Shown piece after piece: positions 1 to 64,000 of a stretch of 64,000 nt of DNA. A program made the position numbers and the translations under genes. Every line of letters starts with the position of its first letter. The stretch's first letter is position 1. Source of the DNA: Chromobacterium haemolyticum DSM 19808 (lineage in GTDB: Bacteria > Pseudomonadota > Gammaproteobacteria > Burkholderiales > Chromobacteriaceae); contig NZ_JONK01000013.1 of the NCBI RefSeq assembly GCF_000711885.1, forward strand, positions 1 through 64,000, read 5' to 3'. A model generated the notes under the pieces. It ran no database searches. It was not told the DNA's origin and saw only the letters and a program-made list of their open reading frames with translations.

Positions 1-87
1 GGTGCAAGCACCCTGTTACCGTTCGACTTGCATGTGTAAAGCATGCCGCCAGCGTTCAATCTGAGCCAGGATCAAACTCTTCAGTTC
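1..87 (-). rRNA. rrs: 16S ribosomal RNA, 5' end only (partial)
   Basis: The complement of positions 61-80 is the universal 16S 5' primer site (AGAGTTTGATCCTGGCTCAG), and the sequence to the left continues as the first helices of 16S rRNA. By alignment with the E. coli 5' end, the mature end falls near position 87. The rest of the gene lies outside the window, so this is the start of an rrn operon transcribed leftward. The leader and promoter lie just to the right. Confidence 0.97.
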
Positions 88-260
88 AATTCCAAGCAAA
101 TTTTCTGGCACGCAAGATCAAAGAAACATCGAGACATTTCTCGTCTTGCAGTGCAAGTGTTTGGTCATCGACCGAGCACTTACACCTATCGGTTATTCGT
201 TCTGTTAAAGATCGGTGCGGACCGCTGCGTTTCGTTTCCGTCGCTGCGTTGTCTGCTGAG
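88..260 (-). other. rRNA operon leader region
   Basis: This is the transcribed leader between the predicted rrn start (near 261) and the 16S 5' end. It contains a boxA-like antitermination element and no convincing coding region. An open frame at 43-351 crosses it on the other strand but also runs through the 16S end, so it is not a gene. Confidence 0.75.
203..213 (-). promoter_or_regulatory. boxA-like antitermination element of the rrn leader
   Basis: On the minus strand this reads GATCTTTAACA, close to the rrn boxA consensus TGCTCTTTAACA. It lies between the promoter and the 16S 5' end, where the Nus antitermination complex loads on rRNA transcripts. Confidence 0.7.
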
Positions 261-267
261 GAGGCGA

Positions 268-296
268 ACTATACGTCACACCCCTAAACCCGTCAA
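268..296 (-). promoter_or_regulatory. rrn operon sigma-70 promoter
   Basis: On the minus strand a -35 box TTGACG (291-296) and a -10 box TATAGT (268-273) are separated by exactly 17 bp. Transcription should start near 261. The sequence further upstream (around 300-325) is A/T rich with a TTGTCAAAAAAC run that could act as an UP-like element. Confidence 0.88.
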
Positions 297-473
297 CACC
301 TTTTGTGAAAGTTTTTTGACAACACCCGCCCCATGTAAGCTATCTCCATGATTTATATTGAATCACCCGCGCAAACAAATTTAAGCCTGGCCACCGGCAC
401 TGATAAGGACTGTCGCTTTCGGATTGAAAAAACGATAATTCCTCCCCTCGTCCGCCCTTCTAGAAGCACGATA

Positions 474-1109
474 ATGCGCAACAAAACCTGGATTTTCGAC
501 CTGGACGACACGCTGCACCACGCCAGCGGCGGCATTTTCGCCCACATCAGCCATGCGATGTCAGCCTATATGATGAAACATCTGCAGGTGGACGCCGTGG
601 AAGCGCGCTTGTTGCGGGAGCGTTACTGGGCGCAGTACGGCGCCACCATGCACGGCCTGGTGACCCATCACAACATCGATCCGCACGACTTTCTATTGGA
701 AACCCATAAATTGGAGGAGCTGGAGCAGTGGTTGTTCGCCGAACACAATCTGGCGGAGTCGCTGCGCGCCCTGCCCGGTCGCAAGGTGATTTTCTCCAAC
801 GGGCCGCATCACTATGTGGAAGGCATCTTGCAGCGTTTGGCGATAGAACGGCATTTCCATTCTATTTACGGCGTCGAGCAACTAGACTATGTACCCAAGC
901 CTCACGTGAGCGCCTTCCGTAAAGTGCTGGCCAGAGAGAAACTGGATCCGCGACACTGCATCATGGTGGAGGACTCGCTGCCCAATCTGCTGACGGCGAA
1001 GAAGCTGGGCATGAAAACAATCTGGGTCAGCAAGCAGGTTCGGCGACCAGCGCATGTGGATATCCGCATCTCCTCCATTGGAGAACTGGCGCGCCGACGC
1101 TGGGACTGA
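474..1109 (+). CDS. HAD-superfamily pyrimidine 5'-nucleotidase-like phosphatase
   Basis: The 211-residue product begins MRNKTWIFDLDDTLH, the HAD motif I with nucleophile and acid/base Asp (DLDDT). Later motifs follow: SNGP (motif II) and the Lys-containing stretch YVPKPHVSAF leading to VEDSLPN (motifs III/IV). Length and motif set match the SDT1-like pyrimidine 5'-nucleotidase branch, cytosolic enzymes that dephosphorylate nucleoside monophosphates. The open frame extends upstream to 348, but the internal ATG at 474 places motif I at the N-terminus as in the family, so I chose it. It runs divergently from the rRNA operon. The exact substrate is not visible from sequence. Confidence 0.88.
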   Translation: MRNKTWIFDLDDTLHHASGGIFAHISHAMSAYMMKHLQVDAVEARLLRERYWAQYGATMHGLVTHHNIDPHDFLLETHKLEELEQWLFAEHNLAESLRALPGRKVIFSNGPHHYVEGILQRLAIERHFHSIYGVEQLDYVPKPHVSAFRKVLAREKLDPRHCIMVEDSLPNLLTAKKLGMKTIWVSKQVRRPAHVDIRISSIGELARRRWD

Positions 1110-1116
1110 AATGAAA

Positions 1117-1138
1117 AAAGGCCGGTTTCCCGGCCTTT
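1117..1138. terminator. Bidirectional rho-independent terminator
   Basis: The stem AAAGGCCGG / CCGGCCTTT has a 4-nt loop, with an A-run on the left and a T-containing tract on the right. It sits between the converging HAD gene and potD and can serve both. Confidence 0.8.
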
Positions 1139-1159
1139 CCTATATAGAGAGTGTCCCGC

Positions 1160-2224
1160 TTACTTCAACTTGATCTCGGACCACACCTTGTTCAGCTCGC
1201 GGCGGTCCTTGGCGTTCAGGTCTTTCAGCTGCTGCAGACGCGGCAGTTCGCTGGCGGTCGGGAAGATCGCATGCACCTTGGTCAGTTCCGGTTTGACGAA
1301 CTTGCCAGCGGCGGCGTTGGGATTGCCCGAGCCCATCTCGTTGGTCAGACCGGAAGCGTTCTTGCCGTCCAGCATGAAGTTGATGAACTTGTAGGCCAGG
1401 TCCTTGCGCGGCGCATCCTTCAATACCACGAAGTTGTCCAGCGACAGGGTGTTGCCTTCTTTCTGCAAACCAAAATTGACGCCAAACTTGCGGCCGGCCT
1501 TCTTGGCGTCCTGCTGTGCCTGGTACATATCGTTGGAATAGCCCAGCGCAACATAAATGTTGCCCACGGTCAGCTCCTTGATATAGCTCTGGTTGTTGAA
1601 AGCCGCCCAGTAAGGCTTGGCTTTCAGAATCACGTCGCGCGCGGCTTTCCAGTCCGCCGGATTGGTGGAGTTGGCCGGCTTGCCCAGATACATCAAGGCG
1701 GCGGACACCAATTCGCGCTGAGAATCCAGCACCGTGATCTTGCCCTTGAGCTTGGCCAATACGGCTGGATCGAAGATCAAGGCCCAGCTATTGGCCTTAT
1801 CCAGCAAGCCCAGCTCTTTCAGCTTGGTTTCGTTGTAGCCCAGCAGCGTGGTGGTGAAGGCGTAAGGTACGGAATACTGGTTGCCCTTGTCGAAGAAGCT
1901 GTTCAGATAGCCTGCGTTCAGGTTCTTGAAATTGGGCAGCTGCTTTTTATCCAGCGGCTGAGCCTTACCCTGCTTGATCAGCGCTTCCACCGCGAAGCCG
2001 GTAGGCACCACGATGTCGTAGCCCTTGGCGCCGGCGGCCAGCTTGGCCAGCATTTCTTCGTTATCGCCGTAGAAGTCCTGCACCAGCTTGCACTTGCAGT
2101 AGGCTTCGAAGCTCTTGGCGGTGCTTTCCGACAGGTAGTTGTTCCAGTTGTAGAGGTGCAGTTCTTCCGCTGCGTACGCCTGAGCAGATACGGCCAGGGC
2201 AAGCGTCACGAGGACTTTTTTCAT
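1160..2224 (-). CDS. potD: Polyamine ABC transporter substrate-binding protein (PotD/PotF family)
   Basis: The 354-residue periplasmic binding protein starts with a clear signal peptide (MKKVLVTLALAVSAQAYAA, cleavage after AYA). It continues with the family-typical ELHLYNWNNYLS and YGDNEEMLAKLAAGAKGYDIVVPT. It should capture spermidine and/or putrescine and deliver it to the two permeases encoded upstream. It is the last gene of a leftward pot cluster (ATPase, permease, permease, binding protein). The 214-bp gap to potC holds a hairpin with a T-run and a dispersed repeat, so potD may be expressed partly on its own. The PotD-versus-PotF choice is not certain. Confidence 0.92.
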   Translation of the reverse strand: MKKVLVTLALAVSAQAYAAEELHLYNWNNYLSESTAKSFEAYCKCKLVQDFYGDNEEMLAKLAAGAKGYDIVVPTGFAVEALIKQGKAQPLDKKQLPNFKNLNAGYLNSFFDKGNQYSVPYAFTTTLLGYNETKLKELGLLDKANSWALIFDPAVLAKLKGKITVLDSQRELVSAALMYLGKPANSTNPADWKAARDVILKAKPYWAAFNNQSYIKELTVGNIYVALGYSNDMYQAQQDAKKAGRKFGVNFGLQKEGNTLSLDNFVVLKDAPRKDLAYKFINFMLDGKNASGLTNEMGSGNPNAAAGKFVKPELTKVHAIFPTASELPRLQQLKDLNAKDRRELNKVWSEIKLK

Positions 2225-2267
2225 TGCGTTTTTCCTTCTATTCGCACAAGTGCGTTGCGACTACATG

Positions 2268-2299
2268 AAAAACCGGCCGGCTCCCTTGTGCCCGGCCGG
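2268..2299 (-). terminator. Terminator-like hairpin between potC and potD
   Basis: Read on the minus strand, CCGGCCGG (2292-2299) pairs with CCGGCCGG (2273-2280) across an 11-nt loop and is followed by TTTTT. It lies 44 nt before the potD start codon, downstream of potC. It could end part of the potABC transcript or act as an attenuator for potD. Confidence 0.6.
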
Positions 2300-2340
2300 G
2301 GCCCTACTACTTAGACCCGCCAACAAAACCCCTGGTCCAG

Positions 2341-2420
2341 CGTTGCGCCGACTTGTCGTACGACGGGTACTGCCTGCGTCGGCACGCCTTGGCTCAGGTA
2401 TGCTGCGCGGTTTTGTTTGC
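2341..2420 (+). repeat. Dispersed intergenic repeat, family 2, copy 1
   Basis: This roughly 80-bp stretch aligns, at about 80% by eye, with the minus strand of 29211-29290. Shared blocks include CTTGTCGTAC, GGGTACTG and CGCCTTG. The centre carries a GTAC...GTAC palindromic motif. It lies in the potC-potD gap. Confidence 0.65.
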
Positions 2421-2438
2421 GGCTCTTAAAACAGGCTT

Positions 2439-3233
2439 TTAGCCATTGGCCCGCAATGCGCTGGGCGACACGCGCGAAGCAATGACGATCAGCACCAAGG
2501 TCAACAACATCAGCAAACTGGAAACCGCGTTCACCTCCGGCGTCACCGCGATCTTGATCATCGAGTAGATCTCCAACGGCAGCATGCTGGCGCCGGCGCC
2601 GGCGGTGAAGAAGGTGATCACGAAGTCGTCAATGGACAGGGTGAAGGCCATCAACGCGCCGGCAATGATGCCAGGCTTGATCACCGGCAGAGTGATCAGT
2701 CGGAAGGCCTGGAACGGCGTCGCGCCCAGATCTCGCGCCGCTTCCACCAAGCTGTCGTCCATGCCTTGCATCCGCGCCCGCACCACGATGGCGACAAAGC
2801 CGATGCAGAAGGCCACATGGGACAGCAGGATGGTGATCATACCCAGTTCCAGAATGCCGATGAGCTGATTGACGATGACGAAGAAGATCACCAGCGACAC
2901 CCCCATCAGCAGTTCCGGGATGGCAATGGGCGTCAGCACCAGGAAGGGCAGCAGGCGCAGCTTGTAACGATGCATGGCGATACCGGCCAGCGTGCCCAGC
3001 ACGGTGGAGCACGCGCTGGCGATGATGCCGATGATCAGCGAGTTGGCCGCCGCGCTCAGCATCTTCTCGTTGTGGAACAGCTTGTCGTACCACTTGAGAG
3101 TGAAGCCCACCCATTCCGCGTTGAGCCTGGAGTCGTTGAACGAGTACAGCACCACGATGACCAACGGCAGGTAGAGGAAGAGATAGGTCAGCAGCGCCGA
3201 CGCCCACAACCAACGGGATTGTTTCTTAGCCAC
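2439..3233 (-). CDS. potC: Polyamine ABC transporter permease (PotC/PotI family)
   Basis: The 264-residue inner-membrane protein has about six hydrophobic segments and the permease EAA motif EAARDLGATPFQAFRLITLP (around residues 165-185), which contacts the ATPase. It pairs with the preceding permease to form the channel for the polyamine importer. Its start overlaps the end of potB by 8 bp, indicating translational coupling. Length is typical of PotC/PotI. Confidence 0.92.
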   Translation of the reverse strand: MAKKQSRWLWASALLTYLFLYLPLVIVVLYSFNDSRLNAEWVGFTLKWYDKLFHNEKMLSAAANSLIIGIIASACSTVLGTLAGIAMHRYKLRLLPFLVLTPIAIPELLMGVSLVIFFVIVNQLIGILELGMITILLSHVAFCIGFVAIVVRARMQGMDDSLVEAARDLGATPFQAFRLITLPVIKPGIIAGALMAFTLSIDDFVITFFTAGAGASMLPLEIYSMIKIAVTPEVNAVSSLLMLLTLVLIVIASRVSPSALRANG

Positions 3234-4119
3234 GTTTTTTACCTCCTCTGCCCACCATCGCGCCCAAGGCCGCGATCAGCAGCACGCCGCCCGTCAACAT
3301 GATGGACAGCACCGAGCCGAACGGCCAATCACGAGTGTCCAGGATCTGCTGCTTGATCAGGTTGCCGATCATGATGGAATCGGTGCCGCCCAAGATGTCA
3401 GGGATGGCGAACATGCCTAGCGCGGGAATGAACACCAGCGCGGAGCCCGCGAACACACCGGGCAGCGACAGCGGCCATGTAACTCGCCAGAAGCGTTGCC
3501 AGGCGTTGGCGCCCAAATCCTGCGCCGCGTCCAACAAGGCCATGTCATGCTTTTCCAGATTGGCGTACAACGGTAACACCATGAAGGGCAGGTGCACGTA
3601 GACCAGGCCGACGATGACGGCGAACGGGGTGAACAGCAGGCGCACCGGCTCGAAGCCCAGCGACGTCACCGCCACATTGAGCATCTTGGTGAACGCCGAC
3701 TGCGGCCCCAGGATAATCATCCAGGCGTAGATGCGGATCAGGAAGTTGGACCAAAACGGCAGGATCACCAGCAACAGCATCAAGTCGCGGTATTTCTTGC
3801 CGGAACGGGCGATCAGCCAGGCCAGCGGGTAGGCCATCAGCAGGCAGACCACCGTGGTGATCCCCGCGTAGCCGGCGGATTTGATGAACAGCTCGATATA
3901 GAGCGGTTCATCCACTAGCCGGTAGAAGTTGTCCAGGGTCAGATCCCAGACCAGCTTGCCTTCCTCAAGGTAATACATCGGCGCGAGACCGCCGTAATCG
4001 CCCGGATTGCGGAAAGCCGCCACCACCATGATTAGCGACGGCACCAGGAAAAACAGGATCAGGTAGACCAGCGGCGGCCACGACAGCGCCCACTTGCCGA
4101 ATCGATCTCGAATCGCCAT
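3226..4119 (-). CDS. potB: Polyamine ABC transporter permease (PotB/PotH family)
   Basis: The 297-residue inner-membrane protein has a long first hydrophobic segment, several further membrane segments, and the EAA-type loop DAAQDLGANAWQRFWRVTWP. The segment PLAWLIARSGKKYRDLMLLL followed by ILPFWSNFLIRIYAWM is typical of PotH-like permeases. It starts 6 bp after the ATPase gene and overlaps potC, so it belongs to one operon. The sequence leans toward PotH (putrescine) over PotB. Confidence 0.9.
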   Translation of the reverse strand: MAIRDRFGKWALSWPPLVYLILFFLVPSLIMVVAAFRNPGDYGGLAPMYYLEEGKLVWDLTLDNFYRLVDEPLYIELFIKSAGYAGITTVVCLLMAYPLAWLIARSGKKYRDLMLLLVILPFWSNFLIRIYAWMIILGPQSAFTKMLNVAVTSLGFEPVRLLFTPFAVIVGLVYVHLPFMVLPLYANLEKHDMALLDAAQDLGANAWQRFWRVTWPLSLPGVFAGSALVFIPALGMFAIPDILGGTDSIMIGNLIKQQILDTRDWPFGSVLSIMLTGGVLLIAALGAMVGRGGKKRG

Positions 4120-4125
4120 GCGCGT

Positions 4126-5211
4126 TTACTCCGTCAGGAAGCTGCCGGCGTCGAAGCGCCAGGCCAGTTCCACGATGTCGTTGTCGTCAAAGAATTTGGC
4201 GACGCCCGGGATGCTGTTGGGCAGCATCGCTTCCACCATCACGCCTTCGCCCACTTCCACCACGTAGAGCGTGACGTCGCCCAGGTACAGGCAGTCGTGG
4301 ACGCGGCCCTTGAAATAAGCCTCGTCGTTGTGAGCGGGCAGACTTTTGTCCAGTTTGACCTTCTCCGGCCGCAACGCCAGCCAGCCGGTCTGCCCTTCGC
4401 GCACGTCCGGCACGGTCAGACAGCGCACTTCGCCGCAGCCTTTCAGGTCTACCAGCATCGTGTCGCCATCCACGCTCTTGACCTTGCCCTCCAGCACATT
4501 GCACTGGCCGAGGAAGTCCGCGACGAAGCGGTTCTTGGGCTTGCTGTAAATGGTTTCCGGCGCGTCCAATTGCTCCACCTGACCATGGCTCATCACCGCG
4601 ATGCGATGGCTGAGCGCCAGCGCTTCGCCCTGGTCGTGGGTGACGTAAACGAAGGTGATGCCCACTTCTTTTTGCAGATTGATCAGTTCCAGCTGCATTT
4701 CTTCGCGCAGCTTGGCGTCCAGCGCGGACAAGGGCTCGTCCAACAGCAGCAGCCGCGGGCGGTCCACCAGCGCTCGGGCGATGGCCACGCGCTGACGCTG
4801 GCCGCCGGACATCTCATGCGGGTAGCGGTCGCCGAACTGGGTCAGACGCACGTCTTCCAGCAACTCATCCACCTGGGCGGCGATCTTGTCTTTGTCCCAC
4901 TTGGCCATTTTGAGCGGGAAAGCGATGTTCTCGCGCACTGTCATATGCGGGAACAAGGCATAGCTTTGAAACACGGTATGCACCGGACGTTTTTCCGGCT
5001 GCACCTGCGACATGTCTTGACCGTCCAGCAGAATCTGGCCGGAATCCGGCTGCTCGAAACCGGCCAACATGCGCAGCAAGGTGGTCTTGCCGCAACCGGA
5101 GGGCCCGAGCAGGGTGAAGAACTCGCCAGCTTCTACCGACAAGCTGACATTGTTGACCGCCGTGTAGTCGCCGAAGCGCTTGACGACATTTTTGATTTCA
5201 AGGAGAGCCAT
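4126..5211 (-). CDS. potA: Polyamine ABC transporter ATP-binding protein (PotA/PotG family)
   Basis: The 361-residue cytoplasmic ATPase carries Walker A GPSGCGKTT, the signature MSGGQRQRVAIARAL, Walker B LLLLDEPLSALD and the switch His in YVTHDQ. A C-terminal TOBE-like regulatory domain follows. The open frame continues upstream to 5445, but the start MALLEIKNVVKRFGDY at 5211 matches family N-termini and has a purine-rich GGGGAAG just before it. It is the first gene of the leftward potABCD cluster. The 273 bp upstream (5212-5484) is A/T richer and probably holds the promoter; no clear boxes stand out. Confidence 0.93.
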   Translation of the reverse strand: MALLEIKNVVKRFGDYTAVNNVSLSVEAGEFFTLLGPSGCGKTTLLRMLAGFEQPDSGQILLDGQDMSQVQPEKRPVHTVFQSYALFPHMTVRENIAFPLKMAKWDKDKIAAQVDELLEDVRLTQFGDRYPHEMSGGQRQRVAIARALVDRPRLLLLDEPLSALDAKLREEMQLELINLQKEVGITFVYVTHDQGEALALSHRIAVMSHGQVEQLDAPETIYSKPKNRFVADFLGQCNVLEGKVKSVDGDTMLVDLKGCGEVRCLTVPDVREGQTGWLALRPEKVKLDKSLPAHNDEAYFKGRVHDCLYLGDVTLYVVEVGEGVMVEAMLPNSIPGVAKFFDDNDIVELAWRFDAGSFLTE

Positions 5212-5484
5212 TATCTTCCCCGCCCAAGAAAAAGGGCGCCAGTTTAACAAAAAAGATAAAGCTGAGGCCGTTGAAATCCCTTGAAAATTCAAGACCTCAG
5301 CGCATTTTTTCCATTGTGCGTGCCAAGCGTTCGAACCGGGGCGGTAAGTTGCTATTTTCTCAGCAGAAAACCACGCGCGGTCCGCTGATTTTCGATGCGG
5401 CGCAACATGGTTCCAATTCAAATAATTGATGCTTTTTGACAACAACGGTCGGCATCTCGCCGTCTACGAGCCGCCAAACGACGC

Positions 5485-6540
5485 TTACCACTGCCCTTCA
5501 TTAAAGAAACGGCGATAGCGCTCCACCCAGCTCGAGATGTCGAAACCGTTGGCCTTCAGCCAGTCGTGGTCGTAGTAGCTGCCCAGGTAGCGGTTGCCGT
5601 CATCGCAGATCAGCGTGACGATGGAGCCGCTGCGGCCCTGACTGCGCATCTGCCCCACCAGTTCGCAAACGCCGTAAAAATTAGTGCCGGTGGAACCGCC
5701 GCAACGACGACCCAGCACTTCTTCCAGAAAGTGGATGGCGGCGTAGCTGGCAACATTGGGCACCCGGATCACACTGTCGATGACTGTTGGAATGAAAGAG
5801 GGTTCCACCCGAGGCCGACCAATGCCTTCCACCCCGGAGCCGCCCTCGCAGCGGCAATCCATGCTGCTGGTATGGAAACTGTCGTAGAACACCGAGTTTT
5901 CCGGGTCCACCACGCAAACCTTGGTCGGCAACTTCTGGTAGCGCACGTAGCGGCCAAAAGTGGCCGAAGTGCCGCCGGTTCCGGCGCCGCAGACGATCCA
6001 GTCCGGCACCGGATTGGGTTCGTACGCCATTTGGGTGAAAATGGTGTCGGCGATATTATTGTTGCCGCGCCAGTCTGTGGCGCGCTCGGCATAGGTGAAC
6101 TGGTCCATGTAATGACCATTCAGCTCCTGCGCCAGACGCTTGGATTCGTCGTAAATGGTGGCCGGATCGTCCACCAAGTGGCTGCGCCCGCCATAGAATT
6201 CGATGGCGCGAATTTTTTCCTGCGAGGTGCTCTTGGGCATCACCGCGATGAAGGGCAAGCCCAACAAGCGGGAAAAATAGGCCTCGGACACAGCGGTGCT
6301 ACCGCTGGATGCCTCGATGATGGTGCTGCCTTCGCGTATCCAGCCATTGCACAAGCCGTACAGAAACAAGGAGCGCGCCAGCCTGTGCTTGAGGCTGCCG
6401 GTGGGGTGAGTGGATTCGTCCTTGAAATAGAGCTGTATCTCCGGCGCGCCGGGGATGGGCAACGGAATCAGATGCGTGTCGCTGGAGCGATTGAAATCGG
6501 CCTCGATCTTGCGCACTGCCTGGGCAACCCAATCAGTCAT
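5485..6540 (-). CDS. PLP-dependent cysteine synthase-family protein, likely L-cysteine desulfhydrase
   Basis: The 351-residue fold-type II PLP enzyme binds the cofactor at Lys in HPTGSLKHRLA. The phosphate loop is GAGTGGTSATFGRY and the substrate loop is EASSGSTAVSEAYF. The pattern TGSLKHR and the long C-terminal part resemble the Cds1-like cysteine desulfhydrase subgroup more than CysK/CysM. It would release sulfide, pyruvate and ammonia from cysteine. The start at 6540 (MTDWVAQAVRKIEADF) is preferred over an upstream ATG because it matches the family. It is a single-gene unit between potA and ompW. Substrate is inferred. Confidence 0.75.
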   Translation of the reverse strand: MTDWVAQAVRKIEADFNRSSDTHLIPLPIPGAPEIQLYFKDESTHPTGSLKHRLARSLFLYGLCNGWIREGSTIIEASSGSTAVSEAYFSRLLGLPFIAVMPKSTSQEKIRAIEFYGGRSHLVDDPATIYDESKRLAQELNGHYMDQFTYAERATDWRGNNNIADTIFTQMAYEPNPVPDWIVCGAGTGGTSATFGRYVRYQKLPTKVCVVDPENSVFYDSFHTSSMDCRCEGGSGVEGIGRPRVEPSFIPTVIDSVIRVPNVASYAAIHFLEEVLGRRCGGSTGTNFYGVCELVGQMRSQGRSGSIVTLICDDGNRYLGSYYDHDWLKANGFDISSWVERYRRFFNEGQW

Positions 6541-6596
6541 CTTGCTTCTCCAGTGTCGGAAAGTTCTCAATCGGCCATTCTAACGCGACAAGCAAG

Positions 6597-6620
6597 AAAA
6601 AACGCCCCGTAGGGCGTTTT
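6597..6620 (-). terminator. Rho-independent terminator of ompW
   Basis: On the minus strand the hairpin CGCCC / GGGCG, extended by A-T pairs and with a 4-nt loop, is followed by a run of T (complement of 6597-6602). It lies 22 bp beyond the ompW stop codon. Confidence 0.85.
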
Positions 6621-6642
6621 GGGCTCGTATATGGTTTTACGA

Positions 6643-7260
6643 TCAGAACTTGGTGCCGAAGCCGATGCCGAATACCCACGGGTTGATTTTCAGTTCGCCC
6701 AGTTTGGCGCCGCCCAGTTGATCGGCGGTCACGTCTGTCTTGATCCAGATTTTCTTAACGTCCAGGTTGACGAACCAATTCTTGTTGATCGCGTAGTCGG
6801 CGCCAAGTTGCAGCGCCGGGCCCCAGCTGTTTTTCTTCACGCTCAGATCCGTCACGCCAGCCACTTTCAGGCCATCATTATAGAAGCGGGTGTAGTTGAT
6901 GCCGGCGCCCACATACGGACGGAAGGTGGCGTCCGGCGCGAAATGGTATTGCAGGGTCAGGGTCGGCGGCAGCACCGATACTTTGCCGACGGAACCGAAA
7001 GCGTTAGTGGTGATTTCGTGGCGAGTGGTGCCCAGAATCAGCTCGGCGCCGATATTGTTGGTGATCATGTAGGTGAAGTCGACTTCCGGCGCCCAAGAGT
7101 CTTTGGCATCGACATTCAAGCCCGCCACCGCGCCAGAGTTACTCCAACTGGCGTCCGGGTTAACATTGATCACGCGGAAGCGCGCCAGAATGTCGCCTTG
7201 GGCGGCAAAGGCGCTAGCGGAAACCAGGCCGATCATTGCGGCGAGAGCGAGCTTTTTCAT
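6643..7260 (-). CDS. ompW: OmpW-family outer membrane protein
   Basis: The 205-residue product has a signal peptide (MKKLALAAMIGLVSASAFA) and then GDILARFRVINVNPDAS, the conserved N-terminal strand of OmpW. It ends in NPWVFGIGFGTKF with a terminal Phe, as expected for an outer membrane barrel. OmpW forms an 8-stranded beta-barrel for small hydrophobic solutes. The start at 7260 is chosen over the ATG at 7278 because an AGGAG ribosome binding site sits just before it. Monocistronic, with its own terminator. Confidence 0.93.
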   Translation of the reverse strand: MKKLALAAMIGLVSASAFAAQGDILARFRVINVNPDASWSNSGAVAGLNVDAKDSWAPEVDFTYMITNNIGAELILGTTRHEITTNAFGSVGKVSVLPPTLTLQYHFAPDATFRPYVGAGINYTRFYNDGLKVAGVTDLSVKKNSWGPALQLGADYAINKNWFVNLDVKKIWIKTDVTADQLGGAKLGELKINPWVFGIGFGTKF

Positions 7261-7410
7261 ATTGGGTTCTCCTGTCATGTTTGGTCGAATGCAGGCCTGG
7301 CGCTTGCCGCCATCGTTGACTTTGACTGCGGGCAGCAGTAGCGTTCGGCGTCCGGTGGCAGATTATCCAAGCACCTAATATCAAACTTTGCGCCAGATCA
7401 TGAGATGGTC

Positions 7411-8886
7411 ATGAAATATGCAGATTTACGGGAGTTTGTCTCCCAATTGGAACAACAAGGCCTGCTGAAACGAATTGCGGCCCCGGTCTCCCCGCACCTG
7501 GAGATGACCGAGATCGGCGACAGGGTACTGAAAGCCGGCGGCCCGGCGCTGCTGTTCGAACAGCCAGTCAAGGACGGCAAGCGTTTCGATTACCCGGTGC
7601 TGGCCAATTTGTTCGGCACGCCCGAACGGGTGGCGCTAGGCATGGGCGCCGCAGACGTAATGCAACTGCGCGAGATCGGCAAGACCCTGGCCTACCTCAA
7701 AGAGCCGGAGCCGCCCAAGGGGCTGAAAGACGCCTGGGACAAGCTGCCCTTGCTGAAGCAACTGCTGTCGATGGCGCCGAAGGAAGTCGGCAAAGCGCCA
7801 TGCCAGCAAATCGTCTGGGAAGGCGAGGAGGTGGATCTGCAGCGCTTGCCGATCCAGCACTGCTGGCCCGGAGACGTGGCCCCGCTGATCACCTGGGGCC
7901 TGACCGTGACCCGCGGGCCCAACAAGAAACGCCAGAACCTGGGCATCTATCGTCAGCAGTTAATCGGCCGGAACCGCGTCATCATGCGCTGGCTGGCCCA
8001 CCGTGGCGGCGCGCTGGATTACCGCGAGTTCCGCCAGCAATTCCCGGATCGTCCCTATCCGGTGGCGGTAGTGCTGGGTTGCGATCCGGCGACGATACTG
8101 GGCGCGGTGACGCCGGTGCCGGACACCCTCTCCGAATACCAGTTCGCCGGACTGCTGCGCGGCAGCCGCACCGAGTTGGTGAAATGCCTAGGTTCGGACC
8201 TTCAAGTGCCGGCGCGCGCCGAAATCGTGCTGGAAGGGCATATCCACCCGAACGACACCGCGATGGAGGGCCCTTACGGCGACCACACCGGCTATTACAA
8301 CGAGCAGGACCGCTTCCCGGTGCTGACCGTGGACCGCGTCACCCTGCGCGAAAACGCGATCTATCACAGCACCTACACCGGCAAGCCGCCGGACGAGCCA
8401 GCGGTGCTGGGCGTGGCGCTGAACGAGGTGTTCGTGCCCATCCTGCAAAAGCAGTTTCCGGAGATCGTCGATTTCTACCTGCCGCCGGAAGGCTGCAGCT
8501 ACCGGATGGCGGTGGTCAGCATCAAAAAGCAATACCCCGGCCACGCCAAGCGGGTGATGATGGGCTGCTGGAGCTTCCTGCGCCAGTTCATGTACACCAA
8601 GTTCATCGTGGTGGTGGACGACGACGTCAATACCCGGGACTGGAAGGAAGTGATCTGGGCGATCACCACCCGCATGGACCCGGTGCGCGACACCACCTTG
8701 ATCGAGCACACGCCGATCGACTACCTGGACTTCGCCAGCCCGGTGTCCGGCCTGGGCGGCAAGATGGGCCTGGACGCCACCAACAAGATGCCCGGCGAAA
8801 CCAGCCGAGAATGGGGCGTGCCCATCGTGATGGACGAGGCGGTCAAACAACGCGTTGACGGGATGTGGCGGGATTTGGGCATTTAA
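7411..8886 (+). CDS. ubiD: 4-hydroxy-3-polyprenylbenzoate decarboxylase UbiD
   Basis: The 491-residue product begins [17 protein letters not shown], nearly the standard UbiD N-terminus, and has the family length. Recognisable blocks are [16 protein letters not shown], the central [16 protein letters not shown] with acidic residues around the prenylated-FMN site, and DATNKMPGE near the end. It removes the carboxyl group from the polyprenylated ring in ubiquinone synthesis. An alternative ATG at 7405 adds two residues. The prFMN-making partner UbiX is not in this window. Confidence 0.95.
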
Positions 8887-8901
8887 CGCCAGCGACAAAA
8901 G

Positions 8902-8931
8902 AAACGGCCCCAAGATCCATTGGGGCCGTTT
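8902..8931 (+). terminator. Rho-independent terminator of ubiD
   Basis: An 11-bp perfect stem AAACGGCCCCA / TGGGGCCGTTT with an 8-nt loop lies 15 bp after the ubiD stop codon. Confidence 0.85.
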
Positions 8932-8943
8932 GTCTACTCAGAG

Positions 8944-9068
8944 CCTGTTCATAATCTCGCGAGGGAAGGCGAAAACAGCTGAGAATGCAGAGTGTACACA
9001 GGGTACATGAGCATTTCGAAGACGTCCTCGCCGAGTCTGTCTCACGACGCGCAGTAGACCGTGAACAG
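8944..9068 (+). repeat. Dispersed intergenic repeat, family 1, copy A
   Basis: This 125-bp element has ends in inverted orientation (CCTGTTCA ... TGAACAG), an internal CTCGCGAG and a central GTACACAGGGTACATGAGCA. It resembles 49985-50112 and 60119-60256, plus a fragment at 60015-60070. It lies between the convergent ubiD and the 106-aa gene. Confidence 0.75.
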
Positions 9069-9072
9069 ATTT

Positions 9073-9393
9073 TCAGTGCTTGGGCTGCGTTTCTATCTGG
9101 CCCAGCACCACCGCCCTGCCTTGCAAGGGCGAATCCACCCAGCGCAGCACCCGGAAACGAACCGGCTCGCCGGCATGGCCTGCGAGTTCGTCGAGCTGAG
9201 ACAGGCTGACCGCTCCCGGCTCACTTGAGCGCAGAATGACAAACTGCTTGCCGCCAGCCTGCTGAATCGCCAACTTGGTAAACGGTGCATTGCCCACGCT
9301 GACCAACCACCCGCTGTCCCAGGGGCGCTGGCCCATACCCATCATGGCTAGCGCTCCCAGCAACAAGGCGGCTCGCGTCCAGGCTCCGCTCAT
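9073..9393 (-). CDS. Hypothetical protein, one membrane or signal segment
   Basis: The 106-residue protein is not recognised. It starts MSGAWTRAALLLGALAMMGMG, a hydrophobic stretch that could be a signal peptide or anchor. A basic soluble part follows (residues about 25-106) with no Cys and no known motif. The start codon overlaps the stop of the upstream metallopeptidase gene as ATGA, so the two are translationally coupled and probably work together at the envelope. An upstream ATG at 9432 would add 13 residues inside the neighbour and is less likely. Confidence 0.7.
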   Translation of the reverse strand: MSGAWTRAALLLGALAMMGMGQRPWDSGWLVSVGNAPFTKLAIQQAGGKQFVILRSSEPGAVSLSQLDELAGHAGEPVRFRVLRWVDSPLQGRAVVLGQIETQPKH

Positions 9394-11066
9394 GGCTTGA
9401 TCAGCGACAAACGGGCATTGGCCGGCAACCACACGTTCAACCCACTGCCGACCACGCTCATATCCAGGGCATAAGTCTCCGACGCGCTATTTTTGCTCCA
9501 ACCTACCTCGTCCTGGGCAATATTCACCTGTGGCAAACGTATGGTCTTACCCGATGCCAACTGCAGCTGTGCGGCCGGGAAACCAAAACCCTTGGGCCAT
9601 GGCGAATTGCCTGCCAGGGCCAGACTGGAAGACAACCGCTGCATCAGACTGCCGTAGTTGCCGCCTCCCACAGCCGCCAAACCGTCGTTCAATGCCCTCT
9701 CTCCGGTGTTCGGTCCAGTCACCCACGGCTTCATCACCCCCGCGCCGTACTGATGCAGCATCAACATGCCCGCAGCCAAGGCCTTGGGATAGCAGCTGAA
9801 ACGGGACGACCAAGCCTTCATATCGCATGCCGGCTGAGACAGGAAACGGCTGAAGTCGCCGCCGCTGCGCAAGTCCGGATGCGCGTCGGAGCTATCGCCG
9901 CGACCGCCGCCATAAGTATCGGCGGACACCAGGTAACCCATGGTCTGAGCGGCCAGCTCATCTTCCCAGGTGCTGGAAACAGGGGTGCCCAGGCTGCGCC
10001 GATACAGCTTGTTGTAAGAGTAGAGAATATGCTGATACTCATGCGCCAGCGTGGATAACGCCAGGCTCGCGCCGGCCGACTGCGCGGTCCAGGCGCTGGC
10101 ATTGGCGTCCTTCGCCACCAGCGTGTCTACATTGATGAAAGTCACCAAGGCTTCATTGCTGTTGGCGATGGCGCTGCAGTCCTCACCCGGCTGCTGGCAT
10201 ACCGCGCTTTGCGCCATCGACTTCAGCATCGCGTTGGCAGGGAACACATAGCCGAGCAAGCCCTTGAACGCACTGGCGGGCTGGTTGAGCTGAGCCAACA
10301 CCAGGTGTACATCCTTGCTTGCGCTGTCGATCACGCCATTACGCCAATCGGCATGCACGGGGCCCCACGGCTCGCTGATAACCGCTGACTCGATGGGATG
10401 CACGCTGTTGGCAAAACGCTCGGCCAGGAAATTGGCCTGCTCGGAAGAGACGGGAGCCACGCCATCCTGTGCCCAGACATAGACCATGCCGCCGTTGGGC
10501 AAGGCCTGGCTGGCCTTCAGCCTGCTGGACAGCTGCGACTGGGAAATGGTATCGAACCACTGCCGCGTGTCATCCAGTGCGTAAGCTCGCGCCGCAGCGA
10601 TGCGCGCCTGAACTCGCGCGTGGGCGGGAACCTGTTTGGCCAGCCCGGCCCAAAATTTCGTTTTGCCGTAAAACGCATCGAGTTCCTGCTGCAACTTGCG
10701 TTCGGATTCGGAATCGGTCGCCTTGGCCCCCGCAATCCTCGGGCTATAGGCGGCATCGGCGCTGACTTGGGTAATGACCCCCTTCCAGTTGACGGTCATC
10801 GGGCCAGACAAAGTCAACATCTGCGACCGCGTCGATGCATTGTGGTATTGATAAACCGAGCCGCTCAATGATGCCCCAGCCGAGGCCGGCAGCGCGCACG
10901 TGCTGCCGTTGCAACTGATGTCGGCGACCTCCTGTGATGGGGTCACTTGCTGGTTGGACTTGGGCTGTGGCGCATCTCCGCCACCACCACCTCCTCCACC
11001 GCCGCAGGCTGACAACAATGCCGATATCACGGAAATTAATATAATTTTTTTAGATGAATGGCTCAT
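9390..11066 (-). CDS. Secreted lipoprotein, M30-like zinc metallopeptidase
   Basis: The 558-residue product has a lipoprotein signal with lipobox LLSAC (Cys21), then a Gly-rich tether. The zinc motif HEYQH is at residues 342-346, followed about 22-24 residues later by STWEDELAAQ, which can supply the third Glu ligand. This layout matches the M30 (hyicolysin-like) family of HExxH peptidases. Several Cys pairs suggest disulfides in an exported protein. It is anchored in the membrane with its peptidase part in the periplasm or outside. It heads a two-gene unit with the 106-aa gene. The substrate is unknown. Confidence 0.8.
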   Translation of the reverse strand: MSHSSKKIILISVISALLSACGGGGGGGGGDAPQPKSNQQVTPSQEVADISCNGSTCALPASAGASLSGSVYQYHNASTRSQMLTLSGPMTVNWKGVITQVSADAAYSPRIAGAKATDSESERKLQQELDAFYGKTKFWAGLAKQVPAHARVQARIAAARAYALDDTRQWFDTISQSQLSSRLKASQALPNGGMVYVWAQDGVAPVSSEQANFLAERFANSVHPIESAVISEPWGPVHADWRNGVIDSASKDVHLVLAQLNQPASAFKGLLGYVFPANAMLKSMAQSAVCQQPGEDCSAIANSNEALVTFINVDTLVAKDANASAWTAQSAGASLALSTLAHEYQHILYSYNKLYRRSLGTPVSSTWEDELAAQTMGYLVSADTYGGGRGDSSDAHPDLRSGGDFSRFLSQPACDMKAWSSRFSCYPKALAAGMLMLHQYGAGVMKPWVTGPNTGERALNDGLAAVGGGNYGSLMQRLSSSLALAGNSPWPKGFGFPAAQLQLASGKTIRLPQVNIAQDEVGWSKNSASETYALDMSVVGSGLNVWLPANARLSLIKP

Positions 11067-11237
11067 TTCAATAACATCTCTTCATTTCAACGAAAACAAG
11101 CCAATATAATATTACACAAGCATTGTATAGCCATTTGGCAATTGTACCAGCTAGAAATTCAGCTAAGTTCGGGGTTGCGCTATCGAATTCAGCACAGCCC
11201 TTGTATCATCTGCGCGTATTCATGAAAGGAAGTTTCA

Positions 11238-11594
11238 ATGTCCCTGCGCAACCCCAATTCCCCGCATCGCCTGAGCCGCCTGAAAACCCGTCAACGCAAG
11301 AAAATGCGCGTCGGCGAATTTCGCGAGCTAGGTTTCCATCTGATCGCCATGCTGCACGACGGCGCGGATTCCGAGGCCTTGCTGGACGCCTGGCTAGTCC
11401 AGGTGGACGACGCCGGCATCAGCTTTGGCGGCCATTTCGACGGCGCGGGCAAGCTGGAAGGCGTGGCCTTCCCGGTGGGCGAGGTCAAGATCAGCGACGC
11501 GCTGCGCCAGCAACTGCTGTCCTGGCTGCAAGCGCGCGCCGAAGTGAAATCGGTGGAAGGCGGCGAGTTGATCGATCTGTGGCACAACCACTGA
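11238..11594 (+). CDS. yggL: YggL family protein (50S ribosome-associated, DUF469)
   Basis: The 118-residue basic-start protein has the YggL pattern: RLKTRQRKKMRVGEFRELGF near the N-terminus and WLVQVDDAGISFGGHF in the middle. Family members bind the large ribosomal subunit; their exact role is not settled. A GGAAG ribosome binding site precedes the ATG at 11238. It is monocistronic, with a terminator just downstream. The gap upstream (11067-11237) is A/T rich and should hold promoters for this gene and the divergent peptidase gene. Confidence 0.88.
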   Translation: MSLRNPNSPHRLSRLKTRQRKKMRVGEFRELGFHLIAMLHDGADSEALLDAWLVQVDDAGISFGGHFDGAGKLEGVAFPVGEVKISDALRQQLLSWLQARAEVKSVEGGELIDLWHNH

Positions 11595-11612
11595 TCTTTC
11601 CCCGTCCAATGT

Positions 11613-11641
11613 AAAAAAACCGGCTTCTAGCCGGTTTTTTT
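11613..11641. terminator. Bidirectional rho-independent terminator
   Basis: The stem AAAAACCGGC / GCCGGTTTTT with a 5-nt loop is flanked by an A-run and a T-run. It lies between yggL and the convergent DUF218 gene and suits both directions. Confidence 0.88.
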
Positions 11642-11676
11642 ATGTCGAGTCCAATGGACTGGCCATCCCGATAAAG

Positions 11677-12276
11677 TCAGGACAGCTTGCGGAACACTCT
11701 ATAGCCGATATAGAGCCACGTTTCCCTCGCCAGAAAGCGGGACCAACTGGACAGCGTCCGGTAGCGGCTGGATTGCGTGGGCGCGGGATAGGCGGTCAGG
11801 CCGATATCGGTGGCCATCAGCACCGAGCGGCGCATATGCAGCGGATCGCTGACCAAAAGGAAGGAACGGATGCCGAACTGGCTGCTCAACTCGCGCGCGT
11901 TTTCCAGGTTTTGCCATGTGGTGCGCGACTGGTTTTCCACCAACATCGCCGTCATCGGCACTCCCTGCTTGGCGGCGAAGTCGCGGCCCACATCGGCTTC
12001 CGATGGATAACCCGGCTCCGGCGTGCCGCCGGTAAACACGATCCAGCGCACCTTGCCGGATTTATACAGTTTGACCGCGTGGTTGATGCGCTCGCGGAAC
12101 ACCGGCGACGGGCGCTTGCCCCAGGCCGCCGCCCCCAACACCAGCGCCGCGTCGGCTTGCGGTTCGTTTGCGCTGTCGCCGAAATCGACGATGCTCCAGG
12201 CTATGTAGCTAAAGCCCAGCACCACTAGCAAAATCGCCAGCACAAAGCCTTTCAACATCAAACGCAAGTAGAGCAT
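11677..12276 (-). CDS. YdcF/SanA-like DUF218 membrane protein
   Basis: The 199-residue protein has one N-terminal membrane segment (residues about 8-30), then the DUF218 domain with ADAALVLGAAAWG, FTGGTPEPGYPSEADVGRDFA and NARELSSQFGIRSFLLVSDPLHMRR. Family members sit in the inner membrane with the domain in the periplasm and are linked to envelope integrity; the activity is not established. A second DUF218 protein, only distantly similar, is encoded at 31543-32127 in the glycan cluster. Confidence 0.82.
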   Translation of the reverse strand: MLYLRLMLKGFVLAILLVVLGFSYIAWSIVDFGDSANEPQADAALVLGAAAWGKRPSPVFRERINHAVKLYKSGKVRWIVFTGGTPEPGYPSEADVGRDFAAKQGVPMTAMLVENQSRTTWQNLENARELSSQFGIRSFLLVSDPLHMRRSVLMATDIGLTAYPAPTQSSRYRTLSSWSRFLARETWLYIGYRVFRKLS

Positions 12277-12361
12277 GGGTACCGCAAGTGAAGGAGTGAA
12301 GGGTGGAACGCCGATTGTACTCGCAAACCGGAGGCAAGCGGCAAGGCCGCACGCGCGGCGT

Positions 12362-12601
12362 CTACTTCTCTAATTCCCAAATCGCCGCCTGCAAGGACTC
12401 CATCCGCGCGGAGAGCGCCAGTTGCGCGTCGTCCAACGCCTTGTTGTAAATGTCTCTGCCGATTTTGTCCGCAACGAAGTCCAGCAGAAATTGCGCGTCG
12501 AACTGCCCCAGCTCGATGCCGAACTGATCTTGCGCATACTGTTGCAATTGAGGAGCCAGCGCTTGCAGCTGAGCGGGGGTCAACATCGAATGATTGGCCA
12601 T
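12362..12601 (-). CDS. DUF2164 family protein
   Basis: The 79-residue protein matches the DUF2164 pattern: a helical N-terminus, then GIELGQFDAQFLLDFVADKIG and DIYNKALDDAQLALSARM. Small cytosolic proteins of this family have no known function. It stands alone, 85 bp downstream of the DUF218 gene start on the same strand. Confidence 0.75.
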   Translation of the reverse strand: MANHSMLTPAQLQALAPQLQQYAQDQFGIELGQFDAQFLLDFVADKIGRDIYNKALDDAQLALSARMESLQAAIWELEK

Positions 12602-12680
12602 GGCGTGCCGCCCTGTGCGATTGAAAGCCGCGATTATGGCGGCTATTCGCCGATGCTGGAAGCGGTTTCCCCGCCCACGG

Positions 12681-13037
12681 CTAAGCGGACAGCATCCGCC
12701 CCCATTTCAGCAAGCCCTCCCGCCACTGCCGATGAGCGTTCAATTGCCAGACAAGTAGTTGGTCCCCGGCGTCGCAGCGCCAAAGGGGATAGGCCCGCAT
12801 TTCGCCAAGCAAGGCCTCTGCGGCATGGCTGTCGTCAAAACACAGCGCCAGCCAATCCGCCCCCGCGCGCGTCAGTACGCGGCGCAGCTTATCCGGCCAC
12901 GGCGCTCTGCCGCGCCACACCGCGGCGCCGTGAAAACAGCCTGAGCGCAGCCATTGCCGCCGAATGCGCCACTGTTCGGAGCTCAGCGCGTACAGGCCGC
13001 GCGGAAACTCCAAGCTCCACCATAGCGCAGCTTGCAT
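12681..13037 (-). CDS. Hypothetical protein, Trp-rich
   Basis: The 118-residue protein beginning MQAALWWSLEFPRGLYAL is not recognised. It is rich in Trp and Arg, has no membrane segment or signal peptide, and has no motif I know. The start at 13037 is preferred over the ATG at 13067 because the extra residues look non-native. It follows 79 bp before the DUF2164 gene on the same strand. Codon use looks like its neighbours, so it is likely real but lineage-restricted. Confidence 0.55.
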   Translation of the reverse strand: MQAALWWSLEFPRGLYALSSEQWRIRRQWLRSGCFHGAAVWRGRAPWPDKLRRVLTRAGADWLALCFDDSHAAEALLGEMRAYPLWRCDAGDQLLVWQLNAHRQWREGLLKWGRMLSA

Positions 13038-13113
13038 ATTTCGCCCTTTCGATTGTGCGGTGCACAATTTTTATACCCGCATTCCGCTCCCGCCGCAAGC
13101 GCCGCCGGCGCCG

Positions 13114-13143
13114 ATAAAAAAACAGGCCGCGCAAGGCGGCCTG
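13114..13143 (-). terminator. Rho-independent terminator of aspA
   Basis: On the minus strand the 8-bp stem CAGGCCGC / GCGGCCTG with a 5-nt loop is followed by a T-run (complement of 13114-13122). It lies about 45 bp past the aspA stop. Confidence 0.85.
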
Positions 13144-13189
13144 ATCAAGTTGAAACGCTCACAACGATAAGTCATACAAGGGAAATCAA

Positions 13190-14593
13190 TTACACGGTCA
13201 CCCAGCGCGGCCGGGTCAGCTCTTCCGGCTTCAGCAGCAAATCCAGCTGCTCGCGGCTCAGCAGGCCTTGTTCCAGCACAATGTCTGCCACGCTGCCGCC
13301 AGTGGCGTGCGCCTGGGCCGCCACATTAGTGGCCGCGGCGTAGCCGATGATGGGGTTGAGCGCGGTCACCAGACCAATGGAGTTTTCCACGCTGGCATGC
13401 AGGCGTTCGCGATTCGCGGTAATGCCTTTGACGCAGTTATCGGTCAGCGTGGCGCAGGCGGCGGCCAGATGGCCCATGCTGCGGAACAGACTGTAGGCGA
13501 TCACCGGCTCGAAAGCGTTGAGTTGCAACTGCCCGGCTTCCGCCGCCATGGTGATGGTGACATCGTTGCCTATCACCTCGTAGGCCACTTGGCTCACCAC
13601 TTCCGGAATCACAGGATTCACCTTGCCCGGCATGATGGACGAACCGGCCTGCCGCGCCGGCAGGTTGATCTCGCCGAAGCCGGCGCGCGGGCCGGACGAC
13701 AGCAGACGCAAGTCGTTGCAGGTCTTGGACAGTTTGACCGCGATGCGCTTGAGCACGCCGGACAGCTGCACAAAGGCGCCGCAGTCCTGAGTGGCTTCGA
13801 TCAGATTAGGCGCGGTCAGCAAGGTGTGGCCGCTCAGTTCGGACAAATGCAGGCAAGCCAGACGCGCGTAATCCGGGTGCGCGGTAATGCCGGTGCCGAT
13901 GGCGGTGGCGCCCAGATTGATCTCCAGCATCAGCGCGCTGGCTTCCATTAAGCGCTGCTCGTCCTCTTGCAGCATCACCGTGTAGGTCATGAACTCCTGG
14001 CCCAGCGTCATCGGCACCGCGTCCTGCAGTTGGGTGCGCCCCATCTTCAGGTAGTCCTTGAACTCGTCGGCCTTGACGGCGAAGGCCTCGCGCAACGCCG
14101 CCATCCGGGTCAGCAGCTTGTTGGCGCCCCAGAACGCCGCCAGCCGCAAGGCGGTCGGGTAAACATCGTTGGTGCTCTGGCACAGGTTGACATGCTCGTT
14201 AGGATGCAGATGCTGATACTCGCCCTTGGCGTGCCCCATCAGTTCCAAGGCTCGGTTGGCGATCACCTCATTGGCGTTCATATTGGTTGAGGTGCCTGCC
14301 CCGCCCTGGATCGCATCCACCACAAACTGCTCATGCCAGCGGCCGGCGCGGATTTCCTCGCAAGCTGCGATGATGGCCTGGGCGATGGGCGCCGGCAGCA
14401 GCCCCAGATCCCGGTTGGCCTGGGCAGCGGCCTGCTTGATGCAGGCCAAGGCGCGGATCAGGTCGCCGTAGCCGGCGATGGTCTGGCCGGTGATGGGAAA
14501 GTTTTCGACTGCGCGCAAGGTGTGCACGCCCCAGTAGACATCGGCGGGCACTTCACGATCGCCTAACAGATCATGTTCTATGCGAGTCGTCAT
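13190..14593 (-). CDS. aspA: Aspartate ammonia-lyase (aspartase)
   Basis: The 467-residue member of the fumarase/aspartase family carries the signature GSSIMPGKVNP. It also has the aspartase-type N-terminus MTTRIEHDLLGDREVPADVYWGVHTLRA, plus GRTQLQDAVPMTLGQEF and the Thr/Ser motif GAGTSTNMNANEVI. It converts L-aspartate reversibly to fumarate and ammonia, feeding fumarate to anaerobic respiration or nitrogen supply. The open frame extends to 14713, but the ATG at 14593 matches family N-termini. A LysR regulator lies 156 bp upstream on the same strand. FumC-like alternatives are less likely given the N-terminal motif. Confidence 0.92.
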   Translation of the reverse strand: MTTRIEHDLLGDREVPADVYWGVHTLRAVENFPITGQTIAGYGDLIRALACIKQAAAQANRDLGLLPAPIAQAIIAACEEIRAGRWHEQFVVDAIQGGAGTSTNMNANEVIANRALELMGHAKGEYQHLHPNEHVNLCQSTNDVYPTALRLAAFWGANKLLTRMAALREAFAVKADEFKDYLKMGRTQLQDAVPMTLGQEFMTYTVMLQEDEQRLMEASALMLEINLGATAIGTGITAHPDYARLACLHLSELSGHTLLTAPNLIEATQDCGAFVQLSGVLKRIAVKLSKTCNDLRLLSSGPRAGFGEINLPARQAGSSIMPGKVNPVIPEVVSQVAYEVIGNDVTITMAAEAGQLQLNAFEPVIAYSLFRSMGHLAAACATLTDNCVKGITANRERLHASVENSIGLVTALNPIIGYAAATNVAAQAHATGGSVADIVLEQGLLSREQLDLLLKPEELTRPRWVTV

Positions 14594-14749
14594 GGATGCT
14601 TCTCCTGATACGGATGGCGCCACGCGCTCGCGTGGCTTGAAGCTGCGCACTTTATGCCATGCCGCGACGGCTGGCCAATTCGAAATGCCGATGGGGTCAT
14701 GCAGGAAACGCATAACCTTGCCGGCGCCCGAACCGGCCCGCCCCCCTCC

Positions 14750-15658
14750 TCAACAAGCCTGGTATTGGCGCGTCAGGTAATGCCAAAACGCCTGCAAAGC
14801 CGGGCGCTGACGCTTCTGATCCACGTAAAGGCGAATTTCCATCTCCACCTGCCAGGACTCGTCGCCGGCGGCCGCCAACAAACCCTCCTGCGTCTCCCTG
14901 CGCGCTGAGCTTTCCGGCAAGAAAGCCAAGCCATGCCCTTCCAGCACCATGTGCTTGAGGCCTTCCGCCATATCGGTTTCATAGCGCAGCGCCAGCTTGG
15001 CCGGCTGTGGAGCGGACTCCAGGATCAGATCGCTCATCAGCCGGAAATAGGCGTTGCTGGCATAGCCGAGAAAGGGCAACGGCTGCTGCGCGCTGCCGGG
15101 CAGCAGATAGCGCGGCCGGCCGGCGTCTGCGATCGAGAACGGCCTCAGTCGCTCAACGCCCAGCTTTAGTCCCTGATAGCGGGCGTCGGTCAACTCCACC
15201 GGCTGCTTAGGGTGGTGGTAGCACATCAATAGGTCGCTGCCGCCCTCCACGAAAGCCAGCAGCGCGTCGTGCACATTGCTGGCCTGCAGCCTACAGGGCA
15301 AGGCGCCGTAACCGCTCTGCGCCTGAGACAGCCATTTGGGGAAGAAGGAGAAGGACAGCGTGTGCGGCACCGCGAACTCCAGCGTGCCGTCAGCCAGGGG
15401 CTGCAAACCGCGCAATAGGGCGCGGCTGGTGTTGAGCTGGGACAGCATGGCCACCGCCTGCTCGCGAAACAGCGCGCCGGCCTCGGTCAAACGCGTAGGA
15501 TAAGTGGTGCGGTCGATCAGGTCGGCTCCAAGCCAGCTCTCCAGCGACTTGATCCGCCGCGAGAACGCCGGTTGGGTCAGATGGCGCAGTTCCGCCGCGC
15601 GGGTAAAGCTGCCGGTTTCCGCCAGCACCAGGAAGTCTTCAAGCCACCGGGTTTCCAT
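14750..15658 (-). CDS. LysR-family transcriptional regulator, HypT-like
   Basis: The 302-residue protein has an N-terminal winged helix-turn-helix (METRWLEDFLVLAETGSFTRAAELRHLTQPAFSRRI) and a LysR effector domain. The start WLEDFL and the serine-rich middle resemble the HypT/YjiE branch, a hypochlorite sensor, more than typical metabolic regulators. It sits directly upstream of aspA on the same strand and divergently from the diguanylate cyclase at 15791, so it may control either. The 132-bp divergent gap probably holds its operator. Confidence 0.82.
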   Translation of the reverse strand: METRWLEDFLVLAETGSFTRAAELRHLTQPAFSRRIKSLESWLGADLIDRTTYPTRLTEAGALFREQAVAMLSQLNTSRALLRGLQPLADGTLEFAVPHTLSFSFFPKWLSQAQSGYGALPCRLQASNVHDALLAFVEGGSDLLMCYHHPKQPVELTDARYQGLKLGVERLRPFSIADAGRPRYLLPGSAQQPLPFLGYASNAYFRLMSDLILESAPQPAKLALRYETDMAEGLKHMVLEGHGLAFLPESSARRETQEGLLAAAGDESWQVEMEIRLYVDQKRQRPALQAFWHYLTRQYQAC

Positions 15659-15790
15659 CGCGCTGTTCCGCTAGGTTGATCAGGAGTTGCGATAGTAGCG
15701 CAAACGCAGCGCAAGCCGGCGACTTTGACCTGCTGCAAACCCAAAGTCATAAACCGGGGTAGAATAACGCAACTATCTGGCACCATCCGC

Positions 15791-16942
15791 ATGCATATTA
15801 CTCACTTCATCTGGCAAAAGCTGCTGGGCCTGGCGCCCGGCGAGATCCAGAGCGGCGACACGCTCTGGCTGCTGAGCCCTCGCCAGCACATGCCCTTGCT
15901 GACCCAGCGACGCGCGCTGATGCTGGTCAACCGCTGCCGGCTGTTCGCCATCCTGTTCTCCGCGCTCACCCCGGCTTGGGCGGTGATCGACTTGCTGACC
16001 CTGCCCTATCCGCTGTCGCTACAGCTGGCGGCGCTGCGCTTGCTGATCTCCGCCGCCTTCGTCGCACTGGCGGTTTGGCAGCCGATGGACGGCCGCCTGC
16101 CTGCGGCCTATCGCGGCATCTCGCTCTTGTTCGCCATCCCCACCCTGTTTTACATCGCCTCTCACTTGATGCTGCGCCGTTATCATCTGGAGGGCTTGTC
16201 CGCCGCCATCGGCGCCGGCTACGCCTTCCTCCCCTTCGTGCTGCTGGCCGGGCTGGCGATCTTTCCGCTAACGCTGCTGGAGAGCCTGGCTTTCGCCAGC
16301 CCGGCCTTGCTCGGCTTCGTGCTGACCAGCCTGCTGGATCTGAACGGCGACAACCTGCCCGGCTTCGGAGGCGAATTCTGGCTGCTGTCTCTACTGGCCG
16401 GCGTCTCCGCCATCGCCAGCGTCAGCCAGTTGGCCTTCATCATCGTGCTGGTCAACCAGGCGATACGCGACCCGCTGACCGGAGTCTTCTCGCGCCGCAG
16501 CGGCGAGGAGATGCTGGGCTTGCTGGAATTGCAGGCTCAACGCAGCCGACAGCCGCTGAGCCTGGCCTTTATCGATCTGGATCACTTCAAGGCGATCAAC
16601 GACCACTACGGCCACTTGGCCGGCGATCAGGTCTTGCGCCATTTCGCCGAGCTGATGGAAGGAAAGCTGCGACGCAGCGACGTGCTGGTGCGTTGGGGCG
16701 GCGAGGAGTTCGTTCTGCTGATGCCCGGCGCACAGCTGGTCCACGCCGCCCAGGTCATCGCTCGGCTGCGCGCTCAGGGCCTGGGCGAGCGGCCTGAAGG
16801 CCTGCCGCTGAGCGCCAGCATCGGCGTGGCGGAGCTGTTTCAGGATGGCTGCGCCGACTGGCGCGCGCTGGTGGATCTGGCGGATACCCGCATGTATCGG
16901 GCAAAGCAAGCCGGCCGCAACCAGGTCGTGATCTCCGACTGA
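15791..16942 (+). CDS. Membrane-bound diguanylate cyclase (GGDEF domain)
   Basis: The 383-residue protein has about five or six hydrophobic segments in residues 40-220, then a GGDEF domain. The active-site motif is GGEEF (303-307), functional in known cyclases, and the inhibitory I-site RxxD is RRSD (294-297), placed five residues upstream as usual. It should make cyclic di-GMP from GTP at the inner membrane under a signal sensed by the N-terminal part, whose type I cannot name. The start at 15791 is chosen over 15725 because it begins before the first soluble helix and avoids the divergent promoter region. Confidence 0.88.
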   Translation: MHITHFIWQKLLGLAPGEIQSGDTLWLLSPRQHMPLLTQRRALMLVNRCRLFAILFSALTPAWAVIDLLTLPYPLSLQLAALRLLISAAFVALAVWQPMDGRLPAAYRGISLLFAIPTLFYIASHLMLRRYHLEGLSAAIGAGYAFLPFVLLAGLAIFPLTLLESLAFASPALLGFVLTSLLDLNGDNLPGFGGEFWLLSLLAGVSAIASVSQLAFIIVLVNQAIRDPLTGVFSRRSGEEMLGLLELQAQRSRQPLSLAFIDLDHFKAINDHYGHLAGDQVLRHFAELMEGKLRRSDVLVRWGGEEFVLLMPGAQLVHAAQVIARLRAQGLGERPEGLPLSASIGVAELFQDGCADWRALVDLADTRMYRAKQAGRNQVVISD

Positions 16943-16981
16943 CGCTTTACCCGTCGGGCGAGTTTGCTTATCGTTGACGGC

Positions 16982-17545
16982 ATGACCGTTCTCACCGCCT
17001 CGTCCCGTCCCCGCCCTCGCGGCGTCGCCGCCGCGCTGCTGCTCAGCCTGTTGGCCCATGGCGCGCTGCTGTGGCTGGCCAAGCCCGGCGGCCGCCCGAA
17101 CGCCGATGCGGTCCCGCCGCTGCGAATACAGCTGAATCCGCCAGCTCCAGCCATTGTTCCGCCCCCGGCGCGCGCCGTCGCGTCCGAGCCCCCTTCCCGA
17201 AAACCTGCTGTGGCGCCGAGGCATCCGCCGGCCGCGGCGCGGATACACGCGCCCGTCCCCGGCGAGAGTCGCAATCAAGGCAGGCTCGAGCGAAACCAAC
17301 GCGAAGCTTCAGCCCCGAACCCGGGCTTGACCTTGGGAGGCCTGCGCCAGCAAGTGCGCGAACAAGCCGCCGCCGCGCCGGAAAAAATCAGCCCGCTGCA
17401 GGCCGACCCCGCCAAAACGAAATTGGCCCGCTCTATTGAGCGGGCCGAAAAACCGGACTGCAAGACCCGTTACTCCTCATTTGGCCTGCTGGCGATCCCT
17501 ATCTTGGCAGTGCAAAGCGCGCGCGAGGACGGCTGCAAGTGGTAG
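16982..17545 (+). CDS. Proline-rich TonB-like N-terminal protein
   Basis: The 188-residue protein has a single N-terminal membrane segment (GVAAALLLSLLAHGALLWL, around residues 14-32). A Pro/Arg-rich periplasmic stretch follows (to about residue 100), and the end is short and Cys-containing (DCKTRYSSFGLLAIPILAVQ ... DGCKW). The first two parts look like TonB, but the usual TonB C-terminal domain is missing, so energy transduction is not supported. It starts 39 bp after the cyclase gene on the same strand and may be co-transcribed. The two Cys could form a disulfide. Confidence 0.6.
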   Translation: MTVLTASSRPRPRGVAAALLLSLLAHGALLWLAKPGGRPNADAVPPLRIQLNPPAPAIVPPPARAVASEPPSRKPAVAPRHPPAAARIHAPVPGESRNQGRLERNQREASAPNPGLTLGGLRQQVREQAAAAPEKISPLQADPAKTKLARSIERAEKPDCKTRYSSFGLLAIPILAVQSAREDGCKW

Positions 17546-17555
17546 GCCGCTAGCC

Positions 17556-19451
17556 TCACGAAGCCGCGTTCGCCAGCGTCACCCAGTCCTGAGTGGCCTT
17601 GGCGGCGTGGAACTCGCGTACCGCTTTTTGCAGCAAGGCAAACGCCGCGGGCGCGTCAAGACGCCGGCAAGCCTCGTCCATGTTCGCCAGCACATCCCGC
17701 ATTTCCGCTTCCGGCAGACAGTATTCCTGAGCGCGCATGATGCGCTCGTGATCCGTGGCCAGCACGTTGTCGCCGATCAACAGCTCCTCGTACAGCTTCT
17801 CCCCCGGCCTCAGGCCGGTGATGCAGATCTCGATGTCGCCGCCGGGCCGGCTCGCGTCCTTCAACTCCAGGCCGGACAGATGGACCATGCGCCGCGCCAA
17901 GTCGATGATGCGCACCGGCTGCCCCATATCCAGCACAAACACGTCGCCGCCGTCGCCCATCGCGCCGGCCTGTATCACCAGCTGCGCCGCTTCCGGAATC
18001 GTCATGAAATAACGGGTGATGTCGGCGTGGGTCAGCGTGATTGGTCCGCCTGCCTTGATCTGGGCGCGGAACAAGGGCACCACCGAGCCGGAGCTGCCCA
18101 GCACATTGCCGAAACGCACCATCACGAAGCGGGTGGCGCTGCCGCGCGCGTGCCGGGTCTGCAGCGTCAGCTCCGCCATGCGCTTGGTGGCGCCCATCAC
18201 ATTGGTGGGCCGCACCGCCTTGTCGGTGGAAATCAGCACAAAGGTGTCCACGCCGCAATCCTCGGCCGCGCGCGCGGTGGTGTCTGTGCCAAACACATTG
18301 TTGACGATGCCGGCTACGGGATTGTGCTCCACCATGGGCACATGCTTGTAGGCGGCGGCGTGATAAACGGTATCCACCTTGAAAGCGCGCATCACCTGCA
18401 CCAGCCGCTGGTAATCGGTAACCGAGCCCAGGACCGGCGTGCGCGCCGGCGAACCCGCGGCGCGATCCAATTCCTGATCGATGGCGTACAGCGCGTATTC
18501 GGACTGCTCGAACAAAATGATGCGCGCCGGCTGGTTCTTGGCGATCTGGCGCACCAGTTCGGAGCCGATGGACCCGCCGGCGCCGGTGACCATCACCACC
18601 TTGCCTCGGATATTGCGCGCCAGCAGATCGGGCTTGGGCGGCACCGGGTCGCGACCCAACAGGTCTTCGATCTCGACCTCTTTCAACTCCTCCACCCTCG
18701 CCTCGCCGGACACCAGGTCCGCCATGCCCGGCAAACGCTTGATCGGCACTCGCAGCAGTTCCAGGGTCTCCAGTATCTCCCGCTGACGGCTGCGGCTGAC
18801 CGAAGGCATCGCCAACAAAATGCTCTTGGCCTCCAGGTCTTTGACCAGCTGCGGCAGATCACGCGGCGGATGCACCGCCACGCCGCGGAAAGTGCGGCGA
18901 TGCAGCTCGGGATTGTCGTCGACAAAGGCCATCGGCCGATATTCGCGGCCGGCTTGCAAGGCCAACATCAACTGCACGCCGGCACGACCGGCGCCGTAGA
19001 TGATCACGTGCTCGCGCGGCGCGTCCACCGCGTCGATGCGACGCACCAGGCCGCGCAGCAGAAAACGGCTGCCGCCGATATAGGCCATGGCGAACACCCA
19101 GAAGATGATCACCGAGGTGCGCGGCATCGCCCAGATATGGGCCATCTGCAGCACCGCCTGCAACACCAACACCGACAAGGTCACCCCGGAGAACACGGTC
19201 AGGATGATTTTGTCGTCCAGATATTTGAGCACCGCGCGGTACAGGCCCAGCTTGATGAAGATGGGAATCGCCCATAGCGGCGGCACGATGAAAATCCACA
19301 AATGCGGATTGAGCTTGGGGTCCCAATAACCGCCCAGGCGGAGGAAGACCGCGCTCCACAGCGCCAGCGGCAACAGCAGCGCGTCCATCAGCGCCAGCAT
19401 CGCCATCTTGTTATGGCGGGAGAAGGCGAGCAGTTTTTCAAACATGGTCAT
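17556..19451 (-). CDS. pglF: Nucleotide-sugar 4,6-dehydratase, membrane-bound (WbpM/PglF/CapD type)
   Basis: The 631-residue protein has four N-terminal membrane segments (residues about 15-130), a CoA-binding-like Rossmann part (HVIIYGAGRAG), then the catalytic SDR domain. That domain has VMVTGAGGSIGSELVRQ and the altered catalytic triad region STDKAVRPTNVMGATKRMAE (Lys without the usual Tyr), typical of this family. It should convert UDP-GlcNAc to the 4-keto-6-deoxy sugar, the first step toward bacillosamine or related sugars. Its start overlaps the GNAT gene stop as ATGA. It is the last gene of the leftward glycan cluster. Confidence 0.88.
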   Translation of the reverse strand: MTMFEKLLAFSRHNKMAMLALMDALLLPLALWSAVFLRLGGYWDPKLNPHLWIFIVPPLWAIPIFIKLGLYRAVLKYLDDKIILTVFSGVTLSVLVLQAVLQMAHIWAMPRTSVIIFWVFAMAYIGGSRFLLRGLVRRIDAVDAPREHVIIYGAGRAGVQLMLALQAGREYRPMAFVDDNPELHRRTFRGVAVHPPRDLPQLVKDLEAKSILLAMPSVSRSRQREILETLELLRVPIKRLPGMADLVSGEARVEELKEVEIEDLLGRDPVPPKPDLLARNIRGKVVMVTGAGGSIGSELVRQIAKNQPARIILFEQSEYALYAIDQELDRAAGSPARTPVLGSVTDYQRLVQVMRAFKVDTVYHAAAYKHVPMVEHNPVAGIVNNVFGTDTTARAAEDCGVDTFVLISTDKAVRPTNVMGATKRMAELTLQTRHARGSATRFVMVRFGNVLGSSGSVVPLFRAQIKAGGPITLTHADITRYFMTIPEAAQLVIQAGAMGDGGDVFVLDMGQPVRIIDLARRMVHLSGLELKDASRPGGDIEICITGLRPGEKLYEELLIGDNVLATDHERIMRAQEYCLPEAEMRDVLANMDEACRRLDAPAAFALLQKAVREFHAAKATQDWVTLANAAS

Positions 19452-19915
19452 TCTTTCGCGTCCGGCGGCCGTTGATACAGCGCATCCGGGCAACATTCCT
19501 CATTATCTTGGCCATCGCTCAGGCTCAGCAGCGCGAAGCCATGCGTCTCGTAGAAACGGCGCGCTCCCAGATTGGCCTGGAACACGAACAGTCGGCAGGC
19601 CGGCGCCGGGGGCGACAACAACCGTTGCAGCAGCATTCCGCCGACGCCCACGCCGCGATGTCCGGCGCGGACATATAGCTGGTCCAGCCATAGCACATCA
19701 CCTTGCAACGACGCGGCGGCGAAGCCGGCGATATCGCCGTTCCGTTCCGCCAACCATGCTCCGCCGGACGGCAAGAGCGTGTCGGCGAACCAGGCTCTCA
19801 CCTCCGCCTCGGCATTCGCCAGCGGCGCGTAGTTCATCTCGCGGCGGCAGGCCAGATAGATATCCGTTAGAGCGACGGCATCGGCGGGTCCGGCCAAGCG
19901 GATGGAAACCGTCAT
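19448..19915 (-). CDS. GNAT-family N-acetyltransferase in glycan cluster
   Basis: The 155-residue GNAT protein has acetyl-CoA loop RGVGVGGMLLQRLL after DQLYVRAGH and ends with NLGARRFYETHGF. It overlaps both neighbours by 4 bp (sugar transferase upstream, dehydratase downstream). It is thus placed where a PglD-like acetyltransferase would act on the UDP-4-amino-sugar. Campylobacter and Neisseria use a left-handed beta-helix enzyme for that step; here a GNAT fold may replace it. That role is inferred from position only. Confidence 0.75.
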   Translation of the reverse strand: MTVSIRLAGPADAVALTDIYLACRREMNYAPLANAEAEVRAWFADTLLPSGGAWLAERNGDIAGFAAASLQGDVLWLDQLYVRAGHRGVGVGGMLLQRLLSPPAPACRLFVFQANLGARRFYETHGFALLSLSDGQDNEECCPDALYQRPPDAKE

Positions 19916-20577
19916 CGGCTGACGATCTTCATCAGCGTGGCGACGATGATGCGGACATCTTCAAATAAGCTGTGGCTTTCGGCGTAGCGCACGTAATACG
20001 CCAGTTTTTCCGGTAATACCTGCTCAATGTAGGCGCGCTCCGGATCCTCGGCTCGGCCCAGGATTTCGTTCTCGTCTATCATCTTGATCGACGCCCAGTC
20101 GGTAATGCCGGGGCGCACCGACAACACGATGTCGCGGACTTCGTCCGGATAGTGGGCAACGTACTTGGGCACCTCGGGCCGCGGGCCGACCAAGCTCATA
20201 TCGCCGAACAGCACGTCGATCAACTGCGGCAGTTCATCCAGCTTGGTCTTGCGCAACAAGCGGCCGGCGCCAGTGACGCGCGCGTCCGCGCCGACGGTCA
20301 GTTGGCCGTGTCGTTCGGTGTCCACCTGCATGGTGCGGAATTTGTGGATACGGAACAGTGTGCCGTTCCGCCCCACACGTACCTGGCGGAAAAACACCGG
20401 CCCCGGCGAATCCAGCTTCACCCACAGCGCCACCGCAAGCAGCGGCAGCGCCAGCACGGCCAGGCCCAGACCCGCCGCGACGATGTCGAAACCTCGCTTC
20501 AGCAGCCGCGAACCGTGGCGGCGCGGACGGCAGCACGGCGGCAGCAAGCCACCGCGGTCTGAACCACGCTCGCTCAT
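19912..20577 (-). CDS. Initiating phosphoglycosyltransferase (PglC/WcaJ bacterial sugar transferase family)
   Basis: The 221-residue protein has one N-terminal hydrophobic membrane segment (around residues 28-52). The monotopic PGT signature follows: [32 protein letters not shown]. It transfers a sugar phosphate, here probably diNAc-bacillosamine or a related sugar, from UDP to undecaprenyl phosphate at the inner membrane, starting glycan assembly. It overlaps the aminotransferase gene upstream and the GNAT gene downstream by 4 bp each, forming a tight module with the dehydratase. The small size is like PglC. Confidence 0.87.
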
Positions 20578-21737
20578 GCGCTCAGAATCTCGCGCACCGC
20601 GGCGATGACCCGGGTCTGGTCATCATCCGTCATCCGGGTGTACAGCGGCAAAGTCACTTCGGCCTCGAAGGCGGCGTCGGCCACCGGGAACTGCTCGCGC
20701 GTCAGCTGATAGCCATCGCGCCACACCGGCTGGCGATGCAAGGGAATGAAGTGCACCGAGCAACCGATGCCCTTTTCCGCCATCCGAGCGATGAAATCAT
20801 CACGGCTGACGCCGGCTTCCGGCTTGATGCGCACCGGGTACAGATGCCAGGCGTGGTTGCTGCCCGCGTCCTTCGGCCGCGCCGGCAGGATCAGCGGCAG
20901 ATCGGCCAGCTCGCGGTCGAAGCGCTGGGCCATCCCCTCGCGCAACTCCTGAAAGCGGCGGATCTTCTTCAACTGGTGAATGCCCATTGCCGCGGCGGTG
21001 TCCGGCATATTGTATTTGAAGCCGGGCGCCACCACTTCGTAAAACCAGGCCGGGGTCTTGGACACATAGCGGTCGAAGGCGTCGCGGCTGATGCCGTGCA
21101 GACGCATCACCTTGCAACGCGCGATCAAGTCCTTGTTCTTGGACACCACCATGCCGCCTTCGCCGGTGGTCATGGTCTTGTTGGCGTAGAAGCTGAACAC
21201 GGTGACGTCGGAGTCCAAGGTGCCCACCAGCTTGCCCTTGTAATAAGTAGGCAGCGCATGGGCGGCGTCTTCAACAACCTTCAGCCCATGCTCGCGGGCA
21301 ATGGCGATGATCTCGTCCATCTCGCAGGCTAGCCCGGCGAAGTGCACCGGCATGATCGCCTTGGTCTTGGCGGTGATCGCGGCGCGGATCGCATCCGGGC
21401 TGATGTTGAAGGTGGCCGCGTCCACGTCCACGCATACCGGATGCGCGCCCAAGTAGCGCACCACTTCGGCGGTGGCGGTGAAGGTGTAGCTGGGCACGAT
21501 GACCTCGTCGCCAGGGCCGATGCCGATCGCTTCCAGCGCCAGATGCAGGCCGGCGGTGGCCGAGTTGACGGCGATCGCCTCGACGCCGTCGCCGATGAAT
21601 TGCGCGAAGTCGGACTCGAACTGCTTGGTCTTGGGACCGGTGGTGACCCAACCGGAACGCAGCGCGTCGACCACTTCGTTGATCTCTTCCTCGCCGATGT
21701 CCGGCAAGGCGAACGGCAGGAATTTTTGTTCGCTCAT
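20574..21737 (-). CDS. DegT/DnrJ/EryC1/StrS aminotransferase, PglE-like
   Basis: The 387-residue PLP aminotransferase places the cofactor Lys in [18 protein letters not shown]. Its N-terminus is [30 protein letters not shown] and the mid motif is [15 protein letters not shown]. In this context it should aminate the UDP-4-keto-6-deoxy sugar made by the dehydratase at 17556-19451 to a UDP-4-amino sugar. Overlap with the next gene supports a coupled four-gene module. The upstream 95 bp and a repeat separate it from the hydrolase gene. Confidence 0.88.
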
Positions 21738-21832
21738 TTCTCAGTCTTTCGTCTTTGAGCAGCCGCTCTCGGCCGCCATCCATGTCCATTGCCGCACGCC
21801 CCGCGCACGGCCTACAAAATCATTCGTAGAGA

Positions 21833-21917
21833 GGAGGCCCCAGAGGAGCCTTCCGCTATTTCTATCCACGACGTCGATAACTTGTCGGAATGCCCTCAAA
21901 CGGGCTTCCGCCCTACT
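21833..21917 (-). repeat. Direct repeat bracketing the hydrolase gene, downstream copy
   Basis: This roughly 85-bp element starts at the stop codon of the alpha/beta hydrolase gene. On the + strand it has two CTTCCGC motifs about 54 bp apart and a GCCCC...GGAGCC hairpin at its left end. The element at 22646-22730 has the same plan and orientation, with strong identity at the ends and weaker identity in the centre. Confidence 0.6.
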
Positions 21918-22629
21918 TATGCTTAAGCAATGCCACTGGTGCAATATGACAATGCAGCAATGAAAAGTGGTCGACATCCGAAACCACTTCACATTGTCTA
22001 CCGGCTTGTCTGGCCATCTCCAGCATGTCGACTTTGGCAAAACAATTTTCCGCCACATACAATTGCACGGGACACGTCGCCTGTTTTAATAAGTCCAACA
22101 TGTCGGGCCACTCACGCTCACCCAACCTCAAGGCTTGCAAAGCATCCAGATTGGCGTCTTGTAAACGTCGCGCCATAGCCATGGGGACAACCATCAGGCT
22201 TTGCCACAAATCTCGCCAGGCGTCACCACCCTGTCGCAAGCTTGTCAGGACAATGTCCGTCTTCGGCTCAAAATCGCTTTTTCGCTCGAAACCGCCGAGC
22301 AAGAGACTCTCAGTGCGATGCGGATACCAAGCTGCGAATCCCAGCGCTAGTTTGGCACCCAATGAGTAACCCCATACCGATACCCTTTCAATCCCCAACT
22401 GCGTCAATAAATCCGCAATGTCCAAGACGATGGATTCCAAAGCATAAGCAGATGTTGCGCTGGGTGCCGGGCTTGCGCCATGACCGCGCGGAGAGACACA
22501 AATCAAGCGATAGCGGTCCTGCAACACCTCCACATAGCCAAGCGCCAAAACATCCTCATGGCTCATGCCGAAGCCAAGCAAGAGCAATAGAGGGTGGCCT
22601 GAGCCATATTCGGCATAATCCAGTGTCAA
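21913..22629 (-). CDS. Alpha/beta hydrolase, likely horizontally acquired
   Basis: The 238-residue alpha/beta hydrolase has nucleophile elbow GYSLG (87-91, Ser89) and a late His in DVDHFSLL (His221). The oxyanion-side segment is LLLLLGFGMSHED. The substrate cannot be read from sequence. The start codon is TTG (MTLDYAEYG), placed four bases after a strong GGGGGAG ribosome binding site. GC is clearly lower (near 50% by eye) than in the neighbouring glycosyltransferases, and both sides carry a similar 85-bp repeat. The gene therefore looks inserted into the glycan cluster. Confidence 0.82.
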   Translation of the reverse strand: MTLDYAEYGSGHPLLLLLGFGMSHEDVLALGYVEVLQDRYRLICVSPRGHGASPAPSATSAYALESIVLDIADLLTQLGIERVSVWGYSLGAKLALGFAAWYPHRTESLLLGGFERKSDFEPKTDIVLTSLRQGGDAWRDLWQSLMVVPMAMARRLQDANLDALQALRLGEREWPDMLDLLKQATCPVQLYVAENCFAKVDMLEMARQAGRQCEVVSDVDHFSLLHCHIAPVALLKHK

Positions 22630-22645
22630 AACACTCCCCCATAGG

Positions 22646-22730
22646 GCTTAAGCCCCTACGGGGCCTTCCGCCATCACCACTTATCGCTTGCAACAACGGA
22701 GCGACCACAAGCAGGCTTCCGCCCTTCGAC
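22646..22730 (-). repeat. Direct repeat bracketing the hydrolase gene, upstream copy
   Basis: This element is similar in plan and orientation to 21833-21917. It starts five bases after the stop of the glycosyltransferase gene at 22735. Its end nearest the hydrolase forms a GCCCCTACGGGGC hairpin about 20 bp from the TTG start, so it could also shape hydrolase mRNA. Confidence 0.6.
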
Positions 22731-22734
22731 AACG

Positions 22735-23964
22735 CTACCGCTTCACCGCCGCCAGAAACCGCAGCGCCAGTCCCGCGTAATCATGGTGTTCCAGCACATA
22801 AGCGCGGCCGGCCACGCCCATCGCTTCGCGTGCGGCTAAAGGCAGCTCCGCCATCCGCCGCGCCGCGTCGGCGATCGCGGCCGGATCCTCGGCGCCCACG
22901 CTGATGCCGGCGCCGGCGTCCTTCACCATATCGTTGCCGGCCTCCACCGAATGGATCACCGGCTTGCCGGCCATCAGGTAGTCGAACAGTTTATTGGGGT
23001 TGATGCCAAAGCGATAGATCGGCAGTTTGCGCCAGCCTATGAACAAGGCGTCCATTTCAGCGAGGAAGCCCGGCACCGCGCGCTTGGCGATGGCCGGCAG
23101 CAACATCACATTGTCCAGCCCCAGTTCGGCGGCGCGCGCCGCCAAGGCCGGCTTGTCCGGCCCGTCGCCGACCAGCACGAAGCTCAGCGGCGCGTCCTTG
23201 AGCCGGGCCGCAGCCTCCAGCAAGTAATCCAACGCATTAGCCAAGCCATGCCCGCCGGCATAGCCGATCAGGAAACGACCCTGCGCTTTCAGTTCCGCCA
23301 GCCGCATCCGGTGCTCGGCCGGCAGCGCCTCAGCCCCCCCCCGCCATTCCCCGACATCGACGCCGTTGGGAATCACCACGTACTTGGCCGGGTCCATGCC
23401 GTGCGCCACCATATAGTCCTTGGCGCAGGGCAGCATGGACACCACGGTGTCGGCCTTGCGATAGCCGAAATCCTCGGCCCACTGCAGCAGACGGATGAAG
23501 GGATGCTTGGGCGACATGCCGCCCACCTCCACCGGCGTCAGCGGCCACAGATCATGCACCTCGTACACCAAGCGCGCGCCGGTCTTGGCGGCGATCCAGG
23601 CCGCCGGCACCGTGTCCAGCGGATAGGTGGACGAAGCGATCACCACGTCCGGCTTCCAGTGTTTCCGATAGCGGCCGGACAAGCCCATTACCCGAGCCAG
23701 GAAGCTGAAGATATTGAGCACGCGGCCCACGCCGTTGCCCTCGTAAGGACGCGTGCGGCACCAGGTGTAACGGATGCCGTCGATATCCTCGTCGCGGTAT
23801 TTGCCGTCCACTTGCGGGTGGGTCTGACGCAGATGGGACACATCGGCGGCCAGCATATTGACTTCGTGGCCGGCCTTCACCCATTCCCGCGCCAGATAAT
23901 AGGGGCGGAACTCCATGCCATGCCGGGGGCTGCCGGCATAGTGGTTGATGTAGAGAATTTTCAT
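22735..23964 (-). CDS. Glycosyltransferase family 4 (WbuB-like)
   Basis: The 409-residue GT-B enzyme has an N-terminal acceptor domain (MKILYINHYAGSPRHGMEFRPYYLAREWVKAGHEV). The C-terminal donor domain has IGYAGGHGLANALDYLLEAAARL, followed by FVLVGDGPDK and the Glu-containing loop NPNKLFDYLMAGKPV. The start region resembles WbuB-like transferases that move amino sugars in O-antigen synthesis. It is cytoplasmic at the membrane face. It starts 3 bp after the next GT gene stop, so the GT genes form one operon. Donor and linkage are unknown. Confidence 0.85.
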   Translation of the reverse strand: MKILYINHYAGSPRHGMEFRPYYLAREWVKAGHEVNMLAADVSHLRQTHPQVDGKYRDEDIDGIRYTWCRTRPYEGNGVGRVLNIFSFLARVMGLSGRYRKHWKPDVVIASSTYPLDTVPAAWIAAKTGARLVYEVHDLWPLTPVEVGGMSPKHPFIRLLQWAEDFGYRKADTVVSMLPCAKDYMVAHGMDPAKYVVIPNGVDVGEWRGGAEALPAEHRMRLAELKAQGRFLIGYAGGHGLANALDYLLEAAARLKDAPLSFVLVGDGPDKPALAARAAELGLDNVMLLPAIAKRAVPGFLAEMDALFIGWRKLPIYRFGINPNKLFDYLMAGKPVIHSVEAGNDMVKDAGAGISVGAEDPAAIADAARRMAELPLAAREAMGVAGRAYVLEHHDYAGLALRFLAAVKR

Positions 23965-23967
23965 GAT

Positions 23968-25062
23968 TTACAAGGTCGCGTACAGCTTGACCAGCTTGTC
24001 GGCCTCCGCCGCCCAACTGTATTTGTTCAATACCGCCTGCTTGCCGGCTTCGCCCAGCGCGCGCATGCGCGCTTCGTCAGCCATCAGTTCATTGACGGCG
24101 GCGGCGATGGCCGCCGGGTCCTGCGGGTCCACCAGCAGGCCGCAGCCGGCATCGTCCACGATTTCGCGCCACACCGGAAAATCCGACGCGATCACCGGCA
24201 TGCCGGCGGCCATGTATTCGAACAACTTGATTGGCAAGGCATCGACATAATTCGGCGTCGGAAACAGCGTCACCAGGCCGATCTTGCTCTTGGCCAGCAC
24301 CTCGGCCACGCCCTTGCGGTCCAACACGCCCAGGTCATTGACCCGCGCCCAGCCGGGCCGGGCCGACACCCGGGCCTTCAGGTCGCTCTCACTCCACGGC
24401 CCGGCCAGGTTCAAGCGCGTCGCGGTATCCGGCAGCGCCTCGACGATGGGTTCGATGCCGCGGATGCGCGAGATGCCGCCGATATAGCACAACTCGTTGC
24501 GGCGCTGTTCCCACGGCGTGTCGCGCACCAGTTCTTCCAGGATGGGGAAGTTGCACACGTCCAGCGCGCGCGCCCCCAGTTTCTCGAAGCGCTTGCGGAT
24601 GTGCGGCGTCGAAGTCACCACCGCGTCGAAACGGCGCGCCGCCCAGTCCTCCAGCGTTTCAAAGCCGCTGGACACCAGGGGCCGCACCGCGCCGGGTATC
24701 CAGTGCTTGGCCAGGATCTGGCGCGGCACGTCCTCGTGCACATCGTAGACCACCTTGATGCCGGCCTGCTTAAGGCGCAGCGCGGCGGGGATCAGCTCCG
24801 GGTCGTGAAAGTGGACCACGTCCGGGCGCAGCTTCAGCGCCGCCTGGTAGACGCGCTTGACGGTGCCGGTCATCCGCGCCAGCCGGCCACCGGATTTGGG
24901 GCCCACATCGTGAAAGCGCACGCCGCGGTTGATCTCCTCGCCCTGGCCGTCGGCCACGATCAGCGTCACCTCATGCCCTGCCGCGGCCAGGCTCGCGCAC
25001 TCCTTGACGAAGATGCGGATGTCGTGACGGGGATGAGCGGAAGTGAGATGGGCAATTTTCAT
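23968..25062 (-). CDS. Glycosyltransferase family 4
   Basis: The 364-residue GT-B protein starts MKIAHLTSAHPRHDIRIFVKEC, common in GT4 enzymes of O-antigen clusters. The donor-domain Glu motif is ALPIKLFEYMAAGMPVIASDFPV, with the Glu in LFEYM. An upstream ATG at 25161 adds residues that overlap non-coding sequence, so 25062 is preferred. It sits in a run of three GT genes and should add one sugar to the lipid-linked glycan. Specificity cannot be inferred. Confidence 0.85.
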   Translation of the reverse strand: MKIAHLTSAHPRHDIRIFVKECASLAAAGHEVTLIVADGQGEEINRGVRFHDVGPKSGGRLARMTGTVKRVYQAALKLRPDVVHFHDPELIPAALRLKQAGIKVVYDVHEDVPRQILAKHWIPGAVRPLVSSGFETLEDWAARRFDAVVTSTPHIRKRFEKLGARALDVCNFPILEELVRDTPWEQRRNELCYIGGISRIRGIEPIVEALPDTATRLNLAGPWSESDLKARVSARPGWARVNDLGVLDRKGVAEVLAKSKIGLVTLFPTPNYVDALPIKLFEYMAAGMPVIASDFPVWREIVDDAGCGLLVDPQDPAAIAAAVNELMADEARMRALGEAGKQAVLNKYSWAAEADKLVKLYATL

Positions 25063-25120
25063 ATTAAGCTCTGTTTTGCGGCCGCCCGGCCCGCAACGAT
25101 CTCGGGCCCGCGGCAAAATC

Positions 25121-26215
25121 CTAGTTGTCGGAACCCAGCAGTTCCCGGTACAGCCGAGCAAAGCCGGCCATATTCGGCTGATGCAGCCCCTTGTCGGCCA
25201 CCAGCCGGCGGTTGAGCGCGGCGGCCTCGTCCAGCTTCGCGTCCTCGCCGGCCCATTCCATCGCGCGCAGCAAGGCCTCGTCCAAACGCCCCACGTCCTC
25301 GGCGATCACGCCGTTGAGTCCGTCTATCACCCATTCGCCGTTGGCCGGCAGATTGGACAGCAAGGGCAAGCAGCCGTGGCCCATCGCTTCCAGCAGGCTG
25401 ATGCTGGTGGCGTCCGAGCGCGGCACGCTGACAAAGACTCTGGACTCCGCGTACATCCGCCCCAGCGTCGCGCTGTCGACGAAGCCCGCGAAGTCGACAC
25501 GTTGCAGCCCCAGCTCGGCGGCCAGGCGCCACAGCGCTTCGGTTTCGCTGCCGCTGGCGGCCACGGTCAAGCGCCAATCGCCAAAGCGATCGCCGCGTTC
25601 CACCCGCTCCCAGGCGCGCAGAATGGCGTCGATGCGGTACAAGGGCTTGTGCAGCCGGCAGGACAGCACTGTCTTGCCCTTGCCCGCGCTGGCCGCCGGC
25701 GCCGGCATGGCGTCCATGCCGTAATTGAGCAGGCGGATGCGGCAGTCCTCGCCGGCCAGCTCGCGGATCTTCGCCGCCATGTGCAGCGAATCCGAGGTCA
25801 TCGCGTCGGCGGCGGCCAGATTGGCGCGCACCATCGCCCGCATCAGCGGGTTGCTGTCCGGCAGCAACAGCACATCGGAACCCCAGGCGGTCAACACCAT
25901 GGGCAAGCCCAGGCTGGCGGCCGCGCGGCTGCCGTGCCAAGCCACGCTATTGGCCTGGTGGATATGCAGCAGCCGCGGCCGCGTCTCGCGCAGCCAAGCG
26001 CGCAAACGCCCCGCCGTGCCCAGCGCCGCCAGACGGAAATCCACTTTCAGGCTGCCGGCCAGCAAGGCGGCCACGTCCGCCGGAATCTCGCCATTGCAGG
26101 CCAGGAATAATTGATCCACATGCGGCGCGATGCCGCGCAAGAAACGCCAGGTATGCACCGAGGCGGACCCCACCACCGCAACGCTGGCGATCTTGCTTCT
26201 CACAGGCTCAGTCAT
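25121..26215 (-). CDS. Glycosyltransferase family 4-like
   Basis: The 364-residue protein has an N-terminal acceptor fold (VAVVGSASVHTWRFLRGIAPHVDQ, PRLLHIHQANSVAWHG). The donor domain has VDFAGFVDSATLGRMYAESRVFVSVPRSDATSISLLEAMGHG, which contains the E-x7-E-like acidic pattern of GT4 enzymes (SLLEAMG). It overlaps the acetyltransferase gene by 8 bp at its 5' end. It acts on the lipid-linked glycan in the cytoplasm; the sugar is unknown. Confidence 0.8.
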   Translation of the reverse strand: MTEPVRSKIASVAVVGSASVHTWRFLRGIAPHVDQLFLACNGEIPADVAALLAGSLKVDFRLAALGTAGRLRAWLRETRPRLLHIHQANSVAWHGSRAAASLGLPMVLTAWGSDVLLLPDSNPLMRAMVRANLAAADAMTSDSLHMAAKIRELAGEDCRIRLLNYGMDAMPAPAASAGKGKTVLSCRLHKPLYRIDAILRAWERVERGDRFGDWRLTVAASGSETEALWRLAAELGLQRVDFAGFVDSATLGRMYAESRVFVSVPRSDATSISLLEAMGHGCLPLLSNLPANGEWVIDGLNGVIAEDVGRLDEALLRAMEWAGEDAKLDEAAALNRRLVADKGLHQPNMAGFARLYRELLGSDN

Positions 26216-26789
26216 GCGCCCAGGCCTCGTACAAGGGCAGCAATTCCGGATGCTCGTCCAGCCACTTGGCGTCCATCTCGCGGGTATCGCCCACTACCCG
26301 CGCCGGGTTGCCGGCCAGGATGGCGAAATCGGGATAAACGCCGGCCGGCACATAACTGTAAGCCGACACCATGCTGCCCTTGCCCAGCTCCACGCCCGGC
26401 ATCAGCACGGAGTGCGGGCCGACGAAACTGTACGGGCCCAGCTTGGTGGGCTTTTTCAGATAGCCCAAATGATTGTTGCTCTCCAGGTAGCGGTCGCCAT
26501 ACAGGCGAATGGCCACATGGCTGGAGTGGGTCAGCAGCGAAACATAGTTGGTGATCTGACAACCTTCGCCGATATACAGGCCGCCGGAGGCGTCGATCAG
26601 ATTGAAATGGCCGATGTAGACGTTGTCGTCCACCATCAGCTTGCCGACATGTTCGATGCGGGTCATGTTGGACACCCGGGTGCGTTTGAGGAACACCCCG
26701 TCGCCGCGGGTGAATCCATACACCATTCTGGGCTGCACCCATGCCGACAGGCGGAAACGGATGCGGCGGAATAGAGCGTGCCAATTCAT
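26208..26789 (-). CDS. Acyltransferase, left-handed beta-helix (WbbJ-like)
   Basis: The 193-residue protein shows hexapeptide-repeat coils (VDDNVYIGHFNLIDASGGLYIGEGCQI and later GPYSFVGPHSVLMPGVELGKGSMVSAYSYV), the hallmark of LbH acyltransferases. It probably O-acetylates a glycan sugar. The start MNWHALFRRIRFRLSAWVQ at 26789 overlaps the flippase stop as ATGA and is chosen over an upstream ATG at 26939 that lies within the flippase gene. The tail overlaps the downstream GT gene by 8 bp. Confidence 0.82.
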   Translation of the reverse strand: MNWHALFRRIRFRLSAWVQPRMVYGFTRGDGVFLKRTRVSNMTRIEHVGKLMVDDNVYIGHFNLIDASGGLYIGEGCQITNYVSLLTHSSHVAIRLYGDRYLESNNHLGYLKKPTKLGPYSFVGPHSVLMPGVELGKGSMVSAYSYVPAGVYPDFAILAGNPARVVGDTREMDAKWLDEHPELLPLYEAWAHD

Positions 26790-28054
26790 CGGGCTGCCTT
26801 GTAAAGCCATGAAAAATAAGCCAGGAAGTACGCGGCCATCACCACCGACACCAGTTGGAAGGTGGCCACCGCGTCGTTCCACAGCATGAAACCGGCCCAC
26901 ATCGTGCCCAGAAACAACACAGCCTGCAGCAAGGACCACAGAAAAGCCTGGCGCTGGCGATTGATCACCGGCGGCACCATGCCCAACGGCGAGGCGACGA
27001 AGTGGAACAGGATATAGAGCGACATCGCCTCCGCATAACGTCCGGCGGTAGCCCAGTTCTGTCCGAACACCAGCGAGAACAAGGGTTCCCCGGCCAGTTG
27101 TATCACCAGAAAGGGCAGCAAGGCCATGCCGCCCAGCGTCAGCATCATCTTGCGCAAAATGGGCCGCAGCGGCTGGCGCTGATTGCGGGCGTCGGCCAGC
27201 TCGCGATAGGCCACTTGCGCCACCGCCTGGCCGATCAGCGCCGCCGGCAGCTTCAACACACGCATCATCAGGCCGTAGAAGCCCACGGAGGCGGTGCCCG
27301 CCAGCATGGTCAGCGCCACCAAGGTCGCTGAATCCAGCAAGGCAGTGCTCAAGGCGTGCGGCGCGTTGATCTTGGGAAACTCGATATAAGCGCGCGCCAC
27401 CTCGCGCATGTCGACGCGGCTGAGCTCATGACGCCAAGCGAAACGAGCCTTGATGTCTTGCCAGGTTTGCGCCAGCAGGGAGCCTAGCTGGCCGGCCAAT
27501 TGGCCCAGAATCAGGCCGGCGGCGCCGGCTCCTATCCAGCCCAGCCCCACTTGAGTGGCCGCCATGCTCAAGGACTGCAACATGCGGCCGTTCGCGTTGG
27601 CCTGGTAGCGTCGATGACGGTTGTTCCAGTTGGTCCAGGCTTGCATCAAGCCCGCCAGCGCCACGGACAACGGCAACAGCAGCAACCAGGGTTCCAGTTC
27701 CGGCGCGCCCAGATGGCGGGCGATATGGACGTTGCCGTCAAAGGCCACCACCACGCCCACCAGCAAAGACAGAGCCAATGCGCAGACGATGGACAAGCCC
27801 ATCAGATTGCTGGCCCGCCTCTCCTCCGCCGGCAGCACGATGGCCATCTCGTAACGCGCGGTGGCCAGCACCGCCAGCGTGGACAGCCATGAGACGTAGA
27901 CCGCCTGCACCCCCACCTCGTGCGGGTTATACAAACGGGTGATCAGCGGCGACACCAGCAACGGAATCACCTGCGCCACCGCCGCCCCGGTGACCAGGGT
28001 GATGATGTGACGGATGAAGCCGCTCTTGGGCAGGCGGGACAGCAACAAGCTCAT
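26786..28054 (-). CDS. Polysaccharide flippase, Wzx-like (MOP superfamily)
   Basis: The 422-residue integral membrane protein has about 12 hydrophobic segments starting at IITLVTGAAVAQVIPLLVSPLITRLYNPHEVG, a typical Wzx/PST N-terminus. It would flip the undecaprenyl-linked oligosaccharide across the inner membrane. It lies 4 bp after the WbpE-like aminotransferase gene and overlaps the acetyltransferase gene. It is the only export candidate in the cluster; no Wzy polymerase or ABC exporter is present. Confidence 0.88.
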   Translation of the reverse strand: MSLLLSRLPKSGFIRHIITLVTGAAVAQVIPLLVSPLITRLYNPHEVGVQAVYVSWLSTLAVLATARYEMAIVLPAEERRASNLMGLSIVCALALSLLVGVVVAFDGNVHIARHLGAPELEPWLLLLPLSVALAGLMQAWTNWNNRHRRYQANANGRMLQSLSMAATQVGLGWIGAGAAGLILGQLAGQLGSLLAQTWQDIKARFAWRHELSRVDMREVARAYIEFPKINAPHALSTALLDSATLVALTMLAGTASVGFYGLMMRVLKLPAALIGQAVAQVAYRELADARNQRQPLRPILRKMMLTLGGMALLPFLVIQLAGEPLFSLVFGQNWATAGRYAEAMSLYILFHFVASPLGMVPPVINRQRQAFLWSLLQAVLFLGTMWAGFMLWNDAVATFQLVSVVMAAYFLAYFSWLYKAAR

Positions 28055-28058
28055 GCGC

Positions 28059-29156
28059 TCAGGCCAGCGCCTGTTTGACCGCGGCGACGATGGCGTCTTG
28101 CGTCGCCTCGTCCAGGAAGGGATGCATCGGCAGACTCATCACCCGGCGGCCGGCGGCCTCCGACAGCGGGAAGCTGCCTTCCGGCAGGTTCAGGTGAGCG
28201 AAAGCCGGCTGCAGATGCAGCGGAATCGGGTAATGCACGGCGGTGGGCACGCCCAGCTCCTTCAACTTGGCCTGCACCGCTTCGCGATCATCCACCTCAA
28301 TGGTGTACTGCGCGTAAACATGGCTGTTGCCTTCGGCGATCACCGGCACCCGCGCCACGTCGCGCAGCAGCAAGCTGTAGCGCGCGCCAATACGTTCGCG
28401 TGCCGCCACTTCGTCCGCGAAGCTGGGCAGCTTGGCCAGCAGCACCGCCGCCTGTATGGTGTCCAAGCGGCCGTTCAGGCCGATGATGGGATGGTGATAG
28501 CGGCGGTCCTGGCCGTGCACGCGGATCTCGCGCATTTTCTTGGCCAGAGCGTCGTCGCTGGTGAAGCAGGCTCCGCCGTCGCCGTAGCAGCCCAGGGGCT
28601 TGCTGGGGAAGAAGCTGGTGCAGCCTATGGTGGACAGGTTGCCGGACTTCTTGCCGCGCTGGCCCGCGCCAAAGCTCTGCGCGCCGTCCTCGATCACCGC
28701 GATGCCGTGTTTGGCGGCGATGGCGTTGATGGCGTCGAAATCAGCGCACTGGCCATACAGACTCACCGGCATGATGGCGCGGGTGCGGGGCGTGATCGCC
28801 GCTTCCAAGCGCGCCGGATCCAAGTTGTAGCTGACAGGATCAATGTCGACGAACACCGGCTTGGCGCCCAGCAACGCGATCATCTCGCCGGTGGCGATGA
28901 AGGTGAACGGGGTGGTGATCACTTCGTCGCCGGGACCAATGTCCAAAGCCATCATCGCGATCAGCAGCGCCTTGGTGCCGTCGCAAACGCCGATGGCGTG
29001 CTTGGCGCCGGTATACTCAGCCAGCCTCTGCTCCACCTCCTTCACTTCCGGCCCCATGATGTACTGGCCGTGGTCCAGCACCGCGTGGATGCGGGCGTCG
29101 ATGTCGGCTTTCAGGTGCTGGTACTGCGCTTTCAGATCAATGAACTGGATGGACAT
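28059..29156 (-). CDS. DegT/DnrJ/EryC1/StrS aminotransferase, WbpE/WlbC-like
   Basis: The 365-residue PLP aminotransferase has its cofactor Lys in TSFFPSKPLGCYGDGGAC, and its start MSIQFIDLKAQYQHLKADID is characteristic of the WbpE/WlbC group. Together with the WbpA-, WbpB- and WbpD-like genes in this cluster, it should aminate UDP-3-keto-GlcNAc uronate to UDP-GlcNAc3NA. It shares low similarity with the other aminotransferase at 20574, which acts on a different keto-sugar. A 149-bp gap with a family 2 repeat lies upstream. Confidence 0.9.
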   Translation of the reverse strand: MSIQFIDLKAQYQHLKADIDARIHAVLDHGQYIMGPEVKEVEQRLAEYTGAKHAIGVCDGTKALLIAMMALDIGPGDEVITTPFTFIATGEMIALLGAKPVFVDIDPVSYNLDPARLEAAITPRTRAIMPVSLYGQCADFDAINAIAAKHGIAVIEDGAQSFGAGQRGKKSGNLSTIGCTSFFPSKPLGCYGDGGACFTSDDALAKKMREIRVHGQDRRYHHPIIGLNGRLDTIQAAVLLAKLPSFADEVAARERIGARYSLLLRDVARVPVIAEGNSHVYAQYTIEVDDREAVQAKLKELGVPTAVHYPIPLHLQPAFAHLNLPEGSFPLSEAAGRRVMSLPMHPFLDEATQDAIVAAVKQALA

Positions 29157-29210
29157 AACGGGATCAACCCCAAATCAATTTTTTGAAAGATATCGCATCA
29201 ATAGCGACAC

Positions 29211-29290
29211 GCAGAACAACTGAGCAGCGCCCTGAGGCAAGGCGCGCCAGCGCAGTCAGTACCCCTGTACGACAAGCCAGCGCAAGGCCT
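29211..29290 (-). repeat. Dispersed intergenic repeat, family 2, copy 2
   Basis: The minus strand of this stretch aligns with 2341-2420 (about 80% by eye), sharing CTTGTCGTAC, GGGTACTG and CGCCTTG blocks. It fills most of the 149-bp gap between the aminotransferase and acetyltransferase genes of the glycan cluster. Confidence 0.65.
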
Positions 29291-29305
29291 CATCAGGAAT
29301 GCTTA

Positions 29306-29881
29306 TCAGTCGTTCTTGAGCGGCGAGCAGTGATTGCCGCCCACCTCGTAATGCTTGCCGCAGGCCGGGCAGCTATGGGTGCCGATGTCGTTGGCCAGCC
29401 TCTCGCCGCAGGAACACATCCAGCCGATGCGTTTGGCCGGCGTGCCCACCATCAGCGCGTAAGCCGGCACGTCGCGGGTCACCACCGCGCCGGCGCCGAC
29501 GAAGGCGTACTCGCCTATGGTGTGGCCGCACACTACAGTGGCGTTGGCGCCGATGGACGCGCCTCGTTTCACCAGGGTGCGGCGGTACTCATTCTTGCGC
29601 GCGACATGGCTGCGCGGATTGTTGACATTGGTGAACACCATGGACGGGCCGCAAAACACATCGTCCTCCAGCGTCACCGCATCGTAGATGGACACATTGT
29701 TCTGCACTTTGACGTTGTCGCCGATCAGCACGTCATTGCCCACGAACACGTTCTGGCCGAAGGAACAGCCCGCGCCGATCTGAGCGCCGCCGCAAATATG
29801 GACCCAGTGCCAGACGCGAGTGCCCGCGCCGATTTGGGCGCCGTCGTCAACAATGGCGCTGGGGTGTACGGTGTATTCCAT
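29306..29881 (-). CDS. UDP-3-amino-sugar N-acetyltransferase, WbpD/WlbB-like, with C-terminal zinc ribbon
   Basis: The 191-residue LbH acetyltransferase begins [18 protein letters not shown] with hexapeptide coils to about residue 145, then [15 protein letters not shown]. It closely follows the WbpD/WlbB pattern ([26 protein letters not shown]). It should acetylate the 3-amino group of UDP-GlcNAc3NA to UDP-GlcNAc(3NAc)A. The C-terminus has CSCGERL ... CPACGKHY, four Cys that look like a small zinc ribbon; homologues I recall keep only part of it. Confidence 0.88.
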
Positions 29882-29895
29882 GTCGGGAACCTTGT

Positions 29896-30429
29896 TCAGA
29901 AAAACAGAAAAAAGCCATCGGCGAAATACACGAGGCCGAGAGCGCCGATGGGCAAGCCGGCGTACCAGATCTGCTTGCGCTTGAACAAGCCCGCTATTGA
30001 TGAAACCAGAATAGCCACCTGCAAGAAGATCACCGCCATGCCAAACGGTTTGCCCTGGCGCTGCGCCTGGTCGCGTTCCTCTTCCAGCCGGCGGGCGCTC
30101 TGCTCGATCTGCTTACGCTCTGCAGCGTAGCGCCGGGCTCGCTTGTCGGCCTCTGCCACCGCGGCCTGATAGCGCTCTCGCTTGGCGGCGTCGGCGGCAG
30201 GCAGCGTGTCCAGCTCCAGTTGCAGGCGATCACGCTCAATCTCGTATTGATTGCCCTTGATTCCCTTGGCCTGATAATAGGCCCATTGATCGGAAGCCTG
30301 AGCCTGCGCGATCACGCTGCGGGTGGAATAGCCGCCGCCTTTGAAGGTAGACAGCGTAGCGCACACCGCCAGAATCACGGTGCACAATGCCAGGTAATTA
30401 AGCCAGGGATCTTTCTTTTCTTCCGCCAT
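29896..30429 (-). CDS. DUF4337-like membrane protein
   Basis: The 177-residue protein has an N-terminal membrane segment ([17 protein letters not shown]) and a charged coiled-coil middle (residues about 60-120). Two C-terminal membrane segments follow ([19 protein letters not shown] and [20 protein letters not shown]). The pattern [11 protein letters not shown] and [18 protein letters not shown] fits DUF4337. It has no known enzymatic role and is unusual inside a sugar cluster, between the WbpD- and WbpB-like genes. It may affect envelope assembly, but nothing shows this directly. Confidence 0.78.
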
Positions 30430-30487
30430 CGCTAACCAATTTCAATGTAACAAGGCCGCCCAGGCAAGGGCCGGCCGAAAACCGCCA

Positions 30488-31546
30488 TCAATAATCCAAA
30501 GGCAGGCTGACACGGCGGCCGTCGCGCGCGGACAGGTACATCGCGATAAGCAGCTCAAGCGACTTCAAGCCTTCGCGGCCGTCCGTCTCCGGCTCGGCTT
30601 CGCCGCGCATGGTCTTGATCACATTGTCGTAGTACAAGGGGTGGCCGAAACCGTAAACGCTGGTGGTGGCGTAGCTTGCCTGCTTGATGTCTTCGTCCAT
30701 CTCATGCGGCTCGGCAAACTCCCAATGCTGGATTTCATTGACCGCCATGCCGCCGACGCGCACCGAGCCCTTCTCGCCCAGAATGGTGATGCTGCCTTCC
30801 AGGTTCTTCGGGTAGGTCAGCATGGTCACGTTCATGCTGCCCAGCGCGCCGCTGCGCCATTTGACGCTGACGGTCCCGGTGTCTTCCACCTCGATATTGC
30901 GCGCCAGCGTCGCGGTGTAAGCCTGCACGCTTTCCACCGGGCCGATCAGCCAGTCCAGCAGATCCACGTAATGACTGGCCTGGTTCATGAAGGCGCCGCC
31001 GTCGAACTCCCAAGTGCCGCGCCAGCCGGCCGCGTCGTAGTACTCCTGCGGACGGGTCCAGAACACATTGACGTTGACCATGTAGATACGGCCGAAGCGC
31101 TTCTCCTGCATCGCACGCTTCAATAGCTGCAAGGTGGCGTTGCGACGGTTTTGCTTGACTACGAACAGATGCTTGTTGGCGCGGTCGGCGGCCTTGACCA
31201 TTTCCAGGCCGTCTTCCCATCGGGTCGCCATCGGCTTTTCCGTCATCACGTGGAAACCGGCCTCAGAGCAGGCGATGCTCTGGCTCGGATGCAAGCCGGA
31301 GGGCGTGGTCAGGATAACGATGTCCGCGTCGGTCTTGCCCAGCATGTCGGCCAGGCTGGCGTGGCCGCGCGCGCCGGTGCGCTCCACCGCCGCCTTCAAA
31401 GCGGCCGGGTCGATATCGCAGACATCCACCAGTTCGGCGCGGTCGGCGTGCTTTTCCAGCGCGCCGAAGTGGTTCTGGGCAATGCGGCCGCAGCCCACCA
31501 GCGCAAAGCGGATCTTGCGATCGGTAATCGGAGGGGTAACTATCAT
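30488..31546 (-). CDS. UDP-N-acetylglucosamine uronate 3-dehydrogenase (WbpB/WlbA-like, Gfo/Idh/MocA family)
   Basis: The 352-residue NAD-dependent oxidoreductase has a Rossmann start FALVGCGRIAQNHFGALEKH, the family motif TEKPMAT and a C-terminal alpha/beta domain (RNRRNATLQLLKRAMQEKRFGRI). It should oxidise C3 of UDP-GlcNAc uronate made by the WbpA-like enzyme, giving the keto-sugar for the WbpE-like aminotransferase. Its start overlaps the stop of the upstream DUF218 gene as ATGA. Confidence 0.88.
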   Translation of the reverse strand: MIVTPPITDRKIRFALVGCGRIAQNHFGALEKHADRAELVDVCDIDPAALKAAVERTGARGHASLADMLGKTDADIVILTTPSGLHPSQSIACSEAGFHVMTEKPMATRWEDGLEMVKAADRANKHLFVVKQNRRNATLQLLKRAMQEKRFGRIYMVNVNVFWTRPQEYYDAAGWRGTWEFDGGAFMNQASHYVDLLDWLIGPVESVQAYTATLARNIEVEDTGTVSVKWRSGALGSMNVTMLTYPKNLEGSITILGEKGSVRVGGMAVNEIQHWEFAEPHEMDEDIKQASYATTSVYGFGHPLYYDNVIKTMRGEAEPETDGREGLKSLELLIAMYLSARDGRRVSLPLDY

Positions 31547-32127
31547 TTGAAAGTCCAGTAACGCACTGAATACACCAGTGTCTTCACATATTCGGACAGC
31601 ACCGCGCCGGCTTCGTTGACTGCCAGCGTATGGTACAGATCATTGCCGGGGTAGACGAAATGCATGCCCCAGCTCACTTCCGGCCACACCTGGCGGAAAG
31701 TGGTCAAAGCGCGCGCGGAATGGTACCAAGAGGTCACCAACAGCGCCCGCTTCGGCTGGAACGCCTGCAGCGAAACCCTAGTCTGCTCGGCATTCTGGAA
31801 GGTGTTACGCGACACGCACTCATAAGCGATGCGCGGTGCCGGCACGCCGGCCATCACTAGCCGATTGACGATCAGCTTGCAATCGCCTTCGCCACTGACG
31901 AAGACCCGCGGCGCCACGCCGCGATGATACAGTTCGGCGGCGCCGATCACGCGCTGGCCGCTCTCGCCGCCCAGCACCACGATCCAGTCAGCCTTGGCAA
32001 GCGGCGCCTCCACGGGCAACCAGTTCTTGGAATAGCGCAGCAACGGCAGCGCGACGACGCCTGCCAACAGCGCGCACAGCCCCAGCCAGGCCAGGACCGC
32101 CCCCAAACGCGGATAGCGCCGCCACAT
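31543..32127 (-). CDS. YdcF/ElyC-like DUF218 protein in glycan cluster
   Basis: The 194-residue protein has an N-terminal membrane segment (LAWLGLCALLAGVVALPLL), then the DUF218 fold: ADWIVVLGGESGQRVIGAAELYHRGVAP and RALLVTSWYHSARALTTF. It sits 3 bp after the WbpA-like gene and overlaps the WbpB-like gene by 4 bp. It is therefore co-translated with UDP-sugar enzymes, which suggests a role in lipid-carrier or surface-glycan homeostasis. The activity is unknown. Confidence 0.8.
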   Translation of the reverse strand: MWRRYPRLGAVLAWLGLCALLAGVVALPLLRYSKNWLPVEAPLAKADWIVVLGGESGQRVIGAAELYHRGVAPRVFVSGEGDCKLIVNRLVMAGVPAPRIAYECVSRNTFQNAEQTRVSLQAFQPKRALLVTSWYHSARALTTFRQVWPEVSWGMHFVYPGNDLYHTLAVNEAGAVLSEYVKTLVYSVRYWTFK

Positions 32128-32130
32128 GGA

Positions 32131-33438
32131 TCAGGCCTTGACGATATTGTCAGCCGGTTCCAGATACTTGCCGCGGCTGTCCACCACCAGTTGCGCATGT
32201 GCCTTGATCTGCGCGTAGTCGAACTTGTCGTGGTCGGTGGCCAGCAGCACGCAATCGTAGCTGGCGATGGCCGCATCGCTCAGCGCCACGCTGGACAGTT
32301 CGAAATGATGCTCGCGCATCTTGGGGAAGACCGGCACGTGCGGATCGCTGTAAGCCACTTCCGCGCCCAGATCGCGCAGCTTCTCCATCAGGAACACCGA
32401 CGGGCTTTCGCGCATATCGTCGACGTTCTTCTTATAGGCGATGCCCAGCACCAGCACGCGGCTGCCGTTGATGGACTTCTTGCGCAGGTTCAGCGCTGCC
32501 GCCACTTTGGACACCACGTAGTCGGGCATATTGCTGTTCACTTCGCCGGCCAGCTCGATGAAACGGGTATTCACGCCATATTCGCGCGCTTTCCAGGTCA
32601 GATAGAACGGGTCGATCGGGATGCAATGGCCTCCCAGGCCCGGACCCGGATAGTAGGGCACGAAGCCGAAAGGCTTGGTGGCCGCGGCGCGGATTACTTC
32701 GTGGATGTCGATGCCCATCTTGTCGGCCACGATCTTCATCTCGTTGACCAGACCGATGTTCACTGCGCGGTGGATATTTTCCAGCAGCTTGGTCATTTCC
32801 GCGGCGCGGGTGGAGGACACCGGCACCACCTTGTCGATCACCGCGCCATACAGCGCCACGCCGATTTCCTGGCAGGCGGGGGTCACGCCGCCGCAGACCT
32901 TGGGAATAGTGCGGGTGGTGAAGTCCGGATTGCCCGGATCTTCGCGCTCCGGCGAGAACACCAGAAAGGCGTTTTCGCCCACCTTCAAACCGCGCGATTC
33001 CATGCGCGGCAACAGTTCTTCGTCGGTGGTGCCCGGATAAGTGGTGGACTCCAGCGACACCAGGTGGCCTTCGCGCAGATAGGGCACCAGGCTGTCTATG
33101 GTGTTCAGCACGAAGGACAGATCCGGCTCGCGGTATTTGTTCAACGGCGTCGGCACGCACAAAATCAGCGTGTCGGCTTCGCCCGCGCGGGAGAAGTCGG
33201 TGGTGGCTTCGAAGCCGCGGCTCAGCGCGGTGGCGATGCTGTCCGCGCCGATGTGTTCAATATAGCTTTGGCCCGCCATCAGGGCGTCCACCTTGCCCTG
33301 GTCGATATCGAAGCCCAGCACTTTGTAGCCGACTTCGGCGAAGCGCAGCATCAGCGGCAGGCCCACATAGCCCAGGCCCACAATGCCGATGACGGCGGAT
33401 TTATCTGCAATCCGATTGAGCAGTTGCTGCTTGATCAC
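32131..33438 (-). CDS. wbpA: UDP-N-acetyl-D-glucosamine 6-dehydrogenase (WbpA-like)
   Basis: The 435-residue UDP-sugar dehydrogenase has an N-terminal NAD site [12 protein letters not shown] and the catalytic Cys region [18 protein letters not shown]. Its C-terminal UDP-binding part has [18 protein letters not shown]. It oxidises UDP-GlcNAc to UDP-GlcNAc uronic acid with NAD and is the first gene of the leftward glycan operon. I chose the GTG at 33438 because its distance to the NAD motif equals that of P. aeruginosa WbpA and a GGGA precedes it. An ATG at 33489 would add 17 residues without a ribosome binding site. Confidence 0.9.
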
Positions 33439-33785
33439 GGTGTAAGTCCCAACAGTATGTAAATACGATAGCGGCGGATCCGACGACATTCACGGCAAGC
33501 GGCGCGGAAGCGAAACCGCCCGCGCCGCGCCTGCCCTAAACTGTCCGATCCACCGCCATAAAGTTCATTCAACGGCAAGCCAGCTTGCCGCCTTCCGTTT
33601 CTGTCTGTACTGATCTGCCTCAGAAACCGCTCAAGCGGATTCTCTTCGCAGCTGAGGCGAGGGTGCAAACCGTCCCGCAAACACCCTTGGCCGCAGTTAA
33701 CCGCCCGCTGACGGCATGTATGCCGGCATTATACGCCGCTTACCCACAGCCATTGAGTAAGCAAATGTACGCCGGGCGACATCGT
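33439..33785. other. Non-coding region upstream of the glycan operon
   Basis: This 347-bp gap separates the WbpA-like gene from the spermidine synthase-like gene on the same strand, so it should hold the promoter of the long leftward glycan operon. It contains two inverted repeats, CGGCAAGC/GCTTGCCG at 33573-33590 and CCGCT/AGCGG near 33625-33636. I see no clear ops/JUMPstart element and no convincing coding region. Confidence 0.55.
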
Positions 33786-34586
33786 TCAAATCAGCAGATG
33801 GCCCGCTGTGTGCTGATTAGTCAACTTCAAGCGATTGACGAACTCTCCGAACTCCAAACCGAAACGGCACTCCATCCGGTCGGCCCGCTCCTTCAAGGCC
33901 TCCCATTGAGTCAGCGTCGGGCTCTGACGGAAAGCCATGACCGCCACATTGCCATGACTGGCGGAAGGCAACTCCAGCACCCTGCCCTCGAACACATTGA
34001 GCAAACGTTCAACGAAGCTTTGATAGCGCTTGTCGCCGCTCCACCAATTGGTGACGAACACTCCCTTGGGACTCAAGGCGCGCTTGCAGTCCTCAAAGAA
34101 GTCCTCGGTGGTCAACTCGTCAACAATCTGCAAGCCATCGAAACCATCCACCAGGATGGCATCGGTGGAACCGCGGAAAATTTTCACGTAGTCCGCGCCG
34201 TCGGCCTCGATGATCTCGAAAAAGTCGCCTTCCTCCGGCAGCTGGAAAAAAGCCCGCGCCACCGCGATCACCTGAGGGTTGATATCCACCGCCACGCTGA
34301 CCGTGTCCGGCAGATATTCATCGATGAAGCGCGCCAGCGAACCACCGCCCAGCCCAATCTGCAAAATGTGCTGCGGTTCGTCGTTCCACAACAGGAAACC
34401 CATCATCGCCCGGCTATACGACAACACCAGTTCGGCGGGGTCATCCAGATCCATAGAACTCTGTATGGTTTCCGAACCCAGATGCAGCGAGCGGATATTG
34501 CCGGCCTCCGATATCTCCACCTCCGGCATTTCATCCACAGCGGCGCGCACGCGGCGGCGGAACGGATGCAAGGCCCTACGCGCCAC
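33786..34586 (-). CDS. Spermidine synthase-like methyltransferase-fold protein
   Basis: The 266-residue protein has the polyamine aminopropyltransferase fold: [20 protein letters not shown] (nucleotide-binding glycine motif), [17 protein letters not shown] and [10 protein letters not shown]. It lacks the N-terminal beta-domain length of classic SpeE, and like many such short proteins its substrate is uncertain. It starts with GTG inside the last codons of ttcA (11-bp overlap), so the two are coupled. A role in spermidine synthesis is possible, as other polyamine genes are in the window. Confidence 0.78.
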
Positions 34587-35553
34587 AGCCGGAGCCCTCG
34601 CCCGCTGGATTACGCGAATCCAGAATGCTGATGGTGCGCTTCTTCGGGGCTGCTTCGGCCTCGTCGTCCCTAGGCGGCGGCGGATCGCGGAATTCTTCCT
34701 TGTCGAAAGCAGTGTCGCCGCCTTCGAACGGCGCGTCGCCGGTCTTCAGGCCGGCAAAGTCGAACAACGCGGTGTCGGCCAAGTGGGACGGCACCACATT
34801 TTGCAGCGAGCGGAACATGCTCTCCAGCCGGCCGGGGAAGCGACGGTCCCAGTCGTTGACCATTTCCTTGACCACTTGGCGCTGCAGATTGGGCTGCGAG
34901 CCGCACAGATTGCATGGAATGATGGGGAATTCGCGCAGCGCGGCGTAGCGTTCAATATCCTTCTCGCGGCAATAAGCCAGCGGGCGGATCACCATGTGGC
35001 GACCATCGTCGGACACCAGTTTGGGCGGCATGGATTTCAGCTTGCCGCCGTAGAACATATTCAGGAACAGAGTGTGCAGGATGTCGTCGCGGTGATGACC
35101 CAGCGCGATCTTGGTCGCGCCCAATTCGTCGGCCACGCGGTAGAGAATGCCGCGGCGCAGCCGCGAACACAGGCTGCAAGTGGTCTTGCCTTCGGGCACC
35201 AGCCGCTTGACGATGGAATAGGTATCTTCTTCGACGATGCGGTACTCCACGCCGATGGAGTCCAGATATTCCGGCAGCACATGCTCGGGGAAGCCCGGCT
35301 GTTTCTGGTCCAGATTGACCGCCACGATGGAGAAATCGATAGGCGCGGACTTCTGCAAGCCGCGCAGAATGTCCAGCAAGGTATAGCTGTCCTTGCCCCC
35401 GGACAGGCAGACCATCACGCGGTCGCCCTCTTCTATCATATTGAAGTCATTGATGGCGTCACCCACATGGTGGCGCAGGCGCTTGGCCAGTTTATTGCCT
35501 TCAAACACGGCCTTTTTGGCCTTGTCGTCGAGGACGCTACTTGCTTCGGACAT
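34576..35553 (-). CDS. ttcA: tRNA 2-thiocytidine(32) synthetase TtcA
   Basis: The 325-residue PP-loop ATPase has SGGKDS at 51-56 and two CxxC pairs at C126/C129 (CSLC) and C214/C217 (CNLC), which bind the iron-sulfur cluster. It thiolates cytidine 32 in a subset of tRNAs. Length and motif spacing match TtcA. The C-terminal tail is longer and charged ([20 protein letters not shown]). The downstream spermidine synthase-like gene begins within its end. Confidence 0.95.
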
Positions 35554-35655
35554 GGAGTACGGCTAAGAAATTGAAAAACAGGCGATTTTACTGTTTTTCC
35601 GCGGCGAAATCCATGACGACGAATATGGCGCGGGCGCGGCCGATCCCTCCCGCGC

Positions 35656-36417
35656 CTACAACACCACGCTGCGGCCGCCGTCCACCGCCAGAATCTGGCC
35701 AGTGACGTAGCCGGCGTCCAACAACAAGAAGGCCACCGCCTGAGCGATGTCTTCCGGCACCCCGGTGCGGCGCAAGGGAATACTGGCCTCTATCGCCGCG
35801 CGCTCCGCCGCATCGAAAGACGCGTCATCCTCCGGCCACAGATTCACCCCGGGCGAGACGCCGTTGACCCGCACCGACGGCGCCAGCTCTATCGCCAGGC
35901 TGCGAATCAGCTGGGCATGACCAGCCTTGGCCAGGTTGTAGACCACATGCCGAGCCATTGGCCGCTCCACATGGATATCGGCGATGCCGACGATGGCCCC
36001 GCGACGCTTGGCCAGCTCGGGAGCCAGCGCCTGGGACAGGAATAATGGCGCCTTCAAATTGCTGCCCATCAGATCATGCCAGGCCGCCTCGTCGATCCGG
36101 CCCACCTCAGTGGGGAAGAAACTGGATGCATTGTTGACCAGACCGTCCAGCCGCCCAAATGCCGCCACCGCCCGCGCCGCCAGCGCCGGCAAGGCCGCCG
36201 TGTCCAGCAAATCCCCCTGCAGCAGCCGCGCGGAGTCCGGCCGCGCCGCGTTCAACTCCGCCGCCAAGGCCTCCGCCTCGCCGCGCGAACCGCGATAGTG
36301 CAACACCACCCGCAGGCCGCGCGCATGCAAATGGCGGGCGATGCCCGCGCCCACGCGCCGCGCCGCGCCGCTGATCAGCGCCACTCTCTGTTCCCCTGTC
36401 GTCCCCTGACCCGCCAT
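35656..36417 (-). CDS. SDR-family oxidoreductase, pteridine reductase-like (FolM-like)
   Basis: The 253-residue short-chain dehydrogenase has cofactor motif ISGAARRVGAGIA, the ARRxG pattern typical of pteridine reductases. NNAS and catalytic YNLAK (Tyr-x3-Lys) follow, and the end is GQILAVDGGRSVVL. It probably uses NADPH to reduce dihydropterins. The start at 36417 is the first Met before a normal SDR N-terminus; the upstream ATG at 36492 adds an unlikely Arg/Cys-rich stretch. It lies 78 bp from the exported-protein gene on the same strand. Confidence 0.8.
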   Translation of the reverse strand: MAGQGTTGEQRVALISGAARRVGAGIARHLHARGLRVVLHYRGSRGEAEALAAELNAARPDSARLLQGDLLDTAALPALAARAVAAFGRLDGLVNNASSFFPTEVGRIDEAAWHDLMGSNLKAPLFLSQALAPELAKRRGAIVGIADIHVERPMARHVVYNLAKAGHAQLIRSLAIELAPSVRVNGVSPGVNLWPEDDASFDAAERAAIEASIPLRRTGVPEDIAQAVAFLLLDAGYVTGQILAVDGGRSVVL

Positions 36418-36495
36418 TCCCGCTCCTCTGAATCTCCGCCTGCAGCCGCAGGCTCCCATACACGCGTTGCGCCGCGATGACGCCGGCCGCAACGC

Positions 36496-37044
36496 CTACT
36501 TCTTGCCCATGCAAGGCAGGGCCACCGCCAGAGCCGCCTCGCTGGACGGCGGCAGCGTGAAGCGCGCCTCCAACTTGCCGTGCTTGCGGCTAGCTCCGTC
36601 TATCGTCACCAACAACTCCTTGTGCGTGGCGGACTGCCAGGCGAAGAATTCACCCTGCGACGGCCACTCGAAGACAAAGCGCCCGTCCGCCTCGTACCAA
36701 CCCGCGAAGTGGCTGTCCGTGCCGCGGCGCAAACCCGCCATGTCCAGCTTGAGCTTGCGGCGCTCGCCCAGGCCGCCCGGCCCCTCGAACGGGCGCACGT
36801 CCCAACCGCCCAGTTGGTCGGACACATGCAGCGACATCCGCAGCGGCGGGCTGTCGGCTCGGCAGGCCAGCTCCAGCATCACTGGAAAACGACTGCGCCC
36901 CACCGTCGCCTCGCCGTCCAGGCTGGCCACCTGCAAGGGGTTGTCGGGATACGGCTTGCTCACCGTCCACTGCGGCGCCGCCAGCGCCGGTCCCAGCATC
37001 AGGCCGCCGGCGCAGCCGGCCATCCAACGGTAAAATAGCGTCAC
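36496..37044 (-). CDS. Exported hypothetical protein
   Basis: The 182-residue product has a signal peptide (VTLFYRWMAGCAGGLMLGPALAA) and a single-domain beta-rich mature part of about 160 residues that I do not recognise. The GTG at 37044 is preferred because a strong AGGAGA lies just upstream; ATGs at 37107 and 37170 overlap the divergent methyltransferase gene. Two Cys in the mature part could form a disulfide. It runs divergently from the MidA-like gene, with only about 60 bp between starts. Confidence 0.68.
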   Translation of the reverse strand: MTLFYRWMAGCAGGLMLGPALAAPQWTVSKPYPDNPLQVASLDGEATVGRSRFPVMLELACRADSPPLRMSLHVSDQLGGWDVRPFEGPGGLGERRKLKLDMAGLRRGTDSHFAGWYEADGRFVFEWPSQGEFFAWQSATHKELLVTIDGASRKHGKLEARFTLPPSSEAALAVALPCMGKK

Positions 37045-37105
37045 CCTCTTCTCCTGTCCGCCAGTTTCCACCACAATCGCGGCACATTGTAGCAGGATGC
37101 CCGCC

Positions 37106-38257
37106 ATGACCACCTTACCCGCAGCCAGCGCCGACGCGCTGGCCATCAGCCAACGCCTCGTCCACGCCATCCAGGCGGAAATCCGCCAGCGCGGCGGCTG
37201 GATGCCGTTCTCCCGCTACATGGAACTGGCGCTGTACGCGCCCGGCCTTGGCTACTACGCCGCCGGCAGCCGTAAACTGGGCGCGGCCGGCGACTTCACC
37301 ACCGCGCCGGAAATGAGCGCCTTGTTCGGCCGCGCGCTGGCGCGCCAGCTAGCGGAGCTGCTGCCGCAAACCGCCAACATTCTCTACGAATTCGGCGCCG
37401 GCACCGGCAAACTCGCCATCGACATCCTCAGCGAACTGCAAGCGCTGGACGCGCTGCCGGAACGCTATTGCATCGTCGACCTGTCCCCGGACCTGATCGA
37501 GCGCCAGCAACATAATATCCGCCAAGCTCTGCCCCATCTGGCCGAGCGCGTGCAGTGGCTGGACCAGTTGCCGGAGCAGTTGGACGGCGTGATCATCGGC
37601 AACGAAGTGCTGGACGCCATGCCCTGCGAGCTGATCCACTGGACCCCCGAACCACAACAGCGCGGCGTGGCGCTGGACGGCGAACGCTTCATCTGGGCGG
37701 ACCGCGCCATCGAGGACCCGCAACTACTGCAACTGGCCCAGGCCATCGAGCCGCGTCACAACGACTATCTGTCGGAAATCAGCCCGGCCAATATCGGTTT
37801 CATCCACACCCTGGCGCAGAAGCTGGCGCGCGGCGCCGTGCTGCTGCTGGATTACGGTTTCCCCGCCGCCGAGTACTATCACCCGCAGCGCCATATGGGC
37901 ACACTGATAGGCCATTACCGCCACCATACCGTGGACGATCCCTTCTTCCTTCCCGGCCTGATGGACCTGACCTGCCACGTTGATTTCAGCGCGGCGGCCC
38001 AAGCCGGCATAGACGCCGGCCTGGACCTGATCGGCTACACCACCCAAGCCCAGTTCCTGATCAACGCCGGCATCACTCAATTACTGGAGCAACTGGACCC
38101 GGCAGACGCCGCCGGTTATCTGCCGCATGCCGCAGCGGTCCAAAAACTACTATCTCCGTCGGAAATGGGCGAGCTGTTCAAAGCCATAGGCTTCGGCAAG
38201 GGCGTGAGCATAGACTGGAGCGGGTTTCTGCGCGGCGATCGCTGCTACACACTGTGA
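37106..38257 (+). CDS. SAM-dependent methyltransferase, MidA/NDUFAF7 family (DUF185)
   Basis: The 383-residue methyltransferase has the SAM motif YEFGAGTGKLAIDIL and the family N-terminus GGWMPFSRYMELALYAPGLGYYAAG. Later blocks are IIGNEVLDAMPCEL and LLLDYGFPAAEYYHPQRHMGTLIGHYRHH. The mitochondrial relative methylates an Arg of a complex I subunit; the bacterial target is not known. The ATG at 37106 is preferred since AGGA lies 8 nt ahead; an alternative ATG is at 37097. Confidence 0.88.
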   Translation: MTTLPAASADALAISQRLVHAIQAEIRQRGGWMPFSRYMELALYAPGLGYYAAGSRKLGAAGDFTTAPEMSALFGRALARQLAELLPQTANILYEFGAGTGKLAIDILSELQALDALPERYCIVDLSPDLIERQQHNIRQALPHLAERVQWLDQLPEQLDGVIIGNEVLDAMPCELIHWTPEPQQRGVALDGERFIWADRAIEDPQLLQLAQAIEPRHNDYLSEISPANIGFIHTLAQKLARGAVLLLDYGFPAAEYYHPQRHMGTLIGHYRHHTVDDPFFLPGLMDLTCHVDFSAAAQAGIDAGLDLIGYTTQAQFLINAGITQLLEQLDPADAAGYLPHAAAVQKLLSPSEMGELFKAIGFGKGVSIDWSGFLRGDRCYTL

Positions 38258-38279
38258 GACGGCCGCCGCGAGAATCTTG

Positions 38280-38308
38280 TTGACAGCCGGCTTTCGGCTG
38301 CGTATATT
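38280..38308 (+). promoter_or_regulatory. Sigma-70 promoter of the tRNA-Met pair
   Basis: A consensus -35 TTGACA (38280-38285) and -10 TATATT (38303-38308) are separated by 17 bp, about 35 bp before the first tRNA. It is one of the best promoters in the window. Confidence 0.9.
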
Positions 38309-38342
38309 TCGCGTCTCGGTGCACTCGTGCATCGAAAAACGT

Positions 38343-38419
<77 letters not shown>

Positions 38420-38454
38420 CAGTTTGCGAAGAATTGTTTTCGACAAGTCTTCAT

Positions 38455-38531
<77 letters not shown>

Positions 38532-38540
38532 AAATGAAAA

Positions 38541-38564
38541 GGGTCAGCGCAAGCTGACCCTTTT
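38541..38564 (+). terminator. Rho-independent terminator of the tRNA unit
   Basis: The 8-bp stem GGGTCAGC / GCTGACCC with a GCAA tetraloop, preceded by AAAA and followed by TTTT, lies 10 bp after the second tRNA. The remaining 200 bp to the next gene shows no further feature I can name. Confidence 0.9.
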
Positions 38565-38765
38565 CGCATTTCCGCCGCCCTCCGCCTCCCCGCCCAGAGC
38601 CGCACCTCGCAGAGAACCTCCCACACAGTACAAGTCGCACCCTCAGGAAGCGCAACGCAGGGTCAGGGGTGTTATGAGCGAGCCTTATCCACAGGCTGAA
38701 GCGAGAGCGTCAAGTTATCCCCAACCGCCCAGCTATAGTGAAGCATTTCCCGCTGGAGCCTAGCC

Positions 38766-39599
38766 ATGCGCCGCCTGCAAGCCGGAACTCTCCGCGCCGC
38801 TGTCCACGGATTGATCTGCGCCGCGGCGCTATGCGTCGGCCTGGCTCAGGCCGCACCTCCGCTGACACCCAGCGTCTGCAGCCGGGAGTTGAGCGTAGGG
38901 TGGGACAGTTGGCCCCCATACCACTACCTGTCCGCGCGCCAACAGCTGGACGGCTACTCCGTCGCCGTGCTCAACGAAGCCGCTCGCCGGACCGGCTGCC
39001 GGCTCAACTATCAGCAGATGCCCTGGCCGCGGACCTTGCTGAGCCTGAAAAACGGATTGGTGGACCTGGCGATGGAAGCGCTGAAAACGCCGGAGCGCGA
39101 GTCTTTCGCCCGCTTCGTCTGGGCTTACAGCCCCACCACCGTGCGTTTGTGGGGCCTGCGCAGCCGCGTCGCGCAATGGCCGACGCACCGGCTGGAGGAC
39201 CTGGGCAAGCACGGCAAGCTCATCCTCGGCGTCACCCGCGGCGATAGCTACGGGACGAATATAGACGCTTGGCTGAAACAGCCGCCGCCCACGGTCAGCG
39301 TGGATATCGGGCCGACTCTGGACATCAATGTCCAAAAACTGCGGGCCAAGCGGCTAGACCTGTTGCTGGCCAATAGCGCCACCATGCGCGCAGCGCTGCA
39401 GGCCCAGGCTACGGAACCGGAGGTCGTGCCGCTCGCTCCAGTCTGGAATACCGGAGGCGCTTATTTCATCTTCAGCAAAAGCAGCGTGCCGCGGCCGGTG
39501 GTGGAGGCCTTTCAGCAGGCCTTGACCAGCATGCGGCGGGACGGGGCGATCCAGGCCCTGTACCAGCAGCACTTCGAAGCGCCGTATCCGGAGGAATAA
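38766..39599 (+). CDS. Periplasmic solute-binding protein, family 3-like
   Basis: The 277-residue product has a signal peptide (GLICAAALCVGLAQAAP) and a family 3 solute-binding fold: LSVGWDSWPPYHYLSARQQLDGYSVAVLNEAARRTGC, ending QALYQQHFEAPYPEE. These proteins bind amino acids or act as sensory proteins. No ABC permease or ATPase gene is nearby, so it may be an orphan binding or signalling protein. It is convergent with recC, separated by 16 bp. Confidence 0.78.
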   Translation: MRRLQAGTLRAAVHGLICAAALCVGLAQAAPPLTPSVCSRELSVGWDSWPPYHYLSARQQLDGYSVAVLNEAARRTGCRLNYQQMPWPRTLLSLKNGLVDLAMEALKTPERESFARFVWAYSPTTVRLWGLRSRVAQWPTHRLEDLGKHGKLILGVTRGDSYGTNIDAWLKQPPPTVSVDIGPTLDINVQKLRAKRLDLLLANSATMRAALQAQATEPEVVPLAPVWNTGGAYFIFSKSSVPRPVVEAFQQALTSMRRDGAIQALYQQHFEAPYPEE

Positions 39600-39615
39600 A
39601 CCGGCGTCTGCCGCC

Positions 39616-42600
39616 TCAATCCTCGCCGCCGCCCTGCAGCCGTTCCGCCAGCGGCAGCAGCAGTGTTTCCGCCAATTGGGCGAACAGAGGGTCGTCCAGC
39701 GGCTGCTGATTGCGAAAGGCCAATGCGATCGCGGCCTCGTCCTTTTGCGCCATGCCGCCTTCGCGAACAAAGCTTGGATCCCACTTCTCCAGCGCCTTCT
39801 GCATCGCCTTGTCGCGCCGCTCCGGCTCCGCCGCCAAGGTCTCGGCGTAAGCCCAACTGGTGCGGCCGAACCAAGGCAAGGGCTGATCCTGGCCCTGGCG
39901 CCAGCGCGCCAGCCACGGCTCCAGCAAGGCCAGAGCCTCCGGCTCGTCCTCCAGCAGCAGGCTGCCGGTGTCGTCGTAGCAGACGGTGCGGCAAGCCACG
40001 CCAGGCGGCCGCGCCGCGCACAGAATCAGGTGGCTCAGCCACAGGGCCACGCGCTGGGCGGCGTTGATCTTGCCGACGACAAAGTCCAGCTGACCTTCGG
40101 GACGCAATCCGGTGAGCTCGCCCACCAGGGTGAGACCGGCCGCGTGCAGATGGACCGGCTGCGGCGGCAGAACGTCCCGGCTCAGAGCGGCCGGCAGCCG
40201 CGCCGCCAGCTTGACGCTGGAACGCGCCTCCTCCACCAGCCAGGCCCGGCCCAACGCGGCCGGGGGCAAGAGGCCGGCGGCGGCGACGCGCTCTCGCACC
40301 GGCGCTTGCGGACGGCGGTGCAACATGGCGTCCACCAGTTGCCTGCGCACCGCCTGGCTGGCGTCTCCGTCCACGGCAAAGGGCTCGCGCACCGGCAATT
40401 CCTCGTCGCCGCCAAACAGACGGATGGCAAGCCGGTCCGCGAGCCAAGCGCGCACCGGATTGCGCCAGAAGCGGATGAAGTCATGCAGATTGACCACGCC
40501 GCTGAGCGCAGCCGGCGGCAAAGCGCCGGCGAAGGAGCGTGGCGCGGCCTCCGGCTGCGACAAGGCCGCCGCGAAGGTGGGCTCGAAACTGGCCAGCCGC
40601 GGATCCGCGCCGTCGTAGGCGGCGGGCGAAAATGGCTGCAGCGGATGGCGCACCGTCAACGTCCGGCCGAGATCCTGGCCGCACATGGCGGAGAAGCAGT
40701 CCAGCAACTCGGCGATCAGCGGCGACGGCGGCAGGGTCTCTCCGCTGCGGGCGGACTGCCCCACATAGGACAAATACAGTTTTTCGCGCGCGGAGAGGAT
40801 GGCCTCCAGAAACAGATAGCGGTCGTCGAAGCGGCGCGAGCGGTCGCCGCGGCGCGGATGGCGCGCCACCAGATCAAAGCTGACCGGGCGTTCGTCGCGC
40901 GGGTAAGCGCCGTCGTTCATGCCGATCAGACACAGCACGCGGAAGGGAATGGAGCGCATCGGCACCATCGCGCAGAAGGTGACGCCGCCGGAAAGAAAGC
41001 CCAGCGGAGAGGCCAGCGTGAGCTTGCGCTTGAGCCAATCCCGCACCACCGGCAAGCCCACCTGCTTTTCAAAACCGGCCAGCTCCGCGTCCTCCGCCAA
41101 TTCCGCCAGCGCGCCACGCAGTACTTCCAGCGCTTTCTCGTCGTCAGCGTCGGCGTCGAACAAACGCTCGCAAGCCTGCTGCATCCTCTCAGCCCACCGC
41201 GCCGGGCTGGCCGGGAGCGCCCACTCCTCCGCCGTGCATTCCAGTTCGCGGTAGCAAGCGGCGAAACGCCCCAGCGCTTCCGCCAGCTGGCCCTGAGCGC
41301 TGCTGTGCGGCAGCAGGCCGGCGTACAGACCGCTGTCGTCTCCGGCCAAGGCCGGCGGCAACACCGCGCCCAGCAACAGCCGGTCCAAACCCCAGCGCCA
41401 GGTAAACAAGGGGTCCGCCGGCAAGCCCAGCGCCGCCTTGTGCGCGGCGTCCCGCCCCCAGCGAATGCCAGCTTCACGCGCCCATTGACGCACAAAGGGC
41501 ACGTCGGCGTCGTCCAAACCAAAGCGGCGCAGCAGCGCCGGCGCATCCAGCAAGGCCAACACCTGATCGGCGGCGAAGCGGGAGTCCGCCAGATCCAGCA
41601 AGGCGGCGTAGCTGGCCAGCAACGGCTCTTCCCGCGCGATGCGGCGGTCGGCGATGCTATAAGGGATATCCGGCGCCGCGTCCTCCTGCGGACGGGCGCC
41701 GAATACGGCGTCGATATAGGGCGCGTAACTATTGATGTCCGGTGTCAGCACCGCCACGTCGGCGGGATTGAGCCCCGGGTCGTCGCGGAACATCGCCAGC
41801 AAGCGGTCTTTCAGCACCTCCAATTCGCGCATCGGCCCGTGGGCGGCGTGGATCTGCACCGAATCGTCATCCGCCGCCAGCGGTCGCGGCGCGTCCTTGG
41901 GGTCGTTCAATTGCAGGATGTCGCGTTGCAGCCGCGCCAGCAGCGCATCGCCGCGCGGTACCTCGAACAAGGGACGCGCGTCCAACTCGCTGTCTTCGGC
42001 GATCAACTCGAAAAAGTCTCGCCCCTGCTTGCCCAAGGAGGCCAATAAGGGATGGCCCTCGGTGGCGAACAAATCGCCCTTTTGCCTCAGCTTGAGCTTG
42101 CGGCGTGCGTCGACGATGTCGCCCCAATACGCCTCGCAGGGGTTGAGGGTGAACAGGCAGACGTCGGTGAGTTGGGACAGCCGCTTGACCAGGGCCAGAT
42201 ACATGGGCGCCAGGCTGGCGATGCCGAACAGCGTCACGCGTTCCGGCAGGTGCTCGGCCTTCAGTTCAGCGAAGAATTCATCCAGCATGCGCACGCGATG
42301 GCGGCTGGAGTCGCTGTCTGCCAGCCGCCGCCACAGCGCGGCCTGCCAGGCTTCGTCCTCGCCCAAGCCCTGCAACTGGCCGGCTTCCCAGGCGCGGATC
42401 CAATCCGGCCGAAACACCAGATATTGGTCGAAGATGTCCGCCACTTTGCCGGCCAGTTCGAAACAGGCCGCCTCGCCCCCCTCAAGATAACGCGACAACG
42501 CGAGAAAAGGCTCGCCCTCCAAGGTTGGCAGCAGCTCCATCAGCCTCCAGCTCAGCACTTCCGGCGCAAACGAGGACTTGCGCGGCAGCTCCGGCATCAC

Positions 42601-42825
42601 CCGCTGCATCAGCCGCCAAGCGAAGGCCGCCGGCAACACGAAGTCCAGATTAGCGGCCACGCCGTTGCTGCGCGCCAGGTCCAGCGTGATCCAGCGCCCC
42701 ATTCCGCGGCTCTGTACGATCACGGTTTCCGGCGCGAACGGGTCGGACAGCGGCAAGCTCTGGCTCATTCCGCAAAAAAGCTGGCCCAATTGCTCCAAGC
42801 GGTTGGACTGGTAAAGAAGCAGCAT
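39616..42825 (-). CDS. recC: Exodeoxyribonuclease V gamma subunit RecC
   Basis: The 1069-residue protein matches RecC: start MLLLYQSNRLEQLGQLF, FAWRLMQRVMPELP near residue 90, and a C-terminal nuclease-like domain without the catalytic residues. RecC with RecB and RecD repairs double-strand breaks and degrades linear DNA; RecC reads Chi sites. The start at 42825 is used since the upstream open frame to 43017 has no RecC similarity. No recB or recD lies next to it, as is also the case in Neisseria where the three genes are unlinked. It is divergent from the minor pilin operon. Confidence 0.93.
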   Translation of the reverse strand: MLLLYQSNRLEQLGQLFCGMSQSLPLSDPFAPETVIVQSRGMGRWITLDLARSNGVAANLDFVLPAAFAWRLMQRVMPELPRKSSFAPEVLSWRLMELLPTLEGEPFLALSRYLEGGEAACFELAGKVADIFDQYLVFRPDWIRAWEAGQLQGLGEDEAWQAALWRRLADSDSSRHRVRMLDEFFAELKAEHLPERVTLFGIASLAPMYLALVKRLSQLTDVCLFTLNPCEAYWGDIVDARRKLKLRQKGDLFATEGHPLLASLGKQGRDFFELIAEDSELDARPLFEVPRGDALLARLQRDILQLNDPKDAPRPLAADDDSVQIHAAHGPMRELEVLKDRLLAMFRDDPGLNPADVAVLTPDINSYAPYIDAVFGARPQEDAAPDIPYSIADRRIAREEPLLASYAALLDLADSRFAADQVLALLDAPALLRRFGLDDADVPFVRQWAREAGIRWGRDAAHKAALGLPADPLFTWRWGLDRLLLGAVLPPALAGDDSGLYAGLLPHSSAQGQLAEALGRFAACYRELECTAEEWALPASPARWAERMQQACERLFDADADDEKALEVLRGALAELAEDAELAGFEKQVGLPVVRDWLKRKLTLASPLGFLSGGVTFCAMVPMRSIPFRVLCLIGMNDGAYPRDERPVSFDLVARHPRRGDRSRRFDDRYLFLEAILSAREKLYLSYVGQSARSGETLPPSPLIAELLDCFSAMCGQDLGRTLTVRHPLQPFSPAAYDGADPRLASFEPTFAAALSQPEAAPRSFAGALPPAALSGVVNLHDFIRFWRNPVRAWLADRLAIRLFGGDEELPVREPFAVDGDASQAVRRQLVDAMLHRRPQAPVRERVAAAGLLPPAALGRAWLVEEARSSVKLAARLPAALSRDVLPPQPVHLHAAGLTLVGELTGLRPEGQLDFVVGKINAAQRVALWLSHLILCAARPPGVACRTVCYDDTGSLLLEDEPEALALLEPWLARWRQGQDQPLPWFGRTSWAYAETLAAEPERRDKAMQKALEKWDPSFVREGGMAQKDEAAIALAFRNQQPLDDPLFAQLAETLLLPLAERLQGGGED

Positions 42826-43037
42826 GAGGGAATCGACGGGTGGTGAAATCAGGCCAAGTGTAGCATCCGCGCCCCGGATCGGCCGCATGCGCCGCGCGCG
42901 GCAGATTATGCCGCGCCCCTGTTCATCGTGAGCGGCTAGCCCCTCAATTGGATACTTACAAAGCATATTGATGCCAATCAATACCAATATAAATCCAATG
43001 CCGCTAAAATATGACATTTATTTAACGAGGCGATGTC

Positions 43038-43469
43038 GTGAGCGCGTCCGTCCGGCCTCAAGGCCATTCCGGCTTCACCCTGATCGAGATGATGGTAGTG
43101 GCCGCCATCGTCGGCATCCTGCTCTTGGTGGCGGTGCCGTCCTACCAGCGCCATGTGCAGGCGGCCAAGGCCAATACCGCCAAGAGCGACCTGATGGCCT
43201 TGAGCCTGGCCTTGGAAAACCACAAACTGCTGCACTTGGCTTATCCCGCCGCCAGCGCGGACAGCGCCAGCGCCATCCGCGCCGCGCTGGGCAACAACAG
43301 CTGGCAACCCGCTCAAACGGAATTCAACTACGGTTACCAACCGCAGAGCGGCAGCTTCCTGCTCACCGCCAGCGGCGTCGGTCCGCAGCTGTCCGGCTGC
43401 GTGCTGAAACTCAGCGGCGCCGATCACAGCGCCAACACCAGCACCTCCGCGTGCCAGACCCAATGGTGA
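43038..43469 (+). CDS. Type IV minor pilin (PilE-like prepilin)
   Basis: The 143-residue prepilin has cleavage site GHSG/FTLIEMMVVAAIVGILLLVAVPSY with Glu5 after the cut. Its start is GTG at 43038 preceded by GAGG. The pilin body has a Cys pair near the end (GCVLKLS ... SACQTQW), typical of the disulfide loop. It is first of five prepilin genes that overlap each other. A position-first PilE-like minor pilin initiates fibre assembly in other systems; here that is inference. Confidence 0.87.
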   Translation: MSASVRPQGHSGFTLIEMMVVAAIVGILLLVAVPSYQRHVQAAKANTAKSDLMALSLALENHKLLHLAYPAASADSASAIRAALGNNSWQPAQTEFNYGYQPQSGSFLLTASGVGPQLSGCVLKLSGADHSANTSTSACQTQW

Positions 43470-43966
43470 CCCCTCCCCGCCGCCAGCGCGGCCTGACCCT
43501 GATGGAATTGTGCGCGACGCTGGCGCTGATCGGCCTGTTGGCCCTGCTAAGCGTGCCGCTGGCGCAAGGCTGGAGCGACGCCCACAAGCTGGCGCTGGCG
43601 CGCAGCCAGTTGGCGCGGGCCTACGCCCAAACCCAGGCCGCGGCTCTGAGCAACCCGCAGGCGGCGCCGCCGGACCAAGCGGCCGCGGTATTGATGTCCA
43701 GCGCCGAAGGCCAGCTGTGCGTATTCGCCGGCGCGCCGGCCAGCGGCACCCAGGGCGAACGCTGCCGCGGCGCGGCGCTGTGGCGCGCCGCCGCGCCGCG
43801 CCCGGTGACGCTGGGGACAAGTTGCCTGACGACGCCCGCCGCGCAATGCCTGGCCTTGAACAACCAGGGCCAGCCGCTGACGACGCAAGCGGCCGGCGTT
43901 GTCTGCGGCACACGGCCCGCCTACTGCATTCGCGGGACTCAACAGGAACTCAGCGGTGACTTATAA
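43463..43966 (+). CDS. Type IV prepilin, FimT/GspH-like
   Basis: The 167-residue prepilin has N-terminus MVTPPRRQRG/LTLMELCATLALIGLLALLSVPLA with Glu5 after cleavage. It overlaps the preceding gene by 7 bp and the next by 11 bp. The C-terminal part has several Cys (SCLTTPAAQC, VVCGTRPAYC). FimT/GspH-like minor pilins help start assembly or bind DNA; the role here is inferred. Confidence 0.82.
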   Translation: MVTPPRRQRGLTLMELCATLALIGLLALLSVPLAQGWSDAHKLALARSQLARAYAQTQAAALSNPQAAPPDQAAAVLMSSAEGQLCVFAGAPASGTQGERCRGAALWRAAAPRPVTLGTSCLTTPAAQCLALNNQGQPLTTQAAGVVCGTRPAYCIRGTQQELSGDL

Positions 43967-44345
43967 GGCGCAAAGCGGCATCAGCCTGCTGGAAAGCCTG
44001 ATCGCCATGTTGCTGCTGATGCTGACCGGCCTGGGCATTGTTTTTGTCAATGCGCGCAGTCTGGGCAGCCAACAGCAACTGCAACAGCACGCGCTGACCC
44101 TGAGCAAGGCGCGGGAACAATTGCAACAAGGCGGCCTGCCCTGCGACAGCGCCGGCAACTGGCCGCTGGCCAGCGGCGTCAACGCCACCGCGCGGCTGGC
44201 CTGCCGTTCCGCGCCCGCGGTGACCTTGCGCGGACAAGCGCAAAACGGCGGCGCCGAGATCTCCGCCAAGGCCGCCCTGCGCGGCCAGACCTTGCAGCTG
44301 CAAGACGCGGCATCGTCCACTCTCACCCTGAGCAATCATGAATAA
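43956..44345 (+). CDS. pilV: Type IV prepilin, PilV-like
   Basis: The 129-residue prepilin starts VTYKAQSG/ISLLESLIAMLLLMLTGLGIVFVNAR, with the PilV-like sequence SLLESLIAM and Glu5. The GTG at 43956 is the likely start since the upstream frame overlaps the previous gene more deeply. It overlaps pilW by 8 bp. The product is smaller than usual for PilV. Confidence 0.82.
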   Translation: MTYKAQSGISLLESLIAMLLLMLTGLGIVFVNARSLGSQQQLQQHALTLSKAREQLQQGGLPCDSAGNWPLASGVNATARLACRSAPAVTLRGQAQNGGAEISAKAALRGQTLQLQDAASSTLTLSNHE

Positions 44346-45033
44346 ACGCGCCTCTGGCTTTAGCCTGCTGGAGCTGCTGATCGGCATGCTGCTGGCGCTG
44401 ATCACCACCCTGGCGATGCTGACCCTGTATCGACAGACCGCGCGCAGCGTGTTCGACCCGGACCAAGGCAGCGCCAAGCTGGCGCAGCGGGACAGCCAGC
44501 TGATGGCGGCCTTGCTTAGCGTGCAGCAGCAGGCCCAGGAAGCCGGCTTCGGCGCCGGCGGCGGCCGCGAGCAGAACCTGCTATTGCTGTCGATAAGCGA
44601 TTTGCGCCTGAACGCCGACGGCGCCGTCACCGCGCTCAGCGCCGCGCCGGCGGCCTCCGGCAGCGGCAACGCCGCGGTGTGGCGCTACCGCCCGCAGCTG
44701 GACGCCGGCGCTTACGCCTGCCGCGGCGTGGCCCGGCTGGGCGAAGCCGGCCAGAACAGCGTCGTGTACCAGCTGCAAGCCGACGACTGCGCCGTCATCT
44801 CAGACGCTCTAAGCCAGCCTTCGCAATGGCGGGCGCGGGCGCTGACCGGCCCGCTGCCGCCGCGCCATAGGCTCAACATGGCTTTGCGGCTGGGGCAGCC
44901 CTGCTGGCCCTATGCGGCGGCAACGGCGGCGAGCCAGACCTTTCCCCAGCTGCTGCTCAATTACGACAACACACAGCAAGGCGAGAGCCGCAGCTTCGCC
45001 AGTTGCCTGACTAATCTGGCGGCCCCCTCATGA
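44338..45033 (+). CDS. pilW: Type IV prepilin, PilW-like
   Basis: The 231-residue prepilin starts MNKRASG/FSLLELLIGMLLALITTLAMLTLYRQTARSVF, the PilW pattern, with Glu5. The body has paired Cys (GAYACRG, DDCAVI, PCWPY, FASCL). PilW, PilV and PilX-like minor pilins form the tip complex that primes type IV pilus growth. It overlaps the next gene by 4 bp (ATGA). Confidence 0.86.
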   Translation: MNKRASGFSLLELLIGMLLALITTLAMLTLYRQTARSVFDPDQGSAKLAQRDSQLMAALLSVQQQAQEAGFGAGGGREQNLLLLSISDLRLNADGAVTALSAAPAASGSGNAAVWRYRPQLDAGAYACRGVARLGEAGQNSVVYQLQADDCAVISDALSQPSQWRARALTGPLPPRHRLNMALRLGQPCWPYAAATAASQTFPQLLLNYDNTQQGESRSFASCLTNLAAPS

Positions 45034-47030
45034 AGGCTCGCTCCCTCCCGCCGCGCCGGCAACGCGGCGTCGCCGCGGTGCTGATGGTGCTGCTCACCGG
45101 CATGGCCCTGACCGCGCTGGCCCTGGGCGGCATGCACCACCTGCGCGGCCAGCAGGAACTGACCCGCTCCTTGCGCGGCAATAGCGAAGCGCAGTGGCGC
45201 GCCTGGACCGGCGCGGAACTGGTACGGCAATACCTGTCGGCGCTGACGCCGGCGCAACTGAAGGCGCTGGAACAGGACGGCGCCGCGCTGAGCCTGGACC
45301 GCGCCAGCTTGCCGCTTGCAAGCCAGGGGCTGGCCGACGCCCTTCAGATCAAACTGCTGCCGGCGCCGCGCGCCGGCGGCGCCGTGGTCGACGACGACAA
45401 AGCGGCGGCCTGGATCACCGCTCGCAGCGGCGACGCCACGGTGACGCTGGAGGTGGTTTACCAATTAAACGGCGCGCCGCCGCCTCCGACCGCCAACGCC
45501 GCGGCGCAAATCCGCGGCGGCCTGTCCACCAGCGGCAATATTGTGGTCACCGGCGCCAAAGACGCGCTGCTGCAAGTGGAGGGCGCGGTGGACACCAGCG
45601 GCAGCCTGACCGGCGTCAGCGCGATCCAGGCCACCGGCGACATCCTGTTCCAGGGCAATCCGGCCCGCGGCGACGGCCAGGCCCCGCTCAGCCTGTGGAG
45701 CAACGGCGACATCCGCGTCAACAGCGGCCAGTTTCTGACGCTGAAAGCGCGCGGCAACATCACCATGGGCAATGGCAGCGATGTGGAAACCGCCGCCGCC
45801 AACGGCGCGGTCAGCAGCAGCGGCGAGCGGGTGGGCCGGCTGACGGCCATCGGCGACGTGACGTTGGCCGGCAACGTCGCCATTTCCGCGCAATTGCTGA
45901 GCCAGGGGGATGTGCGCTCCAGCAGCGGCAACCGGCTGAACGCGCTACGCGCCCAGGGCCTGCTGGACACCCGCGGCAACGCCAACATCGACGACGGCAT
46001 CATTGGCGGCGCTTTCACCCACAACGGCGCGCAGATCTTCGACGCCGCCGGCCAGTCGCGCCAAGCGCCGCCGAACACCATGCGGGTGCGCCACCAAGCC
46101 GGCTTGAAAGTGCCGCTGGAGCCCGTGCCGGAATTCCGCCTCGGCGCCACCCGCATCAATGCCAACGATTACCGCGACGCCGCCAACCTCATCGTCTACT
46201 GGGACCCGGCGGACCGCTCCGCCGACGCGCTGCAGCGCATCCGGATCCGGCTGCAACACGTCGCCGGCGTGCCGGACGGCGCGGTCTACCGCCTGGGCCG
46301 GCAGCGGGCCGAGGACTGGCAGCGCAATGATCTGTGTCCAGCCTTGCAGGCCGACGGCAGGCGCTGCGCGACGGTGACCGGCCAGCCGGTTTTGCGTCTG
46401 TGCGAAAGCGATGCGGAAAGCTGCCTCGCCGGCAGCAACGCGCAGCAATGGCTGCTGCGCCTCAAACCGCCGCTGGGCATGCTGCCCGGCGTGGTGCTGT
46501 TCGAAGGCAATCTGTCGCTGTACGGCCGGCTGGACAACACCCTCCTTGCCACCGGCCACATCGAAACCAGCAGCAATGTCGAACTGTGGAGCCTGCGCCA
46601 GGCCGGCGCGGCGCGCGTATGCCGCAGCGCGGACTTCCCGGGCGTCTATCCGCTGAACCATTGCGGCGCGGACCGGAATTCGCTGCGCGAATCCCCTCTG
46701 CTCGGCATCGCCTTGCTGGCCGGCGGCTACGATGCGGCCCAAGCTTTCAGCGGCGGCAAGATCAAGCTGGGCGCCAGCAATCGGATACACGGCGCGGTGC
46801 TGGCCGGCGACACGCTGGACACCGCCGGCAGCACGCATATCTACGGCCCTGTCAGCGCGGCGCTGCAAAGCCGGCCGCCCGGCGCTCCGCCGCCGAACCG
46901 GCCACTGAACAGCCTGGGCGCGGAAACCGTGATCGACATCAGCGGTCAGAACGGTTTGCCGGGCGACGGCGGCGGCACGCCGAACCCGCAAACGGGCGCG
47001 GCGCGGGTATTATGGGCGCGCTATCGTTAA
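45030..47030 (+). CDS. Large PilX-like minor pilin with beta-repeat body
   Basis: The 666-residue product has a prepilin-like start MKARSLPPRRQRG/VAAVLMVLLTGMALTALALGG, which lacks Glu5, as PilX and GspK do. A GspK-like helical part to about residue 130 is followed by a long stretch of short repeats rich in G, N, S and D (GNIVVTG, GDILFQG, GDIRVNSG, GNITMGNG, GDVTLAG) from about residue 165 to 330. These suggest a right-handed beta-helix or polymer-like fold. It is about three to four times the usual PilX size and occupies the tip-adapter position. No PilY1 gene is in this operon. Confidence 0.75.
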   Translation: MKARSLPPRRQRGVAAVLMVLLTGMALTALALGGMHHLRGQQELTRSLRGNSEAQWRAWTGAELVRQYLSALTPAQLKALEQDGAALSLDRASLPLASQGLADALQIKLLPAPRAGGAVVDDDKAAAWITARSGDATVTLEVVYQLNGAPPPPTANAAAQIRGGLSTSGNIVVTGAKDALLQVEGAVDTSGSLTGVSAIQATGDILFQGNPARGDGQAPLSLWSNGDIRVNSGQFLTLKARGNITMGNGSDVETAAANGAVSSSGERVGRLTAIGDVTLAGNVAISAQLLSQGDVRSSSGNRLNALRAQGLLDTRGNANIDDGIIGGAFTHNGAQIFDAAGQSRQAPPNTMRVRHQAGLKVPLEPVPEFRLGATRINANDYRDAANLIVYWDPADRSADALQRIRIRLQHVAGVPDGAVYRLGRQRAEDWQRNDLCPALQADGRRCATVTGQPVLRLCESDAESCLAGSNAQQWLLRLKPPLGMLPGVVLFEGNLSLYGRLDNTLLATGHIETSSNVELWSLRQAGAARVCRSADFPGVYPLNHCGADRNSLRESPLLGIALLAGGYDAAQAFSGGKIKLGASNRIHGAVLAGDTLDTAGSTHIYGPVSAALQSRPPGAPPPNRPLNSLGAETVIDISGQNGLPGDGGGTPNPQTGAARVLWARYR

Positions 47031-47110
47031 GCGCGCTCAAGCCCTAAAGCTTGCCCAAGGTTTCACCAAGCGCAGCGGACATTCAACAGGTTTTTAACTT
47101 CCGGACGCCT

Positions 47111-47497
47111 ATGTATCCTTATCTGATCGTCAAACACGCCCACATGGGCTTCGCCTATCTGTCGATTCTCTTGTTCGCCGTGCGCGGCGGCCTGATGCTG
47201 GGCGGCAAACAGCACCTCCTGGCGCTAAAGCCGGTGCGCATCCTGCCCCACGTCATCGACACCCTGCTGCTGGGCTGTGCCATTGCGCTGGTGGTCATGG
47301 GCGGCTGGCCCATCCTGCAAAGCCCGTGGCTGCTGGCCAAGGTCGTGGGCCTGGTGCTCTACGTGGCGCTAGGCACCATCGCGCTGCGCCGCGGCAAAAC
47401 GCCGCAAACCCGGCTGATCGCCTTCCTCTGCGCGCTGGCCGCGGTGTTCTACATCGTGCTGGTGGCCAAGACCAAGATGGTGGTGCCCTTCTTCTGA
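47111..47497 (+). CDS. SirB2-family membrane protein
   Basis: The 128-residue protein has four membrane segments and the SirB2 start MYPYLIVKHAHMGFAYLSILLF, with later PHVIDTLLLGCAIALVVM. The family is conserved but its activity is not known. The start at 47111 is preferred to the ATG at 47051 because the extra 20 residues are unlike the family. It is followed by a hairpin terminator before ubiU. Confidence 0.86.
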   Translation: MYPYLIVKHAHMGFAYLSILLFAVRGGLMLGGKQHLLALKPVRILPHVIDTLLLGCAIALVVMGGWPILQSPWLLAKVVGLVLYVALGTIALRRGKTPQTRLIAFLCALAAVFYIVLVAKTKMVVPFF

Positions 47498-47529
47498 CTC
47501 TTCAGGCGCCCCGCCTGCGCTTGACCCAG

Positions 47530-47557
47530 AACAAGGCCCCGCGACGCGGGGCTTGTT
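47530..47557 (+). terminator. Hairpin terminator after the sirB2-like gene
   Basis: The long stem AACAAGGCCCCGC / GCGGGGCTTGTT has a short loop, followed by only a brief T-containing stretch. It lies 32 bp past the stop codon and 33 bp before ubiU, so it may also form part of the ubiU leader. Confidence 0.7.
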
Positions 47558-47590
47558 ATCGTCGGCGGGTTTTAAACCGGACCGACCAAG

Positions 47591-48607
47591 ATGGCTCTGC
47601 ACACATCCCTGCCCGAGCTGGTCTGCCCCGCCGGCAGCCTGCCGGCGCTCAAGGCCGCGGTGGACAACGGCGCCGACACCGTTTACCTGGGCCTGAAAAA
47701 CCAGACCAACGCCCGCAATTTCGCCGGGCTGAATTTCGACGACGCCAGCGCGCGCGAAGGCATCGCCTATGCGCATCGCCACGGTCGCAAAGTGCTGCTG
47801 GCGATCAACACCTTCGCCCAAGGCGCAGACGCCGGCCGCTGGCGCGCGGCGGTGGACCAAGGCGCGGCCCTGGGCGCCGACGCGCTGATCCTGGCCGACC
47901 TGGGCCTGATGGCCTACGCCGCAGAACGCCACCCTGAATTGCGCCTGCACATGTCGGTGCAGAGCTCGGCCACTAATTACGAAGCCATCAATCTGGCGCG
48001 CGACATGTTCGGCATCCGCCGCGCCGTGCTCCCTCGGGTGCTGACCCTGGATCAAGTGCGCCACGTGATCGAACACACCGACGTCGAAATCGAAGTCTTC
48101 GGCTTCGGCAGCCTGTGCGTGATGGTGGAAGGCCGCTGTCAGCTGTCCAGCTACGCCACCGGCGAATCGCCCAACACACACGGGGTGTGCTCGCCGGCGA
48201 AATTCGTGCGCTGGGAACCGGACGAGCGGCGCATGAACGCCCGCCTCAACCACATCCTGATCGACAGCTACCGCGACGACGAACCCGCCGGCTACCCCAC
48301 GCTGTGCAAGGGCCGCTTCCAGGTGCGCGACGAAACCTATTACGCGCTGGAAGAACCCACCAGCCTCAATGTGCTGGACATGCTGCCGCAAATCATCGCC
48401 AGCGGCGTGGCCGCCATCAAGGTGGAAGGCCGCCAGCGCAGCCCGGCCTACGTGGCTCAGGTGACGCGAGCGCTGCGCGAAGCGCTGGACGCCGCCGGCC
48501 GCGATGGTGCGCGCTTCCAGGCGCGCCCGGCCTGGCACCAGGCGCTGAACAAGGTGTCGGAAGGACAGCAACAGACGCTGGGCGCCTACAACCGGCCGTG
48601 GAAATGA
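47591..48607 (+). CDS. ubiU: Ubiquinone anaerobic hydroxylation protein UbiU (peptidase U32 family)
   Basis: The 338-residue U32-family protein starts MALHTSLPELVCPAGSLPALKAAVDNGADTVYLGLKNQTNARNF. It has the four-Cys cluster region FGFGSLCVMVEGRCQLSSYATGESPNTHGVCSPAKF, which binds a 4Fe-4S cluster. With UbiV it hydroxylates the ubiquinone ring without O2, using prephenate as the oxygen source. It is first in the tight ubiUVT cluster. Confidence 0.93.
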   Translation: MALHTSLPELVCPAGSLPALKAAVDNGADTVYLGLKNQTNARNFAGLNFDDASAREGIAYAHRHGRKVLLAINTFAQGADAGRWRAAVDQGAALGADALILADLGLMAYAAERHPELRLHMSVQSSATNYEAINLARDMFGIRRAVLPRVLTLDQVRHVIEHTDVEIEVFGFGSLCVMVEGRCQLSSYATGESPNTHGVCSPAKFVRWEPDERRMNARLNHILIDSYRDDEPAGYPTLCKGRFQVRDETYYALEEPTSLNVLDMLPQIIASGVAAIKVEGRQRSPAYVAQVTRALREALDAAGRDGARFQARPAWHQALNKVSEGQQQTLGAYNRPWK

Positions 48608-48632
48608 GCGCCGCCCCCATGGAAAACCGACA

Positions 48633-49562
48633 ATGACAACCCTCAATCTGCAATTGACGCTGGGGCCTGTGCTGTTCTTCTGGCCGCGCGACACCCTGCT
48701 GGACTTCTATGCCGCCGCCGCCGACTGGCCGCTGGACCGGATTTATCTGGGCGAAGTAGTGTGCTCGCGCCGCCAGCAGATGCGGCCGCAGGACTGGATC
48801 TCGCTAGCGCGCGACCTGGCCGCCGCCGGCAAACGCGTCACCCTCAGCTGTCAGGCGCTGCTGGAAAGCGAATCCGACCTGCGCCGCGCGCGCCAGCTGG
48901 CCGCCAACGGCGACATCGCGCTGGAAGCCAACGACCTGGGCGCGATCAAGCTGGCCCGCGAACACGGCCTGCCCTTCGTCGCCGGCCCGCACCTCAACAT
49001 CTACAACGCCGACACCCTGAAGCTGATCCGCGACTGGGGCGCCGAACGCTGGATGCCGCCGGTGGAAATGGACCGCGCCACCTTGGCTCAACTGCTGGCC
49101 CGCTACGCCGAGATCGGCGCGCCGATCGCCACCGAGTTGTTCGCCTGGGGCAAGCTACCGCTGGCGCTCTCCGCGCGTTGCTTCACCGCCCGTCATTACA
49201 ATCTGAGCAAGGACGACTGCCAGTTCCGCTGTCTGGAACACCCGGACGGACTGACCATGCGCACCCAGGACCAGCAGGACTTCCTCACCCTCAACGGCAT
49301 CCAGACCCTGTCCGCCGGCTGCCATAGCCTGCTGCCGCATCTGCGCGGCCTGTCCGCCATCGGCGTTGACGCCGTGCGCGTCAGCCCGCAATCTCGCGCC
49401 ACCGGCGACATCGTCGCCCTGTTCCGCCAAGCGCTGGACGGCGCCGATCCGGACGCGCTGCTGTCCGCCAGTAGCCGCCACGCCGACGCCGAACTGGTGG
49501 ACGGCTATTGGCGCGGCCAGGCCGGCAACCAAGCCATAGGAGCCTCCCATGCGCATTCCTGA
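48633..49562 (+). CDS. ubiV: Ubiquinone anaerobic hydroxylation protein UbiV
   Basis: The 309-residue U32-family partner of UbiU has IYLGEVVCSRRQQM near the N-terminus and the cluster residues in ARCFTARHYNLSKDDCQFRCLEHPDG. It forms the heterodimer with UbiU for O2-independent hydroxylation. It lies 25 bp after ubiU and overlaps ubiT by 14 bp. Confidence 0.93.
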   Translation: MTTLNLQLTLGPVLFFWPRDTLLDFYAAAADWPLDRIYLGEVVCSRRQQMRPQDWISLARDLAAAGKRVTLSCQALLESESDLRRARQLAANGDIALEANDLGAIKLAREHGLPFVAGPHLNIYNADTLKLIRDWGAERWMPPVEMDRATLAQLLARYAEIGAPIATELFAWGKLPLALSARCFTARHYNLSKDDCQFRCLEHPDGLTMRTQDQQDFLTLNGIQTLSAGCHSLLPHLRGLSAIGVDAVRVSPQSRATGDIVALFRQALDGADPDALLSASSRHADAELVDGYWRGQAGNQAIGASHAHS

Positions 49563-49983
49563 TCTAGCCCTGCCCTCCGCCGCCGCGGCACTGCTGTCCC
49601 GGCTGCCGGCCGCGCCGCCGGCCTGGCTACTGGCCGCCAGCCTCAATCAACTGACCCGGCGCGGCGTGCTGCCCGCGGACATGGCGCTGTTGACCGGCCG
49701 CCGCTTCGCCATCCGCGTGCTGGACGCCGGCCTCACCCTGCGCTTCCGCGCCGACGAGCAAGGCTTCCGCCGCGACCAGGAAGACCACGCGCCGGATTTG
49801 CAGCTCTCCGCCACGCTGGCCGACTTCGCCCGGATGATGCTGCGCGAGGAAGACCCGGACACGCTGTTTTTTCACCGCAAACTGCTGATTGAAGGCGACA
49901 CCGAGCTGGGGCTCATCGTCAAGAACCTGCTGGACAGCGTGGACTGGAGCGCCACGCCGCTGGGGCGCTTCATGGCCGTTTAA
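49549..49983 (+). CDS. ubiT: Ubiquinone anaerobic accessory protein UbiT (SCP2 domain)
   Basis: The 144-residue SCP2-like lipid-binding protein has the family pattern LTGRRFAIRVLDAGLTLRFRADEQGF and ARMMLREEDPDTLFFHRKLLIEGDTELGL. UbiT supports O2-independent ubiquinone synthesis, probably by binding polyprenylated intermediates. It starts inside the end of ubiV. A family 1 repeat begins 2 bp after its stop. Confidence 0.92.
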   Translation: MRIPDLALPSAAAALLSRLPAAPPAWLLAASLNQLTRRGVLPADMALLTGRRFAIRVLDAGLTLRFRADEQGFRRDQEDHAPDLQLSATLADFARMMLREEDPDTLFFHRKLLIEGDTELGLIVKNLLDSVDWSATPLGRFMAV

Positions 49984-49984
49984 T

Positions 49985-50112
49985 CACCTGTTAAACGTCT
50001 CGCGAGCAAAGGCGAAAACGAGCGAAAAAGCGGAATACACGAGTGGTGCATGAATGTTTTTAGCTTGTTTTCACGGCCGTATCGCCAACGCTCAGCAGTT
50101 CGTGAACAGGTG
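49985..50112 (+). repeat. Dispersed intergenic repeat, family 1, copy B
   Basis: This 128-bp element is bounded by inverted ends CACCTGTT ... AACAGGTG, with internal CTCGCGAG and the GGCGAAAACG block shared with copies A and D. It starts directly after ubiT. The remaining 120 bp to the next gene shows no other feature. Confidence 0.78.
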
Positions 50113-50235
50113 CTTATAACGTGTTGCCGGCGCGCACTCCTTGTGGCCGGGCCAAGTTTGGGCTAATCCGAAAAGAATCAACGCAATCTAACCGCCTCCC
50201 GGCGGCCTGCACTCATCGGAAACGGCCCAAGCCCC

Positions 50236-50994
50236 ATGAAGCCACGCCTGTTCAGCCTCCGGCAGATCTTGCTCGACTTGGCCACCCTGCTCCTGGCCAA
50301 TCTGCTGATATTCTGGCTGGCCCAGCGTTACCAGTGGCTGAACTCCGGCGACGTCAATGCGCAAACCATGGCGCTGGCGCTGCTGCTTTGCGTCAACCTG
50401 GCCGTATCGCTGGCGCTGTTCGCCTACCGCCGCGCCCGCGAATCCCACGCCATGCTGCAAGAGCTCAACACCATCGCCGGCCAAGACGCGGTCACCGGCC
50501 TGGCCAACCGTCGCCAGGCCAACACCATCCTGGAACGCGAAACCGAGCGCTCCTACCGTACCCGACGGCCCTTCTCCGTGCTGCTGTTGGACATCGACCA
50601 CTTCAAGGACGTCAACGATAATTTCGGCCACCTGGCAGGCGACCAAGTGCTGGCCGCCTTTGGCCAACTACTGCAAAAACGCGCGCGCCAGTTGGACACG
50701 GTGGCGCGCTGGGGCGGCGACGAATTCCTGCTGATTTGCCCGGAAACCGAGCAGAGCGGGGCGATGGCGCTGGCCGATGATATCCGCCAGCGCTTGGCGC
50801 AGACCGAACTGCCGGCGGTGAACCGCCTGACCACCAGCATCGGCGTGGCCACCCAAACCCTGGACGACATGCCGGAGACCCTGCTGCACCGCGCCGACAT
50901 GTATCTGTACGCGGCCAAGAACGCGGGCCGCAACCGCGTGGTGGGCGAAGCCGGCAGCGCCAACCGCGAGCGGCGCCTCGCCCCCGACGACTAA
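50236..50994 (+). CDS. Diguanylate cyclase (GGDEF domain)
   Basis: The 252-residue protein has two N-terminal membrane segments (residues about 10-30 and 42-62) and a short linker. Its GGDEF domain has the intact active motif GGDEF (160-164) and I-site RQLD (151-154). It makes cyclic di-GMP at the inner membrane. The periplasmic loop between the two segments is too short for a separate sensor domain. It is convergent with puuB, with a 1-bp gap between stop codons. Confidence 0.88.
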   Translation: MKPRLFSLRQILLDLATLLLANLLIFWLAQRYQWLNSGDVNAQTMALALLLCVNLAVSLALFAYRRARESHAMLQELNTIAGQDAVTGLANRRQANTILERETERSYRTRRPFSVLLLDIDHFKDVNDNFGHLAGDQVLAAFGQLLQKRARQLDTVARWGGDEFLLICPETEQSGAMALADDIRQRLAQTELPAVNRLTTSIGVATQTLDDMPETLLHRADMYLYAAKNAGRNRVVGEAGSANRERRLAPDD

Positions 50995-50995
50995 C

Positions 50996-52288
50996 TCACA
51001 GCCCCAAGCGGTCCCTGAGCCCGTACCACCACGCTCCCATGGTCAGCATTGGCACGCGGAACGCGCGTCCGCCGGGGAAGGGATAGTGCGGCAGGCCGGC
51101 GAAACGATCAAAGCGCCGGCTGTCGCCGTCAATGGCCTCCGCCAGCAAACGCCCGGCCAGATGGGTGTAAGTCACGCCGTGGCCGCTGCACCCCTGCGAG
51201 TAATAGACATTGTCGCCAATGCGCCCGGCCTGCGGCAGCCGCGACAAGGTCAGCGAGAAATTGCCGGTCCACCCGAACTCGATCTTGTAATCCGCCAACT
51301 GCGGAAAGGTTTTCAACATTTTGGGGCGGATCAGCCGCTCCACCTCGCCCGGATCGCGCGCGCCGTACACGGTGCCGCCGCCGTACAACAGCCGGTTGTC
51401 GGCGGTCAGCCGGTAATAGTCCAACAGGAAATTACAATCCTCGACACAGTGGTCTCCCGGCAACAGGCTCTTGGCCAGCGCTTCCGGCAACCGTTCGGTC
51501 GTCAGCACCTGGGTGCCGCAAGGCAGACTCTTCTCCGCCAAAGCCGGCAATAAATCGCCCAGATAAGCGTTGCCGGCCACCACCAGAAAGCGGCAACCAA
51601 CCTCGCCGCCGGCGGTCTCCACCCGCACCCGGCCGCCGGGATGAATCTTCAGCGCCGCGGACTGCTCGAAAATCCGCCCGCCAAGGGACTCCAGCGCCGC
51701 CGCTTCGCCCAGCGCCAGGTTCAAGGGGTGAATATGCCCGCCCCAATTGTCCAGCAAAGCGCCGACGTACTGATCCGACGCCACGATGCCCCGCATGCCC
51801 TCGCGATCCACCAACTGCAAACCGGTATGGCCGTAGCGCTCCCATAAACGCTTCTTCGCCGCCAGTTCATCCAACTGCTTCTGGGTGAAAGCGGCGAACA
51901 CATTGCCGTTTTTCAGATCGCACTGGATGTTGTACTGCTCGATGCGCTCGCGAATGATGCGCCCGCCTTCGAACGCCATCGCGCCCAGCCCCTCGGCCGC
52001 CGCTTTGCCGTGCCGGCGCTCGATGACATCCATATCGCGACTGTAGCTGTTGACGATCTGGCCGCCATTGCGGCCCGATGCGCCCCAGCCCACCCGCGCC
52101 GCCTCCAGCACCGCCACCTGATAACCGCGCTCCGCCAAATGCAACGCCGCGGACAAGCCGGTGTAGCCGGCGCCGATCACGCAGACATCGACCTGCAAAG
52201 CCCCCTGCAAGGACGGGCGCTCCGGCGCCGGATTGGCCGATGCGGCGTAATAAGAGCGGGTATGTTCTTGTCGGGCCGGCGCGTTCAT
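50996..52288 (-). CDS. puuB: Gamma-glutamylputrescine oxidoreductase PuuB
   Basis: The 430-residue FAD oxidoreductase has dinucleotide motif VCVIGAGYTGLSAALHLAERG and the PuuB-specific stretch RVGWGASGRNGGQIVNSYSRDMDVIER. Also present are VEDCNFLLDYYRLTADNRLLYGGG and the end SGHGVTYTHLAGRLLAEAI. It oxidises gamma-glutamylputrescine in putrescine breakdown. The start at 52288 follows PuuB length. Other puu genes are not next to it, but a LysR regulator is 174 bp upstream on the same strand and a Sad-type dehydrogenase gene is at the window's right end. Confidence 0.92.
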   Translation of the reverse strand: MNAPARQEHTRSYYAASANPAPERPSLQGALQVDVCVIGAGYTGLSAALHLAERGYQVAVLEAARVGWGASGRNGGQIVNSYSRDMDVIERRHGKAAAEGLGAMAFEGGRIIRERIEQYNIQCDLKNGNVFAAFTQKQLDELAAKKRLWERYGHTGLQLVDREGMRGIVASDQYVGALLDNWGGHIHPLNLALGEAAALESLGGRIFEQSAALKIHPGGRVRVETAGGEVGCRFLVVAGNAYLGDLLPALAEKSLPCGTQVLTTERLPEALAKSLLPGDHCVEDCNFLLDYYRLTADNRLLYGGGTVYGARDPGEVERLIRPKMLKTFPQLADYKIEFGWTGNFSLTLSRLPQAGRIGDNVYYSQGCSGHGVTYTHLAGRLLAEAIDGDSRRFDRFAGLPHYPFPGGRAFRVPMLTMGAWWYGLRDRLGL

Positions 52289-52413
52289 AGCTGTCTCCTT
52301 GGCAGAGCGAACGCGTGGCGTCCGTTCATGATTGGTATAAAAACACAATACACGCGCTCATTATATTTAACAACACCAGAGAGAAAGGATGGCTCGCAGC
52401 GGTAAAAAGACAA

Positions 52414-52441
52414 CAAAAAAGCCAGCGCGAGCGCTGACTTT
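52414..52441 (-). terminator. Rho-independent terminator of the LysR gene
   Basis: On the minus strand AGTCAGCGC pairs with GCGCTGGCT (one G-T pair) across a 2-nt loop and is followed by a T-run. It lies about 20 bp after the LysR gene stop and upstream of puuB. Confidence 0.78.
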
Positions 52442-52461
52442 CGGATGAAGCGGAGACGGGA

Positions 52462-53427
52462 TCAGACTGAGTTTTTCTGAGCCGCCTTGCGTTTGGCGCT
52501 CAAATCCAGGCCCGGCAGATCCGCCATGATGTCCGGATGATCCGCCAATTTCTCCACGACGAAATCAACGAACACCCGTGTGCGCGGCGCGATGTGATCG
52601 CGATGCGGGAAGCAGATGTAAATCGAGCGCTCCAGCGACACCATATCGGTCAACACCGGCTCCAGCTCGCCGGAACGGATCAGGTGCACCACCTCATGAC
52701 CCGGCAACTGGGCCACGCCCATGCCCAGACGCGCCAGCTCGGCCACCGCCTCCATCTCGTTCAGCGTGTAAGTGCCGTTGACCTCCAACGGAATCCGCTC
52801 GCCCTTGCGATCGAACTCCCACTTGAACAGGCGGCCGGAAGTCGGGAACTGGAAATTGATGCAATCGTGGTTGCTCAACTCCTCCGGAGCGCTCGGACGG
52901 CCATGCAAATCCCAATACCCCGGCGACGCCACCACGTAGAGCGGCATCTGGGCCAAGTTGCGCGCCACCATGCGGCTGTCCGGCATCATGCCGGAACGCA
53001 CCCCCACATCGTAGCCGTCCTCGATCAAATCGCTAAAGTGGTCGTCCAGGCCAAAGAAGACCCGCACCTTGGGGTAGCGCTCGCAGAACTCGCCCATGAT
53101 GGGCAAGATGAAACGCCGGCCAAAGGAGTTGGGCATGCTGACCCGCAGATGGCCGGCCGGCTCGTCGCGGCTGGCCTTCAACTGATTGATCGCCGAATCC
53201 AGATTGTTGACCGGCCCGCGGCACTGGGCGTAGAAACGGCGCCCGTCCTCGGTCAGCGTCAATTGGCGCGTGGTGCGGTTGAACAGGCGAACCTCCAGTT
53301 CCTGCTCCAGCCGAGCAATGCTCTGACTGATAGCGGCCGGGGATACGCCCAGCTTGCGCGCGGCGTCGGAGAAACTGCCGTTTTCCGCCGTGGTCATGAA
53401 GACCATCAATGCTTTTAAGGTGTCCAT
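52462..53427 (-). CDS. LysR-family transcriptional regulator
   Basis: The 321-residue protein has an N-terminal winged helix-turn-helix (MDTLKALMVFMTTAENGSFSDAARKLGVSPAAISQSI) and an effector domain of the CrgA/AaeR-like LysR group. It lies upstream of puuB on the same strand, separated by a terminator. Regulation of puuB is possible but not shown. A palindrome at 53529-53549, about 100 bp before its start, is a candidate operator. Confidence 0.88.
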   Translation of the reverse strand: MDTLKALMVFMTTAENGSFSDAARKLGVSPAAISQSIARLEQELEVRLFNRTTRQLTLTEDGRRFYAQCRGPVNNLDSAINQLKASRDEPAGHLRVSMPNSFGRRFILPIMGEFCERYPKVRVFFGLDDHFSDLIEDGYDVGVRSGMMPDSRMVARNLAQMPLYVVASPGYWDLHGRPSAPEELSNHDCINFQFPTSGRLFKWEFDRKGERIPLEVNGTYTLNEMEAVAELARLGMGVAQLPGHEVVHLIRSGELEPVLTDMVSLERSIYICFPHRDHIAPRTRVFVDFVVEKLADHPDIMADLPGLDLSAKRKAAQKNSV

Positions 53428-53528
53428 AATCAGGGATGTTCCAGGCTCGGCATCGCCTACCCTTCACGCCCGGACGGACGCCCTGGATTTGACAATGCTG
53501 ATAACATTATTAAGTAGTATCTCTTTAA

Positions 53529-53549
53529 AAAGGGTACACCATACCCTTT
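53529..53549. promoter_or_regulatory. Perfect inverted repeat, candidate operator
   Basis: AAAGGGTA and TACCCTTT are perfectly inverted 8-bp arms around a 5-bp spacer. The site is 102 bp upstream of the LysR gene start, a plausible distance for an autoregulatory operator. The binding protein is unknown. Confidence 0.5.
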
Positions 53550-53958
53550 AATGATTAAAGAAGAACTTGCAAATTGTTGTGAATGCATCTTCATGGACAA
53601 ATCCACGCCAGGAACAGAACCGACCGCAGCTTCCCCACTGCACCGCTCACGGAGCGCACTTTGTCATATAGTTTTTACAGCCTAGTTGAAAATACATCGC
53701 CCTATTTTCTATGCAATCCAAGTATGCACCTGATTCGGGCTGAATGCCATGAGTTTGTTGCAACAGACTCAATGAAACAGCATCAAGTTGGCAACAATAT
53801 GCCGCAGGGGCAACGATGATCGCCGCGGAGCGGCATCGGCAGCACGACGGCACCCATCCAGCATAAGCCATGCGTCGCCGCAAACAACACGATAATCGCA
53901 CTCCACGACCTATTTCCCCCCACCAGGCAAGCGCCGCCGTCGCCCAAAAGCGCCGCGC

Positions 53959-53972
53959 TTGATCCGCGTCAA
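53959..53972 (+). promoter_or_regulatory. FNR/ANR-like binding site upstream of nrdD
   Basis: TTGATCCGCGTCAA matches the FNR consensus TTGATnnnnATCAA at nine of ten defined positions. It is centred about 86 bp before the nrdD start codon. A loose -10 candidate near 53999-54006 would put the site within several bp of the -41.5 position of class II FNR promoters. Confidence 0.65.
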
Positions 53973-54051
53973 GTTATCGCCACCTCAGCCACACAGGCCA
54001 TAAAACACAATTTATAGTGCCAACCATTCGATAACTTCACTAGATATAGAA

Positions 54052-55764
54052 ATGAGCACAGCTTCCGCGCCCACCGCCATGGTGGATGCCATCTCCGCGA
54101 TCGACGAATATCTGGACCGGGCCGACTGGCGGGTCAACGCCAACGCTAACCAGGGCTACAGCCTGGGCGGCCTGATCCTCAACATCGCCGGCAAGCTCAC
54201 CGCCAATTACTGGCTGGAGCGGGTGCTGGCGCCGGAAGTTGCCATGGCCCACCGTCAGGGGGATCTGCACATCCACGATCTGGACATGCTGTCAGGCTAC
54301 TGCGCCGGGTGGTCGCTGCGCACCCTGTTGCAAAATGGCTTCAACGGCATTCCCGGCAAGGTGGAATCCGCGCCGCCGCGCCATCTGTCTTCCGCCTGCG
54401 GCCAAATCGTCAACTTCCTCGGCACCCTTCAAAACGAGTGGGCCGGCGCCCAGGCGTTTAGTTCCTTCGACACCTACCTGGCCCCCTTCGTCAAAAAAGA
54501 CGGGCTGAGCTACGCCGACGTGCGCCAGTGCGTCCAGGAACTGATCTACAACCTCAACGTGCCCAGCCGCTGGGGCACCCAAACCCCGTTCACCAACCTG
54601 ACCTTCGACTGGACCTGCCCGGACGACATCGCCGAGCAGATTCCGGTGCTGGGTGGAGAGGAGATGCCGTTCCGCTACGGCGATTGCGCACGCGAAATGG
54701 CGATGATCAACCGCGCCTACATCGAAGTGATGCTGGCCGGCGACGCCAAGGGGCGCTCCTTCACCTTCCCCATCCCCACCTACAACATCACCCGCGACTT
54801 CGACTGGCACGGCGAGAATACCGACCTCTTGTTCGAAATGACCGCCAAATACGGCCTGCCCTATTTCCAGAACTTCGTGAACTCCGACCTGGAGCCGCAG
54901 ATGGTGCGCAGTATGTGCTGCCGGCTGCAACTGGACTTGCGGGAACTGCTCAAACGCGGCAACGGCTTGTTCGGCAGCGCCGAGCAAACCGGATCCGTCG
55001 GCGTGATCACCATCAACTGCGCGCGTCTGGGCCACCGCTTCGCCGGCGACTACGCCGCGCTGCTGGCCGAAACCGACCGCTTGCTAGAGTTGTCCCGCGA
55101 CGCCTTGGAGAAAAAGCGCAGCGAAGTGCAAGCGCGCATCGACGACGGCCTCTATCCATACACCCGTCACTTCCTGGGCTCGCTGCGCAATCATTTCAGC
55201 ACCATAGGCGTCAACGGCATCAATGAAATGATCCGCAACTTCAGCGCCGATCGCATCGACATCACCAGCGACGAGGGCCACCAGCTGGCCTGCGACTACT
55301 TGGACCACATCCGCCAGCGCATGGTCGAGTTCCAGGAAAGCACCGGCCATCTGTACAACCTGGAAGCCACCCCGGCGGAAGGCACCACCTACCGCTTCGC
55401 CAAGGAAGACCGCAAACGCTATCCCGGCATCCTGCAAGCCGGCAGCGACGCTCATCCTTATTACACCAACTCCAGCCAATTGCCGGTGGGCTTCACCGAC
55501 GACCCGTTCGAAGCCCTGCAACGCCAGGAGCTGCTGCAACGCAAATACACCGGCGGCACCGTGCTGCACCTTTATATGACCGAGGCGGTCAGCAGCGCCG
55601 ACGCCTGCCGCGAACTGGTGCGGCGCGCGCTGTCCCGCTTCCGCCTGCCTTATATCACGGTGACCCCCACCTTCTCGATCTGCCCCAAGCACGGTTATCT
55701 GTCCGGCCATCACGAATTCTGCCCGCGCTGCGACGCGGAACTGCTGGCGCGCCAGTCTTCATAA
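54052..55764 (+). CDS. nrdD: Anaerobic ribonucleoside-triphosphate reductase NrdD, large part without the glycyl-radical loop
   Basis: The 570-residue class III reductase has an active-site Cys near residue 84 (LSGYCAGW), the MCC motif at 288-290 and a C-terminal zinc site (C544, H547, C557, C560 in ICPKHGYL ... FCPRCD). It reduces ribonucleoside triphosphates without oxygen. The protein stops at TAA (55762-55764) just after the zinc site, so it lacks the RVxGY glycyl-radical loop needed for catalysis. That loop is encoded in the next ORF, in the same frame. An FNR-like site lies upstream. Confidence 0.93.
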   Translation: MSTASAPTAMVDAISAIDEYLDRADWRVNANANQGYSLGGLILNIAGKLTANYWLERVLAPEVAMAHRQGDLHIHDLDMLSGYCAGWSLRTLLQNGFNGIPGKVESAPPRHLSSACGQIVNFLGTLQNEWAGAQAFSSFDTYLAPFVKKDGLSYADVRQCVQELIYNLNVPSRWGTQTPFTNLTFDWTCPDDIAEQIPVLGGEEMPFRYGDCAREMAMINRAYIEVMLAGDAKGRSFTFPIPTYNITRDFDWHGENTDLLFEMTAKYGLPYFQNFVNSDLEPQMVRSMCCRLQLDLRELLKRGNGLFGSAEQTGSVGVITINCARLGHRFAGDYAALLAETDRLLELSRDALEKKRSEVQARIDDGLYPYTRHFLGSLRNHFSTIGVNGINEMIRNFSADRIDITSDEGHQLACDYLDHIRQRMVEFQESTGHLYNLEATPAEGTTYRFAKEDRKRYPGILQAGSDAHPYYTNSSQLPVGFTDDPFEALQRQELLQRKYTGGTVLHLYMTEAVSSADACRELVRRALSRFRLPYITVTPTFSICPKHGYLSGHHEFCPRCDAELLARQSS

Positions 55765-55788
55765 GCCCTGTTAAGAAAGGAAAAGCAC

Positions 55789-55968
55789 ATGACTCCTCCC
55801 ACCCGCCTCCCCGGCCAAGACGCCGCTCCCCTCAATGACGAGCAACGCACCCGCTGCGAAATCTGGACCCGCGTGATGGGCTATCACCGCCCGGTGCAGT
55901 CCTTCAATATCGGCAAGCGAGGAGAATTCGACGAACGGGTCTGCTTCAGTGAAGATGCTGCCCGCTGA
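55789..55968 (+). CDS. Separate glycyl-radical domain of the anaerobic ribonucleotide reductase
   Basis: The 59-residue ORF contains TRCEIWTRVMGYHRPVQSFN and GKRGEFDERVCF, the C-terminal glycyl-radical segment of NrdD with the radical Gly at residue 31 (RVMGY). It starts with ATG 24 bp after the nrdD TAA stop, with a ribosome binding site (AAGGA) placed for this start. It is in the same reading frame as nrdD: without the TAA the eight intervening codons would read through. It overlaps nrdG at its 3' end. It is too short to be picked up by ordinary gene calling. Confidence 0.85.
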   Translation: MTPPTRLPGQDAAPLNDEQRTRCEIWTRVMGYHRPVQSFNIGKRGEFDERVCFSEDAAR

Positions 55969-56656
55969 CCCCGCAGCAGCCCGCATCGGCGGGCTCACGC
56001 CATTCTCCAGCTGCGACTGGCCAGGCAAGTTATGCGCGGTGGTCTTCATCGCCGGCTGCCCCTGGCGCTGCGGCTATTGCCACAACCCGCACCTGCTGCA
56101 ACGCCGGAACGGCGAAACCCGCTGGCCGGAGATTCTACGCTGGCTGCAAAGCCGGGTCGGCCTGCTAGACGGCGTGGTGTTCTCCGGCGGCGAACCGCTG
56201 CAGGAGCCGGCGTTGCCGGCTCTGCTGGAACAAACCCGCGCGCTGGGCTTCGCCACCGGCCTCCACACCGGCGGCGCTTATCCACAGCGCCTGCAGCGGG
56301 TTCTGCCCTTTCTCGATTGGGTGGGCCTGGACATCAAGACCGATTTTGGCGCCTACCCGGCACTGACCAGCCTGTCGCGCAGCGGCGAGCAAGCAGAAGC
56401 CGCGCTACTCTGTCTGTTGCAAAACAACATCAATTTTGAATGTCGCAGCAGCATACATCCTCACTGGCACAGTGAGGTCCAACTGACGGCGCTGGCACGG
56501 CGGCTGGCGGCGCTGGGCGTCGCCCATTATCACTGGCAGCGCCTTCGCCCGCCCCCATCCGCCGCGTTTCCCCCCGCCCCCGCCGGCTGGCCCGCGCCGG
56601 AACTGGTAGAAGAGATCGCGCCTTTGTTCCAGCGCTTCAGTTATCGGGAACACTGA
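55955..56656 (+). CDS. nrdG: Anaerobic ribonucleotide reductase activase NrdG (radical SAM)
   Basis: The 233-residue radical SAM protein has the cluster motif CPWRCGYC (C35, C39, C42) after GGLTPFSSCDWPGKLCAVVFIAGC. Later motifs are FSGGEPLQEP and LHTGGAYPQRL. It generates the glycyl radical in NrdD using SAM and a 4Fe-4S cluster. Its start overlaps the separate glycyl-radical ORF by 14 bp, so all three reductase genes are coupled. A GTG at 55949 would add two residues. Confidence 0.92.
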   Translation: MLPADPAAARIGGLTPFSSCDWPGKLCAVVFIAGCPWRCGYCHNPHLLQRRNGETRWPEILRWLQSRVGLLDGVVFSGGEPLQEPALPALLEQTRALGFATGLHTGGAYPQRLQRVLPFLDWVGLDIKTDFGAYPALTSLSRSGEQAEAALLCLLQNNINFECRSSIHPHWHSEVQLTALARRLAALGVAHYHWQRLRPPPSAAFPPAPAGWPAPELVEEIAPLFQRFSYREH

Positions 56657-56801
56657 CAGAAGGTCCAGTTTTCCCAGAGTGTCCAGCCGCCTCCCTTTAT
56701 GACGCCCCAACTTTCCCCCTGTTTTCCCCTCGTCCATTAGCACCAAATAAGTCATTGATCAATATAATTATTTCTACTTACGGATTTTTGGACAGGCAAT
56801 T

Positions 56802-56810
56802 TGTTATAAT
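56802..56810 (+). promoter_or_regulatory. Extended -10 promoter upstream of cviR
   Basis: TG-T-TATAAT (56802-56810) forms a consensus extended -10 element. No good -35 lies 16-18 bp upstream, which fits an extended -10 or activator-assisted promoter. It is 125 bp before the cviR start in a 278-bp gap; an ATTGATCAAT palindrome lies at 56754-56763. Confidence 0.6.
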
Positions 56811-56934
56811 GTCGGCGACGAATGCAACAGTCGCTGTTCTTGGCACCAGAACAAGGAGTTAGCGCTTCCCATGCCTTTTGCATGTGGGCTACTATCCAGC
56901 AGCGTAAAACCACAAGATCAAGAAAGATTTGCTC

Positions 56935-57732
56935 ATGGTCATCTCAAATTCCGCGATAGCACGGCCGCTGCCCAGCGGTTTGTCCGCGAGTCAGCAATGG
57001 ACATTGCTGGAATGGATTCACCTTGCCGGACAAATCGAAACCGAAGCCGAGCTCAGGGCGTTTCTGGACATGTTGCTCAGCCAGGCGCCCTCCGAACACA
57101 TGGTGCTGGCGCTGGGTCGCATCAACCAGCACCAGCAGATTCAGCGGCTGGAGCGGGTCTTGAATGTCAGCTATCCCACGGAATGGCTGAAGCATTACAT
57201 GGAGGAAAACTACGCCCAGCACGATCCCATTCTGAAGATCCATCTGGGCAGCGGCCCGGTACAATGGCAAGAACGCTTTAGCCGCGCCAAGGGTAAGGAA
57301 GAACGCAAGTTCATTGCCGAGGCCGCCACCGTTGGGCTGGAGAGCGGCGTCACCTTCAGCGCCGCTTCCAAACGCAATAATCTGGGCTGCATTTTCTCCG
57401 TCAGCGGTAAAGACGCCAGCTCCGATCCTAATCTGGTAGCCATGCTGGAATGTCTGACTCCCCACTTGCACCAAGCCGCTGTCCGCATTGCCAATCTGGC
57501 CCCAGCCACTCCCAGTTCCATGCCGCTATCGCAGCGCGAATACGATATTTTCCACTGGATGAGCCGCGGCAAGACTAATTGGGAAATCGCCACCATTCTG
57601 GACATCAGCGAACGTACTGTGAAATTCCACGTCGCCAACGTCATCCGCAAGCTGAATGCCAACAACCGCACTCACGCCATTGTGCTAGGCATGCACTTGT
57701 TGCCACCGCCAGGACTGCAAGTCAGCGATTAG
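56935..57732 (+). CDS. cviR: LuxR-type quorum-sensing receptor CviR
   Basis: The 265-residue LuxR-family protein has an N-terminal acyl-homoserine-lactone domain (residues about 20-170) and a C-terminal GerE helix-turn-helix (LSQREYDIFHWMSRGKTNWEIATILDISERTVKFHVANVIRKL). Residues known to line the CviR pocket are at the same numbers: Y80, W84, D97 and S155. It binds the autoinducer and activates target genes at lux boxes, including probably cviI. The ATG at 56935 matches the CviR start; a TTG six bases earlier is less likely. It is convergent with cviI. Confidence 0.95.
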   Translation: MVISNSAIARPLPSGLSASQQWTLLEWIHLAGQIETEAELRAFLDMLLSQAPSEHMVLALGRINQHQQIQRLERVLNVSYPTEWLKHYMEENYAQHDPILKIHLGSGPVQWQERFSRAKGKEERKFIAEAATVGLESGVTFSAASKRNNLGCIFSVSGKDASSDPNLVAMLECLTPHLHQAAVRIANLAPATPSSMPLSQREYDIFHWMSRGKTNWEIATILDISERTVKFHVANVIRKLNANNRTHAIVLGMHLLPPPGLQVSD

Positions 57733-57751
57733 CTGAGAGCTGCCGGCCAGC

Positions 57752-58417
57752 TTAAGCCCACGCGGGAGCATGTGCATGGTCGTATTCCACCCAGGAACGG
57801 ACGCACTCTCTTGGTGCCGTGACTTCTCGTCGCAGCGACTTGACGAACTCCGGATCAGCCTGCTCCCAGTCAAAGCAGCCCGCCACCGACATCACTCCGC
57901 CGTCTAGCGGCCGCGGGACACCCACCGGCAGTATTGGAAAGCCCATCCGGGACAAGTGCCGATAAAACGACGGCTCCACCACGAAATACAACCAACGCAC
58001 TTCATTGGCGCGCGACCACTCCCATAAGCTGAGATACAACAAGCGCGCAATCGCTTTCGTCTCACGGCTGGAAATCGTCTTACCCACTGCGAAGCGAGTG
58101 ATTTCCCCGCATCCCTCCCCTTTGCGGATTCGTTCTCCCGGCGCCAGCAAACGGGCAAATTCCCGCTCAATCATGAAAGGCTGATCACCGGGCGTGAAAC
58201 GGGCCGATCCCACCACTTGATTCTGAGCAATCACCGCAAGATTGTCGGAGAAGGCATCATAATCATCCAGATCCAGGCCGTCCGGCCTAATGGGCACCCA
58301 CCTCAGTTGCTCACGAAATATTTGGTGGCGAAACTTTAGCAAATCGACTTCATGAGAAGTTGCATTGACCTTCTCCATCAGCAAACCGCCCAACTCCAGT
58401 GGAAAGAAATGCGCCAT
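57752..58417 (-). CDS. cviI: Acyl-homoserine-lactone synthase CviI
   Basis: The 221-residue LuxI-family enzyme has the conserved N-terminal RHQIFREQLRWV, LDDYDAFSDNL, VVGSARF, EITRFAV and the C-terminal fatty-acyl region. It makes an acyl-homoserine lactone from SAM and an acyl-ACP; chain length cannot be read from sequence. The ATG at 58417 has a GGAG ribosome binding site 8 nt upstream and is preferred to the ATG at 58438. It ends 19 bp from cviR, in convergent orientation. A lux box lies about 65 bp upstream. Confidence 0.95.
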   Translation of the reverse strand: MAHFFPLELGGLLMEKVNATSHEVDLLKFRHQIFREQLRWVPIRPDGLDLDDYDAFSDNLAVIAQNQVVGSARFTPGDQPFMIEREFARLLAPGERIRKGEGCGEITRFAVGKTISSRETKAIARLLYLSLWEWSRANEVRWLYFVVEPSFYRHLSRMGFPILPVGVPRPLDGGVMSVAGCFDWEQADPEFVKSLRREVTAPRECVRSWVEYDHAHAPAWA

Positions 58418-58830
58418 TTTGTTTTCTCCAATCATCACGTTACTGGCACGGGCACTGTAAGAGCTGGGCTGAAGTGGGAAATCTGACCAAATGGACAGGA
58501 GTCGATTTTTTGAAATGTGCTAAAGCGAGGAAAAACAGAGAGTTCTTCCCCTGGATGACACATAGCCTCCCCAGTTTTATTCGCTCATCTCACAAATACC
58601 ATTGGCATTGCATCTTGCACAATAATGGCTTAACTAAAAATATCCTCACTAAAATCAAAAGTTTGCACACAGCTCCAAGTCAGAGCAACTACACAAACCA
58701 TTGATGCATCAACCTTTTTCTTTAGTAAAAAAGCGAGCTGTCCTTAGTTTTTTTGCCCTAGAGCAAAGACTCTTAACCCTGCCGCGCCTACGATTGCCTA
58801 GTTATTCACCCGTACCCGCATCGTTGCTAA
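58418..58830. other. A/T-rich non-coding region upstream of cviI
   Basis: This 413-bp divergent gap between cviI and the nitronate monooxygenase-like gene is clearly lower in GC than its surroundings. It holds the lux box at 58483-58498 and a minus-strand TACAGT -10 candidate at 58454-58459. Short open frames here have no coding character. I see no strong promoter or ribosome binding site for the downstream gene. Confidence 0.6.
58483..58498 (-). promoter_or_regulatory. Lux box, predicted CviR binding site upstream of cviI
   Basis: CTGACCAAATGGACAG matches the symmetric lux-box pattern CTGnCC-n4-GGnCAG. With the -10 candidate TACAGT at 58459-58454 (minus strand), the box is centred near -43, the class II position for LuxR-type activators. 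This predicts a positive feedback loop of CviR on cviI. Confidence 0.8.
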
Positions 58831-60012
58831 ATGACCACAAATTCCCCGCTCTACGCTCCCTTGCAGATAGGGCAACGCGCTCTGCTTCCCATCGTGCAAG
58901 GCGGAATGGGCATAGGCGTCTCCGCCAAAAGCCTGGCCGGCCACGTCGCCCGAGAGGGCGCGCTGGGCACTGTGGCCAGCGTTGACCTGCGCCACCTTCA
59001 CGCCGATCTGGTCGAGCAATCGCAATACGCGCGCGGCCAGGCCGAACTTGATCGTCTCAACCTGATTGCGCTGGATCGCGAAGTGAAGGGCGCGCTGACT
59101 TACGCTCAGGGCCGCGGCATGGTGGCGGTCAATGTGATGAAGGCGGTGGCCTCTTATCCGGACTATGTGCGTCAAGCCTGCGAATCCGGCGCGGAAGCGG
59201 TGGTGATGGGCGCGGGCCTGCCGCTGGACCTCCCGGAGATGACCTCGGGCTTTCCCAAGGTGGCCTTGATCCCCATCCTGTCCGAGGCGCGCGGCATCGG
59301 CATCGTGCTCAAGCGCTGGATGAAGAAGGGACGGCTGCCGGACGCCATCGTCATCGAGCATCCCAAACACGCCGGCGGCCACCTGGGCGCGGCCAGCCTT
59401 GCCGAACTGGACGCCGAACGCTTCAGCTTCCAGAAAGTGCTGGACGAAACCCGACAGCTGTTCAAAAGCCTGCAACTGGAGAGCGAGCACATCCCGCTGA
59501 TCGTTGCCGGCGGCGTCAACAGCTTTGAGAAGATGAAAGCCTGCATCCAGGACTTCGGCGCGTCCGCGGTGCAGATTGGCACCGCCTTCGCCGTCACCCG
59601 CGAAGGCGACGCGCACGACAACTTCAAGCGCACGCTGGCGGAGGCCAGGCCGGAAGACATCGCCGAATTCATGAGCGTGGCCGGCCTTCCGGCGCGCGGG
59701 GTGCTGACGCCCTTCCTGAAAAGCTATCTGAAGCGCGAGACCATCTTGCAGGCCAACGCCAAAGCCGACCCGGCACGCTGCACTCAAAGCCTCAATTGCC
59801 TGAGCGCCTGCGGCCTGCGCGACGGCGTGGCCAAGATGGGGCAGTTCTGCATCGATCTCAAACTCGCGGCGGCCTTCCGCGGCGAAGTGAGCAAGGGGCT
59901 GTTTTTCCGAGGCGCCGATCCGCTCCCTTTCGGCGATGCAATGCGCAGTGTCAGCGAAACCATCCGCTATTTCCTGACCGGAGAGAAACCGGCCGATATC
60001 GCAGGCGCCTGA
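58831..60012 (+). CDS. Nitronate monooxygenase-like (NPD family) flavoprotein
   Basis: The 393-residue FMN-dependent TIM-barrel protein has PIVQGGMGIGVSAKSLAGHVAREG at the N-terminus, EHPKHAGGHLG in the middle and IVAGGVNSFEKMKACIQDFGASAVQIGTAF (FMN phosphate site). A C-terminal extension carries a Cys group (CTQSLNCLSACG, then a further Cys 16 residues on), not part of the basic barrel, that could bind a metal. The start ATG at 58831 has no clear Shine-Dalgarno. Oxidation of nitronates is the family role; FabK-like reductase activity is an alternative. It ends with a strong terminator. Confidence 0.83.
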   Translation: MTTNSPLYAPLQIGQRALLPIVQGGMGIGVSAKSLAGHVAREGALGTVASVDLRHLHADLVEQSQYARGQAELDRLNLIALDREVKGALTYAQGRGMVAVNVMKAVASYPDYVRQACESGAEAVVMGAGLPLDLPEMTSGFPKVALIPILSEARGIGIVLKRWMKKGRLPDAIVIEHPKHAGGHLGAASLAELDAERFSFQKVLDETRQLFKSLQLESEHIPLIVAGGVNSFEKMKACIQDFGASAVQIGTAFAVTREGDAHDNFKRTLAEARPEDIAEFMSVAGLPARGVLTPFLKSYLKRETILQANAKADPARCTQSLNCLSACGLRDGVAKMGQFCIDLKLAAAFRGEVSKGLFFRGADPLPFGDAMRSVSETIRYFLTGEKPADIAGA

Positions 60013-60014
60013 GT

Positions 60015-60070
60015 GCCTGTTCAACGCCTCGCGAGCAAGGGCGAGACAAGACGAGAACAGCTTCAAGCCT
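60015..60070 (+). repeat. Dispersed intergenic repeat, family 1, copy C (left-end fragment)
   Basis: The stretch starts TGCCTGTTCAACGCCTCGCG and follows the family 1 left end for about 55 bp, including CTCGCGAGCAAGGGCGA. It then breaks off before the terminator. It lies directly after the nitronate monooxygenase-like gene stop. Confidence 0.65.
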
Positions 60071-60083
60071 GTTGGCAAACAAG

Positions 60084-60110
60084 ACAAAGCCCCGCTCTGC
60101 GGGGCTTTGT
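60084..60110 (+). terminator. Strong rho-independent terminator
   Basis: The 12-bp perfect stem ACAAAGCCCCGC / GCGGGGCTTTGT has a 3-nt loop. It sits between two family 1 repeat copies and is placed to end the nitronate monooxygenase-like transcript. Confidence 0.85.
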
Positions 60111-60118
60111 CGATTAAA

Positions 60119-60256
60119 ACCAGATATTCACGATCTCGCGAGCAAGAGCGAGACAAGGCGAAAACGGCTAAAGAAGCGGCATGTCCATACGGTACATGAG
60201 CATTCTGAGGACGGTTTCAACGCTGTATCGCTGACGCTCAGCCGATCGTAAACAGG
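60119..60256 (+). repeat. Dispersed intergenic repeat, family 1, copy D
   Basis: This roughly 138-bp copy contains ATCTCGCGAGCAAGAGCGAG, GGCGAAAACGGC, GGTACATGAGCATT and an end reading CGTAAACAGG. The left end is slightly eroded. It reaches to within 4 bp of the metQ stop codon. Confidence 0.75.
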
Positions 60257-60259
60257 TTC

Positions 60260-61054
60260 TCAGAACGCTGGGATCACCGCGCCTTGGTACTTGCTCTCGA
60301 TGAATTTGCGCGCTTCCGGGCTGGCCAGCGCAGCGGCCAGCTTCTTCACGCCCACGCTGTCCTTGTTGTCGGCGCGCGCCACCAGCAGGTTGGCGTACGG
60401 CGAAGTGGTCTCGATGAACAAAGCGTCGCGCTTGGGATTGAGCTTGGCTTCCAGCGCGTAGTTGGCGTTGATCAGCGCCAGGTCCACCTGCGGCAGCACG
60501 CGCGGCAGCGTGGCGGCTTCCAGTTCCTTGATCTTCACCTGTTTAGCGTTGGACGCGATGTCTTTCACCGTCGGGTACAGGTTATTGCGGTCCTTCAACT
60601 TGATCACGCCGCCCTGATCCAGCAGCAGCAAAGCGCGGCCGGCGTTGGTCGGATCGTTGGGAATGGCCACGGTCGCGCCCTTGGGCAGGTCCGCCACTTT
60701 TTTGAACTTGCTGGAGTAAGCGCCAAACGGCTCGATATGCACCGGCTTGCTGGCCACGACAAGCTTGGTGCCTCGATCCTTGTTGAACTTGTCCAGATAG
60801 GGAATGTGCTGGAAGAAGTTGGCGTCCAACCGCTTCTCGGACACTTGCAGATTGGGCTGCACGTAGTCGTTGAACACCTTCACCTCCAGCTTGACCCCTT
60901 GCTTGGCCAGGGTAGGCTTCAACGCTTCCAGGATTTCCGCATGCGGCACCGGGGACGCGGCCACGGTGACGGTCACCAGGTCTGCGGCCAGCGCCTGCGC
61001 GCCCCACAGCGCGGTTACGGCGGTAAAGGCGAAGCGAGCGATATTCTTTTTCAT
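60260..61054 (-). CDS. metQ: Methionine ABC transporter substrate-binding protein MetQ
   Basis: The 264-residue binding protein of the NlpA family has a signal peptide (MKKNIARFAFTAVTALWGAQALA). The family core follows: VTVAASPVPHAEILEALKP, FFQHIPYLDKFNKDRGT, and IPNDPTNAGRALLLLDQGG. It captures methionine for the MetNI importer. There is no lipobox Cys in the signal, so it appears to be periplasmic. The start at 61054 follows the family; the ATG at 61078 adds eight residues. It is last in metNIQ. Confidence 0.93.
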   Translation of the reverse strand: MKKNIARFAFTAVTALWGAQALAADLVTVTVAASPVPHAEILEALKPTLAKQGVKLEVKVFNDYVQPNLQVSEKRLDANFFQHIPYLDKFNKDRGTKLVVASKPVHIEPFGAYSSKFKKVADLPKGATVAIPNDPTNAGRALLLLDQGGVIKLKDRNNLYPTVKDIASNAKQVKIKELEAATLPRVLPQVDLALINANYALEAKLNPKRDALFIETTSPYANLLVARADNKDSVGVKKLAAALASPEARKFIESKYQGAVIPAF

Positions 61055-61130
61055 GATGCGATTTCCTCTATTCAGCACAGTGTTGGGTTCAAATCTCTTG
61101 GGTTTTCGATGCGGCCGCAGCGCAGAGCGC

Positions 61131-61808
61131 TCAGCCGCGTTGACAGCGCAGCACCAGCCGGTCGCCGAAACTCTGTATCAACTGCACCAGCAACAGCAGC
61201 AACACCACGGTCACCACCATCACCTCGGTCTGAAAACGCTGATAGCCGTAGCGCACCGCCAAATCCCCCAGGCCGCCGCCGCCAATGACGCCGGACATCG
61301 CGGTGTAGGACACCAACGCCACGGTGGTCACCGTCGCCGCGCCCACCAGGCCCGGCAAGGCCTCCGGCAGCAGTACATGGCGCACGATCTGACCCAGGCT
61401 GGCGCCCATGGACTGGCTGGCCTCGATCACCCCTCGGTCCACTTCGCGCAGCACGTTTTCCACCAGTCGGGCGAAGAAGGGCGAGGCGCCGGCCACCAGC
61501 GGCGGAATCGCGCCCGCCACCCCTATCGAAGTGCCCACCAGCTTCAGCGTCAGCGGGATCATCACGATCAGCAAAATCACGAAGGGCAAGGAGCGGAACA
61601 CATTGACCAGGAAGGACAGCGTGGCGTACAAGCGCGGCCGCGACAGCAATTGACCCGGCGAGCTAACGTACAGCACCACGCCCAGCGGCAGGCCGAACAG
61701 CACGGTGAACAACAGCGAGGCGCCCAGCATGGTCAGCGTGTCCAGCGTGGCCTGGCCTATTTCCAACCAGTCCATGCTCAATAATTGAGTCCAGTCGAAA
61801 CCTTCCAT
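61131..61808 (-). CDS. metI: Methionine ABC transporter permease MetI
   Basis: The 225-residue inner-membrane protein has five hydrophobic segments and the EAA-type motif EASQSMGASLGQIVRHVLLPEALPG. It forms the dimeric channel of the methionine importer. The start ATG overlaps the metN stop as ATGA, showing coupling. Confidence 0.93.
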   Translation of the reverse strand: MEGFDWTQLLSMDWLEIGQATLDTLTMLGASLLFTVLFGLPLGVVLYVSSPGQLLSRPRLYATLSFLVNVFRSLPFVILLIVMIPLTLKLVGTSIGVAGAIPPLVAGASPFFARLVENVLREVDRGVIEASQSMGASLGQIVRHVLLPEALPGLVGAATVTTVALVSYTAMSGVIGGGGLGDLAVRYGYQRFQTEVMVVTVVLLLLLVQLIQSFGDRLVLRCQRG

Positions 61809-62818
61809 CACAACACCTCGCAACGCACGCCATGGCTGGCGAATAATTCAGGCAGGCTCTCCAGCGGAGCCTCCGACTCGATCACGCCGGCCACCAATTG
61901 GCCAAACGGCGTGCCCTTGATCTCGGACAGCGTGCCGCTGACCAGGTTGAAGCGGGCGCCCGCCTCCTTGCCCACCACATCCAGCACCGGCTGCAAGGTG
62001 GGATCGCCAACGAAAGTCAGCTTGATCAGCGGCGCGCCCACGCGCTGCTGCCAGGTCTGGCGCGCTTCTTCATGATACAAGCCGGTTTCCGCCAATAGCC
62101 CGCGGGTCACCTCGTGCCGCGGATGCAGGAACACGTCCAGCACCGGCCCCTGCTCCACCACGCGGCCGTGGTCCAGCACCGCCACCTGATCGCACAATTG
62201 GCGGATCACGCGCATCTCATGGGTGATCAACACAATGGTCAGGCCAAGCTGGCGATTAATGTCGGCCAGCAGGGTCAGAATGGAATCCGTGGTCTCCGGG
62301 TCCAGCGCCGAGGTCGCCTCGTCGCACAGCAACAGTTCCGGGTGATTGGCCAGCGCGCGGGCGATGCCGACGCGCTGCTTCTGGCCGCCGGACAATTGCG
62401 CCGGGTATTTGTCGCGATGGCCGGACAGCCCCACCAAGGCGAGCAGCTCCTCGACGCGGGCGTCCATATCGGGGGCGGACACGCCGCCGGCCAATTCCAG
62501 CGGAAAGCGCACATTGCCCGCCACGGTACGCGATTTCAGCAGATTGAAATGCTGAAACACCATGCCGATGCGCTGGCGGCACAGTTGCAATTGCCGGCTG
62601 TCCAGCGCGGTCAGTTCCGTGTCGCCCAAACGCACCGCGCCGCGGTCTGGCCGCTCCAGCAGGTTCAAACAACGCACCAAGGTGCTCTTGCCCGCGCCGG
62701 AACGGCCGATGATGCCGAACACCTCTCCCTTGGCCACCTTCAGGCTAACGTCAGCCAGGGCCGGCACTTCGCGCCCGTCCACCCGGTAATGTTTGTATAA
62801 ATTTTCTATTTCAATCAT
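61808..62818 (-). CDS. metN: Methionine ABC transporter ATP-binding protein MetN
   Basis: The 336-residue ATPase has Walker A GRSGAGKST, signature LSGGQKQRVGIARAL, Walker B LLLCDEATSALD and the switch His in LITHEM. A C-terminal NIL regulatory domain (about residues 255-336) binds methionine to inhibit transport. It is first in metNIQ. The start at 62818 (MIEIENLYKHYRVDGR) matches the family; the upstream open frame to 62893 is not conserved-looking. Confidence 0.94.
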   Translation of the reverse strand: MIEIENLYKHYRVDGREVPALADVSLKVAKGEVFGIIGRSGAGKSTLVRCLNLLERPDRGAVRLGDTELTALDSRQLQLCRQRIGMVFQHFNLLKSRTVAGNVRFPLELAGGVSAPDMDARVEELLALVGLSGHRDKYPAQLSGGQKQRVGIARALANHPELLLCDEATSALDPETTDSILTLLADINRQLGLTIVLITHEMRVIRQLCDQVAVLDHGRVVEQGPVLDVFLHPRHEVTRGLLAETGLYHEEARQTWQQRVGAPLIKLTFVGDPTLQPVLDVVGKEAGARFNLVSGTLSEIKGTPFGQLVAGVIESEAPLESLPELFASHGVRCEVL

Positions 62819-62889
62819 GCCTTGCCTCTGAATCCCGCCGTCCGTCAACGCCACTGCTTGGCGATTGCGAACCAGTCTATAAGCAAGCC

Positions 62890-62918
62890 ACATAAAACCT
62901 AAAGAACTATAAATTCAA
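62890..62918 (-). promoter_or_regulatory. Possible promoter of metNIQ
   Basis: On the minus strand TTGAAT (62913-62918) and TTATGT (62890-62895) are 17 bp apart in an A/T-rich patch, about 65-75 bp before the metN start. Boxes are moderate matches only. I see no SAM riboswitch I can identify in the leader. Confidence 0.4.
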
Positions 62919-63036
62919 AACTCTATTCAAATTAGAAATATAGAAGACCAATCGCCGCGGAATTGACGCCGCTCCCACCCCGGGCCTGGGGATTTTTGCT
63001 ACATTGTGTCTTTGTTTGAAACCAATACAGCACGTC

Positions 63037-64000
63037 ATGACCGCCTTTACCAGCTGCAACCCCGCCACAGGAGAAGTCGTCTACACCCGCGCCGCCTGGC
63101 CGGAAGCCCAACTGTCCATCGCGCTCGCCCAACTGCGCGAGGCACAGCGCCACTGGCGCGAGCTGAGCGTGGCAGAACGGGCCGCGCAGCTGCTGCGCCT
63201 GGCCGATAAACTGCAGGCACATCGGGAAGAACTGGCCGGCCTGGTCACGCTGGAGGTGGGCAAACGCACTGCGGAATGCCTGGCGGAAATCGACAAATCC
63301 GCCCAGTTGATCCGCTACTACGCTCAATTGGCGCCGGAACTGCTGGCCTCGCTGGACATCCCTACTCAGGCCAGCCGCAGCGGCGTGGCCTTCGAGCCGC
63401 TGGGCACGGTGCTGGCGGTGATGCCGTGGAATTATCCGATCTGGCAGGTGCTGCGCTTCGCGGTGCCGGCGCTGATGGCCGGCAACGCCTGCCTGGTGAA
63501 ACCGGCTCCGTCGGTTCCTCAATCCACCCAGCGTCTGCTGGAGTTGGCGCGCGCCTCGGGCCTGAGCGTGCTGGACGTGGCCTGGATAGATCATGATCAA
63601 GTGGAAGAGGCCATCCGCCAGTGCGACGCGGTGGCCTTCACCGGCTCCACTCAAACCGGGCGCGCCATCGCGGCGCTGGCCGGCCGCCATCTGAAAAAAA
63701 CCGTGCTGGAACTGGGCGGCAGCAACCCCTTCATCGTGCTGGCCGACGCCGACGTCGCCGCCGCGGCCCAGGACGCGGCCAACTCCCGCTTCCGCGACGC
63801 GGGCCAGAGCTGCAACGCGGCCAAGCGCATGATCGTGGTGCCGGAAATCGCCGAAGCGTTCATTGACGCCTTCTGCGCCGAAGCCGCCAAACTGCGCGCC
63901 GGCGACCCGCGCCACCCCGCCACCACCTTGTCGCCGCTGACCCGCGCCGATCTGCGCGAAGCGCTGCACGCCCAGGTACTGGACGCCGTTGCACACGGCG
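63037..64000 (+). CDS. sad: NAD(P)-dependent succinate-semialdehyde dehydrogenase, Sad-like (partial, runs off the window)
   Basis: The first 321 residues of an aldehyde dehydrogenase are present; the 3' end lies outside the window. Visible features are NPATGE at the N-terminus, MPWNYPIWQVLRFAVPAL, the catalytic Glu225 in LELGGSNPF and the nucleophile Cys259 in GQSCNAAKR. The sequence closely follows the E. coli Sad (YneI) pattern for succinate semialdehyde, which would fit polyamine/GABA catabolism downstream of PuuB. It is divergent from metNIQ. Start at ATG 63037; no strong ribosome binding site is evident. Confidence 0.88.
   Translation, partial: MTAFTSCNPATGEVVYTRAAWPEAQLSIALAQLREAQRHWRELSVAERAAQLLRLADKLQAHREELAGLVTLEVGKRTAECLAEIDKSAQLIRYYAQLAPELLASLDIPTQASRSGVAFEPLGTVLAVMPWNYPIWQVLRFAVPALMAGNACLVKPAPSVPQSTQRLLELARASGLSVLDVAWIDHDQVEEAIRQCDAVAFTGSTQTGRAIAALAGRHLKKTVLELGGSNPFIVLADADVAAAAQDAANSRFRDAGQSCNAAKRMIVVPEIAEAFIDAFCAEAAKLRAGDPRHPATTLSPLTRADLREALHAQVLDAVAHG

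Follow-up and report, generated by a model that had tools for sequence, protein, structure and literature searches.

The catalytic subunit NrdD of class III (anaerobic) ribonucleotide reductases, as represented in E. coli, phage T4, T. maritima (4coi and 4u3e) and P. copri (8p23 series), is a barrel with a finger-loop cysteine, a zinc site and a radical loop of the RVxGY type, and it is accompanied by a gene for the activase NrdG. In all of these proteins the loop is the C-terminus of NrdD. The domain in which NrdG generates the glycyl radical swings out of NrdD (PMC12662201), and class III reductases are cleaved by oxygen at the radical glycine (PMC3019208). The locus considered here lies in a 64-kb window of Chromobacterium haemolyticum DSM 19808, the window being the whole stretch of DNA that was analysed. 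It has the same barrel, finger-loop cysteine, zinc site, nrdG gene and type of loop, but the loop is a separate protein of 59 residues.

Ribonucleotide reductases encoded in pieces have been described before. For example, the class II enzyme of Pseudomonas aeruginosa consists of NrdJa and NrdJb, both of which are needed (PMC4520616). Like the present locus, it is a reductase in two genes of one operon in Proteobacteria; in contrast to the present locus, it is B12-dependent, and its small part carries a cysteine redox tail and no radical site. A 2015 paper describes split NrdJ as the sole split ribonucleotide reductase known in a non-viral organism. The nrdA and nrdD genes of phages Aeh1 and phiAS4 are also in pieces, although the survey that covers them ascribes this to mobile introns, inteins, endonucleases or unexplained breaks in single phages, with no conserved loop-only gene (PMC3653736). 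The same 2013 survey mentions in passing, citing others, split reductase genes in some cellular organisms. No conserved split class III reductase of bacteria was found among the titles and abstract openings listed, a body of text that lies largely outside subscription papers.

The nearest likeness to a free radical loop is found with a different enzyme. YfiD/GrcA and the T4 protein Y06I are small free proteins that duplicate the glycyl-radical C-terminus of pyruvate formate-lyase (PFL), so a phage also has one; parts of the YfiD type are activated by the activase of the enzyme and complete the truncated PFL (PMC8683613). These proteins serve PFL and rescue the oxygen-cleaved enzyme, whereas the loop described here is of the NrdD type and in the split bacteria would be permanently required. 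The same paper, of 2021, treats spare parts as validated for PFL only, with others possible. The small protein of the window and a number of viral orphan copies described below likewise are stand-alone proteins that duplicate a radical C-terminus, but the families listed for the small proteins, at E values up to 1, are NrdD families and phrog_4132, with no PFL or GrcA family among them, which places them outside the YfiD/PFL sequence family. The original prediction had drawn the comparison with YfiD/GrcA, and it is an apt one, more so for the viral orphans.

All features of the locus are on the forward strand. The nrdD gene (54052..55764) encodes 570 residues that comprise the barrel and the zinc site, as judged from the sequence, profile searches, the nearest solved sequences and the fold match of a read-through model, and it lacks both an ATP-cone and a glycyl-radical loop. 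The finger-loop MCCRL (residues 288-292; 54913..54927), whose cysteine or cysteines we take by homology to be the thiyl-radical site, is kept in all full-length rows of the alignment, fused as well as split. CPKHGY...CPRC (55681..55731), presumably the zinc binder by homology, stands at the extreme end of NrdD and is found in split and fused homologues alike. The gene then ends at a TAA stop (55762..55764). An ORF of 59 codons (55789..55968) opens 24 nt past this stop, in the frame of nrdD, with an ATG that has its own AAGGA ribosome-binding site 7 nt ahead (55777..55781). Its motif is CEIWTRVMGYHRPV, and its RVMGY radical loop (55870..55884) has the codon of Gly31 at 55879-55881; sequence, profile match and conservation all mark it as a stand-alone glycyl-radical subunit. 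The end of this small ORF is overlapped by 20 nt by nrdG (55949..56656), which starts with GTG at 55949 and encodes a radical SAM activase of the NrdG2 type, 235 residues in length, that matches TIGR02495 at 165.2 bits (cut-off 131.15). These three elements, the stop just past the zinc site, the 59-codon ORF with its AAGGA and RVMGY in frame 24 nt on, and the overlap with nrdG, had been read from the sequence in the original prediction and were confirmed.

Upstream of nrdD, at a distance of 80 nt, is the sequence TTGATCCGCGTCAA (53959..53972), a candidate FNR/ANR/DNR-like box. Boxes of this type have three matches in the window as opposed to 0.07 expected, two of the three being both strands of one other site. 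Anaerobic induction of nrdD through this candidate box may be envisaged from the motif.

The profile matches divide between the two ORFs. NrdD matches NF006126 at 1012.6 bits (cut-off 548) over profile positions 95-656 of 684 and PF13597 at 570.7 bits over positions 2-528, so that the barrel and zinc-site sequence of a class III reductase is present. The ATP-cone is absent from NrdD, since the NF006126 match begins only at position 95, and the three ATP-cone matches of the genome are elsewhere. The small ORF matches PF13597 positions 532-562, the profile end that is absent from NrdD, at 30.8 bits (cut-off 26.2). It also matches NF006126 positions 649-682 at 22.3 bits, far under the cut-off for the whole protein, as expected of a fragment. 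Compared with class III enzymes in general, then, the loop is not on the NrdD polypeptide but in a separate ORF; it is nevertheless encoded in the system, as identified by PF13597, and a paired NrdG activase gene is present with a TIGR02495 score above cut-off. The nearest solved sequences to NrdD are those of T. maritima, P. copri, T4 and one further NrdD. A chance short ORF was considered as an explanation of the small ORF and rejected on the Pfam score and conservation.

The locus very probably encodes a naturally split class III ribonucleotide reductase, whose radical subunit would act in trans once NrdG has activated it. This reading is founded on gene structure, conservation, separate starts, frame independence, separation of the parts in one genome, family signatures and a compatible predicted fold. 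The first subunit would be the 570-residue NrdD, which holds the barrel, the catalytic cysteine and the zinc site. The second, the 59-residue protein, would supply the glycyl-radical loop as a small chain of its own. Each would have its own translation start within a single operon that includes nrdG. NrdG would charge Gly31 with the radical while the small protein is either free or bound, and the charged small subunit would dock in the NrdD barrel beside the finger-loop cysteine, whereupon nucleotide reduction would start. Because the glycyl radical is the point at which oxygen cuts class III reductases, a split would spare the large subunit, and the perishable part may be regarded as a cheap, replaceable cartridge. 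With the radical glycine on a subunit of 59 residues, loss to oxygen would be met by replacement of the small protein. If true, this arrangement changes the description of anaerobic DNA synthesis in many denitrifying and facultative bacteria, and it would explain the apparently missing radical site in the NrdD of split species.

A predicted structure is in keeping with this arrangement. The AlphaFold2 model of the NrdD of the window read through the stop has a mean pLDDT of 86.8, with values of 86-91 for the loop blocks except the last. Among solved structures, P. copri NrdD (8p2s chain B) matches it best. The model is compatible with the class III fold, and it speaks to compatibility only: the parts are tethered by a linker that is not made in the cell and fused homologues are in the alignment, so that docking is nearly built in. 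Small-protein rows in the alignment for the fold were trimmed. The small-protein profile matches the solved T. maritima NrdD with an E value of 0.3 only, so the link to solved structures runs through the barrel and the fold.

The small protein could instead have a role like that of YfiD toward pyruvate formate-lyase and serve solely as a spare part that rescues full-length NrdD after cleavage by oxygen. The architecture is the same as that of the stand-alone radical domains of the GrcA type, and the viral orphans would fit such a role. However, the genome of C. haemolyticum DSM 19808 has a single NrdD match, and that protein ends at the zinc site; a full-length partner to rescue is not among the NrdD matches of the genome, which shows the loop-less NrdD alone. 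The small protein would therefore be an obligatory subunit there, and rescue as its sole function is very unlikely. Two class I/II reductase matches were also found in this genome, so the class III enzyme may be dispensable.

Another alternative assigns the radical to NrdD, perhaps to the glycine of the zinc-site HGY, and leaves the small protein as a regulator or a leftover. HGYL[SA]G does slightly resemble RVxGYLG, but fused relatives have HGY, as the zinc site, plus RVMGY. The last columns of PF13597 and TIGR02487, where the radical loop lies, align with the small ORF and not with the HGY of NrdD, and the conservation of the small protein is too strong for a leftover. The size of the enzyme in Cupriavidus necator can be cited on the other side. 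A 1999 report on that enzyme is said to give 76.2 kDa for NrdD and to discuss an oxygen-labile C-terminal glycine, and this mass is close to the 76.19 kDa computed for the loop-less NrdD of 676 residues encoded on pHG1. On pHG1 this gene is followed by one for a 66-residue loop protein, itself named nrdD in RefSeq, and then by nrdG. A radical on NrdD with the small protein in a side role is, on balance, highly improbable. The genetics of C. necator, where nrdDG is reported to be essential for complete denitrification (PMC2864759) and nrdD is split, are consistent with a two-subunit enzyme. In the same paper, NrdDG of C. metallidurans is given as Rmet_5137 and Rmet_5139, one number being skipped; the skipped gene is probably that of the loop protein.

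The split is found in a wide range of bacteria. A scan of genome contigs for NrdD used the best 80 of at least 589 relatives, a set that leans to similar proteins; one locus (L025) is the same record as a genome of the genus (G001) and 79 are outside the genus. Seventy of these 80 loci are split, seven are fused, one is cut by a contig end, and in two the loop was not found. One of the latter (L104) has no loop in the 2976 nt downstream of nrdD; in the other none was found in the 138 nt of contig that remain. In the 70 split loci of this best-80 set, the small ORF lies in frames 0, 1 and 2 relative to nrdD in 27, 24 and 19 cases, a distribution not different from uniform. The gap between nrdD and the small ORF has a median of 29 nt and varies from -41 to 298 nt, and the NrdD stop may be TAA, TAG or TGA. 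All 70 small ORFs start with ATG. A Shine-Dalgarno match of at least 5 nt precedes 65 of the 70, as compared with 119 of 1877 internal nrdD ATGs, a contrast that is somewhat inflated because the small-ORF starts were picked by such a match among in-frame candidates. Downstream nrdG genes were detected in 69 of the 70 (the exception being L090), and their projected starts overlap the small ORF in 42 loci, lie within 188 nt of it in 25 and are farther away in 2.

Conservation of the small protein extends well beyond the radical loop. The invariant residues of 34 aligned small proteins (34/34) are R20, C23, E24, W26, RVMGY, RP, N40, GK, E46, R50 and F53, and a cysteine eight residues ahead of the radical glycine is present in 76/76 small ORFs examined. 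A profile of the small protein matches 36 of 369 genomes sampled from the class and 18 of 398 sampled from the phylum, six genomes being common to both. From these a second set was assembled, 48 regions from 47 matching genomes (the own genome excluded), some of which nearly duplicate loci already among the best 80. It comprises 34 split and 8 fused regions, 4 with no NrdD by tblastn, 1 off the contig and 1 missed by the pattern. The 34 split regions have frames 0, 1 and 2 in 3, 14 and 17 cases, so frame 0 is rare and the distribution is not uniform. Identity to the window NrdD is 24 to 71% in the 8 fused regions, which makes most of them other NrdD types. The region missed by the pattern (G579, L174) was left out of the split count; by eye, a short ORF starting MTAETAQRTPCEVF is seen there after the NrdD stop, with two TAA in frame.

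Wider samples give a similar picture. In the genus of Pseudomonas chlororaphis the small-protein profile matches 24 of 99 sampled genomes, and all 23 strong matches fall in frames of 65-360 codons, which could not accommodate a fused NrdD; a TAG occurs inside the matched stretch in 2 of the 23. In the Actinomycetota sample 54 of 296 genomes match, and 51 of 55 matches are in frames of at least 591 codons, which suggests fusion as a hint only. Three Actinomycetota loci among the best 80 of at least 589 (L082, L089 and L103) were checked and are fused. The length of the open frame was discarded as a criterion for fused and split genes: L141 (773 codons) and L147 (658) are long-framed yet split, because the frame of the small ORF stays open across nrdD. 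The split looks like a lineage trait. RefSeq calls the small ORF nrdD on plasmids of Cupriavidus and Azospira and on further plasmids, a naming based on profiles alone. Viral copies belong to phrog_4132, and neither naming comes with mention of a split in the tables consulted.

The two parts need not be neighbors. In one genome (G679) an NrdD of 681 residues that ends at the zinc site is encoded at C4:22496-24541, and the radical protein (an 84-codon ORF) with nrdG is at C4:32943-33897, about 9 kb away. The radical gene is upstream of nrdD in that genome, an order opposite to the usual one, and no further loop motif was found in the 13.2 kb examined. In that genome the loop has to act in trans.

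Within the genus, the small protein is present in 5 of 19 genomes, and the same five hold an NrdD of the window type at 96-100% identity. Of the remaining 14 genomes, one gave no match, and the NrdD of the other 13 is distant (about 25% identity) and continuous, with RRVCGYL at its end. This is the comparison of both proteins across the genus that had been proposed with the original prediction, and all five genomes that carry both are split; a continuous nrdD in all close relatives, which would have told against a two-part enzyme, is not what they have. The stop recurs at the same place of NrdD in the other four genomes; among the five it is TAA in four and TGA in G004. Relative to nrdD the small ORF is in frame 0 in G000, G001 and G005, in frame 1 in G004 and in frame 2 in G012, so the spacer drifts by indels. 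Over the first 52 codons of the small ORF, the window and G004 differ by 12 synonymous and 5 non-synonymous codons, and G005 and G004 by 14 and 3. In G012 a one-base difference in the length of a short C run breaks the frame of the small ORF from its ATG, and there is no in-frame start. Either a fresh loss or a sequence error would account for this; one of the five genomes may lack a working small protein, and the break counts against a universal function.

These comparisons bear on the possibility that a single full-length protein arises through read-through of the stop or through programmed frameshifting. The window, where the ORFs share a frame and 24 nt lie between them, would suit this explanation, as would the frame 0 of 27 of the 70 split loci among the best 80 of at least 589. 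Yet frames 1 and 2 together outnumber frame 0 in both sets of loci. Because read-through or frameshifting would favor one frame, the spread over three frames speaks against it. The same is true of the variable gaps (-41 to 298 nt) and stop codons, the spacer indels that give all three frames within the genus, and the genome with about 9 kb between the parts and their order reversed, and a single translated product is extremely improbable. The shared frame pointed out in the original prediction thus holds for the window and is without meaning, as other species use other frames. The idea that a continuous nrdD was lately hit by a nonsense mutation, or was misread in sequencing, and that the downstream ORF is debris could draw on the common frame of the window ORFs and on the broken small ORF of G012, but its probability is close to negligible given the split in 5/5 genus genomes with this NrdD and, with the small ORF in any frame, in 70 of the best 80 of at least 589 loci, together with the Shine-Dalgarno sequence, conserved sequence and mostly synonymous differences of the small ORF. 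The real two-part enzyme, which the original prediction had preferred to this nonsense change, is upheld at the level of gene structure by the same five genomes and 70 loci and by the distant parts in G679.

To trace the history of the split, a FastTree phylogeny was built from 123 NrdD proteins, of which 108 are split and 15 are fused. Two changes are needed on this tree, as opposed to a mean of 14.3 with shuffled labels, and none of 500 shuffles gave a number as low as two. The outer branches of the tree carry fused proteins, and fusion recurs in a nested group made up of Actinomycetota, Maricaulis, a Desulfovibrio MAG and a Proteobacteria MAG. The cheapest account is an old split followed by a single re-fusion; the starred branches force just one change, and support is weak for several of the inner ones. 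A two-part class III reductase is real, old and widespread at the gene level. As in split NrdJ, two genes for one reductase, apparently co-operonic from their spacing, are conserved across species.

Copies of the radical gene also occur by themselves on viral contigs. In a scan of IMG/VR contigs with the small protein, 80 of 175 relatives were examined; such contigs may be fragments or proviruses, and several of the 80 loci are near-copies of one another. In 74 of these 80 loci the loop is in its own frame, 44 to 362 codons in length, and no NrdD or NrdG was detected by tblastn in the flanks of up to 4 kb around those 74. One further locus of the 80 is split beside an NrdD, and five were missed by the motif pattern. 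Forty contigs, picked from the 80 mainly by length, were scanned whole. In 38 of the 40 the PF13597 match is confined to the last 30 or so columns (two being just below cut-off), and those 38 have no NrdD barrel and no match to TIGR02495, the NrdG2 family, a profile that was positive in 14/14 control genomes. The other two also have an NrdD, with weak TIGR02495 matches.

The neighbors of the orphan genes are often those of phages. Among 20 neighbor ORFs on 11 contigs, named phage functions were found in 9 contigs (one weakly), and they include major head protein, terminase, tail fibre, baseplate, tape measure, endolysin, integrase, virion protein and replication proteins. The neighbor ORFs of L204 and L266 gave no telling phage function. 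In a collection of cultured phages (50,697 records) there is one weak match to the small protein of the window and two to a prophage-like copy, a near-absence that leaves the phage claim resting on the IMG/VR contigs. An uncorrected non-synonymous/synonymous ratio of 0.19 was obtained over 159 non-independent pairs.

The occurrence of the radical gene alone on many viral contigs suggests a swappable spare part for the core enzyme, and the viral orphans look like candidate YfiD-like spare parts for class III reductases. A broader proposal is that the loop is a widespread detachable radical cartridge, and that many phages of anaerobic or facultative hosts carry the cartridge alone. It would be charged by the NrdG of the host and dock in the host NrdD, whether this is split or has been cut by oxygen, and dNTP synthesis could thereby continue during infection. 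This proposal is tentative, with a chance of being correct that we place a little below even. If true, it would for the first time extend spare-part systems beyond pyruvate formate-lyase to another glycyl radical enzyme. The split enzyme and the viral orphans make spare parts for enzymes other than PFL directly testable.

The small proteins already have a place in a phage protein collection. Six of them, five viral, match phrog_4132, whose function PHROG lists as unknown. An orphan copy has also been seen in a bacterium, G285, where it is an extra one besides the split set of that genome; its neighbor ORFs resemble, by eye, what we take to be SSB and RecT.

Radical-loop genes also stand alone in viral contigs. 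The set considered here comprises 80 viral loci (L189-L268), taken from 175 relatives of the small protein, and 40 of the contigs were scanned over their whole length. In 38 of these 40, the loop gene was found alone, with neither an NrdD barrel nor an NrdG2-type match. The stand-alone viral NrdD loop proteins fall in phrog_4132, a PHROG annotated as of unknown function; they are candidate spare parts for the class III reductase of the host. Two viral NrdD genes are themselves matched in separate pieces. At L211 (1680-3773) the gene is matched as two pieces about 370 nt apart, and on the contig of L244 the two pieces are about 2 kb apart, a pattern in the sequence that looks as if an insertion had interrupted each gene. 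On the L244 contig an orphan loop also lies apart from this two-piece NrdD, about 40 kb away.

In a bacterial genome, locus L132 (G285:C3:17100-21100) holds an orphan radical-loop gene of 62 aa, next to ORFs that we take, from labels assigned by eye, to resemble SSB and RecT; the same genome has its own split NrdD and loop elsewhere. In one genus genome, otherwise a close relative (G012:C1 near 647811, L009), the opening codons contain a run of Cs whose length differs by one base, and this breaks the frame of the small ORF; the ORF is intact in the other four genus genomes. In Alphaproteobacteria bacterium PG1894_49 (L104), NrdD ends at the zinc site and no radical loop was found within 2976 nt after nrdD, possibly through decay or because the loop gene is distant.

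The small protein of the window has a cysteine, C23 (55855-55857), eight residues before the radical glycine. This residue is present in all of the split small proteins examined (76/76) and, by alignment, absent from the fused relatives L157, L159, L160 and L173. C23 may have a redox or metal role. At its N-terminus (54052-54100) the window NrdD is missing the ATP-cone that the NF006126 profile includes; the genome has three ATP-cone matches, all elsewhere than this nrdD.

A further anaerobic function lies close by: nrdD is preceded, at a distance of 4-6 kb, by ubiU, ubiV and ubiT (47591-49983), for oxygen-independent ubiquinone synthesis. Another FNR-like palindrome, TTGATGCCAATCAA, occurs at 42968-42981 of the window. 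Directly 3' of nrdG is a quorum sensing pair, a LuxR-type regulator and an acyl-homoserine-lactone synthase (56929-58438).
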